From an uncultured Alphaproteobacteria bacterium (GTDB lineage: Bacteria > Pseudomonadota > Alphaproteobacteria > Methylaequorales > Methylaequoraceae): a DNA stretch of 64,000 nucleotides. Below the pieces are notes generated by a model, which did no database searches, was not told the DNA's origin, and saw nothing but the letters and a program-made list of their open reading frames with translations. This document shows positions 1-64,000 of this stretch, piece by piece (positions within the stretch are counted from its first letter, which is position 1; every line of letters starts with the position of its first letter). The translations under genes were made by a program, and so were the position numbers. The stretch covers positions 1 through 64,000 of the forward strand of contig CABYVV010000004.1 in the NCBI GenBank assembly GCA_902522465.1, read 5' to 3'.

Positions 1-2
1 GG

Positions 3-389
3 AAAATAACAGGAAAAAAAGATGTAGATATTGTTTTTGAACATCCTGGTGAATCTACTTTCCCAGTCTCTTGTTACTTAGTTAAAACGGGTGGAATGGT
101 TGTTATTTGCGCTGGAACATCTGGATATAATCTTTCAATGGATGCGAGATATGTTTGGATGAGACAAAAAAGAATTCAAGGAAGTCATTTTGCTAACTTG
201 TATCAGGCTAATCAAGCCAATGAGATGATGATAAATAAGCTAATAGATCCGTTAATGTCCGAATGTTTTGAATGGTCGAAAATTCCTCAGGCACATACTA
301 AAATGATGAATAACAAACATTTACCAGGTAATATGGCGGCATTAGTACAAGCAAAAAGAACTGGAATGAAATCACTTAATGATTTATAA
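3..389 (+). CDS. ccr: crotonyl-CoA carboxylase/reductase, C-terminal part (truncated by window start)
   Basis: Open frame from base 3: KITGKKDVDIVFEHPGESTFPVSCYLVKTGGMVVICAGTSGYNLSMDARYVWMRQKRIQGSHFANLYQANQAN; matches the C-terminus of Ccr-type medium-chain reductases. Confidence 0.85.
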   Translation, partial: KITGKKDVDIVFEHPGESTFPVSCYLVKTGGMVVICAGTSGYNLSMDARYVWMRQKRIQGSHFANLYQANQANEMMINKLIDPLMSECFEWSKIPQAHTKMMNNKHLPGNMAALVQAKRTGMKSLNDL

Positions 390-430
390 ATAAACTTGAA
401 TATTTTTTAAATTAGATTAAATATTTAACA

Positions 431-2116
431 ATGGATAGTTCTGCAAATATAAATTCGGATGTAATTAATTTTAAACAGTTTCTTCTCGCTAATAAAAGCT
501 TGTATGCAGATATTTTGCAAAAACTAGAAACTATTTCGAATAAAGCTAATAATCATCTAAAATCCTTGCTCACAAAAGACAATCGAATAGACAATAATTT
601 ACTTGAGGTTAATCAATTTCAAACTCATGGTTACGCCTGGTTCGAAACTTACAGAATTGGTCTTAGAGAAACACTGAACTGGTTTATCAACTTAAGCGAG
701 TCAGGACAGGCCTCAGAAATTGATGCTTCAATAACCATTTTCGCGTTCTCCGAGTATTTACTTCAAATGAAAAATGGAATTATGATGAGTCAATCTGAAA
801 TCATCAGACCAAATGACCTTGGGATAAACGATGAGGATTTCAAATTTATTGAAGATCCATCGATTGCAGAGTTGTTAGAAACAGGTCTATCTGTGAAGAT
901 AAAAAATGTAATTGTAGACAGTTTGGACAAAGGTATCCACGCATCACTTGGTCTGAATGATGAAACCTTAGATATGATTCAAGACCAATTTAAAAAATTT
1001 ACAGAGGAAGAAATATTGCCACACGCAAACGAGTGGCATCTTAAGGACGATCTTATACCAGACGAAACACTTCAAAAAATGGCAGAGTTAGGAGTATTTA
1101 GCATTGCAATTCCTGAAAATTACGGCGGCTTGGGTATGGGGAAGGTTGCCATGTGTGTTGTCACAGAAGAATTATCTAGAGGCTTTCTTGCAGCAGGTTC
1201 TCTCGGAACTAGAGCTGAAATTGCAGGGGAATTAATTAGATTGGGTGGAACCGAAGAACAAAAACAAAAATATCTTCCTGAAATTGCATCAGGAAACCTT
1301 TTGACAACCGCAGTTTTCACTGAACCAAATACAGGCTCTGACTTAGGTAGTCTTTCTACTAGAGCCGTTTTAAAAGATGAAGATTACATAATTACTGGAA
1401 ATAAAACGTGGATTACACACGGCGCTAGGTCCGATTTAATGACCGTTCTTGCTCGAACAGATTCCGAACAAAAAGGTTACAAGGGTCTTAGCATGTTTTT
1501 AGTAGAAAAACCCAGAGGAACCGATGAAAACCCTTTTCCTATGGACGGTATGACTGGAAGCGAAATTGAGGTGCTAGGATATAGAGGTATGAAAGAGTAC
1601 GAAATTGGTCTAGATGATATTAGAGTTAGTAAAAAACAACTACTAGGAGAAGAAGAAGGTAAAGGATTTAAGCAATTAATGGAAACTTTTGAATCAGCCA
1701 GAATCCAGACAGCTGCAAGAGCGGTAGGAGTAGCACAGAATGCAATCGAACTTGCACTACAATACGCTAAAGATAGAAGCCAATTTGGAAAACAGATAAT
1801 AAAATTTCCAAGAATTTTTTCTAAGCTAGCCTGGATGGCAATGGAAACAACAGTAGCAAGACAACTAACTTTGTTTTCTGCCAGAGAGAAGGACAATGAT
1901 ATCAGATGTGACATTGAGGCTGGAATGGCTAAACTTCTTGCAGCAAGAGTAGCATGGAGTAATGCAGACAGTGCACTTCAAATACATGGAGGAAATGGAT
2001 ACGCATTAGAATACCCAATTAGTCGTGTGCTCTGTGATTCTAGGATTTTAAATATTTTCGAAGGTGCAGCTGAGATACAGGCCCAAATAGTTGTTAAAGG
2101 CCTCCTAACAAGATAA
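431..2116 (+). CDS. mcd: acyl-CoA dehydrogenase family protein, likely (2S)-methylsuccinyl-CoA dehydrogenase
   Basis: 561 aa with an N-terminal extension typical of Mcd; acyl-CoA dehydrogenase motifs (TEPNTGSDLGSL, QIHGGNGYALEYPISRVLCDSRILNIFEGAAEIQ); next to ccr. Confidence 0.85.
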   Translation: MDSSANINSDVINFKQFLLANKSLYADILQKLETISNKANNHLKSLLTKDNRIDNNLLEVNQFQTHGYAWFETYRIGLRETLNWFINLSESGQASEIDASITIFAFSEYLLQMKNGIMMSQSEIIRPNDLGINDEDFKFIEDPSIAELLETGLSVKIKNVIVDSLDKGIHASLGLNDETLDMIQDQFKKFTEEEILPHANEWHLKDDLIPDETLQKMAELGVFSIAIPENYGGLGMGKVAMCVVTEELSRGFLAAGSLGTRAEIAGELIRLGGTEEQKQKYLPEIASGNLLTTAVFTEPNTGSDLGSLSTRAVLKDEDYIITGNKTWITHGARSDLMTVLARTDSEQKGYKGLSMFLVEKPRGTDENPFPMDGMTGSEIEVLGYRGMKEYEIGLDDIRVSKKQLLGEEEGKGFKQLMETFESARIQTAARAVGVAQNAIELALQYAKDRSQFGKQIIKFPRIFSKLAWMAMETTVARQLTLFSAREKDNDIRCDIEAGMAKLLAARVAWSNADSALQIHGGNGYALEYPISRVLCDSRILNIFEGAAEIQAQIVVKGLLTR

Positions 2117-2311
2117 ATGGATTTTATACTGAATTTTATAATCGTAGTTTGTTTAATAACCACATTCATAATCTTACTTATAGGATTGTTTCACACTGCA
2201 AAATCCGGTGAGGAAGAAAATAATAAAATAAATTTGTTTATGAGATATAGAGTTGCTATTCAGTTCGTAACTCTAATAATACTTACAGTAGCTCTATTTA
2301 TTAAATCCTAG
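2117..2311 (+). CDS. small twin-transmembrane protein (HIG1-like)
   Basis: 64 aa, two hydrophobic segments; position upstream of the cobalamin adenosyltransferase is typical of alphaproteobacteria. Confidence 0.65.
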   Translation: MDFILNFIIVVCLITTFIILLIGLFHTAKSGEEENNKINLFMRYRVAIQFVTLIILTVALFIKS

Positions 2312-2320
2312 GTATTAGAC

Positions 2321-2869
2321 TTGGTTAAACTTGATAAAATTTATACTCGAGGAGGGGATAAAGGAAAAACAAGTTTAGGAGACGGCTCTAGGGTAGATAA
2401 GACCAGCCCGAGAATCCAAGCATACGGAGATGTAGACGAAGCAAATTCTTGCATAGGGATAGCAATAACATTTTCATCAAGTAAAATTAAAAAAGTTCTT
2501 TTAGAGGTTCAAAATGACTTATTTGATGTTGGTGCGGATTTATGTTTTCCTGCTGATGCAAAAAAACACGTAACTATTTCGAGTAATAGAATTACTTATT
2601 TGGAAAATCAAATAGACGGTATTAATAAAAATCTTAGTAATTTAAAATCTTTTATTTTACCTGGAGGTACAAAATCCTCATCATTTCTCCACCTTGCCCG
2701 ATCTTTAATAAGAAGGTCTGAAAGATCAATTGTTGAGTTAAATAAAAGTGAACCAGTTAATCCAAATATAATAATTTATATAAATAGACTATCAGATTTT
2801 CTTTTTGTTGCTGCAAGGTTTGAGAATAAAAAAGAAGGTGATATACTTTGGGTTCCAAATAAAAACTAA
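2321..2869 (+). CDS. cob(I)alamin adenosyltransferase, PduO type
   Basis: KIYTRGGDKGKTSLGDGSRVDKTSPRIQAYGDVDEANSCIG, LPGGTKSSSFLHLARSLIRRSERSIVEL; TTG start. Confidence 0.9.
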   Translation: MVKLDKIYTRGGDKGKTSLGDGSRVDKTSPRIQAYGDVDEANSCIGIAITFSSSKIKKVLLEVQNDLFDVGADLCFPADAKKHVTISSNRITYLENQIDGINKNLSNLKSFILPGGTKSSSFLHLARSLIRRSERSIVELNKSEPVNPNIIIYINRLSDFLFVAARFENKKEGDILWVPNKN

Positions 2870-2883
2870 CCTAGGAATTAAGA

Positions 2884-3639
2884 ATGAAAGCATTAGTTTG
2901 TGTAAAAAGGGTTATTGACTACAACGTAAAAATAAGAGTCAAAACAGATAAATCAGGAGTTGAGACTGAAAATGTTAAAATGTCAATGAACCCATTTGAT
3001 GAAATTGCTGTTGAAGAAGCAGTAAGAATGAAAGAAAAAAGCCAAGTTAGTGAGATAATAGTCCTTTCTGTAGGTTCTGATAAGTCACAAGAAACAATAA
3101 GATCAGGTTTAGCAATGGGCGGTGATAGAGGGATTTTAATAAAAACAGAAAATGATCAGGTAGAACCACTAAATGTAGCAAAAATTATCAAGTATATTTG
3201 TGATAAGGAAAAGCCTGATCTTATTATTTTAGGCAAGCAAGCTATCGATGATGATTGCAATCAAACAGGACAAATGTTAGCTACTCTCTTAGGTATCCCC
3301 CAAGCTACTTTTGCTTCAGAATTGAAAAAAAATGAAGATAATACTATTGATGTAACACGAGAAGTTGACGGTGGGTTGGAGACAATAAGAGTTGGCATTC
3401 CTTGTGTTATTACAACTGACTTGAGGCTTAATGAACCAAGATATGCCTCTCTTCCTAATATTATGAAAGCTAAACAGAAAAAAATAGAATTGATTGAAAT
3501 TGATGAACTTGGTATCGATATTAAAAGAAGGTTAGAGATTTTAGAGGTAAATGAACCACCTGAAAGAAAGCCTGGAATAAAGGTAGAAAACGTAGAATCT
3601 CTAGTAGACAAACTTAAAAATGAGGCAAAGGTATTATGA
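2884..3639 (+). CDS. etfB: electron transfer flavoprotein beta subunit
   Basis: [36 protein letters not shown], signature [39 protein letters not shown]. Confidence 0.95.
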
Positions 3640-4571
3640 AAATATTAGTTGTAATAGAACATGACAATAAAAACATAAAGCAACCCAGTTTTTCTACAAT
3701 AACTGCAGCAAATGAAATAGATTCAAATGTAGAAGCCATTATCCTTGGAAAAGATTTAGATAAAACTCTAGACAGTCTCAAGAAATCTAATGGTCTAAAA
3801 AAAATATATGCAGTTGATAGTGAAATATTTGAAAATCCTATAGCTGAAAACTTAAGTTTAACAATATCCAAATTTATAGATGGGAAATCATTTACACATA
3901 TTCTTTCACCTTCAAGTACTTTTGGTAAAAATATGTCGCCAAAATTGTCGGCATTACTAGATGTTCAACAAATTTCGGATATTACAAAAGTAATAAACAA
4001 TGAAACTTTTGAAAGACCCATATATGCTGGAAATGCAATTGCAAAAGTCAAATCTAATGATCCAACTAAAGTTATTACTGTAAGATCTACATGCTTTGAA
4101 CCAGTCAAACTAGATTCAAATGTGGAAATTGAAAAACTTTCTTTAAATGTCGATAAAAATAGTTCTATTAATTTTGTGAAATATGACCAATCAAAATCTG
4201 ACAGACCAGAATTAACGAGTGCTAAGATAATCATATCAGGTGGAAGGGGAATGCAGAATGGAGATAATTTTAAGTTATTAGAAGGGATTGCCGACAAACT
4301 TGGTGCGGCTATGGGAGCAAGTAGGGCAGCAGTTGACGCTGGGTTTGTTCCCAACGATTGGCAAGTTGGTCAAACAGGTAAGATTGTAGCACCCGATTTG
4401 TACATAGCAGTGGGTATTTCTGGTGCAATACAACACATTGCAGGAATTAAAGATTCAAAATACATAGCTTGCATAAACAAGGATGAAGAGGCGCCAATAT
4501 TTAATTTTTCTGATTACGGTTTAGTTGGCGATTTATTTGATGTTTTACCAAAACTTGAAGAAAATTTATAG
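3636..4571 (+). CDS. etfA: electron transfer flavoprotein alpha subunit
   Basis: FAD-binding C-terminal motif [67 protein letters not shown]; 4-bp overlap with etfB. Confidence 0.95.
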
Positions 4572-5066
4572 AAGGCTATTTAATTCATTAATAACCCTTT
4601 CATCAAGCCAATCTATATAGCCTTTAACTCTCGCAATTTCATTTAAATCTTTGTCAACTATCAGGGTGGTCGGCATTATTTTTACACCAAGTTTCTTTGT
4701 AATTTTAAGTTCATTATCAATGAAGATTAGAAAGTCTTCAAATTTATTTTTTTTTAAAAATTTAGGTATCATTTTTTTTGGGTTTGAATCAACCGAGATA
4801 AAAAAAACTTCAATCGAGTTTATATATTTCTTTCTTAATTTTATTAATTCAGGAATTTCTTTTATACATGGTGTACACCAGGTAGCCCAAAAATTTAGAA
4901 GAAAAATTTTCTTATCTTTGAATTTTTTAAATATATTTATTTGTTTCTCATTTAGAGTGTCAAGTTTAATAATATCGATTTTTTTAGGCGTATTATGTAA
5001 TAATAGTTGATTGTTCTCATACGAATAAGATAAGTTTGAGAATGAAATCAAATCAAGATTTCCCAT
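4566..5066 (-). CDS. TlpA/ResA-like thioredoxin-fold protein, apparently lacking a signal peptide
   Basis: LLNFWATWCTPCIKEIPELIKLRKKY with WCTPC active site, MPTTLIVDKDLNEIARVKGYI; an in-frame stop lies just upstream of the ATG. Confidence 0.75.
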   Translation of the reverse strand: MGNLDLISFSNLSYSYENNQLLLHNTPKKIDIIKLDTLNEKQINIFKKFKDKKIFLLNFWATWCTPCIKEIPELIKLRKKYINSIEVFFISVDSNPKKMIPKFLKKNKFEDFLIFIDNELKITKKLGVKIMPTTLIVDKDLNEIARVKGYIDWLDERVINELNSLL

Positions 5067-5250
5067 AAAAATTTTTCATGGAAAAAATGATGAAGTAATT
5101 GATGCAGAATATTCTATGAAAGCATTTGAGAGATTAAAAAAACTTGGCTTTGATATTGAGGTAAAGTTGCAAGATGGACTCGGACATGGAATTGATGAAA
5201 ATGGTCTAAATTACGGATTAAAATTTATAAAAAGTATAATAAAAGTTTAA
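5029..5250 (+). pseudogene. 3' fragment of an alpha/beta-hydrolase (phospholipase/carboxylesterase family)
   Basis: Manual translation DKFENEIKSRFPIKIFHGKNDEVIDAEYSMKAFERLKKLGFDIEVKLQDGLGHGIDENGLNYGLKFIKSIIKV*; has HGKND and GHG catalytic Asp/His motifs but no N-terminal nucleophile half. Confidence 0.7.
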
Positions 5251-5290
5251 ATTTGTCATATTTTCCCAATATTATACAATAAATAATATT

Positions 5291-5852
5291 ATGGTTTTAT
5301 CATCAAATAATTGTCCGGCATTAGTTCTTAACGCAGACTACCAGCCACTCAGCTATTATCCGTTGTCCACCTGGTCTTGGAAAAATGCTTTGAAGGCTGT
5401 TTTTTTTGGAACGTGTTAATGTTGTTTCTCAATACAACGAGGTGGTAAGGTCTCCATCAGTTACATTAAAATTACCAAGTGTGGTTTCATTAAAAGATTA
5501 CATTCCACTGCCAGAAAAAGCTGCTTTCACAAGATTTAATGTTTTTCTAAGAGATAAGTTTAGATGTCAGTACTGCTTAAAAAGTTTTAAAGTAGAAGAA
5601 CTTACCTTTGATCACGTAACCCCTAAATCTCGAGGAGGAAAAACAACTTGGGAAAACGTGGTAACAGCATGTAGAAAATGTAACACATACAAAGGCAATA
5701 AATCTCTAAAGAAGATAGGAATAAATCTAAAAGAAAGCCCCTACACTCCTAACAATTTCGAACTTAAAGAGATTGGTAGAATGTTTCCTCCAAACTTTTT
5801 ACATCAAAGTTGGAACGACTTTTTATATTGGGATTCAGAATTAGAACCATAA
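5291..5852 (+). pseudogene. HNH endonuclease with a frameshift in a poly-T run (pseudogene, assembly error or slippage)
   Basis: ATG at 5291 gives MVLSSNNCPALVLNADYQPLSYYPLSTWSWKNALKAVF, then TAA at 5417; the +1 frame continues as ERVNVVSQYNEVVRSPS...CQYCLKSFKVEELTFDHVTPKSRGGKTTWENVVTACRKCNTYKGNK. Confidence 0.8.
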
Positions 5853-6383
5853 CTAAATCTTTTTTGAAATTTCAATGGCTATTTTCGTCAAGTTTTTTGT
5901 TAAGGCTTTAAAAAGTCTAGGGTTAGTTTCATTGTTTTCATTATTAGATGTAATAGCAGATTTCTTATGAGTGTCTTCATCAGCTTGAAATTTTTTTATT
6001 TTCTTTAACATTGATCTTTCAATACCCTCTTTCTCTAAAAATTTAATCTGATCCTCATAATGCTCTACTATTACCTCTTCAACAGCCTCTGTACATGCAT
6101 TAACATACTTTTCTCCCATAAAAGAAGTTATAACACCAAGCAAATATCCACCATGATGCCAAATAGGACTCATTAAAGTTGGTCTTGTTCTTTTTTTTAT
6201 CATAGCGTCGTTAAAATATTCATAATGCTCGTATTCCTCTTCAATAATTTTTTTCAACTTAGCCTTGAGAGAATTTTTTCTTGAGAATTTAAGTTGCCCT
6301 GAATATATTCTTTGCGCACCATACTCACCTGCATGATTTACTCTAATGATTTCATCAATTTTTTTCTTAAATTTTTTTTGCAT
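5853..6383 (-). CDS. coq7: demethoxyubiquinone hydroxylase (Coq7)
   Basis: DEIIRVNHAGEYGAQRIYSGQL, EEYEHYEYFNDAMIKKRTRPTLMSPIWHHGGYLLGV; di-iron E/ExxH motifs. Confidence 0.93.
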   Translation of the reverse strand: MQKKFKKKIDEIIRVNHAGEYGAQRIYSGQLKFSRKNSLKAKLKKIIEEEYEHYEYFNDAMIKKRTRPTLMSPIWHHGGYLLGVITSFMGEKYVNACTEAVEEVIVEHYEDQIKFLEKEGIERSMLKKIKKFQADEDTHKKSAITSNNENNETNPRLFKALTKNLTKIAIEISKKI

Positions 6384-6849
6384 TTTTAAGTAATATATTA
6401 GATGTAATAGAAATTAACAATATTGAAATAATCACATTGATATTAGCCAAGGAGAAACCTAATACTGTAAAAGAAATTTCGTCGCATTTTGTAATAGGTA
6501 CTGTTTCCAAAAAATTCCTGAGTTCATCAATATTATCAAATTCATTAATTTTTGAGGTGCAACCACCATCGTAGTTAATTATCTTACGTTCTACTAAACT
6601 GTGAAAGGAAGAAATTAAAAGATTAGTTAGAATACTTAATCCAGCAAGGTAGTAGAAAAAAACTTTTGGTTTAATAATGTAAGAGATTATAGAAAGCATA
6701 ATTAAAATAAAATAGGGAATACGTTGATATAGACATAACTTACAAGGTGGGTAGTTAAAAAAAAGTTCCATAATGTAGGCTGAAATAACAACTAAAATAG
6801 AAATCAAAAAAATGCTTAAAAAATAATTTTTAATAATATAATTGATCAT
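6367..6849 (-). CDS. dsbB: disulfide bond formation protein B
   Basis: Multi-TM; PPCKLCLYQRIPYF CxxC motif and second Cys pair (GGCTSKI...ITKCDE). Confidence 0.85.
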   Translation of the reverse strand: MINYIIKNYFLSIFLISILVVISAYIMELFFNYPPCKLCLYQRIPYFILIMLSIISYIIKPKVFFYYLAGLSILTNLLISSFHSLVERKIINYDGGCTSKINEFDNIDELRNFLETVPITKCDEISFTVLGFSLANINVIISILLISITSNILLKNAKKI

Positions 6850-6915
6850 ATATGTTTAGCTAAAAGTTTAATTACTTATTATTTTATAATATCTTGATTA
6901 ACTTCATTAAATAAA

Positions 6916-7650
6916 TTGTACAATCATATAATGATAAAAAATTTTAAAGAAAAATATATAAAAAGTTTATTTTTCTATCAGATTTATCGGTATTTTAAAT
7001 ATAAATTTAGATTTTTTAAATCTTATGGTGCAACTGGCGAAGACGTACTAATAAATAAAATTTTCAGAAAAAATAATGGTTTTTATGTTGATGTTGGAGC
7101 GTTACATCCAATTAACGGATCATTGACTTACAATCTTTATAAAAGGGGTTGGATCGGAATAAATTTTGATATGTTAGATGAAAATATTAAGTTACTTAAA
7201 TTTTTTAGAAAAAATGACCAATCAATAAATATTGCAATTTCTTCGAGTGTAGGTAAGGTGAATTCATATATATTTCATCCAGGTTCAGGACTAAACACAT
7301 TAGAAAAAAAATGGGCAGACAAGTGGGCTTTAAACCTTAAAAAAGATTACTTTACTAGGAAAGTAGAAAAAACGACACTTACCAAGATCTTAAACAATCT
7401 TAAAGTTGACAATCATTTTGATCTTCTTAATATCGATGTTGAAGGCCATGAATTCGAAGTACTGAGTGGCTTAGATCTTAAAAAATTTAGACCAAAAATA
7501 ATTACTGTCGAGATTCATGTAGAAAAAACAAAAGAAATTTTTTCAACAACTGTTTTTAAGTATTTAACAAAAAATAATTATGAACTTATTTCACATTATT
7601 TTCATACATCATTTTTTAAGGCGAAAGAATTTATCATTACAGATATTTAG
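6916..7650 (+). CDS. FkbM family methyltransferase
   Basis: NNGFYVDVGALHPINGSLTYNLYKRGWIGINFDM, LLNIDVEGHEFEVLSGLDLKKFRPKIITVEI. Confidence 0.85.
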   Translation: MYNHIMIKNFKEKYIKSLFFYQIYRYFKYKFRFFKSYGATGEDVLINKIFRKNNGFYVDVGALHPINGSLTYNLYKRGWIGINFDMLDENIKLLKFFRKNDQSINIAISSSVGKVNSYIFHPGSGLNTLEKKWADKWALNLKKDYFTRKVEKTTLTKILNNLKVDNHFDLLNIDVEGHEFEVLSGLDLKKFRPKIITVEIHVEKTKEIFSTTVFKYLTKNNYELISHYFHTSFFKAKEFIITDI

Positions 7651-7663
7651 AAATAAATTTTAT

Positions 7664-8539
7664 TTATCTTAAATTTTCCCAAATTTTTATGTGCTCTTTA
7701 GCATAATTACTCCAGGTCAATTTGTTGTTAATTTCAATAAATTTTTTCTTTTCTTTAATTATTGTTTCCAATGTGGACTTGAAATTACTTAAGTCTTTTT
7801 TAAGTTTAAAAGTAATAAACTTTTTTAAGTCTTTTTGAAAGCCCTGTGGAATCATAATAGTTTTTACACCGAGCTGTAACGCATCCAAAAAACTCATTGA
7901 ACCCTCATCGTTACCTAAATATATCAAGTAATCTATTTGATTCATGATCTTGATGTATCGCCAACGTAAAAAGTATTTCTGATATTGCACTTCATATCCC
8001 ATTTGCTTTAGGTTGAGTACGTAAGAATTCCAACCTTTTCCGATAATTGAAATTTTTACTAATTCTTTTGGTAATCTTTGGATAGTATTGCAAAAAATTT
8101 TTTGTGACTTTCTTCCATCGTTGTAAAGGTTAGTAAAAAACCCGAAATTAATTTTTTTTACCTTCAAGTCATTATCACTTGGTGGTAAAACAAAAAAAAT
8201 TTTTTTTAAACCTAAAGATTTTGATTTTATGAAATTCATATGATCCTTTGAAAAAGCAATTCCTGCATCCATATATTTTGAAACGCTTCTTACTTTATTA
8301 AATCTAATTTCATCATTTACATGTGTAAGCATTGTAGTGTTGGTAGTATTTAAACAGTAAGAATTTTTGGAATCTTTTTGAAATAAAAAAATTATGTAGT
8401 GATTTACATCGACATTTTTCTTTGGTTTTTTACTAATTGAAACGTCATGTCCTAATTTTCTTAGGTTTAAAGCCAATCTCTTTGCAAACTTTGAAAGAAT
8501 CCAACGATCCTTGTCTAAATTAATAATATTAATTCTCAT
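7664..8539 (-). CDS. putative glycosyltransferase
   Basis: 291 aa; SMSFLDALQLGVKTIMIPQGF and the overall layout suggest a GT-B-like protein; weak recognition. Confidence 0.5.
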   Translation of the reverse strand: MRINIINLDKDRWILSKFAKRLALNLRKLGHDVSISKKPKKNVDVNHYIIFLFQKDSKNSYCLNTTNTTMLTHVNDEIRFNKVRSVSKYMDAGIAFSKDHMNFIKSKSLGLKKIFFVLPPSDNDLKVKKINFGFFTNLYNDGRKSQKIFCNTIQRLPKELVKISIIGKGWNSYVLNLKQMGYEVQYQKYFLRWRYIKIMNQIDYLIYLGNDEGSMSFLDALQLGVKTIMIPQGFQKDLKKFITFKLKKDLSNFKSTLETIIKEKKKFIEINNKLTWSNYAKEHIKIWENLR

Positions 8540-8594
8540 TTTGAAAATTCTTTTGTATAAATGTATTTTGTACCAAAGAATTTAAAACTGAGAA

Positions 8595-9731
8595 ATGATT
8601 GATTTAAAAAAAAAAATAAATGTTTGTGAACCACTCATCACTAAAAATGCAAAAAAATATATCAATGATTGTATAGACACTGAATGGATATCTTCTGCTG
8701 GCAAGTATTTGGAAGACTTTGAAAAAAAATGGGCAAAATATTGTGGTGCAGACGAGGGTATTGCCGTTACCAATGGAACCAGCGCACTTCAAGTAGCATT
8801 CAAAAGCTTAAATCTCCAACCAGGAGATGAAGTAATAATGCCTTCTTTTACAATTATTTCGTGTGCCACTGCAATAATTGAAGCGGGTGGAAAACCAGTA
8901 CTCGTAGACTGTTATCCAGACACCTGGTGTCTTAATATTGAACAAATGAAAGAAAAAATTAACAATAAAACAAAAGCAATTTTGGTAGTTCATATGTTTG
9001 GTCATCCAGCTGAGATGGATCCAATTATAAAAGTCGTAAAACGTCATAAACTTTATTTAATTGAAGACGCAGCTGAAGCTCATGGAGCTACTTACAATAA
9101 TAAAAGAGTTGGTTCTTTTGGTGATCTAGCATGTTTCAGTTTTTATGCAAACAAGTTAATAACTACCGGTGAGGGTGGTATGGTTCTTTCTAATAATAAA
9201 AAATTAACAAAAAAAATACGATCACTTAGAAATTTATCATTTAGATCTGATAGAAGGTTTTATCACACTGAGATTGGATACAACTATAGACTTACAAATA
9301 TGCAAGCTGCAATTGGAATAAGTCAAATTGAAAACTTGAAAAATCATATTAATATAAAGAGAAAAAATACTTTTCTTTACAATAAAATCATTAAAAAAAT
9401 GGATCTTCCCTTGAGGCTTCCATCTGAAAACGAAAATTCTAAAAGTGTTTTTTGGATGTACGGAGTTGTTTTAAAAAATAAGAAACTAAATGCAAAAATA
9501 CTGGCTCAGAAACTAGCAAATAGAGGAATTGAAACGCGACCTCTATTTCTTGGGATGCATCAACAACCAGTGTTAAAAAAAATGAAATTATTTAATAATG
9601 AAAAATTTCCTGTTACAGAAGAACTTTCAAGATTTGGTTTGTATTTACCTTCTGGACTAAAATTAAACAAAAAGAAAATCGATTTTATTTGTAATGCACT
9701 AAAAGATATTTTTCATGAATCAAGAAAATAG
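8595..9731 (+). CDS. DegT/DnrJ/EryC1/StrS family PLP-dependent sugar aminotransferase
   Basis: GIAVTNGTSALQVAFKSLNLQPGDEVIMPSFTIISCATAII, LIEDAAEAHGATYNNKRVGSFGDLACFSFYANKLITTGEGGMV. Confidence 0.95.
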   Translation: MIDLKKKINVCEPLITKNAKKYINDCIDTEWISSAGKYLEDFEKKWAKYCGADEGIAVTNGTSALQVAFKSLNLQPGDEVIMPSFTIISCATAIIEAGGKPVLVDCYPDTWCLNIEQMKEKINNKTKAILVVHMFGHPAEMDPIIKVVKRHKLYLIEDAAEAHGATYNNKRVGSFGDLACFSFYANKLITTGEGGMVLSNNKKLTKKIRSLRNLSFRSDRRFYHTEIGYNYRLTNMQAAIGISQIENLKNHINIKRKNTFLYNKIIKKMDLPLRLPSENENSKSVFWMYGVVLKNKKLNAKILAQKLANRGIETRPLFLGMHQQPVLKKMKLFNNEKFPVTEELSRFGLYLPSGLKLNKKKIDFICNALKDIFHESRK

Positions 9732-10488
9732 AAGTATTTTTAACGAAGACTATTCAAAATCTTATGATTTAATATATGAAAAAAAAAATTATAACGATGA
9801 ATGTAACCGTATAATAAAATTCATAAAATATAAAAAATCTGTTTCAAATATTTTAGATCTAGGATGTGGGACATGCAGCCATTCAATCATATTATCAAAA
9901 TATGGTTTCAATATTGATGCCATTGACAGATCAGGAAAAATGCTTGAAATTGCCAAAAAAAAAATTGAAAAAAAAAAAATCAGTAACATTAAGTTAATAC
10001 AAGCAGATATCGAAAACTTAGATCTTAAAAATGCTCAGTATGATGTAATTTTATTGCTATTTAATGTGTTAGGTTATTTAAAAAAACCATATCTTTTCTT
10101 TTCTAATTTAAAGAAATACTTAAAAAAAGGTAGTTTAGTGATTTTTGACTTTTGGCATGAAAGTGCAATAATCCAAAATGGACCAAAAAAAACAAAAAAA
10201 AATTTTGAAAAAGCAGAAGTTAACTTGACAAAGATTTCTCAAGGAAAAGTAAATCAAAAAGACAAGACAATAATAATTAACATCCAAACCTATGAGAAAG
10301 AAAAAAATGCAGTAATCACTAAAAATGAAGAAGAGCACCATATCAAGTATTATAATATTGAATCACTTACTTTAAATTTGATTAATGAGGGTTTTAAAGT
10401 TCTAAAATTTGAAGATTTTGAAAACGATGGATGCTTACCCAGTAAAGAAAACTGGAGCGCCTATTGTGTTTCTAAATATCTAGGATGA
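9715..10488 (+). CDS. class I SAM-dependent methyltransferase
   Basis: ILDLGCGTCSHSIILSKYGFNIDAIDRSGKMLEIAKKK; overlaps the DegT gene by 17 nt. Confidence 0.88.
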   Translation: MNQENRSIFNEDYSKSYDLIYEKKNYNDECNRIIKFIKYKKSVSNILDLGCGTCSHSIILSKYGFNIDAIDRSGKMLEIAKKKIEKKKISNIKLIQADIENLDLKNAQYDVILLLFNVLGYLKKPYLFFSNLKKYLKKGSLVIFDFWHESAIIQNGPKKTKKNFEKAEVNLTKISQGKVNQKDKTIIINIQTYEKEKNAVITKNEEEHHIKYYNIESLTLNLINEGFKVLKFEDFENDGCLPSKENWSAYCVSKYLG

Positions 10489-10503
10489 AACGTTAAATAG
10501 TGC

Positions 10504-11736
10504 ATGAAAATAAAAAATTGTAGATTCTGTGGACACAAAAAATTAAACCTTTTTTTAGATCTAGGTTATTGTCAGCCAGCCGATCAATTTCTGAGCATCC
10601 CTTTCTCAAAAAGCAACGCACAGATATACCCATTAGAAGTAGTAAAATGTGATAATTGTCATTTAGTCCAATTAAATTATACCTGTTCAGGAAAAATTCT
10701 ATATCAACAAGATTATCCTTATGAATCAGATATTACAAAACAGGGCAGGAAACATTGGAAAGAATTTGCAAAGAGTGTAGTTAAAAGGTTTGCTTTAGGA
10801 AGTGATGATTTAGTTATTGATATTGGAAGCAACGTAGGCGAACTTTTATCAAACTTTAAAAATGAGAAAGTCAAAGTTCAGGGAATAGACCCAGCGGAAA
10901 ATATTGCTAAAAAAGCAGAAACAAGGGGGATTCCTACAATTAACGCTTTTTTTAATAAGACAATAATTAATATTTTAAAAAAGAAAAACCTACATCCAAA
11001 GGTAATAACCGGAACTAATGTTTTTGCACATATTGATGATATAAGTGGATCGTTAAATGTTGTAAAAGCAATTCTGCTTCCTGATGGTATCTTTATAATT
11101 GAAGCACCATACCTGAAAAATTTACTTGATGGTTTAGAGTACGATACGATTTATCATGAACATTTATGCTACCTTTCTGTTACACCCCTCGAAGCACTCT
11201 TTAAAAAATTTGAGTTAGAAATATTTGATATAGATTTTCAAAAGATACATGGAGGATCAATCAGAGTTTTCGTTCAACATACGAATGGGGTCCATAAAAG
11301 GTCACCAAAAGTACAAAAGATTTTAGAGGAAGAGGAGAAACAAAAAATACATGATATCAATTATTTAAAAGAATTTGCTGAAAAAGTTGTTGATCACAAA
11401 GTTCAATTAATAACTCTCCTCAAAACGTTAAAAAGAGAAGGTAAGAAGGTGGCAGCTGTTGGTGCACCTGCTAAAGGGATGACTCTTCTAAATTATTGTG
11501 ATATTAACAAGAATTTTTTAGAATTTGTAACCGAAGTGTCAAAACTCAAAATAAATAAATACTGCCCTGGAACAGATTTGAAAATTATTGGTGACAATGA
11601 ATTGATAAAACAAAATATTGATTATGCTTTAATTTTACCATGGAATTTTAAAGACGAGATCATGAGCAACCTTAAAGAGTTTAGAGATGGTGGTGGAAAA
11701 TTTATAATACCACTTCCAAAGGTAACAATTTTATGA
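10504..11736 (+). CDS. class I SAM-dependent methyltransferase, sugar C-methyltransferase type (N-terminal zinc motif)
   Basis: CRFCGHKKLNLFLDLGYCQPADQFL, CDNCHLVQLNY, VIDIGSNVGELL, C-terminal AAVGAPAKGMTLLNYC. Confidence 0.85.
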   Translation: MKIKNCRFCGHKKLNLFLDLGYCQPADQFLSIPFSKSNAQIYPLEVVKCDNCHLVQLNYTCSGKILYQQDYPYESDITKQGRKHWKEFAKSVVKRFALGSDDLVIDIGSNVGELLSNFKNEKVKVQGIDPAENIAKKAETRGIPTINAFFNKTIINILKKKNLHPKVITGTNVFAHIDDISGSLNVVKAILLPDGIFIIEAPYLKNLLDGLEYDTIYHEHLCYLSVTPLEALFKKFELEIFDIDFQKIHGGSIRVFVQHTNGVHKRSPKVQKILEEEEKQKIHDINYLKEFAEKVVDHKVQLITLLKTLKREGKKVAAVGAPAKGMTLLNYCDINKNFLEFVTEVSKLKINKYCPGTDLKIIGDNELIKQNIDYALILPWNFKDEIMSNLKEFRDGGGKFIIPLPKVTIL

Positions 11737-11748
11737 TTAAAAGTTATC

Positions 11749-12126
11749 ATGATTATTAAGCACATTACAAAGGATTTTGAGGATCACAGAGGGGTGATTT
11801 CAGACATCCTCGTTAAAGAGAGGATTGATTATGTAACAATCATTTATAATAACAAAGGAGCAATTAGAGGCAACCACTACCATAAGGAAACAATCCAATT
11901 TTTGTATGTTCTTGAAGGTTCAATTTTGGTTGCATCGCAAAAAAAGGGAGAAGAAGTAGAAGAGGAAGTTTTAAAAAAAGGAAGTTTATTGTTCAATGAA
12001 GCTTACGAAGCTCACGCAATAAAATCATTAGAAGATAGTAAATTATTAATCTTAACACGAGGTCTTAGAGGAGGTAAAGACTATGAGACTGACACCTACA
12101 AGCTTGAGAAACCCTTAATAAAATAA
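11749..12126 (+). CDS. cupin-domain protein (sugar epimerase-like)
   Basis: AIRGNHYHKETIQFLYVLEGSILVASQ, GSLLFNEAYEAHAIKSLEDSKLLILTRG. Confidence 0.8.
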   Translation: MIIKHITKDFEDHRGVISDILVKERIDYVTIIYNNKGAIRGNHYHKETIQFLYVLEGSILVASQKKGEEVEEEVLKKGSLLFNEAYEAHAIKSLEDSKLLILTRGLRGGKDYETDTYKLEKPLIK

Positions 12127-12855
12127 TCACTTATTTTTATATCCAATGACCACAAAATTAGACTTAAAGAGAAATAATCTTACAAAAAAGATCTTGAACT
12201 TGAAGTTATCTGTTAGATGAAAAGTTAGTTTATTAAGCTGTTTTTTTGATAATAAATTAAGATTTTCTTCTTTACTAAAAAACTGAAAACCTAATATTTT
12301 AAGAATTCTAGCGAAAAATCTATTTGGCAACCAATGTAACAAAAGGAGTTTTGTATGAAATTCAATTGGATGAAATTTGTTAGGGGTAGTAAATACTATG
12401 TATTTCTTTGATAATCTTATCATATTTTGAATCATTTTTCTTTGGTTATCAAAACTACCCACGTGCTCAATAACAGCAGAAGAAATTACTAAGTCAGATC
12501 TGAAAGATTTTAATTCTTTATCTCCAAGATCCTCTGTAATAGATTTTACAAGTGTTGAATCAAAATCACCTGAGGAGATATTTTGATTTGATAATGATTT
12601 TTTTTTTTTTACCGGGATGTTATTGATAATATAGTTTGAACTTTCAAATGAAGAATCTTCGGTTGTCCCAATATCTAAACAATCCTTAACCAATTTTAAA
12701 TTTAGTTCATTTTTAATAAGGTTTAAAATTTCTACTCTTTTGGCTTTTACGATCCTATCGATAAAATTAAAGTGAAAAATAGCATGAATTTTTTTTTGAA
12801 ACATCTTTGCAATATTATCATAAAGAAATTTAAAATATAAATTTTTTTGAATCAA
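12127..12855 (-). CDS. class I SAM-dependent methyltransferase
   Basis: DCLDIGTTEDSSFESSNY, SDLVISSAVIEHVGSFDNQRKMIQNMIRLSKKYIVFTTPNKFHPIEFHT. Confidence 0.8.
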   Translation of the reverse strand: MIQKNLYFKFLYDNIAKMFQKKIHAIFHFNFIDRIVKAKRVEILNLIKNELNLKLVKDCLDIGTTEDSSFESSNYIINNIPVKKKKSLSNQNISSGDFDSTLVKSITEDLGDKELKSFRSDLVISSAVIEHVGSFDNQRKMIQNMIRLSKKYIVFTTPNKFHPIEFHTKLLLLHWLPNRFFARILKILGFQFFSKEENLNLLSKKQLNKLTFHLTDNFKFKIFFVRLFLFKSNFVVIGYKNK

Positions 12856-12915
12856 TAATTAGTTTTAATTCTGGTAAATACTAATTTTTTTTTTAAGATT
12901 GAAAAGGGAATTTAA

Positions 12916-14391
12916 ATGAGCGGAATTTATAGTAAAATAATTTTTATTTGTCTATTTTTAAGTTACATAATTTTAAGTAATAATAATATTTATGACACAT
13001 TGTTTATTGATATCGCGCACAATGATTTAAATAAATTTTATTTTTATTTTTTTGTTAATATACTTTTTTTTATTTCTTTTTTTTTATGTCTTTTACTTAA
13101 AAACTCAATAATAAAATTTTTCCTTTGTATCAGTTTTTTGTTTTCTGCATTTGCAAGTCAAGTGTTCCAGGACATTTCTGGAAATATCATAAACATTAAT
13201 GATATTGAAATAGCTTTATTAAACCTAAATTCTTTAGGAGATTTTATTCAAGAATACAGTAGTATTATAATTCCAAATTTCTTAGTTTTAATCTATGGAT
13301 TTCTACTTCTTATTTTTTTTAAAGTATCACAACTTCATATAAATAAAGACGGATACGTTTATTCTGGAATAATTCTTATAATTTGTTTCTTGGTTACATT
13401 ATCAATAAAAAGAGGTGGGTTTGCAACCCAAGGTTTGCCAACTCAACTTCAAGCAGTTATTCCAATACCCAGTCTTATGATTACAAAAAATTTTGAATTT
13501 GAAAATGAAAAAATAATCATTGAAGAGGAAAGGAATGAAAATATTGTTTTGATAATAGATGAAAGTGTGTCATTTGAATTTTTCATGCAAGCAATTGAAA
13601 TTGATGACTCTGAAAATGAGTATTTTAATAATACCAAGAAGTTTTACTCGATACATAATTGTAGTGCACAATCAGTATTTTCTCTAATGAATGGTCTAAA
13701 AGTTAATGACGAAAAAATTATTATTAGGAAAAACCTATGGGTAATAGCTAAAGAAAATGGATATGAAACAGTCTATCTTTCTGGGCAAGAAAAAGAAAAT
13801 AATTACCAATATCTTCAAAGCCCTAATGATATACGGAATATTGACAAAAAAATTTTTTTCAGCAAGTATGATCATAAAAAAAGAGATAAGGAAATTCTTG
13901 AAAATTTGATTCCAATTTTAAAAAAAGGAAAAAAAAAATTTGTTGTAGTAATTAAAAATGGATCTCATTTTCCATATCATAATAAGTTCGATTTAGACAA
14001 ATATGGGCTTAATAAAGAAAATAATGATGAACTCATTTACACTTATAGTTTAAAGGAAAATAGTGTTGAGTTTTTAAAAAAATTATTTGTCAGCATCGAT
14101 GAAGACACAAGAGTCCTATATTTATCTGATCATGGACAAGCTTTTCAAAATAAAAGTTTTAAGCATTGTAATAGTACTAATCCGTCAATTAATGAGTGGA
14201 AAGTTCCATTTATATATTACGATGTTCAAGGTAATAATATCGAAGATATTAATAATCTAGAGGTTTATGATTTAGTTTTGTCACTTTTTGGAATTAAACG
14301 GGAAAAATTTAAACCTTCTACAAACTATTTATTTTATGGTAACTTAAATACGCGATTTGATACCAACTTAAAGTTTAAAAAAACTCGATAG
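12916..14391 (+). CDS. membrane-anchored alkaline-phosphatase-superfamily protein (sulfatase/phosphoethanolamine or phosphoglycerol transferase-like)
   Basis: N-terminal TM helices then NIVLIIDESVSFEFF, HNCSAQSVFSLMNGL, VVVIKNGSHFPYHNKFD, VLYLSDHGQAFQN. Confidence 0.75.
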   Translation: MSGIYSKIIFICLFLSYIILSNNNIYDTLFIDIAHNDLNKFYFYFFVNILFFISFFLCLLLKNSIIKFFLCISFLFSAFASQVFQDISGNIININDIEIALLNLNSLGDFIQEYSSIIIPNFLVLIYGFLLLIFFKVSQLHINKDGYVYSGIILIICFLVTLSIKRGGFATQGLPTQLQAVIPIPSLMITKNFEFENEKIIIEEERNENIVLIIDESVSFEFFMQAIEIDDSENEYFNNTKKFYSIHNCSAQSVFSLMNGLKVNDEKIIIRKNLWVIAKENGYETVYLSGQEKENNYQYLQSPNDIRNIDKKIFFSKYDHKKRDKEILENLIPILKKGKKKFVVVIKNGSHFPYHNKFDLDKYGLNKENNDELIYTYSLKENSVEFLKKLFVSIDEDTRVLYLSDHGQAFQNKSFKHCNSTNPSINEWKVPFIYYDVQGNNIEDINNLEVYDLVLSLFGIKREKFKPSTNYLFYGNLNTRFDTNLKFKKTR

Positions 14392-14395
14392 ATCT

Positions 14396-15100
14396 TTGAA
14401 AATCATTATTATATTTACTCTTGTTTGCAGTTTTTTATTCCAACTAAAAAAAATATCATCTAAGCAAATGTTCGAGCATACAGAAGTTTGGTTGCATAGA
14501 GGACAAGAGAAATCAAAAGATTTGCAAAGTACATTCAAATTAGTTGAAAAAAAATCATGGGGAGGAGTTGAGTTGGATATATTTTTTAATAAAAATGATA
14601 AAATCTTTTATATTACCCACGATTATTCAAATGAATCTTCAAATACGCCGTATAGTTTAAATGATATAAATCAATTTGAAGGTAAAAAATTGTGGTTAGA
14701 TTTTAAGAATTTAAAAGACGTCAAGTTCTCTGAGCTTTCCAAATTGAAAGATCAACTAAAAGGACTTGGAAAAAAAAATTTTATATTTTTAGAAAGTCAG
14801 AACTTTTTGAAATTAAAAATTTTGCAAAATCATACAGTAAAATCTATATTTCGTCCTCCACTTGTAAGTGATAACAAACTGTTCTTATTCTTATTAAAAT
14901 ATTTTATTGATATCTTTAATTATGATTATGTGAGCGTACCTTATAAACAACTTAATCTATTTAAAAAATTTTTTGAGAAAGGTAAAGTTGTAACTTTTAC
15001 GGTGAATTCGCCTGAGACTCTTTGTCAATTATTGAAAGATAACTTTACAAAAGTAGTCTTAAGCACAATTAATCCAGATAAAATTAAATGTGAATACTAA
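14396..15100 (+). CDS. glycerophosphodiester phosphodiesterase-like protein with signal peptide
   Basis: VWLHRGQEKSKDLQSTFKLVEKKSWGGVELDIFFNKNDKIFYITHDYS; GDPD HRG / ELD / HD motif order; TTG start. Confidence 0.65.
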   Translation: MKIIIIFTLVCSFLFQLKKISSKQMFEHTEVWLHRGQEKSKDLQSTFKLVEKKSWGGVELDIFFNKNDKIFYITHDYSNESSNTPYSLNDINQFEGKKLWLDFKNLKDVKFSELSKLKDQLKGLGKKNFIFLESQNFLKLKILQNHTVKSIFRPPLVSDNKLFLFLLKYFIDIFNYDYVSVPYKQLNLFKKFFEKGKVVTFTVNSPETLCQLLKDNFTKVVLSTINPDKIKCEY

Positions 15101-15101
15101 T

Positions 15102-15980
15102 TTAAAATTTTATAAAATCTTTAACATAATCTTTTAGATCTACTTTTCCAATTTTCTCAATAACTTTTTTTTCTCTAACTTTTTTTACAAAAGAAGGAGT
15201 ATACCGCTCCCCTGGTCTCTCGGGAATTAATATGTAATCTGATTTAAACATCTTTGCAATTTGAAATATGGTATATGAATTTTTTGATCTGATTGAATAA
15301 TGAGAATTTTTGTTTTCCAATAAAGCAAGCATACATGTGTCAATTGTGTCATCTATATGAGTAAAATATCTTTTCTGAGTTCCTGGTTTGACTATTGGTA
15401 AGGGAATACCTTTTCTCTTGTAATCCTCAAATATTCCAATTACAGCTCCCATTTTCTTATTTCCTATTTGTTTTGATCCATAAACATTATAAAAGTAGAT
15501 AATCTCAAATTGTAAATTAAACCAATCATGATAATTAAGAATAAAATTAAGGTTATGAGTTTTAGTGAATGCATAAGGTGAAAGATTCTGATCCTTAAAA
15601 TTGTTTCCGAAGGCAGAAGAAGTAGCAGAGTAAATAATTTTTATTTCATTAATTCTGCAGAATTCAATTACCGAAATAGTTCCATGAATATTTGAGTTTA
15701 TAAGCTCTTCAGAATATTCAAAACTTTGCGCAATTCTTGAAAATTCTCCAAAATGAAAAATGCATTTTATGCTATTCTTAAATTTATCTAATTTTTTAGC
15801 AATATTTCTTGTATCACATTTAAGATATTTTACTCTTTCATTAATAATATGATTTTTTTTTGACCCTGAAAAATAGTTATCTAAACATATCAAATTGTAT
15901 TCTGTTTCTTTAAGTAATCTAGATATTAAATTTGATCCAATGAATCCAGCTCCACCGGTAACTACAACAAATTGTTTCAT
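15102..15980 (-). CDS. NAD-dependent epimerase/dehydratase (UDP-glucose 4-epimerase-like)
   Basis: VVTGGAGFIGSNLISRLL Rossmann motif; YSATSSAFGN and YAFTKTHN catalytic region. Confidence 0.88.
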   Translation of the reverse strand: MKQFVVVTGGAGFIGSNLISRLLKETEYNLICLDNYFSGSKKNHIINERVKYLKCDTRNIAKKLDKFKNSIKCIFHFGEFSRIAQSFEYSEELINSNIHGTISVIEFCRINEIKIIYSATSSAFGNNFKDQNLSPYAFTKTHNLNFILNYHDWFNLQFEIIYFYNVYGSKQIGNKKMGAVIGIFEDYKRKGIPLPIVKPGTQKRYFTHIDDTIDTCMLALLENKNSHYSIRSKNSYTIFQIAKMFKSDYILIPERPGERYTPSFVKKVREKKVIEKIGKVDLKDYVKDFIKF

Positions 15981-16096
15981 CTTGTTAAATTTTGCGAAAA
16001 TAATATCATAAGATCAAATTTATTTTTTTAATATATTTTTAAGATTCTTTTTTCTTAATTGTAGAGTATTTTAACTATTGATAAAGTGTTACTTCT

Positions 16097-17194
16097 ATGA
16101 TTTTAAGTGTAGTTATTCCTTGCCTAAATGAAAGTGAAACAATAGCTATTTGTATAAAAAAATCAATAAAGCAAATTAAGTTACTAAAAATTAAAGGTGA
16201 AGTTATTGTTGCAGATAATGGATCAATTGACGGATCTATAGAAATTGCAAAAAAAAATGGAGCAAAAGTCATACATGTTAGAGAAAAGGGATATGGTGCC
16301 GCACTTAGAGCCGGTTTTTCAGCTGCCAAAGGAAAATACATAATAATGGGTGATGGAGATGACAGTTATGATTTCAATTTCATAAATAAGTTTTACAGGA
16401 AAATTGAAAAAGGGTACGACCTTGTTCAAGGTTGTAGATTTCCATCTGGAGGGGGAATAATTGAAAAAGGAGCAATGCCAATTTCGCACAGATTAGTTGG
16501 CAATCCCTTCTTGACTAAGGTTTCTAGATTTCTTCATAAAGTTCCTTTTAACGATATGTACTGTGGTATGAAAATGTTCCGTAAATCATTTTTAGACAAG
16601 TTATCTTTCTTCTCAACCGGAATGGTATTCTGTATGGAATTGGTAATAAAATTTCACAACCATGGATCAAAATCTTGCGAATTGCCAATAATTTTTAAAA
16701 AAGACGGAAGAAAAAAAGGTAAAAGTCATATTAGAACATTTTATGATGGATTCAGTACATTAAAATTTTTGCTAATTTGCTGTCCAAAATGGTTATTCTT
16801 TATACCCTCCCTAATTTTGTTTCTGATATCTACTTACCACGTTTTCAATTCCCATTTTTCATTTTCAGAATCAGAATTATTTAAAATATTTTTTCTCCAG
16901 ATTTTATCAATTCAACTGTTAATGTTAGGTCTATTTGCATCAGTGCTATCTGAAAAAATAGGACTGGGTGAAAACAAATATTTAAAAAGTTTCTTCAAAT
17001 ATTTCACACTTTCACTTGCAATTATTTTATTTTCAATAATTGGGACTCTCTCTTTATTTACTAAGATATTTATAATTCAAGAAACTTATCCTGAATATCT
17101 TTCAACTATTTGCGACTACATAGTTTTTCTGTCAATTATGATCATTTTTAATTCATTTTTCGTATCATTGTTAAACATAGAAAAAGAAATTTAG
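16097..17194 (+). CDS. glycosyltransferase family 2 with C-terminal TM helices
   Basis: LSVVIPCLNESETIAICIKK, VIVADNGSIDGS, YIIMGDGDDSYDF, KKDGRKKGKSHIRTFYDG. Confidence 0.9.
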   Translation: MILSVVIPCLNESETIAICIKKSIKQIKLLKIKGEVIVADNGSIDGSIEIAKKNGAKVIHVREKGYGAALRAGFSAAKGKYIIMGDGDDSYDFNFINKFYRKIEKGYDLVQGCRFPSGGGIIEKGAMPISHRLVGNPFLTKVSRFLHKVPFNDMYCGMKMFRKSFLDKLSFFSTGMVFCMELVIKFHNHGSKSCELPIIFKKDGRKKGKSHIRTFYDGFSTLKFLLICCPKWLFFIPSLILFLISTYHVFNSHFSFSESELFKIFFLQILSIQLLMLGLFASVLSEKIGLGENKYLKSFFKYFTLSLAIILFSIIGTLSLFTKIFIIQETYPEYLSTICDYIVFLSIMIIFNSFFVSLLNIEKEI

Positions 17195-17200
17195 AAAATT

Positions 17201-18514
17201 TTAACTATACGGTCCAAACTTTAAAATCGACCAAATATAAAAAGCACAAAATGCAAAAGCATTGGTTATAATAAATCTTTTTTTTCTATAACAATTTTTA
17301 TAATTTTGCTGAATTATAAATGTAAAAATTATCAATATTGGTACAATCAGACCTGCAGAAATATTTAATGGTAAATATCCAACCAATGAAAAAAATATTA
17401 TATAGATAAAAAAATAAAATGCTGAAGCAATAATCACAGGATTTTTAAAACTAAAATTAATATTTTTGAAGAATATTAAAATATTAGTAAAAAATAAAAA
17501 AATTAAAAGCCAGTATTGTTTCAAAAATCCAGAGATAAAAAATGAAGAATCTTTGTAAAACTTTAACATGGCATTTCCGAATTCTTTTTTTAGGATCAGA
17601 TCTACAAACCATATTACTGAATCATGTTCCCTGAATACTTGAAAATAAAAGTCTGAGTTTATGCTCTGTATGTACGAATACCAAATCAAAAAAGGAGAAA
17701 TAAAAATCACTGAAAAAATTGAAACATAGCTAAATGATCTTAATAGATCATCTTTATAGTTTTTGAAAAAATAGAAGAATAAAAGACAAGAATATGAAAC
17801 TATAAATACTCCATAAAATAAAAGCGAAACACCAAGGACCAAAAAAGTCATCAACAATTCTTTATGGTTAATTTTTTCTTCTACAATCTTAATTATATAT
17901 TTAATTGTAAATACTCCACATAACAGGTTGAGTAATTTTGTAGAAGGTGACCAAAAAAATTGATTGGTAATATTATTGAACACTAAAAATATCAGAAGCC
18001 AAGCGGTAACATGTTCATAATTCCTTATGTGAAATATAGATATATTAAAAATTTCAAAGGCTAGCTTCAAAATTAGAATAATAATAAAAAAATTGACCAG
18101 TGCATAGCTAAGGTAAATAAGTTTTGGATGGAACTTTTCATAAATTATTTCACTTTGATCATTATTTAGATTTATTTCTGTTGTTTTTGGATAATCATTA
18201 AAAAATCCGAACGTTTTGAATAAAATGTCTAATGGATAAGTTAGAATATGAACAGTTGTGATTAGTCCTGGTCTAGGTTGCCTTATTGATTCCTTGTCTA
18301 AGAGCCTTGAGGGATCTGACGCGTTGAGCATCCAATCAGCAGAATCACAATTCATACTATGACCCAAATATGAATTTATTTCAAAGTTTCTTACACAATA
18401 CTCTTCTTGTAAATTATCTGGAACTCGCGGGCCTATTAATAGCAAGAATAAGTAGACGGTTATTAAAGTCCAGAACAGATAAAATAACATTTTACTTATA
18501 AAATTTGATTCCAA
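17201..18514 (-). CDS. polytopic membrane protein of unknown function
   Basis: 437 aa with many hydrophobic segments; glycan-region context; no family recognised. Confidence 0.6.
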   Translation of the reverse strand: MESNFISKMLFYLFWTLITVYLFLLLIGPRVPDNLQEEYCVRNFEINSYLGHSMNCDSADWMLNASDPSRLLDKESIRQPRPGLITTVHILTYPLDILFKTFGFFNDYPKTTEINLNNDQSEIIYEKFHPKLIYLSYALVNFFIIILILKLAFEIFNISIFHIRNYEHVTAWLLIFLVFNNITNQFFWSPSTKLLNLLCGVFTIKYIIKIVEEKINHKELLMTFLVLGVSLLFYGVFIVSYSCLLFFYFFKNYKDDLLRSFSYVSIFSVIFISPFLIWYSYIQSINSDFYFQVFREHDSVIWFVDLILKKEFGNAMLKFYKDSSFFISGFLKQYWLLIFLFFTNILIFFKNINFSFKNPVIIASAFYFFIYIIFFSLVGYLPLNISAGLIVPILIIFTFIIQQNYKNCYRKKRFIITNAFAFCAFYIWSILKFGPYS

Positions 18515-18620
18515 TTTTTCCCTTAGATATTTTTAATCAATATATTCTTTTATAATAAGAATTATTTCAAATTAAATTTAATCTTATTTTTTTTTAACTA
18601 TAATAGTGCTCATAATATAA

Positions 18621-18707
18621 GCCCCTATGGCGGAATTGGTAGACGCGACGGATTCAAAATCCGTTGAACTTCGGTTCATGTCCGTTCGAGTCGGACTAGG
18701 GGTACCA
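18621..18707 (+). tRNA. tRNA-Leu (anticodon CAA)
   Basis: GCCCCTA/TAGGGGT acceptor, anticodon arm ACGGA-TTCAAAA-TCCGT, long variable arm, GTTCGAGTC T-loop, encoded CCA. Confidence 0.95.
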
Positions 18708-18742
18708 TCTTAACTAAATGACAGTAAGAGTTTTAGATTTGA

Positions 18743-18767
18743 TATATTGTTTTGACAACAAACATTT
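18743..18767 (+). repeat. 25-bp direct repeat, copy 1 (TATATTGTTTTGACAACAAACATTT)
   Basis: Exact match to 20235..20259; same spacing after each tRNA-Leu 3' end. Confidence 0.9.
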
Positions 18768-18807
18768 GAGTATCCAAAAAAGTGTGATAGGAAAAAACTT
18801 TATATCC

Positions 18808-19791
18808 TTAATCAACTTTTAAATATTCAAAAATGCAATCACTCCATATTGAGTGAAGCTTTTCATTTGGGTGTCCTTCATCTTTTACAATATACTTTTC
18901 CTCAAGTTTTTCTTGATTACAGTCAAGATATTCAATATTGTTTTTTTCAAAAAATAATTTCATTTGCGATACTTTACTTGTAGAACTATTTAAGAATAGA
19001 TTAACGAAAATAATCCCATTTTTATTTGAAATTTCATTCATTTTTTTAATAATTGTATTAGTTACCAAATATCTTTGTTGGTATCTTTTTTTAGAAACAA
19101 AATACATAATCCTTTTTTCAACAAAATGTATCAATGACGAGTATTCACTTAGAGGTATTTTAAAATATTTTGTTACATCACTTTTTATTAAATTTTTTTT
19201 ATCTAATGTTACAAAAGGTAAATCAATTGCTCCTCTTTTTGAATATTGATAAAGCATTTTCAACCATGAATCTTGTGCAATATTTCTTAAGTCATGATGT
19301 TCAACATATCCATAAAAAATAAATTTTATTTGATCATTTTGTTTTAAAAGTTGTTTTAGTTTCAAAAAACTTTGGAAGGTTCCATAACCACCAACACCAT
19401 AGTTTTCTATATTAAATTTTTTAATTCTACTTTGGAGTTTAAAGGAAAAAGTTTGAAAATTATCAACTGCAAAACCTTGAGTAAAAGATCCCCCAATAAA
19501 AATAATTTTTTTAACCGATTGATTATCATACAAATCGAATCTTCCAAATTTTGTAGTTGTTAATTCAGTATTTTTACCATCAGAACTCCATGGACTAAAT
19601 TTAAATGATCCTATTTTTGGTTTCCAACCTAAAATATTATCATATTCATTAGTCTGGGGTTCTTCAATTGTCTTTTCAGAAAAGATGAATGGTTCCTCAC
19701 CAAAAAGTCTTAATAAAATTTCTAATGAAAAAAATAATATTAAAATTGAAAAAATTAATGTTGATGAAGTGAAAAGTATTTTTTTAATCAA
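18808..19791 (-). CDS. SGNH/GDSL-type hydrolase-like protein
   Basis: VKKIIFIGGSFTQGFAVDNFQTFSFKLQ (GxSxTxG block I-like), NYGVGGYGTFQ, late DEGHPNEKLHSIWSD (DxxH-like). Confidence 0.7.
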   Translation of the reverse strand: MIKKILFTSSTLIFSILILFFSLEILLRLFGEEPFIFSEKTIEEPQTNEYDNILGWKPKIGSFKFSPWSSDGKNTELTTTKFGRFDLYDNQSVKKIIFIGGSFTQGFAVDNFQTFSFKLQSRIKKFNIENYGVGGYGTFQSFLKLKQLLKQNDQIKFIFYGYVEHHDLRNIAQDSWLKMLYQYSKRGAIDLPFVTLDKKNLIKSDVTKYFKIPLSEYSSLIHFVEKRIMYFVSKKRYQQRYLVTNTIIKKMNEISNKNGIIFVNLFLNSSTSKVSQMKLFFEKNNIEYLDCNQEKLEEKYIVKDEGHPNEKLHSIWSDCIFEYLKVD

Positions 19792-20143
19792 GTTTTATTC
19801 CATTTTGTATCTCTATTACAAGTAAATAAAAAAAGTGGTCAGTCATTTTTTTTTTCATAATTCATCCTACTAAAATTAATTTGCTTCTAAGATATTTGGT
19901 ATTTAAAAGAAAGTAACGAAAAATTTTAAACAACCCCTTATATTTATAAAAAAGTATCTTTGTAATCTTCAGACATCAATTAAAACTATTTAAAGATATA
20001 ACCCCACTCCCTTGATTTCTAAGGTAATTAATTTCCCATTCATAGCGATATCCTTAGAGATTTTGAAAAAAAAACATTGACACCAAACATTGACACCATT
20101 TTAGAAAGTCAATGTAGTCAAGGGTTATAGACCCAACGCAACT

Positions 20144-20202
20144 GATTCAAAATCCGTTGAACTTCGGTTCATGTCCGTTAGAGTCGGACTAGGGGTACCA
20201 TC
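20144..20202 (+). repeat. partial second copy of tRNA-Leu 3' half (att-like direct repeat)
   Basis: GATTCAAAATCCGTTGAACTTCGGTTCATGTCCGTTAGAGTCGGACTAGGGGTACCATC, identical to 18651..18709 except C to A in the T-loop. Confidence 0.9.
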
Positions 20203-20234
20203 CAAACTCAATTTGAGTAGGGGCTTAGACTAGT

Positions 20235-20259
20235 TATATTGTTTTGACAACAAACATTT
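20235..20259 (+). repeat. 25-bp direct repeat, copy 2 (TATATTGTTTTGACAACAAACATTT)
   Basis: Exact match to 18743..18767. Confidence 0.9.
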
Positions 20260-20370
20260 TCTAGTGTTATAGACATTGATACTATACTCTTCATATGAGA
20301 ACTCCAAAACCTAGATCCGAAAACAATCTTCAATTAAATCTATAAACAATATTCTGAAAAAATTTTAATT

Positions 20371-21555
20371 CTAGAAAAATAAATAAAATAAAGATACGAA
20401 ATCTTCCTGATTTTCCTGTTGAAATAGTAATTTTTCTTCATTATCTAAAATCTTTTTATTCCAATAATATCTTGTTATCAAAGACATTATGTTAATGAAA
20501 TCGTTTGTGCTCATGCTTCTTTTATGAATTGAACTAAAAATTAGTAATAATTTTGTTATTAATGCTACAAAAAAAATCAAATTAAAGTGTTCTTTAGCAT
20601 CTAAGTCTCTATTTGTTAGAAAAGAAATTCTAGAAAAGATCTCATGAATAAAATATTTTTTAAAGAGGTTGTCATATACGCTTTCAAATTTTTCAACAAT
20701 AAGATTTCTATTTTTAGAGAATTTAAAAATTAAATCTTTTGAATTCATTTCTATAAAACTCAACTGATAAATTTCATTTACAAAATCTGAAAGTTTATTT
20801 TGCATTTTCTTTTTTTTGAAATTTTTCAGTACATTCTTTACAAAAACAATTTGCTGATCATTATTTTCACAAATTTCAAAATTATGTTTAAGGAAAAATA
20901 ACTTTATATAATTAAATACCTCTTTGGTCTGATTTATATTTAAGTGATTGTTCTTGAGCTCTTTGATAATTATGTTTGTAATTGACAAACAGACTTTTAG
21001 AGAAATATTTTTGTTGTTAAAAATTTGATATAACAAATTAAAAACTTTTTCTGAGTTAACTGCATATTGATCGTTTCTAAATTCATTAGGAATCAATTTT
21101 ATATTTTCATTTTTGTACTCCTCATTATCATCATTAACTATTTTTAAATTATCTATGTCAGAAAATACTAATCTTGAAACCTCTGGGCAACTTAATGATA
21201 AAGATTTGAGTTTTTTAGAACCAAAATTAATTTCTGTTCTCGGAAAATTTGAACATACTGGAGATAATAATTCCTTTGAATAATTTTTCTGAACTTGACA
21301 CAAATTTTCTGAATCTAAAAAAACACATCTTCCATTTTTTTTTGTTCTATGAATTACTGCAAATTTATCAAATGTTGGATTTTCATTTTTTGAAATACCC
21401 TTTCCTAAGTTCTTGTCTTTATGTGAAATATATTTTGCGAAAGTTTCAACATCTAAGTCAATTCTCCACCCAATACAACAAGAGTTTGGACATTTAGAGC
21501 CAATACATTCGAACTTATCATAATATGCTGTTTTGACCATAAACTTGGTCAGCAA
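20371..21555 (-). CDS. flagellin lysine-N-methylase (FliB)-like cysteine-cluster protein
   Basis: YYDKFECIGSKCPNSCCIGWRIDLD, GRCVFLDSENLCQVQKNYSKELLSPVCSNFPR. Confidence 0.75.
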   Translation of the reverse strand: MLTKFMVKTAYYDKFECIGSKCPNSCCIGWRIDLDVETFAKYISHKDKNLGKGISKNENPTFDKFAVIHRTKKNGRCVFLDSENLCQVQKNYSKELLSPVCSNFPRTEINFGSKKLKSLSLSCPEVSRLVFSDIDNLKIVNDDNEEYKNENIKLIPNEFRNDQYAVNSEKVFNLLYQIFNNKNISLKVCLSITNIIIKELKNNHLNINQTKEVFNYIKLFFLKHNFEICENNDQQIVFVKNVLKNFKKKKMQNKLSDFVNEIYQLSFIEMNSKDLIFKFSKNRNLIVEKFESVYDNLFKKYFIHEIFSRISFLTNRDLDAKEHFNLIFFVALITKLLLIFSSIHKRSMSTNDFINIMSLITRYYWNKKILDNEEKLLFQQENQEDFVSLFYLFF

Positions 21556-21845
21556 TTATTATACCAATGTATAGAGTTAAAATACAATATTTCATTTTTT
21601 CGAGAAGGTTTAAAAATTTTACATTTTTTAAAATACCATATATAAAATTTACCCATTTTATCGTAATCTGACCTTAAACCTACATAAAGAACATCTCCAG
21701 TTATATTTTTGCACTCTTCTCTTAGAAAAAAATTTGCTTCTTTTCTTGAAATGGATGGTTGTTTTTCTTTTCGAAAAAAATAATAAACCTTTTTAAGAAG
21801 AATCGATTTAGCTAAAAATTTATGAGATAAACTTATAAAATTCAT
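21549..21845 (-). CDS. short protein resembling a truncated SAM-methyltransferase N-terminus
   Basis: GDVLYVGLRSDYDKMGKFYIWYFKKCKIF resembles motif I, then ends. Confidence 0.4.
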   Translation of the reverse strand: MNFISLSHKFLAKSILLKKVYYFFRKEKQPSISRKEANFFLREECKNITGDVLYVGLRSDYDKMGKFYIWYFKKCKIFKPSRKNEILYFNSIHWYNNC

Positions 21846-21937
21846 AGAATAAAAAATATAAATAATAACAAATGCACAACAAGTATAAAATTAATTAATT
21901 TGATTTAATAATAAAAACTTTATTAAATACTAAAAAG

Positions 21938-24445
21938 TTATCCATTTCTTAATAGAGAATAAGCACTAAAGTTTATATAATTTCTATTTGAAAATAATAA
22001 TGTCACCACTAGGATTAATAAAAATAGGCTTGAGATAATTAAAGGAACTGTGAAAGAAAAATACCAACTAATACTAAAATAATTTATTATAAAAAAGTAC
22101 GCGAATGCTACAGAAAATGCTAAAGAAGTTATTAAAATAGGTATAGATAATATTAAAGATTCAAAAATTATTAACCTAATAATATTTGATTTCTCAAGCC
22201 CTAGAATACTTAAAACTAAATTTTGATATACTTTTAAATTTCCTACTACGCTTATAGCATTGGATATAACAATTAGTCCGATTAATATAACAACACCGGA
22301 AATCAGAATGCTAACAACAAATAATTTGTTTAAAAAGTTTTTTGTTTTTTTTATATACTCAGATACTTTGATATAGGTCATTGTCGGTAATTGATTTATT
22401 AAGTTACTTAAATTTACTAATTCATCGTCTTTAAATTTTACAGTAGACAAAAATTCGTGAGGAATTTTTGAAGCATATTGGGGATTGAATAATATTGCAA
22501 AATTAATGTTTAAATCTTTATAATCAACTTTTCTAAAGTTTGTAATAGTCCCTGTGACAGAATTACCATAGATATTAAATGTCATCGAATCACCAATTCT
22601 TAGGTTCAGATCACTGGCAACTTTAAAATCTAAAGAAATTTTCAGATCGCTTTCTTTGTCTGAATCCCACCACTTACCCTTTGTAATTGGATTATTAATT
22701 GGCGGATCCTTTACCCATGATATTCTTCTCTCGCCATTTATAAACCAAAAACTTTTATTATTTTCATCTATAATTTCTTTCGGTTTTTTATTATTTATTG
22801 CCTCTATTCTTGCGGATATCATTGGTACAATAATTTTCGTTGCATCAAAATCAATCTCTCTAATCTGCTCTGAAAATAAACTCAAATCATTTTGTTGAAT
22901 TCCTAAAAAGAAATAATGTGGAGCATTTTTCGGTATCGAAGTATTTAATTCTTTATTTATATTAGAAGATAGAATCCCAAGAAAAAATAGCACATTTATT
23001 CCTAATCCCATCGTCATAATTATTATGGAATTCAGACCTTGATGTGCTTTTAAATTTTTAATTCCCATTTTTATCGATATATTTTGAATACTTTTAATTC
23101 TATTTAAAAATAAAATATAGACCTTGGATAAAAAGAAGTAGAAAAAACTAATAATTATGAAAAATAAGAAAAATATAGCTGTTTGTAGTGGTTTAACATT
23201 TAAAATACAAAAAGAAAAAATAAATATGGTTAAAAAAACTCCAATTTCAAAAAATGATTTTCTACTGTAAACCAAATTCAGGTTTGATTTACTATTCCTA
23301 AATAAATCTGCTACTTTAATTTGGTCAATACTATTTAAAACTGGTTTAGCGAATATAAAGAATATTAAAATACTAAAAAATAAAATTGTTAAGAACTCAT
23401 AGATTTTAAATTTGACCTTTAATTGAATATTTAGAAAATTTAAAAGACTATGATCTAAAATAGAAATTGTAAGTAAACTAAATATGTAAGCAAAAAAAGA
23501 ACAAAGAATAAGTATAATTAGTATTTGTAGGTAGTATAGCAATTTAATATTCTCAGAACTTAGTCCTAGTGACTTGTAAATCGCGATCTTAAATTGATTG
23601 TCACTTAAAAATGAAAATAATGAATTTTTTAATCCTACGCCAGACATAAGAATTGCTGATGCTGAGATTATAGATAAAAAATAAATAAAGTTTTCAATAG
23701 CTTTTTTCAAATTTTGACTTACATCATCTGGATATTTGATTTCTATATTTTTATTTTTACTTAAGTTATTTAATTGTTCTTGATTATTTTTCTTTTTCAA
23801 AAGTTTATACTTAAAAATAAAAAAACTTCCTAAGTTGTTAATTTTCATATCTTCAAAGCTAGATTCATTTATTAATGCTTGATCACCAAAAAGAAAAAAA
23901 CCTCCAATATCTGGGAGACTTTCTATAACTCCAATAACTTCAAGTGAAGTGTTTTGTATTGTTATTTTTTCACCAAGTCTTAAATCAAGATTATTTTGGG
24001 TGGTTTTGTCAATCAGAATTGTGTTTGGTTTGCTTTTAAGTAATTTTAGTGAATCAACAGGCTCAACAATTACATTTCCAATAAGCGGATAGAAGTTATC
24101 AATTACTTTAATTCTTGTTGTTTTGCTTTCCTCATGGTTAGTTCTTATGATAGAAGTAAATTCGATAATCTTAGTCATAAAAAAACTTTCTTGTAATTCA
24201 TCCAATAATTTGATGTCTAAGGCTTCATTTTTTGTAGATAATTCCACATCACCTCCAAGAAGAACTCTTGAATTATTGTTTATTTGACTTTCTATACTAT
24301 TTTTAAGAATTGTGACTGACGAAAAGATTAATAAGCTTATAAAAATTGCAAAGAATACTTTTGTAATCTTTGATTTATTTTTATTAAGCTCTTTTATAAA
24401 AAAATAAATATATTTAGAAAAAATCATGTTCAAATTTTTATGCAA
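21938..24445 (-). CDS. ABC transporter permease, FtsX/YbbP family
   Basis: 835 aa, multiple TM segments, MacB/FtsX-like periplasmic domains; pairs with the adjacent ATPase. Confidence 0.88.
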   Translation of the reverse strand: MHKNLNMIFSKYIYFFIKELNKNKSKITKVFFAIFISLLIFSSVTILKNSIESQINNNSRVLLGGDVELSTKNEALDIKLLDELQESFFMTKIIEFTSIIRTNHEESKTTRIKVIDNFYPLIGNVIVEPVDSLKLLKSKPNTILIDKTTQNNLDLRLGEKITIQNTSLEVIGVIESLPDIGGFFLFGDQALINESSFEDMKINNLGSFFIFKYKLLKKKNNQEQLNNLSKNKNIEIKYPDDVSQNLKKAIENFIYFLSIISASAILMSGVGLKNSLFSFLSDNQFKIAIYKSLGLSSENIKLLYYLQILIILILCSFFAYIFSLLTISILDHSLLNFLNIQLKVKFKIYEFLTILFFSILIFFIFAKPVLNSIDQIKVADLFRNSKSNLNLVYSRKSFFEIGVFLTIFIFSFCILNVKPLQTAIFFLFFIIISFFYFFLSKVYILFLNRIKSIQNISIKMGIKNLKAHQGLNSIIIMTMGLGINVLFFLGILSSNINKELNTSIPKNAPHYFFLGIQQNDLSLFSEQIREIDFDATKIIVPMISARIEAINNKKPKEIIDENNKSFWFINGERRISWVKDPPINNPITKGKWWDSDKESDLKISLDFKVASDLNLRIGDSMTFNIYGNSVTGTITNFRKVDYKDLNINFAILFNPQYASKIPHEFLSTVKFKDDELVNLSNLINQLPTMTYIKVSEYIKKTKNFLNKLFVVSILISGVVILIGLIVISNAISVVGNLKVYQNLVLSILGLEKSNIIRLIIFESLILSIPILITSLAFSVAFAYFFIINYFSISWYFSFTVPLIISSLFLLILVVTLLFSNRNYINFSAYSLLRNG

Positions 24446-25098
24446 CCATCAAGTAACTTTATTACTTTGTCACACTTTTTTGCTAAATTCATATTGTGAG
24501 TTACTAAAATCAAACTAATTTTTTTTTTGCAAGAATAATCTAAAAGTATATTAGATACGAGTTCTGTATTTTTTTTATCTAAATTTCCAGTGGGTTCGTC
24601 CGCTAAAATAATTTCAGGGTTAAATGAAATTGCTCTGGCAATTGCCACTCTTTGCTGTTCCCCACCAGATAGTTCAGAAGGAAAATTGTTTTTTCTATTA
24701 CCAAGTCCTATCTCCTCAAGGAGTAAACTAGCTTTTATCTCTTCATCATTGATTTTGTTCAATTGCATTGGAAACATAACATTTTCAAGTGCAGTATAGT
24801 TTGGTATCAGATAAAATTGTTGAAAAATTAATCCAATTTTCTTTTTTCTTATTTGTGTTTTCTTTTTCTCAGAAATTTTAGAAAAATTTTCATTATCAAA
24901 GAATATTGAACCTGAGGTTGGTTTTTCTAAGCCAGACATTAGCATCAAAAGACTTGTTTTTCCAGAACCACTCTCACCAATTATGGCTACTCTTTCATTT
25001 TTATTTATTTTGAAATTTATATTTTTTAAAACCTTGATTTCGTTTCCATTTAAGTGATAGTTAAGATTGATGTTTGCTAATTTATATAAATTTTTCAT
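24430..25098 (-). CDS. ABC transporter ATP-binding protein (YbbA/LolD-like)
   Basis: Walker A GESGSGKTSLL, signature LSGGEQQRVAIARA, Walker B ILADEPTGNLD. Confidence 0.95.
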   Translation of the reverse strand: MKNLYKLANINLNYHLNGNEIKVLKNINFKINKNERVAIIGESGSGKTSLLMLMSGLEKPTSGSIFFDNENFSKISEKKKTQIRKKKIGLIFQQFYLIPNYTALENVMFPMQLNKINDEEIKASLLLEEIGLGNRKNNFPSELSGGEQQRVAIARAISFNPEIILADEPTGNLDKKNTELVSNILLDYSCKKKISLILVTHNMNLAKKCDKVIKLLDGCIKI

Positions 25099-25711
25099 TA
25101 TAAAGAGTCTCTTTGTATTAATTATTGGGGTAAACCTTATACCAACAAAAGTTTATTGTAACCAAAAAATTACATTGTTTGGTGACAGTTTAATGTCTGG
25201 GTATGGCCTAGATGAAGAATTTCATTTATCTACTATTTTAGAAAATAATCTTAAGCTGAAAGGGTTTGATGTGACTGTAATAAATGCAAGTGTATCAGGA
25301 GATACAACTTCTGGAGGACTTAATAGATTGAAATGGCTACTTGAGAAAATAGATTCAGATATTGTCATTGTATGTCTTGGTGCTAATGATATGTTACGAG
25401 GAATTAAACCAAATCTTATAAAACAAAATTTAAATAAAATTATGGAAATTTTAAAGGAACAAAATGTAACTGTTCTTTTAGCTGGAATGCTTGCTCAGGA
25501 AACATTCGGAGAAGAATATAAAAAAAAATTTGATAAAATATATCCAGAACTTGCAAAAAAGTTTAACGTCGCTTTTTTACCTTTCCTTTTAGATGGAGTT
25601 GCACTTAACCCTGAATTAAATTTAAAAGATGGAAAACATCCTAATCATGAAGGGATAAAACTGATTAGTAAAAACTTAGAAAAGAAATTAATTGATCTCT
25701 TTAGGGATTAA
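25067..25711 (+). CDS. tesA: arylesterase/TesA-like SGNH hydrolase
   Basis: ITLFGDSLMSGYGLDEE (GDSL), VIVCLGANDMLRG, DGKHPNHEG; divergent from ybbA/ybbP homologs as in many proteobacteria. Confidence 0.9.
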   Translation: MMFANLYKFFIIKSLFVLIIGVNLIPTKVYCNQKITLFGDSLMSGYGLDEEFHLSTILENNLKLKGFDVTVINASVSGDTTSGGLNRLKWLLEKIDSDIVIVCLGANDMLRGIKPNLIKQNLNKIMEILKEQNVTVLLAGMLAQETFGEEYKKKFDKIYPELAKKFNVAFLPFLLDGVALNPELNLKDGKHPNHEGIKLISKNLEKKLIDLFRD

Positions 25712-25848
25712 TCTATTTAAAAATGTTTGTTATAATATAAACCTATTAGCCCATTGAACTTTTACTCAATTATCTTAAATTTTATCTTTAAGCATTTAGA
25801 TAATTATTTTATGAATTATCTAGTCTTAAATTAGAATTATTATTTTAA

Positions 25849-26829
25849 ATGAAAAAAAGTGTTGCCATAATAGGAGCTGGTTTATCAGGAATCACTGTAG
25901 CCTCAAAAATTAGAGACAAGTTCGAAGTACAGGTCTTCGAAAAATCTAGAGGTGTTAGTGGAAGAATGTCAACTAGGAAAGATCCTCCTTTTGTTTTTGA
26001 TCATGGAGCACAATTTTTCAAAATTAAGTCTAAATGTTTTAAATATTTTCTTTCTGAACTATTTACTAAAAAAATTATTCAACCTTGGGAATTCAAATTA
26101 GCTTATTACGAGAAATATTCTTTAAAGAAAATAAAAGTAATAAAAAATTCAGATGAATTTTATGTTGGAGTTCCAAATATGGATGAAATTGTAAAATATA
26201 TATCTAAAGATTGTAATGTTATTTTAAATACAAAAATTGAAAGAATAATTAAAGAAAAAAATAAATGGTATCTATATGATCGAAACAGGAAATCTTTTGG
26301 TGAATACGATTGGGTTATATTGACTCTTCCAGCAAAGCAATCCTTAGAACTATTAGATAAAAAAATTTCTTTTTATCCATTAATAGAAAAAATTGAAATG
26401 ATGGGCTGTTTTTCCCTGATGGTTGGTATGAATGAAGCCATTCATTTAGACTTCGACGCTGCATTAATCGAACACAATGATGTTGCATGGTTAGCTTTAA
26501 ATGATTCAAAACCCTGTAGAATAAAAAAAAACTGTTTACTAATAAACTCTTCATACGATTATGCCGCTAAAAAAATCGACTCTCCGAAAGAAACAGTTCT
26601 AAAACATCTTCTAAATCAAGCAAATACTCTTATAAACTTTAAGTTATCAAATCTAAATATGACAAAAATTCATCAATGGAGATATGTTGAAGCAAAAAAG
26701 TCTCCCACTGAAAATTATTTTATTGATCGCACTAAAAATATCGCAGTTTGTGGTGATTGGTTTGTTAACAGTCGAGTCGAGGGTGCATTTCTAAGTGCAA
26801 ACGAACTCTCAAAAGATATGATGAATTAG
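25849..26829 (+). CDS. FAD-dependent amine oxidase/renalase-like protein
   Basis: SVAIIGAGLSGITVASKIRDKFEVQVFEKSRGVSGRMSTRK; C-terminal AVCGDWFVNSRVEGAFLSANELSK. Confidence 0.88.
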   Translation: MKKSVAIIGAGLSGITVASKIRDKFEVQVFEKSRGVSGRMSTRKDPPFVFDHGAQFFKIKSKCFKYFLSELFTKKIIQPWEFKLAYYEKYSLKKIKVIKNSDEFYVGVPNMDEIVKYISKDCNVILNTKIERIIKEKNKWYLYDRNRKSFGEYDWVILTLPAKQSLELLDKKISFYPLIEKIEMMGCFSLMVGMNEAIHLDFDAALIEHNDVAWLALNDSKPCRIKKNCLLINSSYDYAAKKIDSPKETVLKHLLNQANTLINFKLSNLNMTKIHQWRYVEAKKSPTENYFIDRTKNIAVCGDWFVNSRVEGAFLSANELSKDMMN

Positions 26830-26832
26830 AAA

Positions 26833-27342
26833 CTATAAATCTTTTGGTTTAACAAAGAAATTAATAATGGCTTTTGATTTTTCAATTTCATGCCACTCGT
26901 CACACTTAAAACTCACATCGAATAATGCTGATGTTGCATATTCTTCAATAGCACGTAAATAATGCTGATTATCATATCCACTAAAAAAGTTTTCAATTGA
27001 GCAAGATAAAAGGGGTTCATGCGAAACTATTAAGACTTTCTTTTTTTTCGCATTTAACATTACAGTGTCAAATATATCAATTCCTGAGGAGTGATAGAGA
27101 TTATCTAAATAATAAATTGAAGGATCGTTAGAAATGTTTTTAATTAATATTTTTAAAGTTTCTTTTGTTCTTCTTGATGGAGAGCAAAATATTTCATCAA
27201 ATGTCATTTCTTTTTCTCTTAAGAAATTTGAAATTTTTTCAGTCTTTCTTATACCCGTTACTGAAATTGATCTAGACATATCATCCCCATCAAAATTTTC
27301 CCAATCTGACTTAGCATGTCTTATTAATGAAAGATTCAGCAT
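26833..27342 (-). CDS. SixA-type histidine phosphatase
   Basis: LSLIRHAKSDWEN (RHxK), VLIVSHEPLLS. Confidence 0.88.
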   Translation of the reverse strand: MLNLSLIRHAKSDWENFDGDDMSRSISVTGIRKTEKISNFLREKEMTFDEIFCSPSRRTKETLKILIKNISNDPSIYYLDNLYHSSGIDIFDTVMLNAKKKKVLIVSHEPLLSCSIENFFSGYDNQHYLRAIEEYATSALFDVSFKCDEWHEIEKSKAIINFFVKPKDL

Positions 27343-27352
27343 TAAAATTATG

Positions 27353-28048
27353 CTATTTGAAAATAAATTTTAAGATCACAAATAAAGCTCTAAGACCATC
27401 TTTAAATCTAATTTTTTTTCCTTCTTCAAATTTTCTGCCTGAATAACTTATTCCAACTTCATAAACATTTAAATTTAATTTTGAAATCTTCATTGTTATT
27501 TCACTCTCGATTCCAAAACCTTTCTCAGTTAACTTTAAACTTTTAAAAATTTCCTTTTTAATTAGTTTGTAGCAAGTTTGAGTATCCGAGAAATTCATAT
27601 TAGTAAAAATATTTATCAAAAAAGTTAAAAACTTATTAGCTATATAATTCCAGAAGTAAAGGACCCTTCTTTTTGAGCTGTTAAAAAATCTTGAACCATA
27701 AACAACCTCTGATTCATTCTCGAAAATTGGTATAATCATTTTTTTTATATCGTTGGGATTATATTCTAAATCTGCATCCTGAATTATAATATAATTTCCT
27801 TTGGTGTAGTCTAAGCCTTTAATTATAGCAGAACCTTTGCCAGAATTCTTTTGTTTGAAAACGGTTTTAATTGAATTATCTTTTATTTTCCTGAGAAATT
27901 CAGTGGTTCCATCAGATGATCCGTCGTCTACTATTATTATTTCGTAACTAAAGGGGAATTTACATTTTTTTATTTGCTTAAGAATCTCCTCAATTGTTTG
28001 AATTTCATTGAAGCACGGTATAATTATAGACAAGAAAAAGTTTTTCAT
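27353..28048 (-). CDS. glycosyltransferase family 2 (polyprenyl-phosphate sugar transferase-like)
   Basis: LSIIIPCFNEIQTIEEILKQI, IIVDDGSSDGTTEFL, IIQDADLEYNPNDI. Confidence 0.92.
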   Translation of the reverse strand: MKNFFLSIIIPCFNEIQTIEEILKQIKKCKFPFSYEIIIVDDGSSDGTTEFLRKIKDNSIKTVFKQKNSGKGSAIIKGLDYTKGNYIIIQDADLEYNPNDIKKMIIPIFENESEVVYGSRFFNSSKRRVLYFWNYIANKFLTFLINIFTNMNFSDTQTCYKLIKKEIFKSLKLTEKGFGIESEITMKISKLNLNVYEVGISYSGRKFEEGKKIRFKDGLRALFVILKFIFK

Positions 28049-28129
28049 ATTTATATTTTGTTTTAATCATATAGTAAAATATAAAAAATCTAATGAGAAC
28101 TTTTAAAAAAATATTATAAACTTTCTTCA

Positions 28130-28534
28130 ATGATAAAAAAAAAAAATTTTAAAATTTTTATAATCTTCTTTATAATTATGAATTTCTTTAATTTATATTC
28201 CAAAGATCTTAGTTCAAAATTAAATATTTGCGCTGACGAAGTTGGTCCTATCTTAGAGTTTACAATTCCAGAGTTTAATGAGAAACCTAAAACAAAATTT
28301 CATTTTAAAATCTATAAACAAGAGGACAGAAATTCTGTTATCTCCATGAACGGAATTATTGAAAAGAAATCAAGCCCTATTGATGACACATATTTTTATT
28401 ATCAAGCAAAATCTATTTTAGAAAGTGAAAAAACCTCTATGATTAATTTTGAGTTCTATCCTCCTTCACATCTATTAATTCAAAGAGGAAACTCTCCTTT
28501 TAATGATCTTGTTTGTTGGAGAGATAATAATTAA
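28130..28534 (+). CDS. secreted hypothetical protein
   Basis: 134 aa with hydrophobic N-terminal segment; no family recognised. Confidence 0.55.
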   Translation: MIKKKNFKIFIIFFIIMNFFNLYSKDLSSKLNICADEVGPILEFTIPEFNEKPKTKFHFKIYKQEDRNSVISMNGIIEKKSSPIDDTYFYYQAKSILESEKTSMINFEFYPPSHLLIQRGNSPFNDLVCWRDNN

Positions 28535-28547
28535 ACTAATAATAATC

Positions 28548-30248
28548 TTAGATTAGTTGAAGAGGATCTTTAAAATCTAAAATTTGAAAAAGTATAAACA
28601 CAATTAGGCCTGCAAAAATTAAGTAATATAAAGTAGGTATTACTGTTATGCGCAATGTATCCCCCTCTCTACCTAAAAGTCCAACTGTTGCTGAAGCAGC
28701 AACAACATTGTGAATTGCAATCATATTACCAGCCGCGGCACCAACACTTTGAGCAGCAACCATTAAAGCGCCCGATAAATTAAGTAAATTAGCTGTTTCA
28801 AATTGAAATTGACTCAACATCAAATTACTCACGGTATTTGATCCAGCTAAGAAAGCCCCTATTGCCCCGATTGTTGGAGCAATTATAGGATACATATTTC
28901 CCATAATACTTGACATGCTTTCAGCCATAGCAATAGGCATACTTACAGTTTCATTTACATTAATTCCAGAATTAATCATTATTCTAACAAGTGGCACAGT
29001 AAAAATTAAAACAAAAGTTGCTCCAAACAGTGTTTGTAGAGATTCAAAAAGTGCTCCTTTTATTTGATTCAAATTCATTTTGTGTAAAAAAAAAGTTATT
29101 ATACAAACTGCAAGCAATATCCCCCCAGGTAAATATAAAAGTTCCAAACTAGCACCGATATTTTTTTCATAAAGAATATCTTTAAATTGGAATGTAAAAG
29201 AACGAAGAAAAGATTTTAATGGTTCAAATGTTCTAGAAAAGACTAATAACAAAGCTAGTAAAATGTAGGGTAACCACGCCATGAAGTTGTTAATTTTTCT
29301 ATTAACTTCATTTTTCAAAGAAATCTTTACATTTCCAATCCAAGACTCTGGCCACATTGAAGAAGGTCTAAAATCCCATGAATCATTTGGTATTAGAAAT
29401 TTATTCTTTGTGGCGATTGTAACCAAAGTTAAACCAAATAATCCCCCAATAATTGATGGAAATTCTGGGCCCAAGAAAATACCCGTTAAAGCATATGGTA
29501 TTGTAAAACTTAAGGCTGCAAATATTGCAAATGGAAAAATAGAAAGTCCTTCCGTCCAAGATTTATTTTCACCAAAAAATCTTGTCATTATCATCACTAA
29601 CATCAAGGGCATGAATGTTCCGCATAAAGCGTGAATTATAGCCACCTCTGAGACAATTATGTTGAAAAAGGAATCCCATTCAAAATTATTCCGCTGAAGT
29701 CTTTCTGTAAGTGCAATCTTATCCAATCCTCCCTGAACACCAACAACAAGTGGAGTTCCAACTGCTCCGAATGATACTGGTGTTGACTGTATCATCATTC
29801 CAAAAACTACAGCTGCGAGAGCAGGAAAACCAACAGCCACCATTAGAGGGGCTGCAACTGCAGCGGGTGTACCAAATCCAGATGCACCTTCAATGAAACA
29901 CCCAAATAACCATGCTATTAAAATTACTTGTACACGTCTATCAGAACTTATTTCTGAAAAGCCTTTCCTGATAGTATGAATTGCTCCAGAATATTTAAGT
30001 GTATTTAAAAGTGTAATAGCTCCAAAAATAATCCAAAGAATACTTCCACAAATTATCAGACCTTGAAAAGCAGAGGCTAGAATTCTTCTACTTGTCATAC
30101 CCCACAAAAAATAAGCTATAAAGCAAGTAAACATAAAAACTGCTGGCATCGCAATTCTGGCTGGAATTCGAAAACCAACTAATAGGATTCCTGCTAAAAA
30201 TATTGGAGAAAAAGCAATTAAGCCAAGAAAATTTTCATTAATAATCAT
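28548..30248 (-). CDS. lldP: L-lactate permease family transporter
   Basis: [76 protein letters not shown]. Confidence 0.93.
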
Positions 30249-30388
30249 TAAATACTTTAATACTAATAAAACAATTTATGCATAAAAATAAATCATCAAG
30301 CAAGAATTTAAAAAAATATTATTCATTCATGATTTTTTTTTTTCTTTATCCTAGAATATTATTTAATCGAATATAATAAAATATCAAA

Positions 30389-30661
30389 ATGGATATATTT
30401 ATAGAAATTAGTATAAAAAAGACACTTGGTTATCTTGCTGCTTTCTGTACAACAGTGGCTTTTATTCCTCAAGTAATAAAAATTTGGGAAACAAAGAGTA
30501 CCAAAGATATTTCTCTTTTAATGTTTGTGATATTTACATTTGGTGTATTTTGCTGGTTAATTTATGGAATTTTGAATAATGATCATCCGTTGATTTTAGC
30601 AAACCTTTTAACGTTTGTTCTTTCAATGTATATTTTAATTCAAAAGATATTAAATAAATAA
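30389..30661 (+). CDS. SemiSWEET-type sugar transporter (MtN3/PQ-loop)
   Basis: LGYLAAFCTTVAFIPQVIKIWETKSTKDISLLMFVIFTFGVFCWLIYGIL. Confidence 0.9.
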   Translation: MDIFIEISIKKTLGYLAAFCTTVAFIPQVIKIWETKSTKDISLLMFVIFTFGVFCWLIYGILNNDHPLILANLLTFVLSMYILIQKILNK

Positions 30662-30740
30662 AATTATTCATAAAAGATCTCTCTCCACATTAATTTCTCA
30701 AGGAAATAAAGGCGGTCTAAGGAATTCTTAAGAAATTTGG

Positions 30741-30788
30741 AAGACTAGAACTTAAAGAAAAGCTTCGAACATTCTAGTCTTTATTTTT
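30741..30788 (+). terminator. candidate Rho-independent terminator hairpin
   Basis: AAGACTAGAA (30741-30750) and TTCTAGTCTT (30772-30781) form a perfect 10-bp inverted repeat followed by TATTTTT. Confidence 0.5.
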
Positions 30789-31772
30789 CAATTTAGTATT
30801 TTGTCTTTTTAGTGCATTTATAAGTTCATCTATATTTTCATTGCTTATAAAAGAACTAAACTCCGATTTCTTTGTTGCGATTTCACTCACAGAACCTGCT
30901 AATAGTACATCAAATATCTTCCATGTTTTGCCTTTCTTGGATAACAAATAATCAATTTTAACATCATCGTCATCAATGATCTTTAATTTTGTTTGAACTA
31001 GAAAAAAATTTCTTTTTAATTCTTTACTACCTAAATTTTCAAAAGACACATTAATAATTTTCTTAAATCGCTTGATATAATTTCTGACGACATACTCACC
31101 AAAAACCAAAGATATTTCTTCTTGCTTATTTTTATTGATACTTTTCCATTTACTACCAATTATCATGGAAATCATTTTTTCAATATTATATGTTTTATTG
31201 ATCAAATCCTTCATTAAAATATAATTATCGAAATTCTGCTCATGTAACTTCTTAAGTCCATTATGTAATTTATTAATCGTATCTGTAGGTTTTTCATTAA
31301 TTATATTTGCCTTGATGTTATTATCTTGTTTCAAAATATTTCTTTTTGTTATTCCTTCTTCATTTTTTTTTGTTTTGGTAATTTTCTTATTATTTTGATC
31401 ATTTTTTACGGACAACGTTTTTGTTTTTTCTTTTTCATTTACATTTATGTTAGATTCCAAATTACTCTGAGATGTTTTTAATTGTTCTTTTTCGACTTCA
31501 TTATTTTTATTTATATTATTAAGATTTGTTGAGATTTTTTCTTCATCCAAAATTTTTTCCTCTTTATTAACAGAAACAATTGCGTTGTCATTTTTCATTT
31601 GTTCGTTTTCAACTTTATTTGAATAAATTAAAGCTAGTGAAGATAATATTACAAATACAATAAAAAATATTGGTATACTTCTTTTTCTTATAAATGATAT
31701 AAATTTACTTTCCATATTTTTTATTTTAAACAATTTTACATCATTTAAATGATTTATTTTATAATATATCAA
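30774..31772 (-). CDS. MlaC/Ttg2D-like phospholipid-binding domain protein with TM anchor and charged linker
   Basis: C-terminal MlaC-like region (MISMIIGSKWKSINKNKQEEISLVFGEYVVRNYIKRF, VKIDYLLSKKGKTWKIFDVLLAGSVSEIATKKSEFSSFI); N-terminal TM segment IPIFFIVFVILSSLALIY and about 110 residues of K/N/E-rich linker. Confidence 0.75.
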   Translation of the reverse strand: MIYYKINHLNDVKLFKIKNMESKFISFIRKRSIPIFFIVFVILSSLALIYSNKVENEQMKNDNAIVSVNKEEKILDEEKISTNLNNINKNNEVEKEQLKTSQSNLESNINVNEKEKTKTLSVKNDQNNKKITKTKKNEEGITKRNILKQDNNIKANIINEKPTDTINKLHNGLKKLHEQNFDNYILMKDLINKTYNIEKMISMIIGSKWKSINKNKQEEISLVFGEYVVRNYIKRFKKIINVSFENLGSKELKRNFFLVQTKLKIIDDDDVKIDYLLSKKGKTWKIFDVLLAGSVSEIATKKSEFSSFISNENIDELINALKRQNTKLKNKD

Positions 31773-32232
31773 AATTATTTTTTATTTATTTAATTTCTTT
31801 GAAAAGTGCTTACAAAAACTTTTCACTTTTTATCATTGATCTTTGATATATTAATTATTTTCTTCAATCAATTTGATAAGTAATAAAATTAATTAAGTAA
31901 AATTATTTACTTTCAAACACACTTAAAAATCAAGGATGTCTATTTTTAATTTATAATACCACTCTAGATCATTAATTTACATACATATTACTTTATTTGT
32001 GTGTATACACACATATATCTGGCATTTTTAAGGGGTCTCTAATCTGCAGAGTATGCGTGGTTTTAATGATAGTTAGTAGAGACTTTAATAGTGAAAAATC
32101 AATAAATTTGTTATTTGCTAAACAAATAATATTTTAGGATCTTTTTCAACTATTAGTTTCTAGCAGACTTTTTTTTTAAAATTTACGTTATTCTATTTTT
32201 ATATTTTTTAAAATAAAACATATGCTATTAAT

Positions 32233-33285
32233 ATGATTATGAAAAAAATTGCTTTAATTACTGGAGTGACTGGACAGGATGGTTCATATTTATCTGAATT
32301 TTTGCTAAATAAGAATTACATTGTTCATGGGGTAAAAAGAAGATCATCTATCATCAATACAGAGAGGATTGATCATCTATATGTTGATCCTTTAGAAAAA
32401 AAAACCAACTTTAAACTTCACTATGGCGATCTTACAGATGCGACAAATTTATTAAGATTAGTTTCTGAAATAAAACCAACCGAAATTTATAATTTAGCAG
32501 CACAAAGTCATGTTATGGTTAGTTTTGAAACACCCGAATATACTGCCAACGCAGATGCAATTGGAACCTTACGTTTATTAGAGGCGATCAAAGTTCTTGG
32601 GCGCACAAAAAAAACTAAATTTTATCAAGCTTCAACATCTGAACTTTTTGGAAACTCAAATAAGAAGAAACAAAATGAAAAAACTCCCTTTTGTCCACAA
32701 AGTCCTTATGCTGTCGCCAAACTATATTCTTATTGGATCACAAAAAATTATAGAGATGCGTATGGTATTTTTGCATCAAATGGTATTTTATTTAATCACG
32801 AAGGACCAACAAGAGGAGAAAACTTTGTAACAAGAAAAATTACAATGGGAATCGCTGAGATAATTTCTAAGAAGAGAAAGAAAATTTACCTAGGAAATCT
32901 AGAATCAAAAAGAGACTGGGGTCATGTAAAAGATTACGTAAATGGGATATGGAAAATATTACAATATAAAAAGCCCGACGACTTTGTATTGGCTACAGGA
33001 AAGACATATTCCGTAAGAGATTTTGTTGAAGCAGCATTCGAAGTTGTAGACATAAAAATAAAGTGGATTGGAAAGGGATTAAATGAAAAAGGAATTAATC
33101 AAAACGATGGAAAAATTCTAGTTGAAATCGATAAACAATATTACAGGCCCTTGGAAGTTCACTATCTTTGTGGAGATTCAACTAAAGCAAAAAGAAAACT
33201 TAGCTGGAAATGTAATATTTCATTTAAGACATTAGTGAAAGAAATGGTATTAAACGACTTAAAAAGAAATAGAATTAATCAGTGA
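32233..33285 (+). CDS. gmd: GDP-mannose 4,6-dehydratase
   Basis: [80 protein letters not shown]. Confidence 0.95.
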
Positions 33286-34676
33286 AAAAAATTACTCCTA
33301 TAATTTTGTCTGGGGGAATTGGTTCAAGATTATGGCCTCTATCAACAGAAAATTTTCCGAAACAATTCCTAAACTTACCGTTCACGGCGAAATACAATTT
33401 ATTTGAACAGACATTACTGGGAATAAAAAACAAGAAGATTTTTAGTAAACCAATCATTATTTGCTCAGAGAAACATAAATTTTTAATTCTTGATAGTCTA
33501 AAAAAAATTAATCAACCATTTTCCGATATTATAGTAGAAAAACTTTCTAAAAATACTGCAACATCTGTCTTACTTGGTGTATGTCGATCCTTGCAAAAGG
33601 AGAAGGCAAAATATTCACTAGTGCTTCCGTCTGATCATTATATTCCAAGAAGAAATTATTCAACTTTAGTTCCTAATAAGTTTGAGTCAATAAATGGACA
33701 TATTATATTTGGCATTAAGCCTAATTTTGAATCTACAGATTATGGATATATAAACTTTAAAAGCTCTAAAAAAAAAATAAAAGAAGTTAAAGAATTTTTT
33801 GAAAAACCGAATAAACTCGACGCAAAAAAATATATTTCGAAGGGTTTTTTTTGGAACTCTGGAATTTTTCTTATTAATAATAAAAAACTTTTAGAGGACT
33901 TTAAAAAGTATCACTCAAAAATATTGATTTTGTGTAAAAAAATAATTTCGGAATTATCACAGGACCTTGATTTTTTGGAGACAGATCTCAAACTAATGAA
34001 AAAATTACCTGAAATTTCATTTGATAAAGCTATTCTCGAAAAAAATGATTGTAATTTTATGATAAAGTTTAAACAGACTTGGAACGATATTGGCTCTTGG
34101 AAAACGTTGTCAGATTTATCAAAAAAAAATCAAAAACTAAATTTAAGTACAAATATTTTTAATAATTCAAGAAATTCAAATATTGTTAGCGACAAAAAGA
34201 ACAATATACTTAACGATGTTAACGATATAATAGTTGTCTGCAAAAAAGACTCTGTTTTGGTCAGTTCAAAAAAAAATGTCAACAAAATCAAAGATATAAT
34301 AAATGATAAAAAAAACCAAAATTTTGATTATTCTCAAAGCATATTCTATAAGCCATGGGGACATTATGAGATATTTGTTACTTCATCAAATTACTTGGTA
34401 AAAAAACTTACTATAAAACCTAAGCATAGATTGTCATTACAATTTCACAAACACAGGTCTGAACATTGGGTTGTTGTTGAAGGCATCGCGCAAATAACCA
34501 AAGGAAAACAGAAAGAGATTTTAAAAAAAAATCAATCTACTTTTATTTCAGTTGGTCAGATTCATTGCATTGAAAATATAGGTAGAAGAGAATTAGAAAT
34601 AATTGAAATACAAATGGGCAGTATATTAAAAGAATCGGATATTGTTCGTTTAGACGATCCATATAAAAGAGATTGA
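33282..34676 (+). CDS. manC: mannose-1-phosphate guanylyltransferase (bifunctional type II with C-terminal PMI cupin)
   Basis: [63 protein letters not shown]. Confidence 0.95.
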
Positions 34677-35252
34677 TCAAAATTTAATAAAGTAAAAAAT
34701 AATCCCAAGTAATAAAAGGATATAGCTAACTACAAATATATTTTTTCTAATATAATCTACTGATTTTTCTCCATATTTAAATATTAAATAAGAAACCAAA
34801 AAAAACCTAAGACCACGAGACAAAAATGAGAAAACAATAAATAAAAAAAAGTTAATACCAACTATTCCAGATGCTATACAAGTTACTTTATATGGGAATG
34901 GTGAAAAACCCCCTATCAATATAATTATTATCCCTAAATTAAAATATTCATTTTTAAATTCTTGAATGTAAAGTGTAATTTGAGGATATGAAACTTCTAA
35001 AATTGGTTCAAGCTGAGTCCAAAAAAAGGATCCAAGAAAATATGCAACTACTCCGCCAACAACTGAATAAATTGTAACCCATAATGATAAATTAATGAAT
35101 TTTTTTGTTGCTATTATATAAGGGACAAGAAATGGATCTGTTGGTAGTGGAAAAAAAATAGATTCGATAAAAGAAATAAAATAAATGATCCACTTAGATT
35201 TTTTTTTTCTGCAAAATTCTATCAAACCATTGTAAATGCTATCTATTTTCAT
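34677..35252 (-). CDS. VTT/DedA family membrane protein (YqaA-like)
   Basis: ESIFFPLPTDPFLVPYIIA, IIILIGGFSPFPYKVTCIASGIVGINFFLFI. Confidence 0.85.
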   Translation of the reverse strand: MKIDSIYNGLIEFCRKKKSKWIIYFISFIESIFFPLPTDPFLVPYIIATKKFINLSLWVTIYSVVGGVVAYFLGSFFWTQLEPILEVSYPQITLYIQEFKNEYFNLGIIIILIGGFSPFPYKVTCIASGIVGINFFLFIVFSFLSRGLRFFLVSYLIFKYGEKSVDYIRKNIFVVSYILLLLGIIFYFIKF

Positions 35253-35364
35253 ATTAATATCTTCTTATACCATTATTATTATAAAAAATTTATTCTTTTA
35301 ATACTGTACTATTAATTAGCTTAACAGTCTTGTAAAGTACACTATATTAACTTACAGATATTTT

Positions 35365-35997
35365 GTGAAAGAAGAATTATTAAATAAAGCTAAATTATGG
35401 CAGGTTGAATACAAACGTCATGATTATAACCCAAAATATATTTTTAAAAACTCCGAGACTAAAATCGAAACTCTATTTTCTTTAAGTTTTTTCCTTTCAA
35501 TAATGTCAATAGAAACACTCTTTAATCAACCCTTTAAGAAAAAAATTAAAATTGTTCATAACAAATTCTATAAAACAATTTTTCTAAAAAGATTTCAAAA
35601 GTTAGAGAGAATAGAAATAAACTCTTTCGCTTTTAGTTTATTTTTAATTTTTCAAAAACTATTTGAAGAACATGAACCTTTAAAATCATATGCAAGCGAT
35701 CTTATTGAGTATACGGTCTCTCATTGGTCCTGTATTGATAAATTATCTCATGATGATTTTTTTACAAGAAAAAAAAATGTCAATTTACTATGGAAGAAGA
35801 ACAAACCAATTGTTCTGTCTAGAACTTATGAATCAAGAATTGATTTAATTTTTTTATTATATAAAAGCTTTGAATTAGGGATAAGTGACAAAAAGATTAT
35901 AAAACAAAATCTTTCTGTTTTAATTTTTTCAGTCAGTAAAGCATTGAAAGAATTTCGTTTTGACGTTCTAAAAGAACTGAAGAATAAAAGATTATAA
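35365..35997 (+). CDS. hypothetical protein
   Basis: 210 aa open frame; no recognisable motif. Confidence 0.5.
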   Translation: MKEELLNKAKLWQVEYKRHDYNPKYIFKNSETKIETLFSLSFFLSIMSIETLFNQPFKKKIKIVHNKFYKTIFLKRFQKLERIEINSFAFSLFLIFQKLFEEHEPLKSYASDLIEYTVSHWSCIDKLSHDDFFTRKKNVNLLWKKNKPIVLSRTYESRIDLIFLLYKSFELGISDKKIIKQNLSVLIFSVSKALKEFRFDVLKELKNKRL

Positions 35998-36041
35998 TTT
36001 AATTTAGTATTTAATTTTTTTTTGTTAAGTTAATTACTAAA

Positions 36042-37085
36042 ATGCAAAAAAAAAATGTTCCTTCATATGCGGCCAAATCTGCTTCAGGTCAACTTTCACC
36101 TTTATTAATTCACAGAAGAGATGTAGGAGAAAATGATGTGTCCATTGATATAAAATACTGTGGAATTTGCCATACAGATATTCATTTTGCAAAAAATGAT
36201 TTAGGTGTTACTTCCTATCCTTTTGTGCCAGGGCATGAGATTGTTGGTGTGGTCACTGCAGTAGGAAAAAAAGTTAAGAAATTTAAGGAAGGAGAATTAG
36301 TTGGTGTGGGATGTATGGTCGACTCCTGTAAAGAATGTAATTCCTGTATGGAAAATACAGAACAATTTTGTGAGAAAGGAATGACTATGACTTACAATAG
36401 CCCTGATTTGATTTCCGGTGGGATGACATATGGAGGATACTCAAAGAAAATAGTAGTTAATCAACACTTTGTTTTAAAAGTATCAAAAGATTTAGAGCCT
36501 CAAAGAGTTGCTCCACTTCTATGTGCAGGAATTACTACCTACTCGCCATTAAATAAATTTAATATAAAAAAAGGAGATAAAGTTGGAATTATTGGTTTAG
36601 GTGGACTCGGACATCTGGGAATTAAATTTGCTAACGCTATGGGAGCTGATGTAATAATGATTACGAGTTCAAAAGACAAATGCGAAGATGCAATAAACCT
36701 TGGAGCAAAGGATGTCATTCTATCTAGTGATGAAAAACAAATTAAAAAAAATATTAATAATTTTGATTTGCTCTTAAATACAATTCCCTCTGATCATAAT
36801 GTAACAAAATATCTCCAAATCTTAAAACCCCAAAAAATCATGGTTGTTGTTGGATTAGCAAATATCTCTATTCATACAAGATCATTATTATTTGGTAGAA
36901 ATCAAATTATTGGTTCATTAATTGGAGGATTAAAAGAGACTCAAGAAATGCTAAATTTTGCAGCGAAGAATAATATTGTCGCAGATATAGAGATGATTGA
37001 TGCTAAAGATATCAATGCCACTTTTAAAAAAATTGAAAAAAATAAAGTTAAATACCGAGCTGTAATTGATATTGAATCCATTTAA
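36042..37085 (+). CDS. zinc-dependent alcohol dehydrogenase (cinnamyl-alcohol dehydrogenase/YahK-like)
   Basis: KYCGICHTDIHFAKNDLG, FVPGHEIVGVVTAVG, CKECNSCMENTEQFC, GIIGLGGLGHLGIKFANAMGADV. Confidence 0.93.
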   Translation: MQKKNVPSYAAKSASGQLSPLLIHRRDVGENDVSIDIKYCGICHTDIHFAKNDLGVTSYPFVPGHEIVGVVTAVGKKVKKFKEGELVGVGCMVDSCKECNSCMENTEQFCEKGMTMTYNSPDLISGGMTYGGYSKKIVVNQHFVLKVSKDLEPQRVAPLLCAGITTYSPLNKFNIKKGDKVGIIGLGGLGHLGIKFANAMGADVIMITSSKDKCEDAINLGAKDVILSSDEKQIKKNINNFDLLLNTIPSDHNVTKYLQILKPQKIMVVVGLANISIHTRSLLFGRNQIIGSLIGGLKETQEMLNFAAKNNIVADIEMIDAKDINATFKKIEKNKVKYRAVIDIESI

Positions 37086-37091
37086 CATTTA

Positions 37092-37793
37092 TTGAAGAGC
37101 GGTAAAATTATTTTAAAAAAAATTCTAATAATTTTTTATTTATCCATATTTAGTTTATTTTTGTTGTTTTACTTAAAATACAAAGATTTTTTTTTGAATT
37201 TAAATTTTTCCGATATCTACAATCATTATTTAAACTTTAAAAACTATATTGAAAATAATAGAGGTTTATTAATTTCTTCTTACTTTATTATATCAATGTT
37301 ATGGGTGTTTTTTTTGGGATTTGTATCACCTTTATTAATTTTATCTACTTTGATGTTTGGTTACTTAGGAGGTTTTATTTCAATACTATCGTTTACCATT
37401 GCGTCAACCCTTTCATATATAACCGCCAAAAAATTTAAGAAATCCTTTGAAAAATTATTAATTAAATTTGAAATAACTAATAATTCTTTTTTTCTTTTTA
37501 TAATTTTTAGGCTAATTCCAGGTGTTCCTTTTGTCATTAAAAATTTTTCTGGAATTTTTTTTAAACTAAACATCAGAAAATTTATTTTAGCAACCTTGAT
37601 AGCGGAAACCCCACAAATATTATTATTCACATACCTTTTGAAAAAACTAATTGAAACTTATGAAATTTTATCCTCAGACTTTACAATTTTGATGATAACA
37701 AAAAAACTTTTACCACCTCTTTTTTGCTTATTATTCTTTATAATAGCGATTTATTTATTAAGAAAAAACTTTCATAAGCATTATAAAAATTAA
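37092..37793 (+). CDS. TVP38/TMEM64 (VTT domain) family membrane protein
   Basis: PLLILSTLMFGYLGGFISILSFTIASTLSYITAKKFKK, RLIPGVPFVIKNFSGIFFKLNIRKFILATLIAETPQILLFTYL; TTG start. Confidence 0.8.
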   Translation: MKSGKIILKKILIIFYLSIFSLFLLFYLKYKDFFLNLNFSDIYNHYLNFKNYIENNRGLLISSYFIISMLWVFFLGFVSPLLILSTLMFGYLGGFISILSFTIASTLSYITAKKFKKSFEKLLIKFEITNNSFFLFIIFRLIPGVPFVIKNFSGIFFKLNIRKFILATLIAETPQILLFTYLLKKLIETYEILSSDFTILMITKKLLPPLFCLLFFIIAIYLLRKNFHKHYKN

Positions 37794-37845
37794 AAACTTC
37801 TTTTTTAAAATCAAATTACTATATATATTGAAATAGGAGAAGAGT

Positions 37846-37977
37846 ATGAACACAAAAAATGAATGTGGTTGCGGAAGATCACCAACAGGCTTTTGTATTG
37901 GATGGCATAATTTGTCTGAAGATGATTACAAACTAAAATTGTCTCAATACGAAAACAGAAAAAAAATAAAGAAGTAA
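37846..37977 (+). CDS. 43-aa cysteine-rich small protein (CGCGRSPTGxCxGWHxLSE)
   Basis: MNTKNECGCGRSPTGFCIGWHNLSEDDYKLKLSQYENRKKIKK*; purine-rich RBS AGGAGAAG just upstream; not in the ORF track because it is under 60 aa. Confidence 0.75.
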   Translation: MNTKNECGCGRSPTGFCIGWHNLSEDDYKLKLSQYENRKKIKK

Positions 37978-37981
37978 TATT

Positions 37982-38743
37982 TCAAAACTTAAAATTTTTT
38001 ATATGTTTCCAAAGTCTTTTTAGACCCTTTGGTGCGTTAGTTTTTCGTCGTGTTGGCCATTTTCGCGTAGGATCAAATATTGTCTGGTCTAAACCAATAT
38101 CTATCACAGCTGGATTTTCAATGATTACTGTGTAATAACCAAGTTTCTTATATGATACGCCGATATCAAGTTCGTTTTTGTAGTTGGCGTATCCTCCAAT
38201 TAAATTATAATCATAAATTCTTTTTACACCTGGCCTGAAGGAAAAGTATCCCCATTCCCATCCCTCTTTACAATAAACTTCTCTAAAACCAATTCCTTTA
38301 TGTTTCTTCAACGGACCATAACTAAAAATATCAAGTCTGCTTGCACTCTCCTTGCTCTCAAGCCAAACTTGAATAATCTTTGAATCATAATCAAGAATTT
38401 TGAGTGAATCTTTTATAAAACCCTTTCTCGTGTAAACCCAGTCGTCTTCACAATGAAAGATATACGGAGTTTTAATTAATTTGTAAGCTTCAACGATTGA
38501 CTGTATTTGTCCTTTTTTTGTTTTATTAAATAAAAGATTAATTTTATTAGACCATTTTTTTTCTATTCTTTTATAAACATCCTCATTAACAGAATCTTCT
38601 GTTAAAAATAATTTCTCAATCGGAAAGTCATTAAATTTAAAAAAACTCTTTAATGTTCTATCTAATAAATCTTCTCTCCCACAACTTGTGATTACAAAGG
38701 ACATTTTATTTTTCATAAGGTCTGGACCTAAATCTTTAATCAA
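37982..38743 (-). CDS. glycosyltransferase family 2-like protein
   Basis: MSFVITSCGREDLLDRTLKSFFKFND, PYIFHCEDDWVYTRKGF. Confidence 0.8.
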   Translation of the reverse strand: MIKDLGPDLMKNKMSFVITSCGREDLLDRTLKSFFKFNDFPIEKLFLTEDSVNEDVYKRIEKKWSNKINLLFNKTKKGQIQSIVEAYKLIKTPYIFHCEDDWVYTRKGFIKDSLKILDYDSKIIQVWLESKESASRLDIFSYGPLKKHKGIGFREVYCKEGWEWGYFSFRPGVKRIYDYNLIGGYANYKNELDIGVSYKKLGYYTVIIENPAVIDIGLDQTIFDPTRKWPTRRKTNAPKGLKRLWKHIKNFKF

Positions 38744-38794
38744 TATTAATTATGAAACTATTAAATATACAATTCAAGCTTTAGAAATTATTGA

Positions 38795-40243
38795 TTATAA
38801 AGGAAGGCTAGAGTTTCCCATCAAAAATTTATCCACATTGTGTGCCACTTGTCTGCCCTCTCTTATTGCCCAGACAACTAAAGATTGTCCCCGTCTCATA
38901 TCACCGGAAACAAAGATTTTTGCAATATTGGTTTTGTAATCATTATCATTAGCTTTAACATTTCCTCTTTGATCAAGTTCTAATCCAATGTCTGATATCA
39001 ATTTATCTCTAATAGGGTGGACAAAACCCATTGCCAATAAAACTAGGTCTGCTTTGATTTTAAGCTCATTTTGTTTTCCTTTTTTTTCTTCCATTTTTAC
39101 ACTTCCGGATTTATCTTTTTTCCACTCAATTTTTTTCAACGTCAAACTCTTTACTTTCTGACCATCCCCATCAAATGACTTAGTCGAAACACTCCAATTT
39201 CTATTAGCACCTTCTTCGTGTGATGAAGAGGTTCTTAATTTCAGTGGCCAATCAGGCCATGTCAACATCTTATTCTCTTTAACAGGCGGTTTGTCTAAAA
39301 TTTCAAGCTGTGTTACAGATTTTGCGCCCTGACGGTTGGATGTTCCAATGCAGTCAGAACCTGTGTCACCACCTCCAATAACAACAACATCTTTATCTTT
39401 AGCAGAAAATTCAGATTCCAATCTAATGTTGTCCCCTTCACAGATTTTATTTTGTCTAGTCAAGAAATCCATCGCGAAATGTACACCTTGCAAATCTCTG
39501 CCAGGAATGCTTAGATCTCTGGGATGCTCTGATCCACAGGCAAGTATAATTGCATCAAACTCTTTTAATAAATCTTTTACGGGAATGTTTTCTCCGACCC
39601 TAGCATTACATTCAAAAATAACTCCCTCTTCTCTCATCTGTTCAATTCTCTTATCAATTAAGTGCTTTTCCATTTTAAAATTTGGAATTCCATATCTTAA
39701 CAAACCACCTATCCTATCATTTTTTTCAAATATTTTTACATAATGGCCTGCTCTTGCAAGTTGTTGTGATGCTGCCAACCCTGCTGGACCTGAACCAACA
39801 ACAGCAATTTTTTTATTAGTTTTATTATTATTTATTTCAGGAACAATCCAACCATTTTCATACGCTTTATCAATTATTGATCTTTCGATGCTTTTAATAG
39901 TTACTGGACTATCATCAATATTGAGAGTACACGCAGCTTCACATGGAGCTGGACATATGCGACTCGTAAATTCAGGAAAGTTATTGGTAGAGTGCAAGAC
40001 ATTCAATGCTATTTTCCAATCTCTTTCGTAGACCAAATTATTCCATTCTGGGATAATATTATTTATTGGACAAGAATTATGGCAATATGGAATTCCACAA
40101 TCCATACACCTAGATGCCTGTTGATTTAAAATCTTGTCTGAAAACGGCAATACAAATTCATCGAAATTTCTTACCCTAGATTTTGGTGCAATAGACTTGT
40201 TACTTGCTCTTTCATGTTCTAGGAATCCTGTTACTTTTGCCAT
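38795..40243 (-). CDS. gltD: glutamate synthase small subunit
   Basis: CMDCGIPYCHNSCPINNIIPEWNNLVY, KIAVVGSGPAGLAASQQLARAGHYVKIFEKNDRIGGLLRYGIPNFKMEK. Confidence 0.97.
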   Translation of the reverse strand: MAKVTGFLEHERASNKSIAPKSRVRNFDEFVLPFSDKILNQQASRCMDCGIPYCHNSCPINNIIPEWNNLVYERDWKIALNVLHSTNNFPEFTSRICPAPCEAACTLNIDDSPVTIKSIERSIIDKAYENGWIVPEINNNKTNKKIAVVGSGPAGLAASQQLARAGHYVKIFEKNDRIGGLLRYGIPNFKMEKHLIDKRIEQMREEGVIFECNARVGENIPVKDLLKEFDAIILACGSEHPRDLSIPGRDLQGVHFAMDFLTRQNKICEGDNIRLESEFSAKDKDVVVIGGGDTGSDCIGTSNRQGAKSVTQLEILDKPPVKENKMLTWPDWPLKLRTSSSHEEGANRNWSVSTKSFDGDGQKVKSLTLKKIEWKKDKSGSVKMEEKKGKQNELKIKADLVLLAMGFVHPIRDKLISDIGLELDQRGNVKANDNDYKTNIAKIFVSGDMRRGQSLVVWAIREGRQVAHNVDKFLMGNSSLPL

Positions 40244-43200
40244 AAATTTACAACCTTAGCTTTCTTCTCTTCATTAATTCTTTTTAACAAAACGTTTTCA
40301 AAATCAATAGGTAAAACTTTAACAAAGTTTTTTAATTCTTTATCAAAATTATCCAGTATACTTTTAGCGACTGATGAATTCGTATAGTTTAAATGTCTTT
40401 TTAGCAATTCTTTTATCCTCAACTCATCATTAAATAGAAAGTTATACTTGTCAAAAAGTTTTTCAGGAAGAATATATTTACTTTTTTTTATCTCGGAGAT
40501 GTTAACCATTGATAAATTACATTTCTCTTTGAATTTTTTCTGATTCTGGTAGACATAAGCTATGCCACCGCTCATCCCGGCACCAAAGTTGACTCCAGTA
40601 TTACCTAAAACCATAACTACTCCGCCAGTCATATACTCACAACAATGATCTCCTGTTCCCTCAACTACTGCGATAGCCCCGGAATTTCTCACTGCAAATC
40701 TTTCACCTGCAACACCTGAGAAATAACATTGTCCCGAAATTGCACCGTAAAGAACAGTGTTTCCAACAATTATATTTTCTTCTGACCTATATTTTGATTC
40801 ACTGAAGGGCTTTATTATGATTTTGCCACCTGAAAGACCTTTTCCCACATAATCATTTCCCTCGCCAGTTAAATTAAGAGTAACTCCAGCAGAAAGAAAA
40901 GTTCCAAAACTTTGACCTGCAGTTCCCCTTAAGTTGACCATTATTGAATCCTCTCGCAACCCTTTATATCCAAATTTTTTAGCCAAAGTTCCAGAAAGTA
41001 AAGCTCCAAAACTTCTGTCTGTGTTTCTTATGGATTTATTTATGTTTACCGTAGACATTTCTTTTTCAAGAACTTGTCTGGCTTCGTTAACGACTTCTCT
41101 ATCTAAAATAAATTCTAAATCGTGATTCTGCTGTGACGAATTAAAAATATCTGTTGATTTGTCATGATTTGGTTTGTGAAGTATGTTTGAAAGATCAATA
41201 TTTTTTGCCTTCCAATGTTTAATTGCTTTATTCTTTTCTAAATATTCTGATTTACCAATTAAATCTTGAAACTTTCTTACGCCAAGTTCTGCCATTATCT
41301 CTCTAACTTCTTCAGCAACGAGAAAGAAATAATTAACCACATTTTCTGGTGTACCTCTAAATTTTTCTCTTAGGATTTTGTTTTGCGTAGCAATGCCAAC
41401 TGGACATGTGTTCAAGTGGCATTTTCTCATCATGATACATCCAATAGATACAAGTGGCGCTGTAGAAAAACCAAATTCATCTGCTCCTAATAATGCACCA
41501 ATTACAACATCCCTTCCAGTTTTTAAACCTCCATCAACCTGCAATGAAATTCTATTTCTCAGTTTGTTAATTACTAAAGTTTGATGTGTTTCTGCCAACC
41601 CTAATTCCCAGGGAGTGCCTGCATTTTTGATAGAGGTTAATGGTGAGGCACCTGTTCCACCATCATACCCAGCAATTGTAATATGATCAGCTTTACATTT
41701 AGTCACACCTGCTGCCACAACTCCAACTCCAAATTCTGAAACAAGTTTAACGCTGATCCTAGCCTTTTCGTTAACATTTTTTAAATCAAAAATTAGTTGG
41801 GCTAAATCCTCAATTGAATAAATATCATGATGTGGAGGTGGTGAAATTAGACCAACTCCAGGTGTAGAATGTCTTACATTTGCAATATTTTCGTCAACTT
41901 TATGACCAGGAAGTTGTCCGCCTTCTCCTGGTTTAGCTCCTTGACTAATTTTAATTTGTATGTCTTTAGCATTTACAAGGTACTCGGTAGTGACTCCAAA
42001 TCTACCAGAGGCAACTTGCTTAATAGCACTTTTCATTGAGTCACCATTCTTCAGTTGGACAAAACGTTCTGGTTCTTCTCCCCCCTCACCAGTATTTGAT
42101 TTTCCACCAATCCTATTCATGGCAAGAGCAAGTGTTGTATGTGCTTCTCTAGATATTGAACCGTATGACATAGCCCCTGTAGAAAATCTTTTAACTATTT
42201 CGGTTGCTGGCTCCACTTCTGATAAAGAAATTTTATTGTCCTTTTTAAACTCAAAGAGACTTCTAATTGTAAACATTGATTTATTGTTATCATTAATTTT
42301 TTTTGAAAATTCTCCGAATGTTTCTCTTGAATTTATTCTGACTGCTTTTTGTAGATTTGTAATTGTTGAAGGAGACCAAGAATGCTTTTCTCCTCTTATT
42401 CTGTAAGCATACTCCCCACCAACATCCAAGGATTTCTCACTATCTAATTTAAAGTTGGTCATTGAAAATCTATTTAAGGTCTCTTCTTGTATTTGTTTTA
42501 AGTCCATTCCTCCAATTAATGTTGCTGTTCCAGGGAAATATTTATCTATAACACTCTCAGAAATACCAACTGCATCAAATATTTGTGCACCGCAGTAGGA
42601 CTTTAGCGTCGAAATGCCCATTTTAGACATGATTTTAAGTATGGCTTTTCCTGATGCCTTAATGAAATTACTCTCAGATGATTTGTAATCTTTTGAATCG
42701 ACTAGTTCAGATATCGTATGAAAAACTAAATAAGGATTAATTGCTTCTGCACCGTAGCCTGCCAACACTGCGAAGTGATGAAGTTCTCTTGCTTCCCCAG
42801 TCTCCAGAATGATACTTGTTTTCATACGCAAACCTTCTTCAATCAAATAATGGTGGATGGATGAAACAGCAAGTAAAGAGGGTATAGGAGCGTTTACAGA
42901 AGAAACATTTTTATCAGACAAAATCAAAATGTTAGATCCATCTAATATCTGTGACTTTGCTTCAAAACAAATTCTATCAATACCTTCTCTGAGTTCATCA
43001 CCTTTATTAGAATTCTTAAAAAGTATATCAATTGTAGAAGCTTTTAATCGTCCTTTAGTTGTCTCTTCAATATTTCTTATTTTCTCAATATTATCGTTTG
43101 TCAGTATGGGTTGATTCAATTCAAGTCTTGCTTTGAAATTATTTTCAGGAGAGTCAAAAATATTTGGTTTTTCACCAAGTGTCATGTCTAGTGACATAAC

Positions 43201-44799
43201 CAGTTCCTCTCTAATAGGATCAATAGGTGGGTTGGTGACCTGAGCAAAACATTGTTTAAAATAACTAAAAAGAAGTTTGGGTTTGTCTGATAATAAGGAT
43301 ATAGGAGTGTCTGTACCCATTGAACCGATAGGTTCGATTCCTAATTTTAAAATAGGTTCAATAAAAAAGTTAATATCCTCTTTTGTATATCCAAAGCATA
43401 ACTGGAGCCTTTTAATATCCTCTTTGTTGTCAGAAGCATTTTCATTTTTAGGCTTCAGGTCATTAAGAAAAATCTGATTTTTCTCGAGAGATTTTTTATA
43501 GTCAAACTTTTGCGAAAGTTTTTCTTTTATTTCGTCATTCTGAACCACTCTCTTTTCTATTAAGTCAATCAGAAAGATCTTTCCTGGTTCAAGCCTCCAC
43601 CTCTTAATAACCTTCTTAGGATCTACATCCAAAACCCCCATTTCAGAGGACAAAAGTATCATTCCATCCTCAGTCTGAATATATCTAGATGGTCTAAGAC
43701 CATTCCTATCTAAAATTGCTCCAATTTTTTTTCCATTCGTGAAGCACATTGCTGCAGGACCGTCCCATGGCTCAATATAATTCGAATAATATTCATAGTA
43801 ATCTCTCATTTTTGGGTTTGTTTTGTCTTTTTCCCATGCTTCAGGAATCAGGAGCATCATTGCATGTTCAATATCATAACCTCCAATCATTAAGTATTCT
43901 AGGGCATTATCAAATGCAGCAGAATCTGACAATCCATCGAAAATTAAAGGATTGAGATTTTGGAACTCTTTCAAGAAAAAATCTGAGCGAGAAATAGAAG
44001 CACGTGCATTCATCCAATTTGCATTTCCTCTAAGAGTGTTAATTTCTCCATTATGGCATAAGAATCGAAAGGGTTGGGCCAAATCCCAACTCGGAAATGT
44101 ATTTGTAGAAAATCTTTGATGAACAATTGCTATTGATGAAATAAACATTTTGTCTTTTAGGTCATCATAATAATCTTTCAAACTATCAGACATTATCATA
44201 CCTTTGTAAACAATTATGCTGCTGGACAATGAAGCAATGTAGAAATCGAAAGATTTTAATTCTATCTCAATTCTTCTTCGGGCAATAAACAATCTTTGCT
44301 CAAATTCGTTAATTTTACTGGCTTGAAAAGTTTGTTTTATGAAAATTTGAACAATCGATGGTTCGTTACCTCTAATAGATTTACCAAGAACTTTTTCGTT
44401 TCTTGGAACATCCCTTACGTGGATATTCTCAAGTTTTAATTTGTTAAGATATTTGTCAATAATTTTTATACAATGAATTCTTTCCTCTTTATCTCGAGGA
44501 AGAAAAAACATACCAATCGCATAATCATTAGGTCTTGGAAGTATTATATTTTGTTTAGATAATTCCCTTTGGAAATATTGATGAGGGATTTGGGTTAACA
44601 AGCCAACTCCATCACCTGCTTTAGGATCTGCACTTACAGCACCTCTGTGAGTTAGATTTCCCAATATTCTTAGTCCATTATCAATGATTTCTCTAGATGG
44701 AATGTCATAGATGTTTGCTACGAAACCAATACCGCAAGAATCCTTTTCATTCTTTGGGTCATAAAGACCTTGTTTTTCAACTTGTCTGAACATTCTCAT
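40231..44799 (-). CDS. gltB: glutamate synthase large subunit
   Basis: 1522 aa; SCGIGFVANI, PISLLSDKPKLLFSYFKQCFAQVTNPPIDPIREELVMS, KISQGAKPGEGGQLPGHKV, CHLNTCPVGIATQ. Confidence 0.98.
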   Translation of the reverse strand: MRMFRQVEKQGLYDPKNEKDSCGIGFVANIYDIPSREIIDNGLRILGNLTHRGAVSADPKAGDGVGLLTQIPHQYFQRELSKQNIILPRPNDYAIGMFFLPRDKEERIHCIKIIDKYLNKLKLENIHVRDVPRNEKVLGKSIRGNEPSIVQIFIKQTFQASKINEFEQRLFIARRRIEIELKSFDFYIASLSSSIIVYKGMIMSDSLKDYYDDLKDKMFISSIAIVHQRFSTNTFPSWDLAQPFRFLCHNGEINTLRGNANWMNARASISRSDFFLKEFQNLNPLIFDGLSDSAAFDNALEYLMIGGYDIEHAMMLLIPEAWEKDKTNPKMRDYYEYYSNYIEPWDGPAAMCFTNGKKIGAILDRNGLRPSRYIQTEDGMILLSSEMGVLDVDPKKVIKRWRLEPGKIFLIDLIEKRVVQNDEIKEKLSQKFDYKKSLEKNQIFLNDLKPKNENASDNKEDIKRLQLCFGYTKEDINFFIEPILKLGIEPIGSMGTDTPISLLSDKPKLLFSYFKQCFAQVTNPPIDPIREELVMSLDMTLGEKPNIFDSPENNFKARLELNQPILTNDNIEKIRNIEETTKGRLKASTIDILFKNSNKGDELREGIDRICFEAKSQILDGSNILILSDKNVSSVNAPIPSLLAVSSIHHYLIEEGLRMKTSIILETGEARELHHFAVLAGYGAEAINPYLVFHTISELVDSKDYKSSESNFIKASGKAILKIMSKMGISTLKSYCGAQIFDAVGISESVIDKYFPGTATLIGGMDLKQIQEETLNRFSMTNFKLDSEKSLDVGGEYAYRIRGEKHSWSPSTITNLQKAVRINSRETFGEFSKKINDNNKSMFTIRSLFEFKKDNKISLSEVEPATEIVKRFSTGAMSYGSISREAHTTLALAMNRIGGKSNTGEGGEEPERFVQLKNGDSMKSAIKQVASGRFGVTTEYLVNAKDIQIKISQGAKPGEGGQLPGHKVDENIANVRHSTPGVGLISPPPHHDIYSIEDLAQLIFDLKNVNEKARISVKLVSEFGVGVVAAGVTKCKADHITIAGYDGGTGASPLTSIKNAGTPWELGLAETHQTLVINKLRNRISLQVDGGLKTGRDVVIGALLGADEFGFSTAPLVSIGCIMMRKCHLNTCPVGIATQNKILREKFRGTPENVVNYFFLVAEEVREIMAELGVRKFQDLIGKSEYLEKNKAIKHWKAKNIDLSNILHKPNHDKSTDIFNSSQQNHDLEFILDREVVNEARQVLEKEMSTVNINKSIRNTDRSFGALLSGTLAKKFGYKGLREDSIMVNLRGTAGQSFGTFLSAGVTLNLTGEGNDYVGKGLSGGKIIIKPFSESKYRSEENIIVGNTVLYGAISGQCYFSGVAGERFAVRNSGAIAVVEGTGDHCCEYMTGGVVMVLGNTGVNFGAGMSGGIAYVYQNQKKFKEKCNLSMVNISEIKKSKYILPEKLFDKYNFLFNDELRIKELLKRHLNYTNSSVAKSILDNFDKELKNFVKVLPIDFENVLLKRINEEKKAKVVNLWQK

Positions 44800-44843
44800 A
44801 ATAATTAATCAAGTAAGTAAATATACTATTATTATATAGTTAT

Positions 44844-45530
44844 TTAGTCATCCATTAACATAGTTTTTTCGTATAAAATTTCTCCCATTGTTTCAGAATC
44901 AGATTTTTCTTCTCTCTTGTACTTTAAAAGACCAATACCCTTAGCAAACCAAGTTGTAGTAAAGATTTCAATATTTATGTTTCCTAGAGTTGGGTCTGGG
45001 TAGTAACTAGTCTTGCCATACCCAGTGACCTTGATACAATTTTCAATTTTTTTTCCATTGATCGTGATAGTTTCATTCGTGCCAACAATTTTATTATTGA
45101 GTTTGAATGGTAAATTTGTGTTGTAAAACCTATCATAACCTAGTTTCATCTGAATAGTTGTCTTGTCTGTAGTTTCCCATGAAGTATTTATCTTTACAGG
45201 AAAGGCAAGTAAAAGTTCTGAATTTTCATCATTAGATGTATTTTGTTTTGACGACAAAAAATTATCGAGGTTCTTTATCAAAATTCCCTGTTTTTCAAAA
45301 ACATAGAATGTTACTTCTCCATCGTTTTTTAAGACTGGTATTGCATTGTTAATTTTTGGAAGAAAGTAGAAACTTTGTCTAAAATTTTTTTTCTTATTTT
45401 CTTTGTCTTTAAAAAAAATGTCATAGAAAATTTGTTCACCTTCGTTGTAGGGAAAATATCTTTGATTTGAATCACAAGAGATTGTTGAAATTGTTACTAC
45501 AATTAAAAAAAAAATTAATTTTATTTTCAT
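44844..45530 (-). CDS. hypothetical lipoprotein
   Basis: Signal peptide with lipobox-like TISC, then 200 aa beta-rich sequence. Confidence 0.65.
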   Translation of the reverse strand: MKIKLIFFLIVVTISTISCDSNQRYFPYNEGEQIFYDIFFKDKENKKKNFRQSFYFLPKINNAIPVLKNDGEVTFYVFEKQGILIKNLDNFLSSKQNTSNDENSELLLAFPVKINTSWETTDKTTIQMKLGYDRFYNTNLPFKLNNKIVGTNETITINGKKIENCIKVTGYGKTSYYPDPTLGNINIEIFTTTWFAKGIGLLKYKREEKSDSETMGEILYEKTMLMDD

Positions 45531-45544
45531 TTTTTACTTATTTT

Positions 45545-46153
45545 TTACTTAAAGTCTTCTTTAACAAGAGGTGCCAAACCCAATTTATACTCTAATGCGT
45601 TGCATAACATCTGACCAATCAAAATATGAGTCTCCTGAATTCTAGAAGTTATTTTAGTAGGAATAGATATAATAATATCAGCAAATTTTTCAATATCATG
45701 AGTATCTTTTCCAGTGAAAATTACTGTTTTAATTCCATTCTTTTTTGAGTATGCCAACCCATTAATTACGTTTTTACTTTTTCCCGAAGTTGAAATACCA
45801 ATAGCAACATCACCAATTTTACCCAAAGCCTCCAATTGCCTAGAGAAAATTAGTTCAAAACCTAGATCGTTCGCAATTGCTGTAAGAGTGGAAGTATCAG
45901 TAGAAAGAGATATTGCAGGTATTGATTTTCTATCTCTTGAATATCTAACTGTCAGCTCAGTCGACAAATGTTGAGCGTCAGAAGCACTACCACCGTTTCC
46001 AAAAAATATAATTTTATTTCCATTCTTTACAGATTCGAAGCAAACATCAACTAACTTAACAAAGTTTTTTTCCATACATTTGCTCGTTCTTTTCACAACA
46101 TGGATATGTTCTTCAATTTGTGATTGAAAGAAATTTTCAATTTTTTTATTCAT
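45545..46153 (-). CDS. SIS-domain phosphoheptose isomerase (GmhA/DiaA family)
   Basis: IIFFGNGGSASDAQHLSTELTVRYSRDRKSIPAISLSTDTSTLTAIANDLGFELIFSRQLEALG, IQETHILIGQMLC. Confidence 0.93.
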   Translation of the reverse strand: MNKKIENFFQSQIEEHIHVVKRTSKCMEKNFVKLVDVCFESVKNGNKIIFFGNGGSASDAQHLSTELTVRYSRDRKSIPAISLSTDTSTLTAIANDLGFELIFSRQLEALGKIGDVAIGISTSGKSKNVINGLAYSKKNGIKTVIFTGKDTHDIEKFADIIISIPTKITSRIQETHILIGQMLCNALEYKLGLAPLVKEDFK

Positions 46154-46163
46154 AATCTTTCCA

Positions 46164-46239
46164 TGGCGATCTCATCTGGACTCGAACCAGAAACTAATCC
46201 TTAGGAGGGATTTGTTATATCCAGTTTAACTATAAGACC
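46164..46239 (-). tRNA. tRNA-Arg (anticodon CCT)
   Basis: Minus strand GGTCTTA TA GTTA-AACTGGATA-TAAC A AATCC-CTCCTAA-GGATT AGTT TCTGG-TTCGAGT-CCAGA TGAGATC G CCA; 76 nt cloverleaf with encoded CCA. Confidence 0.95.
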
Positions 46240-46243
46240 CCAA

Positions 46244-46756
46244 TTACCTTCCAAATGGTATTTGATATTTTAAAACCAAAGTTTCAGATCCTGGGTTTTT
46301 TTTACCGCTATCTGCATTTGAAATATGAAAAATACCCACACCTATTCTAGAATTGTTTCTAAACCTATAAAAAACATCTATTCCTATGTAAAATTCAAGA
46401 GGGTTGCCTGCCTTAATCTCATTACCGTCCTTGTAATATCCACAAGCCAAACTGGGAGTCATTACAATATTTTTTTTTTTTCCATAGTATCCATCGATAC
46501 CAAATCCTCCATAAGCATAATATGCATTTTCGTTAGTCCCAAGAAAACCTGCAAAAGGCTTTATAAGATTAAACATTTTTTTTCCACTATGTATTTCTAG
46601 ATTTATCATCCCAGATTGATCATTGTGAGGTGGAGAACCATCTTCCATATAATTAAATATTCCCACACCAACTGAAAAACGTGAGGAATCTTTAGCCTCT
46701 GCAGTTGATGCTAAAGATAAAAAAATAAAAAAAAATATGTGAAAAAGTTTCTTCAT
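46244..46756 (-). CDS. PagL-like lipid A 3-O-deacylase/acyloxyacyl hydrolase, copy 1
   Basis: Signal peptide; IGVGIFHISNADSGKKNPGSETLVLKYQIPF (HxSNA...NxGxE PagL catalytic layout). Confidence 0.8.
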   Translation of the reverse strand: MKKLFHIFFFIFLSLASTAEAKDSSRFSVGVGIFNYMEDGSPPHNDQSGMINLEIHSGKKMFNLIKPFAGFLGTNENAYYAYGGFGIDGYYGKKKNIVMTPSLACGYYKDGNEIKAGNPLEFYIGIDVFYRFRNNSRIGVGIFHISNADSGKKNPGSETLVLKYQIPFGR

Positions 46757-46759
46757 TCT

Positions 46760-47275
46760 CTAAAAAGGAATATGGTATTTGAAAATTATTTGTTCTGAGC
46801 CGGGATTTCTATACCCAAGACCGGCATTAGATATGTGAAAAACGCCAACTCCAACCCTAACATTATTCCTAAATCTATAAGATAAATCACCACCACTTCT
46901 AAATTCTAATGTATGTCCCATCCTTATTTGATCACCATCTTCATAAATTCCAGCAGCTAAGCTTGGCGATAATATAATACACTTACATCTTAAAAAATAT
47001 AAATCAGTTGAAAACCCAAAATATCCATAATAAGCACTTTCATCTGTTCCCAAAAAACCTATTAGTGGCTTAATAAAGCCGAAAGCTTTTTTTTTTGAGA
47101 AATATTCTATATTATATGCTACTGAAGATTGATTGAAATTATCACTTCCATGTTTCATAAAATTATATATTCCACCACCTACCGCGATTCTGTTTTTATT
47201 GTCTCTAGCAATTGAATTATCACTAAAAAAAGACAATAAAAGCATAATTATAAAAATACCTAAATAATTTCTCAT
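46760..47275 (-). CDS. PagL-like lipid A 3-O-deacylase/acyloxyacyl hydrolase, copy 2
   Basis: VGVGVFHISNAGLGYRNPGSEQIIFKYHIPF; colinear with the neighbouring paralog. Confidence 0.8.
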   Translation of the reverse strand: MRNYLGIFIIMLLLSFFSDNSIARDNKNRIAVGGGIYNFMKHGSDNFNQSSVAYNIEYFSKKKAFGFIKPLIGFLGTDESAYYGYFGFSTDLYFLRCKCIILSPSLAAGIYEDGDQIRMGHTLEFRSGGDLSYRFRNNVRVGVGVFHISNAGLGYRNPGSEQIIFKYHIPF

Positions 47276-47316
47276 TTGTTAATTACAATAACACCTAAAC
47301 AAACTATCATTTAATC

Positions 47317-48765
47317 ATGAAAAATAAAATTAATTATTACTTTTTAGTTGTTTGCTTTTTTGTATGTTATTGCCTAATTTCAGGTTGCCAAAATAATCCT
47401 GCTACAGGCAAGAATGAATTTAATTTAATGTCAACTGATGAAGAGGATAAAATTGGAAAAAAGGAACATAAAAAAGTATTAGAACAATTTGGGGGTGAAT
47501 ATAATAATGTTAAACTTAATAATTATATTAATAGCCTAGGAAAATTTCTTGTAAGCACATCAGAACTTCCAGAAAAAGAATTCAAATTCACTGTACTAAA
47601 TACCCCAATAATTAATGCATTTGCTTTGCCAGGTGGATATATTTATTTAACCAGAGGCCTTATATATTTGTGCCAAAACGAAGCTCAACTTGCAGGAGTT
47701 ATTGCCCATGAAATTGGCCATATCACCGCAAGACACACGGCCAAAAGATATACTAAAACAGTTGGAACAAATGTATTACTTCAAGTTTTAAATGTATTTT
47801 CCAAAAATAATTATGTGAATAATTTATTAGGGCAGTCAGCTCAGCTCTACCTACTTTCATACTCAAGGTCTCAAGAATATGAGGCTGATAAACTTGCTGT
47901 TCGTTATATGTCAAGAGCTGGTTTTGATCCTAATGAAATGGCAAGATTTCTCTCATTAATGGAAAGATATTCTATTCTTCAAAGGAAAATATTAAGAATG
48001 GATAAAAATGTATCAGAACTTTTAAAGACTCATCCTAACTCTTCAAAAAGAGTGAATGAAGTGGTTTCAGGATATAAAGGAAGAATTCCTTTAAATCCAA
48101 TTGTGGGTAAAGATATTTTCTTAAAAAAAATTGATGGAATCACTTATGGCCACAAAGCAGATGAAGGTTTCTTTATAAAAAATTCTTTTGTTCATAAACC
48201 TTTGAGAATAAAGTTTGATTTTGATAAGGAATTTTATTTTTTAAATAAACCAAATGCCCTAATAGGTTCAACTAATAAAAAGACAAAAATAATTTTTGAT
48301 TTAGATGATTCGGATAAAATTAATGATTTAAAATATATTGCTAAATGGTTGAATATCTCCCAGAAAAAATTCACTGATTTTGAATCTTTTACTAGTAATG
48401 GTTTCAATGTGTTTAAGACAAAAGTTAAAAAAAATAAACAATTATTTGTGATAGCTACATTAAAAGGGAGTAAAAATTTGATTTATAGGTTTATACTTCT
48501 TACTGATGATCAGGAATTGAAGAATTATGAAAGTAAATTTAATAATTTATTAAATACATTTTCTAATATTCAAGATGATGAACTTAATAAATTACAACCA
48601 CCAATCATTAAAATCGTAACATCTTCATCTCAAAAAAACTTCAAAGAAAGGTTAATAAATAATTTAAATATTCAATCAAAGCATTCAGAACAATTATTTA
48701 ATACTATCAATGACATTCAGAATGACGAAATAGATACCGAAAGAAAATTCAAAATAATCTATTGA
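47317..48765 (+). CDS. M48 family zinc metalloprotease (BepA-like), lipoprotein
   Basis: VIAHEIGHITARHTAKRY (HExxH), YSRSQEYEADKLAVRYMSRAGFDPNEMARF; lipobox-like ISGC. Confidence 0.93.
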   Translation: MKNKINYYFLVVCFFVCYCLISGCQNNPATGKNEFNLMSTDEEDKIGKKEHKKVLEQFGGEYNNVKLNNYINSLGKFLVSTSELPEKEFKFTVLNTPIINAFALPGGYIYLTRGLIYLCQNEAQLAGVIAHEIGHITARHTAKRYTKTVGTNVLLQVLNVFSKNNYVNNLLGQSAQLYLLSYSRSQEYEADKLAVRYMSRAGFDPNEMARFLSLMERYSILQRKILRMDKNVSELLKTHPNSSKRVNEVVSGYKGRIPLNPIVGKDIFLKKIDGITYGHKADEGFFIKNSFVHKPLRIKFDFDKEFYFLNKPNALIGSTNKKTKIIFDLDDSDKINDLKYIAKWLNISQKKFTDFESFTSNGFNVFKTKVKKNKQLFVIATLKGSKNLIYRFILLTDDQELKNYESKFNNLLNTFSNIQDDELNKLQPPIIKIVTSSSQKNFKERLINNLNIQSKHSEQLFNTINDIQNDEIDTERKFKIIY

Positions 48766-49259
48766 TTAAGAAGTTCTTCTAACTTTCCTTTAGCTACCTT
48801 TTTATCAAGATTTTGAACAGCTCCATACTCATTACTTAATCTATTAAGAGCTGTCAAATAGATTTGCCTTTCAGAGTATGATTGTTGTTCTAAAGAATCT
48901 TCCTTTTTATGCAAATCTCTGACTACCTCAGCAATTAACACTGGATCACCACTGTTAATATTTTTCTCATATTCTTTAGCTCTTTTAATCCACATGTCCT
49001 TTTTAATAGCTGGTTTTTCAATAAGAACATCTAACGCCTTTGAAAGTCTATTTTTATTGCTAAGCTTTCTTAAGCCAGAACTTGATGCTTTACTCTTTGG
49101 GATTCTTAACTTCATTTTATCTTGTTTAAAATTAATAAGAATAAAATCTTGATTAGCTCCGTCTACGTCGTAAGTATCAAAATTTTCGATTTCACCAACC
49201 CCATAGGTTGGATAAACTACTAAATCACCTATATCTAATTCTAATTCTTTTTTTTTCAA
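48759..49259 (-). CDS. CarD family transcriptional regulator
   Basis: LDIGDLVVYPTYGVGEIENFDTYDVDG, KLRIPKSKASSSGLRKLSN. Confidence 0.92.
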   Translation of the reverse strand: MKKKELELDIGDLVVYPTYGVGEIENFDTYDVDGANQDFILINFKQDKMKLRIPKSKASSSGLRKLSNKNRLSKALDVLIEKPAIKKDMWIKRAKEYEKNINSGDPVLIAEVVRDLHKKEDSLEQQSYSERQIYLTALNRLSNEYGAVQNLDKKVAKGKLEELLNQ

Positions 49260-49325
49260 AAATGTCTCCAGTAAAATTTATTTTGTGAAATATATATCAA
49301 ATCACGCGAAGTTAAAAGATAAATA

Positions 49326-49670
49326 TTATGAGCCCTTTCCAGGATTTGGGCTAAAGTGATTATCGAATTTATTCTTTACATCTTTCCAATCATCACTGTC
49401 TTCAGGAGGGGTGCCCATCTTATTAATATTTGGCCATTTTTCTGCATACTCTCTGTTGATATCTAACCATTTTTGAGCATCTTCACATGAATCGTCGCTT
49501 ATTGCTTCAACAGGGCACTCGGGTTCACATACACCGCAATCAATGCACTCGTCTGGATGTATTACAAGAAAGTTTTCTCCTTCATAAAAGCAATCAACCG
49601 GACACACTTCAACACAGTCCATGTATTTACATTTAACACACGCATCCTTTACAATATATGCCATGGTCAT
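49326..49670 (-). CDS. fdxA: ferredoxin FdxA (7Fe type)
   Basis: [55 protein letters not shown]. Confidence 0.96.
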
Positions 49671-49716
49671 TATATAGAACAGAAAAAGAAGTTATTCAAG
49701 ATAATTAGAGTACATT

Positions 49717-52050
49717 TTATACAGAAATTTTTTTTGGATTGTCAAAAAAAATCTTTTCAAATTCATTGTGAGGTTTAAAAAAAGTTCTCTTTTTTTTAAA
49801 GAAAAATACCTTGCTAGACAAGTTTTCATAATAAGAATGCTCAATGAGAAAGTTTTGTTGATTTAGTTTTATTGGGTAAAATCCTAATTTTTCAAAAACT
49901 AATCTTTTTGATTTCACTTTATTTTGTTTTTTAATAATAAAAATTCTATCTTCAATAAAACTTTCTAATGTGTTTTTAAAAAAAACATTGATCAGCATCT
50001 GTTTAAAAAAATTGTTTCTTTTTAATTTATTATAAAAGAAATTTATACCCACTGTAAAACCCATTTCCTTATAGTCCTTCAATTCACTAGGTACAAGTTT
50101 ACTAAAAAAAATATTTATTAAATCTTTCTTACAATGACCAAGATTTTCTATCAAAGAAAAATTAATCGCTCTTGAAGCATTTGAAATATTTTTTAATTTT
50201 CTTATGGTGTTTATGAATGGAAGGTCTTGATTCATTTTAAACAAAAAAAACTCATTTAATTTTTTATTAATTTTGCTCTGGTACCTACCAAAATATTTAT
50301 CCACGAAAATTGATATTTTAGGGTTGTGTATTTCTTTTCCTTTTGTAAATTCTGCAACTTTATGATCTTTCCAAATAATTGAACCATCAATTTTGAAATC
50401 AAAATTTTGATTTTTAGTCAAAATAAAGCTTTCGACAATCTGAAAACAAATTAATTCTAAATTTTCGTCTAAAATTTTATTGTTAAAAATATTTTTACTA
50501 TACTTAAAGCTTGGATTTATTCTGAAATTTAGCCCTTCTATCCTCCCAATCTTTTCTTTACCAAAAAAAATATTTAAATCTTCAATTCTAACTATACCTT
50601 TTTTTTGAATTAATTGATTTTGATTTTCAAGTTGGATGCTTTTAATCTCTCCTACAAACTCTGATATTAGTTCCTCATGTAACTTTTTAGATAAATTTAA
50701 TTCTAACTCTTTAACTTGGTTTTTAAATTTATTATCACTCTCTATCCAATTTCTTTTAAATGATATAAAAGACCAAGTCCTTACTTGTGAAATTTTATAA
50801 TTAAGCTCAGAGATTTTATTAGAATATTTTCTTATATCATTAAGGTTGCTTTGCACCCAGATATCCGGAATCTTTTTTTTACTACTATTTAGAAATGTAA
50901 AAACTTTTTTAAGGAATCTTGTATGATATTCGTCTAGATTATGTGAATAATCTGGAATACTACAAACTTCCCATAATCTTTTTAATTTTAAAATATTTAA
51001 TGCTTCGGTTTTGATTTTTTTGTCCTCTAAAAAAATTCTCAAATATCTATGATCATTTCCATTCTTTTTAAGCTTAAAATAATTTTCTCTAGGATACTTT
51101 GACAAAGATTTTAATAAATCGTTTGGTGATCTAAAAGTTAGTTTATCATTTCTCCAAAAAATTTTTTTTATTTCTGTGTGCTCATAGTTCTCTACAAAGT
51201 TTATAATGTTATTGTTAATTTTTTTTAAATTACAGGTAGTTCCAAAATAACCATCATTACAAGACCTTCCAGCTCTTCCGGCTATTTGCGCTATCTCATC
51301 TAATTTTAGATATCTTTCATTAAATCCATCAAATTTTTTTATACTTGAAAAAAAAATATTTTTAATGTCCAAGTTCAAACCCATACCTATAGCATCAGTT
51401 GCCACTATAAAGTCTACCTTACCTTCTTCAAACAACTTAACTTGAGCATTTCTGACGTCAGGAGACAAAGCTCCTAAAACAACTGATACACCTCCATGCG
51501 TTTGTTTGATTTTATTAGCTATTTCATACACATCAACTTGAGAGAAGGCTATAACCGCGGATCTTTTTGGTAACCTTGTTAAATTTTTATAACCAATAAA
51601 CGATAATTTTGATAATCGTGATTTTTTATGTATTATTATTTTAGGGTATATCTCCTTTAGTATATTTTCCATACTTTGAGAACCAAGAAATAAGGTTTCT
51701 TTCGTACCTTTCATATTCAAAATTTTTTCCGTAAAAATATATCCTCTATCATAATCCGATGCCATTTGAACTTCGTCAATTGCGACAAATTCAAAATTTA
51801 TGTTTTTTGGAATTGATTCCACTGTACAGAAAAAATACCTTGCATTTTTTGGAATAATTTTTTCTTCCCCAGTAATAAGTGCAACACTATTATTATCAAA
51901 AGTTTTTTTTGCTCTTTCATAGTTTTCTCTAGCTAATAATCTTAACGGAAATCCGATTACGCCAGAGTTGTACTTATATAAAGTTTGGATGGCTGTGAAA
52001 GTTTTTCCAGTATTGGTTGGGCCCAAAAAAGCTGAAATTTTTTTTTTCAT
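49717..52050 (-). CDS. Suv3-like ATP-dependent helicase
   Basis: AFLGPTNTGKTFTAIQ (Walker A), VAIDEVQMASD, DFIVATDAIGMGLNLDI, IAQIAGRAGR. Confidence 0.92.
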   Translation of the reverse strand: MKKKISAFLGPTNTGKTFTAIQTLYKYNSGVIGFPLRLLARENYERAKKTFDNNSVALITGEEKIIPKNARYFFCTVESIPKNINFEFVAIDEVQMASDYDRGYIFTEKILNMKGTKETLFLGSQSMENILKEIYPKIIIHKKSRLSKLSFIGYKNLTRLPKRSAVIAFSQVDVYEIANKIKQTHGGVSVVLGALSPDVRNAQVKLFEEGKVDFIVATDAIGMGLNLDIKNIFFSSIKKFDGFNERYLKLDEIAQIAGRAGRSCNDGYFGTTCNLKKINNNIINFVENYEHTEIKKIFWRNDKLTFRSPNDLLKSLSKYPRENYFKLKKNGNDHRYLRIFLEDKKIKTEALNILKLKRLWEVCSIPDYSHNLDEYHTRFLKKVFTFLNSSKKKIPDIWVQSNLNDIRKYSNKISELNYKISQVRTWSFISFKRNWIESDNKFKNQVKELELNLSKKLHEELISEFVGEIKSIQLENQNQLIQKKGIVRIEDLNIFFGKEKIGRIEGLNFRINPSFKYSKNIFNNKILDENLELICFQIVESFILTKNQNFDFKIDGSIIWKDHKVAEFTKGKEIHNPKISIFVDKYFGRYQSKINKKLNEFFLFKMNQDLPFINTIRKLKNISNASRAINFSLIENLGHCKKDLINIFFSKLVPSELKDYKEMGFTVGINFFYNKLKRNNFFKQMLINVFFKNTLESFIEDRIFIIKKQNKVKSKRLVFEKLGFYPIKLNQQNFLIEHSYYENLSSKVFFFKKKRTFFKPHNEFEKIFFDNPKKISV

Positions 52051-52063
52051 AAATCATTTTTAC

Positions 52064-54676
52064 TTAAATTTTATTTAAAACATAGGGAAGAATTCCATCA
52101 TTTTTAAAATATTTAATTTCATTATCTGTATCTATTCTTGACAAAACCTCGATATGCAAATTATCTCCATCTTCAAGATCAACTTTTATTTCTTTTTTAA
52201 TATTTGGTTCTAATAAATACTCACTCAACCTTCCTAAATTAAATACTTCAGCACCAAAAAATTTTAAATCTTCTATTTTATTGTTAACGAATTGAAGAGG
52301 TAAAACTCCCATTCCCACAAGGTTAGACCTATGAATTCTTTCGAAACTTTCTGCAATAACTGCTTTCACTCCAAGTAACCTTGTCCCTTTAGCCGCCCAA
52401 TCTCTAGATGAGCCTGTACCATACTCTTTACCAGCTAACACAACTAGAGGTACTTCTTCTTCTTGATATTTCTGGGCAATATCAAATATTTCTCCCTCTT
52501 TTTTTGTAGGGAAATGTTTAGTATATCCTCCGGTTTTATCTACCATTTTATTTTTTATTCTTACATTAGCAAATGTACCTCTTGTCATAATTTCATGATT
52601 ACCTCTCCTTGCTCCATAGGAGTTGAAGTCATCTACTTTTATTTGTCTATCTCTGAGATATTTTCCTGCTGAACTTCTTTCTTTAATTACACCTGCAGGA
52701 GAAATATGATCCGTAGTAATTGAATCACCTAAAATTAAAAGAGGTCTAGCCCTTAAATCTTCATCAATATTATTTTTTTCTTGATCAAGGAAGGGAGGTT
52801 TTTTTATATATGTTGAAGTTAGAGACCATTCATATGTAGATGAATTTTTAACATTAAGTTTTTCCCATTCAAGGTCGCCCTTGAAAATATTTGAGTAATT
52901 TTTTTCGTAAAAATCTCTTTTTATTGTCTGTTTCAATATACTCTCTACTTGAAATTTTAGTGGCCATAAATCTTTCAAATAAATGTTTATTCCATCTTTT
53001 TTACACAAAGGATCTTTTTGAATATCTAAATCAACTCTCCCGGCTAGCGCATATAAAACAACCAATGGAGGAGATGCAAGAAAATTAGACTTTATACTTG
53101 GGTGGATTCTGCCTTCAAAATTTCTATTTCCAGAAATTACACTACATACATTTAGATCCTTTTTTATAATCTCATCATTTACTTTTTTGTCTAATGGTCC
53201 TGAGTTACCAATACAAGTTGTGCACCCATACCCAACAATATTAAAACCTAACTGATCTAGGTAGCTCATCAAATTTGATTCTTTAAGATACTTATCAACG
53301 ACTTTGCTTCCAGGGGCAAAAGACGTTTTTACCCACCATGGAACTTTCAACCCTAACTCAATAGCCTTTTTCGCTATTAATCCAGCCATTATCAAAACCG
53401 AAGGATTTGATGTGTTAGTGCAACTTGTTATAGCTGCAATGCAAACCTTACCATGTGAAAGTTCATTTTCTTTTCTTTCGTAAGTTTTTTCCTGAGTTTG
53501 AAGTGTTTCAGAAAATTTTTTAGGCACTTGCTTTAGATCTATCCTATCTTGTGGTCTTTTTGGACCTGAAATGCATGGTTGGATTTCATCCAAACTAATT
53601 TTCAAACTTTTATTGTAATTAATTTTTTCACCACCATTTCTCCATATCTTTTGTTTTTTTGCATAAGTTTCTACAATCTTTATAAGTTTTTTATCTCTTC
53701 CGGTTATATTTAGATAATCAAGTGTTTCTTTATCAATAGGAAAAAAACCGCATGTAGCTCCGTATTCAGGCGCCATATTGGAAATGGTTGATCTTTCTGA
53801 AAGAGTCAAACTATCAAGACCATCGCCATAAAATTCCACAAACTTTCCAACAACATTCATTTTTCTAAGTTTTTCAGTAATATTTAAGACTAAATCAGTC
53901 GCTGTAAGCCCATCTTTCAATTTACCTGTTAAATTCACACCAACAACTTCAGGAATTTGCATTGATATAGGTTGGCCGAGCATAACTGCTTCAGCTTCGA
54001 TCCCTCCCACTCCCCATCCAAGAACTGATAATGCATTTACCATTGTTGTGTGACTGTCTGTACCGACAACCGAATCTAAAAAGAGTAATTTATCCTTTAA
54101 ACTTACAACCTCTGCCAAAAATTCAATGTTAATTTGGTGACAAATTCCTGAACCAGGTGGAAATAAAAAAAAATTCTTTAGTGAACCTTGTGCCCATTTT
54201 AATAATCTGTATCTCTCCGAATTTCTCTCATATTCTTTCTTTACATTTAAAAAAAGTGAATTTTTTTGAGAATTACTATCAACATTTATAGAGTGATCAA
54301 TAATTAAACTCACAGGTACAACTGGATTAACTTTCTCAGGATTTTGACCTTTACTTTTTACTTTATCACGCATTGCAGCTAAGTCTGCAACTGCTGGAAC
54401 ACCAGTATAATCTTGCATTAGAACACGACTAGGTGAAAATAATATTTCTTTACCTGTTCTTTGATTAATTAAGTTGTCAATGTCATTCTCAGTAATTTTC
54501 AAATCATCAATTTTTCTTATTAAGTTTTCTAATAGCACTCGATATGAAAAAGGTAAATTTTCTAATTTAAAGTTTAATAATCTTTCTGCTTTATCAAGAC
54601 TTACAATATCGAATTTTTTTTGTTCAATTTCTAAGGTATCAAAAAATTTAGTAGTTGTTAGATTCATTTTCTTCAC
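52064..54676 (-). CDS. acnA: aconitate hydratase A
   Basis: VLMQDYTGVPAVADLAAMRD, SHTTMVNALSVLGWGVGGIEAEAVMLGQP, AAITSCTNTSNPSVL, GRDWAAKGTRLLGVKAVIAESFERIHRSNLVGMGVLPLQF-like region. Confidence 0.98.
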   Translation of the reverse strand: MKKMNLTTTKFFDTLEIEQKKFDIVSLDKAERLLNFKLENLPFSYRVLLENLIRKIDDLKITENDIDNLINQRTGKEILFSPSRVLMQDYTGVPAVADLAAMRDKVKSKGQNPEKVNPVVPVSLIIDHSINVDSNSQKNSLFLNVKKEYERNSERYRLLKWAQGSLKNFFLFPPGSGICHQINIEFLAEVVSLKDKLLFLDSVVGTDSHTTMVNALSVLGWGVGGIEAEAVMLGQPISMQIPEVVGVNLTGKLKDGLTATDLVLNITEKLRKMNVVGKFVEFYGDGLDSLTLSERSTISNMAPEYGATCGFFPIDKETLDYLNITGRDKKLIKIVETYAKKQKIWRNGGEKINYNKSLKISLDEIQPCISGPKRPQDRIDLKQVPKKFSETLQTQEKTYERKENELSHGKVCIAAITSCTNTSNPSVLIMAGLIAKKAIELGLKVPWWVKTSFAPGSKVVDKYLKESNLMSYLDQLGFNIVGYGCTTCIGNSGPLDKKVNDEIIKKDLNVCSVISGNRNFEGRIHPSIKSNFLASPPLVVLYALAGRVDLDIQKDPLCKKDGINIYLKDLWPLKFQVESILKQTIKRDFYEKNYSNIFKGDLEWEKLNVKNSSTYEWSLTSTYIKKPPFLDQEKNNIDEDLRARPLLILGDSITTDHISPAGVIKERSSAGKYLRDRQIKVDDFNSYGARRGNHEIMTRGTFANVRIKNKMVDKTGGYTKHFPTKKEGEIFDIAQKYQEEEVPLVVLAGKEYGTGSSRDWAAKGTRLLGVKAVIAESFERIHRSNLVGMGVLPLQFVNNKIEDLKFFGAEVFNLGRLSEYLLEPNIKKEIKVDLEDGDNLHIEVLSRIDTDNEIKYFKNDGILPYVLNKI

Positions 54677-54710
54677 TAATCTCTATTATAAACATAAAAT
54701 AAAAAATTGC

Positions 54711-55379
54711 ATGGTCCTTGAAATTATATCAGTCTTCTTTTACAGAAATAAAAGGTTAATCTTTGATAACTTTAATTTAAAATTAAAAAATTCTCAAATA
54801 ATGATTTTGATAGGTAGCAATGGAATTGGCAAAACAACACTTTTTGAATTAATAGTTGGTATTTTAGAACCTCAAAAAGGCATAATAAAAATTAACAATC
54901 AACTCATCCAAAAAATGTTTGAAAAAAAAAGAAAAAATTTCACATACCTTCCACACAAAGATGGACTAAAAGATAACCTAACAATCATAGAAAATATTGA
55001 AAATTGGAACTATTTATCGGCGAGTAAATATGATTTTGTGAAGTTAAAAAGTAGTTTAGATTATTTCGATCTTTTTAAAATTAAAGACGAAAATGTTGGG
55101 AACTTATCACAAGGGCAGAGAAAAAAGGTTTCACTTTCGAAACTTATACTTTCTAACAATTTATTATGGCTACTAGATGAACCCTTTAATGGTCTAGACT
55201 CAGATTCAATCATAAAAACAAAAAGGATTTTGGAAAATCATAGAAAAAATGGGGGATCAGTTCTACTTTCAAGCCACATAGATGTTAAAATTAAGAGTTC
55301 AAGAAAAATAGTCCTTAACAAACTTAGGCAAAAAAGAAGAAGAGATATTTGTGAAATTAATTCTTGGGAGGAACTATGA
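54711..55379 (+). CDS. ccmA: cytochrome c biogenesis heme exporter ATP-binding protein
   Basis: Start set at ATG 54711 (MVLEIISVFFYRNKRLIFDNF); Walker A GSNGIGKTTLFELI, LSQGQRKKVSLSKLILSNNLLWLLDEPFNGLD. Confidence 0.88.
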   Translation: MVLEIISVFFYRNKRLIFDNFNLKLKNSQIMILIGSNGIGKTTLFELIVGILEPQKGIIKINNQLIQKMFEKKRKNFTYLPHKDGLKDNLTIIENIENWNYLSASKYDFVKLKSSLDYFDLFKIKDENVGNLSQGQRKKVSLSKLILSNNLLWLLDEPFNGLDSDSIIKTKRILENHRKNGGSVLLSSHIDVKIKSSRKIVLNKLRQKRRRDICEINSWEEL

Positions 55380-56050
55380 GAATTGATGGTTTTTTCAATT
55401 TAATTAAAAGAGAAATGAGAATTTGTTTGAAAAATTCTTTTGTAATGATTTCTTTTTCATCTTTTTTTTTAATTTCAATTTTAATTTTTGTTTTTGCATT
55501 TGGATCTGGTTCGATTGATGGTGATAAATTATATAAGCCTATTGTTTGGGTACTTCTTATTTTTTCACTGATGCTAATTAGCGAGAATTTTACAAATAAT
55601 GATTATGCAGACGGAAGTCTTAAAGAAATGCAATTTCTTGGTTATTCAGAAGAAGTCATTATATTATCAAAGGGCATTGCTATGTGGTTTATGATTATGT
55701 TGCCAACATTTTTTTTGATCCCAATTTCTTCTATCTTATTCAATGTAACTTTTACAAATTCTGTGATTTTGTTTTTAAATATTTGTTTAGCTTGCCCAAG
55801 TCTAATTCTAATTTCTTTGGTTTCATCACTTTTTTCAATACAGCTTAAAAATAATAAAATTATACAATTCATTATTATTTTTCCATTTTATATGCCGATT
55901 ATAATATTTACCACCTCAACGACTAACAATGATATTGATGGTTATATATTTGATGATAATAATTTTTTAATTTTAATTGGAATTTTTTTTATTACATTAC
56001 CAATTAGTTTACTTACAAGTAAATTAATTATGAAAGAAATAAATAGATGA
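55376..56050 (+). CDS. ccmB: heme exporter membrane protein CcmB
   Basis: MRIDGFFNLIKREMRICLKNSF; six-TM layout; between ccmA and ccmC. Confidence 0.88.
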   Translation: MRIDGFFNLIKREMRICLKNSFVMISFSSFFLISILIFVFAFGSGSIDGDKLYKPIVWVLLIFSLMLISENFTNNDYADGSLKEMQFLGYSEEVIILSKGIAMWFMIMLPTFFLIPISSILFNVTFTNSVILFLNICLACPSLILISLVSSLFSIQLKNNKIIQFIIIFPFYMPIIIFTTSTTNNDIDGYIFDDNNFLILIGIFFITLPISLLTSKLIMKEINR

Positions 56051-56766
56051 TATTCAAGTTTGCAAATCCCTTAAGATTCCAAAAGTTCGTGAGTAAATAT
56101 CAACCAACTTTACTTTATTTGTCTCTGATATTTTTAGTATGCGGACTTTTCTTTAGTTTTTTCAATAGTCCACCCGACTATATGCAAGGTGAAACAGTAA
56201 GAATTATGTATATTCATGTCCCATGTGCTTGGTTTTCTCTAATGATTTATTCTTTAATTGCAATCTGTTCTTTATTTTCTATTGTGTTTAAGCACACACT
56301 TGCTGATATAATTTCAAGAGCAAGTGCTCCAATTGGAGCTTCTTTCACTCTTGCTACACTTATCACAGGTTCCATTTGGGGTAAACCAACTTGGGGAACC
56401 TGGTGGGTTTGGGATGCCAGATTAACCTCTGAATTGATTTTATTTTTTATTTATCTCGGCCTAATTCTGATAACTACTTCTTATGAAGACAAGTCTAAAG
56501 GTGATAGATACGCATCCATACTAGCTGTTGTAGGTATTGTAAACTTACCCATAATAAAATGGTCGGTCGACTGGTGGAATACATTGCATCAACCAGCGAG
56601 TATATCTAAACTATCCTCTCCTTCAATTGATCAATCAATGTTAACTCCGCTTTTTATAATGACTATTTCATTTTTATTTTTCTTTGTATCAGTTCTACTA
56701 ATGAGAATAAAAGCTGAAATCATTCAAAGAAAAATTGATGTTATAAGATTTAATAGGGTAGATTAA
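56047..56766 (+). CDS. ccmC: heme exporter/lyase component CcmC
   Basis: MQGETVRIMYIHVPCAWFSLMIY, GSIWGKPTWGTWWVWDARLTSELILFFIYLG tryptophan-rich motif. Confidence 0.95.
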   Translation: MIFKFANPLRFQKFVSKYQPTLLYLSLIFLVCGLFFSFFNSPPDYMQGETVRIMYIHVPCAWFSLMIYSLIAICSLFSIVFKHTLADIISRASAPIGASFTLATLITGSIWGKPTWGTWWVWDARLTSELILFFIYLGLILITTSYEDKSKGDRYASILAVVGIVNLPIIKWSVDWWNTLHQPASISKLSSPSIDQSMLTPLFIMTISFLFFFVSVLLMRIKAEIIQRKIDVIRFNRVD

Positions 56767-56936
56767 TGAGATATTTTTCAAACTTTATAGATTCCGGAGA
56801 TCATTTTACTTATGTATGTTTATCATATTTTATAGTTTTTCTAATACTCTTTCTTATGTTTTTTTTGAGTTATACAAAAACCAAAAAACTTGAAAAAGAG
56901 TTTACACTTCTTTCAAAAAATGAAACCAAAAAATAA
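56766..56936 (+). CDS. ccmD: heme exporter protein D (short)
   Basis: 56-aa single-TM ORF MRYFSNFIDSGDHFTYVCLSYFIVFLILFLMFFLSYTKTKKLEKEF...; correct position; not in the ORF track. Confidence 0.8.
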   Translation: MRYFSNFIDSGDHFTYVCLSYFIVFLILFLMFFLSYTKTKKLEKEFTLLSKNETKK

Positions 56937-57375
56937 AAGATTATTAACCTTGATTGCCTTCGTTACGATGACATCGTTAGGCTTCACAATTTTGTTGGTA
57001 AGTCTAAGAGAAAATTTAATTTTTTTTTATTCCCCAACTGAAGTTTTTGAAAAAACCTTTGATTCAAATAAAAAGATTCGAGTTGGAGGTATGGTAAAGA
57101 AGAAAAGTGTGGAAAAAAAAATTAAAGAAATTGATGGAAGAAAATTAGAAGAAATCACATTTATTATAACTGATTATAATAAAGAAATATTAATTTTATA
57201 TGTAGGAATACTTCCTGATCTGTTTAAAGAGGGTCAGGGTGTTGTGGTTGAAGGAATGATAAAAAATCCAGGTGTTTTCAATGCAACTAATGTTTTAGCC
57301 AAACATGATGAGAACTATATGCCACCAGAAATCAAAGATATAAAAACAATAAAGGAAAATAGTAATGGTATCTGA
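56920..57375 (+). CDS. ccmE: heme chaperone CcmE
   Basis: KPKNKRLLTLIAFVTMTSLGFTILL, FYSPTEVFEKTFDSNKKIRVGGMV, VLAKHDENYMPPEI (heme-binding HDENYMP). Confidence 0.95.
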   Translation: MKPKNKRLLTLIAFVTMTSLGFTILLVSLRENLIFFYSPTEVFEKTFDSNKKIRVGGMVKKKSVEKKIKEIDGRKLEEITFIITDYNKEILILYVGILPDLFKEGQGVVVEGMIKNPGVFNATNVLAKHDENYMPPEIKDIKTIKENSNGI

Positions 57376-59269
57376 ACTAGGTTTTGTTTTTCTTACATTG
57401 ACTTTGGTTTTGTCAAGTTTGAGCTTCGCTCAACTTTCTGTAAAAGGCTTAGGCTTTGAAGTTTTTAATTTTTCTCAGGTAAAACTGACAAATGCCATCT
57501 TTTTTTTTACTCTTACATCATTTATTTGCCTAACCTATTCATTCTTAGATTCCGATTTCACTTTAGATGTAATATCAAAGAATTCAAACAGCCAACTCCC
57601 CTTAATTTATAAGTTTACAGGTGTTTGGGGCAATCATGAAGGCTCAATACTTCTTTGGCTTCTAGTAATGACATTCTTTGGATTTCTTTTTTCAAGCAGT
57701 AGTTTAGTGTCTCCAACGTTCAAGGATGAGGTTTTAAAAGTTCAAAATAGTTTATGTTTTTTAATCGTATCATTTATTGTATTTACTTCTAATCCTTTCC
57801 AAAAATCTTTTCCTCCTCCTGTCCAAGGTGCTGATTTAAACCCATTATTGCAAGATCCTGGACTAGCAATTCATCCACCTTTCTTATATATGGGTTATGT
57901 AGGATTTTCAATTATATACTCTATTTCTGTGGCAGCTATGACTGAACAATCTAATCATTTTTTAAAAATTTTAAAACCTTGGGTATTTATGTCATGGATT
58001 TTTTTAACTTGTGGTATTGGTCTTGGAAGCTGGTGGGCATACTATGAACTTGGATGGGGTGGATTTTGGTTTTGGGATCCTGTGGAAAATGCCTCACTTT
58101 TACCATGGTTAACAGCGTCAGCCTTGTTACATACTATAGTTATTGCTGACAAAAAGAAAATATTGGTAAATTGGACAATAGCACTTTCTATCCTTACTTT
58201 TATTTTGAGTTTACTTGGAACTTTTTTAGTTAGGTCAGGAGTTTTGGTATCAGTTCATGCTTTTGCAAACGATCCGACACGAGGTGTATATATTTTGCTA
58301 CTTTTAGCTTCAATAAGCTTCTACGGGATTTTTAAATTTATTAACCATCAAAAACAAAATCAAGAAAATTTTCATATTAAATTAATTTCAAGAGAAGGCA
58401 TGATTTCCTTAAATAATATATTTATGCTTTCCATTGCATTCACAATATTAATCGGAACAATTTACCCATTGTTTTCCAGTGTATTATTCAACACAAAAAT
58501 ATCAGTTGGTGCTCCTTTCTTTAATTCAATATTAATTCCCGTTATGTTTCCATTTGTGTTTGGAATGATTTTGGGTCCTTTTACAAAATGGAATAGAGAT
58601 GATTTATTACTGATTTTGAACAGAATAAAAATCTTGCTCTTATCTCTCATTCTTTTTTCTCTAATCACCTGGTATATTAATTTTAGAGATCCAGTTTTAT
58701 CAATTATATTTATAATTTTAGGTGGTTGTATAATATTAAGTTCACTCTTCGAATTTCTTCAAATCCTGAGAAATAAAAATAGATTGATAAAAATACCAAA
58801 AAAAATGATTGCTCAAATACTAGCTCATTCTGGTATTGGTCTCTTAATTATTGGCGCAACTGGAAGTAGTATTCTAAAAGAAGAAAAAATTCAATTTCAA
58901 GAGATTGGAGAATCAATATCAATTAAAGATTTTAATGTAGAGTTCATTGGTGTAAAAAAAGTAGAAGGACCAAACTACTTAAGTCAAATGGGAGAATTCA
59001 AGATAATACAAAACAATAAATTATTAACAATTTTAAAACCTGAAAAGAGATTTTATAATTCTGGGAAACAAGTTACAACTGAAGCAGCTATATATTCAAG
59101 ATTTAGCGGAGACCTATATATTGCTCTAGGTGAGGTGCATGAAAATAAAACTCAATGGACAACTCGAATTTGGTTTAATCCTTACACATTATGGATATGG
59201 ATCGGAGTTATCTTTTTGGCCTCTGGGGGACTATTTTCATGGTTTAATAGTTTAAAAAAAAGAAAATGA
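57365..59269 (+). CDS. ccmF: heme lyase CcmF
   Basis: GVWGNHEGSILLWLLVM, GADLNPLLQDPGLAIHPPFLYMGYVGFS, ELGWGGFWFWDPVENASLLPWL. Confidence 0.97.
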   Translation: MVSELGFVFLTLTLVLSSLSFAQLSVKGLGFEVFNFSQVKLTNAIFFFTLTSFICLTYSFLDSDFTLDVISKNSNSQLPLIYKFTGVWGNHEGSILLWLLVMTFFGFLFSSSSLVSPTFKDEVLKVQNSLCFLIVSFIVFTSNPFQKSFPPPVQGADLNPLLQDPGLAIHPPFLYMGYVGFSIIYSISVAAMTEQSNHFLKILKPWVFMSWIFLTCGIGLGSWWAYYELGWGGFWFWDPVENASLLPWLTASALLHTIVIADKKKILVNWTIALSILTFILSLLGTFLVRSGVLVSVHAFANDPTRGVYILLLLASISFYGIFKFINHQKQNQENFHIKLISREGMISLNNIFMLSIAFTILIGTIYPLFSSVLFNTKISVGAPFFNSILIPVMFPFVFGMILGPFTKWNRDDLLLILNRIKILLLSLILFSLITWYINFRDPVLSIIFIILGGCIILSSLFEFLQILRNKNRLIKIPKKMIAQILAHSGIGLLIIGATGSSILKEEKIQFQEIGESISIKDFNVEFIGVKKVEGPNYLSQMGEFKIIQNNKLLTILKPEKRFYNSGKQVTTEAAIYSRFSGDLYIALGEVHENKTQWTTRIWFNPYTLWIWIGVIFLASGGLFSWFNSLKKRK

Positions 59270-59769
59270 GATACTTCTTAATAGTTATATTTATTTTCAT
59301 TCTTGTCATTTTTTATAAAGGATTAAAAAAAGATCCTACAGTAATTCCATCAAATTTATTATCAAAAGAAATTCCTGAATTTTCTATTTCTAGTTTCAGT
59401 GGGTCAACATTAAAAACTAAAGATCTAAGAGATAATAAAGTAAAAATTGTTAACTTTTTTGCATCATGGTGCCCTCCTTGTAAAATTGAACATAATCAAC
59501 TTCTAGAACTCAGCAAAAAAATTCCTGTATATGGAATTGCAAAGAAAAATACACATGATGATCTATCTAAATGGTTTGAAAATAATGGAAACCCATATAC
59601 TAGGGTCGGAATGGATACCAATGGTGAAGCAAGTATTGAATGGGGTGTCTATGGTTTGCCAGAGACATTTATAATAGATAAAGGAGGAATTGTAAAATAT
59701 AAACATGTTGGTCCTCTTATGAAAAGAGATCAAGAACACATTGAAAAAATTATTAAAAAGCTCCAATGA
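59266..59769 (+). CDS. ccmG: thiol:disulfide interchange protein CcmG/DsbE
   Basis: KIVNFFASWCPPCKIEHNQL, EWGVYGLPETFIIDKGGIVKYKHVGPL. Confidence 0.95.
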   Translation: MRYFLIVIFIFILVIFYKGLKKDPTVIPSNLLSKEIPEFSISSFSGSTLKTKDLRDNKVKIVNFFASWCPPCKIEHNQLLELSKKIPVYGIAKKNTHDDLSKWFENNGNPYTRVGMDTNGEASIEWGVYGLPETFIIDKGGIVKYKHVGPLMKRDQEHIEKIIKKLQ

Positions 59770-60134
59770 AATATCTTTTTATATTTTTGAGTTTTCTATA
59801 TTTAAATGTATTAGCAATCGAGCCCAATGAAATCCTTGAAGACGGAGACTTGGAAAAAATAGCAGTTGAAATAAGTAAGGAATTAAGATGCTTAGTGTGC
59901 CAAAATGAAGACATTCACAACTCAAATGCAGATATAGCTAAAGACTTAAGGATCTTGGTAAGAAAAAAATTAGAGTCAGGAGAATCTAAGAAAGAGATTT
60001 TGAAATATGTGCACGATCGTTATGGCGATTTTGTTTTATTTTCTCCTCCTTTCAAGTTTCAAAATATAGGACTATGGATAATACCCCTTTTATTTTTTCT
60101 ATTAATGACTTTTTTCTTTTTTAGGAAAAGTTAA
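59766..60134 (+). CDS. ccmH: cytochrome c-type biogenesis protein CcmH
   Basis: ELRCLVCQNEDIHNSNADIAKDLRILVRKKLESGESKKEILKYVHDRYGDFVLFSPPF (LRCxxCQN). Confidence 0.95.
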   Translation: MKYLFIFLSFLYLNVLAIEPNEILEDGDLEKIAVEISKELRCLVCQNEDIHNSNADIAKDLRILVRKKLESGESKKEILKYVHDRYGDFVLFSPPFKFQNIGLWIIPLLFFLLMTFFFFRKS

Positions 60135-60769
60135 TGATCTTTTTTTTTTTTATAACTCTTTTAATAATTTTCTTTACCTCGTTATATTTTAAAAAAATAA
60201 AAAAAACAAAAAATGGATTTCTAATATTTTTTTTTTATGTGCTAACTTTTACTGGAATTTTATACTTCACAAAGGGAAATATTGAAACTTTTCACTTCGA
60301 AAAAGAACTGAACGAAAATATAAGAAAAGTTTTAAATGATCCAGATAAATTAAAGGATATTGATCCAAAGATAATTATAACATTTTTAGAAAAGAAACTT
60401 AAAAAAACGCCTGACGATCTTAATGGATGGTTAATTTTGGCAAGAACATGTGTTATTGGTGGTTTTTATCAGAAAGCAGATCTACACTATAAAACTGCAC
60501 TTAAAAATTTCCCAAATAATAAGAATCTTTTACTAGAATACTCAATTTTAAAAAAAAATACTAATCAAACGAAAAGTGCCATGTATTATTTGTTAAAAGT
60601 AAAATCACTTTATCCTAAGGATGAAAAGGCAAGAGAGTTAATTATAGATATTCTATTGAAGAACAATAAAGAAAAGGCTGCAGAAAAAGAAATAAACGAG
60701 CTATTTATATTAAAGAATGAAGATGAGAATTATCTGAAATATTTAAGAAAAAAGTTCAATTTACAATAG
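60134..60769 (+). CDS. ccmI: CcmI-like TPR membrane protein
   Basis: N-terminal TM segments and TPR-like repeats (DDLNGWLILARTCVIGGFYQKADLHYKTALKNFPNN); end of ccm cluster. Confidence 0.8.
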   Translation: MIFFFFITLLIIFFTSLYFKKIKKTKNGFLIFFFYVLTFTGILYFTKGNIETFHFEKELNENIRKVLNDPDKLKDIDPKIIITFLEKKLKKTPDDLNGWLILARTCVIGGFYQKADLHYKTALKNFPNNKNLLLEYSILKKNTNQTKSAMYYLLKVKSLYPKDEKARELIIDILLKNNKEKAAEKEINELFILKNEDENYLKYLRKKFNLQ

Positions 60770-61633
60770 CTCAAGATTTTTTTTCTTGGAATTTTCTTCC
60801 TCAAAAAAAATTATAAGATTTTTTAAAGAGTCATGAAGAGTAAATTTTTTTTCTAAAAAAAAATTCACTGGCAAGACTTTTATTACAGAGTTGGTAAGAA
60901 ACATACTATCATAATGGTTCAGGCAATCTTTCTTTATATTTATTTCTTTGATTTTATCAAAAAACATATTGCTTTTTTCAATTACGACTTGTCTCATAAT
61001 ACCTTTAATTCCTCCTTTTGTAATTTTTGGTGTAAATAAAATGTTTTCTTTAATAAAGAAAATATTTGTCATAGTCCCCTCTATTAAGTTATTTTTTGAA
61101 TCACAGAGAATGCCTTCATAATATTCGTCCCCCCATTCTGATCGTGCCATGACAGAGTCCAATCTATTTAAATGTTTTAATCCTGCAATTTGACTATTTT
61201 CGGAAATTGGAGATTTACAGTATTTAACTTTTATAATATTTTTGCTAAAATTTGATTTTTGACTATGAAAACATAAGAAAACAATTGAAGGAGAAATTTG
61301 TTTTTCAAATTTATATCCTCTTCCTCCAACTCCTCTTGAAATAATTACCTTTAAAATACCGTTATTCCATCCATTGCTAACCGCCTTATTTAAAATTTCT
61401 TTTTTATATTCATTTAATATTCTTAAACTTGGTGTTTTTATTTTCATTATTGAGCAACCATATCTAATTCTTTCTATATGTCTGTTCCAAAATTCAACTC
61501 CCACATTTTTTTCATTTTCAAGGTAGCACCACGACATTGTTTCAAACAATCCGTCACCATATGATAGGCCCCGGTCCAAAACAGATACTTTATTTGTAAA
61601 TTTTCCGTTTATAAGAGAAATATAATCATTCAT
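60761..61633 (-). CDS. pabC: class IV aminotransferase, likely 4-amino-4-deoxychorismate lyase
   Basis: VLDRGLSYGDGLFETM, AGLKHLNRLDSVMARSEW, EGTMTNIFFIKENILFTPKITKGGIKGIMRQVVIE; adjacent to pabB. Confidence 0.88.
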   Translation of the reverse strand: MNDYISLINGKFTNKVSVLDRGLSYGDGLFETMSWCYLENEKNVGVEFWNRHIERIRYGCSIMKIKTPSLRILNEYKKEILNKAVSNGWNNGILKVIISRGVGGRGYKFEKQISPSIVFLCFHSQKSNFSKNIIKVKYCKSPISENSQIAGLKHLNRLDSVMARSEWGDEYYEGILCDSKNNLIEGTMTNIFFIKENILFTPKITKGGIKGIMRQVVIEKSNMFFDKIKEINIKKDCLNHYDSMFLTNSVIKVLPVNFFLEKKFTLHDSLKNLIIFFEEENSKKKNLELL

Positions 61634-63023
61634 GTTTAAATGAACCTACTGCTTTCAGCATTCCATTAGCTTTAGCTTCTGTTTCTAGTGTTTCATTTCT
61701 TGGAACTGAATCAGCAACTATTCCTCCTCCAGCTCGAAAAAAAAGATCATCTTTTTCCTTTAATATTGTTCTTATTAAAATATTCATGTCCATATCACCG
61801 TTATGATTTACATATCCGAATGAACCTGTGTAGGGACCTCTTCCTTGTTGCTCTATTTCTCCTAAGATTTCCATACATCTAACTTTAGGACATCCAGTTA
61901 TGGTACCACCAGGAAAAACTGATCGAATAACGTCACCTGGATTTACGTTTTTTTTTTTTTCTCCGCTAATATTAGATACAATATGATGAACGTGTGCGTA
62001 AGTTTCGATTGTCATCATTTCATCTACTCGTACACTACCAGGTATGCAAACCTTGGAAATATCATTTCTTTCTAAATCAACTAACATTAAATGTTCTGCT
62101 TTCTCTTTGTCTGAATTAATAAGTTCTTTTGTTAATTCAATATCCATTAACCCAGACACTCCTCGTGGTCTAGTTCCCGCAATGGGTCTGGTCTGAATGT
62201 GACTGCCTTTTATAGAAACCAATCTTTCAGGAGAAGAACTTATTATTGAGCTATTTTCATATTTTACTAAACCGGCAAATGGTGATGGGTTTGTATTTCT
62301 TAATTTCCTATAAATATCAATATCAGAGATACCGTCACCAACTTTGAATCTCCACAATCTTGACAAATTTGCCTGAAATATTTCACCTTGGAAAATATAA
62401 TCTATACATGATTTTACTTGTTTCTGGTGTTCATCTGAACTTCCTTTGGAGTGAATCTTAATAGATCCTTTAGTTTTTTCACTATCTAATGAGCTATTCA
62501 TATTTTCGAGATCTGCTTCCATTTCATCAATATCATCAAAGCAATCTTCTTTATCAGTGATAAGGATCATATTTCTGTCAACATGATTATAAATTATTGC
62601 TGAATGAACCCTAGCCGCAAATGCATCTGGAAGTGAATAAGGAGATTCAGGTATATTTAAAGATTTTTCGATTTCTTTGGCAATTTCATATCCTAAATAA
62701 AGAAACCATCCTCCACAGAAAGGGAGATCTTTTTCTCGGTATCTAGTATTATTTTGGAATACCTTATTTGATTTCCATAAATCATTAAATTTGTTAAGGA
62801 AGTTAATCCTATTTTTGTCTTTTTTTAAAATAATATTTGGTTTGTAGAAAATGATGGAATTGGAATTCTGATTGTTACCTCTTGATGAACTTTCCAAAAA
62901 AAAAGGATATTTTTTTGGATTTTCTTGAATCAGATTTGTTAATTCAAAAGTATCTTTATTTCCAAGTTCAATTATTAGTCCTTGCCATCCAACACCCTTA
63001 ATTTTTTTTTTTAAAAATTTCAT
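61626..63023 (-). CDS. pabB: aminodeoxychorismate synthase component I
   Basis: [75 protein letters not shown]. Confidence 0.93.
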
Positions 63024-63102
63024 AAATATATTTGTAATTTAATGTTTAATTATTATATTCCATCTTTTATACTAATTAATTAAAGCTTTAAAGTAAGAAA
63101 AT

Positions 63103-64000
63103 ATGTTTCACACAATTGTAATAGGAGGAGGGTGTCTGGGTGCTTCAGCAGCAGTTTCTCTTCAAAGAAAATTAAACAAAGAGGGCAAATCTGAAAAAGT
63201 TTGTTTAGTCGAAAAAGCGGTATTATGTGCTGCTGAATCTTCCAGACATTCTGGAATAGTTAGGTCGGCAAATGCTGATCCAGATGCTTCGGTCATGGCC
63301 TCCATTTCTTCTTCGATGTGGAGAGATTTATCAAAAGTTTGGGGAATTAAGATGGAAATCGACGAGTTCGGGGCAATTTGGATAGCTAAAAAAAATTCTG
63401 ATGGAGAAAACCCTGCTTGGCATGAATTGTCAGAAAGAATGAAAAAAATAGACCTTACTTTTCAAGAAATTGACACATCCTCGGCAACTGAAAAGTGTGG
63501 AGACACATTGCTCACTGATAAAGATGAATCTTACTTTTACGAGCCAGATGCATTTCAACTTGATCCAAGTATACTAAGGTCAACCCTTTATGATGCTATA
63601 GACCAAAACGGTGTTGAATTAATGGAGAAAACTGAGGTTGACGCAATCCTTACCAAAGGTAATGAGATTGTTGGTCTCACAACTAACAACGGTAAGATCG
63701 ATGCCAAAAATTTCGTTAATGCTACCGGTGCGTGGAGTTCTCAATTATTCTCAAAAATTGGTCTTAAGATACCTGTAACTATCGAACCAGTATCTGTTGT
63801 TAATTGGATGGAGAGTCCTCGACAAATTAAATATGAATACCCGATCATAGCCGATTATACAAATCTTTGTTATTTTCGCTCATGGAGAGGAAATAAAATG
63901 CATGCTCATCAACCTAGAAAAAGATCGGTGTATGAAATAGCAAAAAACTTTCTAAACGACCTTACTTCAGTAAATGGTGGTGAGTATTTAAATGAACCAA
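63103..64000 (+). CDS. FAD-dependent oxidoreductase of the D-amino acid/glycine oxidase (DAO) family, truncated by window end
   Basis: MFHTIVIGGGCLGASAAVSLQRKLN, SRHSGIVRSANADPDASVMA, NFVNATGAWSSQLFSKIGLKIPVTIEPVS; open to window end, so absent from the ORF track. Confidence 0.85.
   Translation, partial: MFHTIVIGGGCLGASAAVSLQRKLNKEGKSEKVCLVEKAVLCAAESSRHSGIVRSANADPDASVMASISSSMWRDLSKVWGIKMEIDEFGAIWIAKKNSDGENPAWHELSERMKKIDLTFQEIDTSSATEKCGDTLLTDKDESYFYEPDAFQLDPSILRSTLYDAIDQNGVELMEKTEVDAILTKGNEIVGLTTNNGKIDAKNFVNATGAWSSQLFSKIGLKIPVTIEPVSVVNWMESPRQIKYEYPIIADYTNLCYFRSWRGNKMHAHQPRKRSVYEIAKNFLNDLTSVNGGEYLNEP

Follow-up and report, generated by a model that had tools for sequence, protein, structure and literature searches.

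The window, by which we mean the whole stretch of 64,000 nucleotides that was analysed, carries an intact tRNA-Leu(CAA) gene and, downstream of it, a displaced copy of the 3′ half of the same gene. The 59 bp at 18651-18709 recur at 20144-20202 with a single mismatch (C to A in the T loop), and a weaker match continues leftwards as far as 18643/20136. A 25-mer at 18743-18767 is repeated exactly at 20235-20259, and shuffles of the window gave 0 matches to it even when three mismatches were allowed. The preliminary description had reported the 59-bp repeat with its one mismatch and the 25-mer after both copies, and our comparison reproduces them. No further displaced tRNA-Leu(CAA) copy was found in the rest of the window's own genome. 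The features assigned at the locus are as follows.

18621..18707, plus strand: intact tRNA-Leu(CAA) found with ARAGORN, the putative site of insertion, whose 3′ half provides the common core and the predicted attL of cassette 1
18708..18767, plus strand: left end of cassette 1, including the 25-mer 18743-18767 (left-end class common to loci L038, L034, L109 and others; exact 25-mer)
18808..19791, minus strand: cargo gene of cassette 1, encoding a 327-aa SGNH/GDSL-hydrolase-like protein (open reading frame, weak Pfam GDSL match, motifs)
19940..20135, plus strand: right-end module of cassette 1 (identity to right ends in genomes G018 and G016)
20074-20085 and 20087-20098, plus strand: tandem arm-type repeats ACATTGACACCA in this module, located by sequence
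20136..20202, plus strand: displaced tRNA-Leu 3′ half, the predicted attR of cassette 1 (sequence comparison with the intact tRNA)
20203..20320, plus strand: left end of another and older element, in which the 25-mer recurs at 20235-20259 (matches to G028 and G015)
20371..21555, minus strand: gene for a 394-aa protein with a CxxCxxCC domain, probably carried as cargo by the second element (Pfam PF03692 match narrowly under the cut-off; homologues near or inside arrays)
21934..22073, no strand assigned: probable distal array edge and start of the conserved flank, an FtsX/ABC block (alignment to G003, G015 and G025)

The right-end module of cassette 1 matches the right end of a G018 cassette of otherwise unrelated content at 90% identity over 198 bp, a comparison in which it reaches ∼196 bp upstream of the core, and is 94% identical over 99 bp to G016. 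The second copy does lack a tRNA 5′ half, as first described, but the stretch preceding it is an arm common to unrelated elements in relatives and not a decayed 5′ half. Cassette 1 holds one gene, again as first described. Pfam GDSL matches of the 327-aa product are weak and below cut-off, and its family matches are remote and partial only; the motifs GGSFTQG and DEGHPN are visible in the translation.

Beyond the displaced half the window contains the left end of a second element, so that it holds one complete unit and the beginning of another. This left end matches the stretch directly 3′ of the intact tRNA-Leu in G028 (81% over 128 bp) and a stretch in G015 (85% over 83 bp). The 394-aa CxxCxxCC gene is probably its cargo; homologues lie near or inside the array in G010, G003, G031, G026, G016, G015, G013 and G017. 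Of the two origins previously offered for the extra 25-bp match, a long att core can be set aside because the 25-mer is located in the left ends of two successive elements, and serial integration is supported. No recognisable right-hand tRNA copy of the second element is present at 21934..22073, a stretch that aligns at 80% with what immediately follows a displaced tRNA copy in G003, and likewise in G015 and G025. The alignments probably place the array edge near 21934. In G003 the conserved FtsX/ABC/GDSL block (L048:5582-9518) that forms the array flank elsewhere has a weak tRNA-Leu copy on either side; some of the flank may therefore have originated as an ancient cassette.

The relatives searched with the tRNA were 13 genomes from the genus and 32 from the family, the order-level set being the same 32 genomes. 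A 100% identical copy of the intact tRNA-Leu(CAA) was found in 21 of the 32, and in many family genomes the intact gene and several displaced 3′ halves lie together on one contig. The family arrays contain ∼80 displaced halves, with 0 in the opposite orientation, and these delimit ∼60 cassettes; the unit count of 60 takes in those lying 3′ of the tRNA and those on contigs that lack it. Unit length ranges from 0.2 to 12 kb, most commonly 1.0–1.3 kb, and 32 of the 60 units hold exactly one open reading frame of at least 150 aa, the threshold used for this count. The site has an intact RNA gene at one end and a partial 3′ repeat at the other, several units are stacked in it, and the content differs among relatives. 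The window is thus one unit of a family-wide cassette array and not the isolated scar it was taken for. The search among relatives for an empty site, proposed earlier, gave no strictly empty site; instead, the same tRNA was found with many different occupancies. An exact scan for the right-end-plus-core pattern, using one genome per species, returned 17 stretches, all from uncultured Alphaproteobacteria or from the ‘Rickettsiales’ MAGs MED715 and MED657. Judging by such names and by its general features, the host family is probably HIMB59/AEGEAN-169.

Two further groups of tRNA-Leu copies were seen. In one, a 3′ half with arm lies on contigs away from the main array (L046:1165-1293, G001:C1:246886, G006:C4:57095 and G009:C6:1475); the similar identity of these off-array halves, 84–85%, suggests an old second location. 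In the other, seen in four genomes (L031:7973-8050, L033:6412-6457, L115:4379-4447 and L130:6826-6892), degenerate copies that also include the 5′ part of tRNA-Leu are found upstream of the intact gene.

Cassettes of unrelated content have common sequence upstream of the copied tRNA half. It comes in two recurrent arm types, which contain tandem repeats, for example ACATTGATACAAGACATTGATAC or GTGTGATAGTAAAGTGTGATAG. Counts of the arm motif average 0.93 for each right arm and 0.09 in background, a roughly tenfold enrichment. Pairwise similarity exceeded the 99% shuffle level in 42% of pairs of right arms and 10% of pairs of left sides, a contrast that is indicative since some of the pairs are homologous cassettes. 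A left end, of which the 25-mer is part, is common to a subset of cassettes, and two such left ends follow one another in the window.

The identity of the displaced copies to the intact tRNA falls with array position (Spearman −0.46, n = 46); permutation within arrays gave p = 5e-5, which is the floor for 20000 shuffles. Copies further from the tRNA are thus the more decayed ones, and the probable point of entry for new units is beside the tRNA. The gradient could also owe something to recombination that favours young copies, which resemble one another.

In an all-against-all comparison of the 60 units, 36 fell into shared groups and 24 were singletons, and units of shared groups were found at different array positions and in different genera. 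For example, the alkaline-phosphatase cassette takes third place in G011 but second place in G016 and G017. Order is exchanged in two cassette pairs: the FkbM cassette lies ahead of the MFS cassette in G006 but behind it in G009, G002 and G004, and two cassettes are swapped between G016 and G017, where one of 0.7 kb is first in G016 and third in G017. A 1.2-kb cassette found in three genera (G025, G030 and G018) is 98.0–98.8% identical, and a 4.3-kb cassette in G011, G016 and G017 is 99.2–99.4% identical. As a control with one housekeeping gene, the XerC catalytic-domain DNA of cross-genus pairs sharing these cassettes is 61–67% identical, and that of G016 and G017, which belong to one genus, 81%. 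On the left, identity continues into the tRNA half in all eight of the cassette pairs compared; on the right it ends at CCA in seven of the eight, the exception being G009/G004, in which the next cassette is also shared.

The cargo scan covered ∼40 of the 149 cassette open reading frames. Apart from cassette 1, the cassettes carry genes for methyltransferases (FkbM among them), an MFS transporter, glutaminase, asparagine synthase, proteins of the GIY-YIG, T5orf172 and HNH types, and unknowns. One carries an alkaline phosphatase with acyl- and acetyltransferases, and another a metallophosphoesterase with a glycosyltransferase-DAGK fusion; alkaline phosphatase/acyltransferase and metallophosphoesterase/glycosyltransferase cargo would fit phosphate-stress lipid remodelling. 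The predicted functions suggest an ecological use for the cargo. No transfer, packaging, replication or integrase genes were found in cassette 1 or among the ∼40 scanned frames, and cassette 1, with its one gene and none of these functions, is not a prophage, ICE or IME.

A profile search of the 32 genomes found no tyrosine recombinase (PF00589) inside any array. Matches elsewhere were present in 31 of the 32, mostly Xer-like by length and score. Serine recombinases (PF00239) were likewise absent from the arrays; two genomes matched, on contigs with no visible array. The att-like structure at a tRNA with no integrase, as proposed from the window, is supported, and the integrase-bearing cargo between the same repeats that had been suggested as a check was looked for in the family arrays and not found. 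The absence is provisional because the assemblies are incomplete and contigs often end at repeats; an integrase-bearing unit at tRNA-Leu(CAA) could have been overlooked in them. As regards a vehicle, exact searches of a viral collection for the core, for the right end and for each of the two arm-repeat types returned nothing, nor did protein-pattern searches of it with two mobile cargo proteins; a phage collection gave tRNA-like similarity only and a plasmid collection nothing.

Integrases do occur at other tRNA genes of these genomes. Integrases of ∼390–460 aa adjoin tRNA-Thr(TGT) or the half displaced from it, and most of the genomes concerned have a single displaced copy; in L097-L100, L103, L117, L118 and L120 a 389-aa or 457-aa integrase lies beside the intact tRNA-Thr(TGT) or the displaced 3′ half. 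The two ends are ∼2–28 kb apart, some of the islands carry methylase- and restriction-like genes, and they look like ordinary integrase-bearing islands. In the four loci read, a DUF6538-type integrase homologue of ∼420 aa is found directly 3′ of tRNA-Leu(GAG) (L123:8805-10070, minus strand; L122:8555-9820, plus; L121:8186-9424, plus). Orthologues are present in 20 of the 32 family genomes, with divergence as if vertically inherited. The box I Arg is changed to Ser/Thr, the box II His and Arg are mostly replaced, and the N-terminal domain is strongly conserved; this is possibly a domesticated DNA-binding protein. We considered it as a trans factor for the tRNA-Leu(CAA) cassettes and do not favour it, because the expected catalytic residues are missing and its distribution, in assemblies that are incomplete, is mismatched: it was not found in G018, G027, G028 and G031, all with displaced tRNA-Leu(CAA) copies, and is present in G020 and G022, where no displaced copies were seen.

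Taken together, we consider it likely that tRNA-Leu(CAA) acts as a hot spot at which very small cassettes are inserted serially and site-specifically by a recombinase acting in trans. Each cassette consists of one or a few genes, followed by a right-end module of ∼50–200 bp with tandem arm-type repeats and by its own tRNA-Leu 3′ half. A tyrosine recombinase would join this site (attP), probably carried on a circle, to the same sequence in the intact tRNA. The tRNA would be rebuilt at the left, with the earlier 3′ half and all older cassettes pushed to the right, so that arrays would grow outwards from the tRNA whilst old copies decay. The architecture, sharing, order swaps and polarity are read from aligned sequences. 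From these we infer the type of recombinase, the circular intermediate and the movement of cassettes from cell to cell; since the cassettes carry no recombinase gene, integration must come in trans, and mobilisation presumably does so too. Homologous recombination between the repeats could account for part of the shuffling and sharpen the polarity. A more elaborate form, in which gene plus tRNA-half att cassettes with a common arm circulate family-wide as an integron-like economy served by one dedicated trans recombinase, is conceivable, and we put it forward with considerable doubt.

It is also possible to dispense with an active integrase. Cassettes would now move when imported DNA undergoes RecA-dependent homologous recombination at the repeated tRNA halves and arms, and the repeats, as scars left by old integrations, would supply the homology. 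The long near-identical repeats (∼60 bp of core plus 50–200 bp of arm) are suitable homology, and the arrays encode no recombinase. However, exchange would then be expected at any copy, whereas the decay gradient indicates entry beside the tRNA; moreover, most left sides have no homology outside the tRNA half, leaving only ∼60 bp on one flank. We regard this explanation as unlikely. Less probable still is that each unit is the relic of a larger island whose integrase was deleted after insertion, that is, CIME formation in place. Such decay is a described route, and integrase-bearing islands are present at tRNA-Thr(TGT) in the same genomes. Nevertheless, small cassettes are 98–99% identical end to end in different genera, which argues that they travel in small form, and random deletion is not expected to give compact coding and a modal size near 1 kb. 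Many of the matching genomes are single-cell assemblies (AG- and AH- names), which are prone to chimeras, so an assembly or amplification artefact was weighed together with tandem tRNA duplication and loss of the 5′ half. Yet the pattern is also present in MAG contigs MED657 and MED715, all copies share a single orientation, and what precedes the copies is a foreign arm that is conserved, which upholds the earlier suggestion of a mini-element over duplication. Neither origin is really credible.

The serial insertion of small cassettes invites comparison with integrons, whose cassettes are units of one or a few genes, each with its own 3′ recombination site, in one orientation and with the newest at a fixed end. 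The tRNA-Leu arrays share all of these properties, and the outcome is integron-like and family-wide, with architecture and sharing well supported by the alignments. The site itself differs, being half a tRNA plus arm repeats, and the PF00589 search found no integron integrase at the array. Folding of 20136-20260, a stretch that is partly tRNA, gave z = −1.7, with 11 of 200 shuffles equally stable; this is not convincing for integron-type single-strand folding as the mechanism at the site.

Closer parallels are found at other RNA genes. In the parts of the studies consulted, additive flexible genomic islands are described at tRNAs of Ca. Actinomarinales (PMC7771536) and, with 20-bp repeats at tRNA-Lys, of Methylophilaceae (PMC10872708). 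Like the tRNA-Leu(CAA) arrays, these are small cassettes at tRNAs of streamlined aquatic bacteria, the recent ones with a partial tRNA repeat, although the clade and the tRNA are different. What is documented for the tRNA-Leu arrays is the common right-end module with arm repeats, the decay gradient, the order swaps and the near-identical cassettes across genera. Dehalococcoides likewise has tandem islands 3′ of one RNA gene, ssrA, bounded by its 3′ repeat; 15 of 31 ssrA-specific islands have no integration module, and for these it was suggested that they are cis-mobilizable elements (PMC3146451). The ssrA units are larger and about half carry a CcrB-like integrase module, whereas no recombinase was seen in any tRNA-Leu unit and single-gene units predominate. 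CIMEs, as reviewed in PMC5704250, keep attL and attR, have no integration genes and are stacked at one site. Cassette 1 also keeps attL and attR and has no integration or transfer genes, but CIMEs are described there as decay products of ICEs or IMEs, whereas the minimal tRNA-Leu units are themselves common to several genera. Tycheposons, from partial accounts (PMC10872708 and others), are similarly tRNA-bounded cargo elements of marine bacteria, of 4–200 kb and with a tyrosine recombinase; no array has a PF00589 match, the integrases lying at tRNA-Thr instead.

A term search of the HIMB59 phosphate-island study (PMC10734472) returned no tRNA-bounded island. Streamlined ocean bacteria have few recognised mobile elements, yet they exchange genes, and the tRNA-Leu cassette would give this exchange a concrete unit, defined by sequence, whose boundaries are exact and whose order in the array records relative age. 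On our best reading of the sequences, the tRNA-Leu array represents site-specific accretion of tiny elements, comparable to the additive flexible islands and the Dehalococcoides ssrA arrays.
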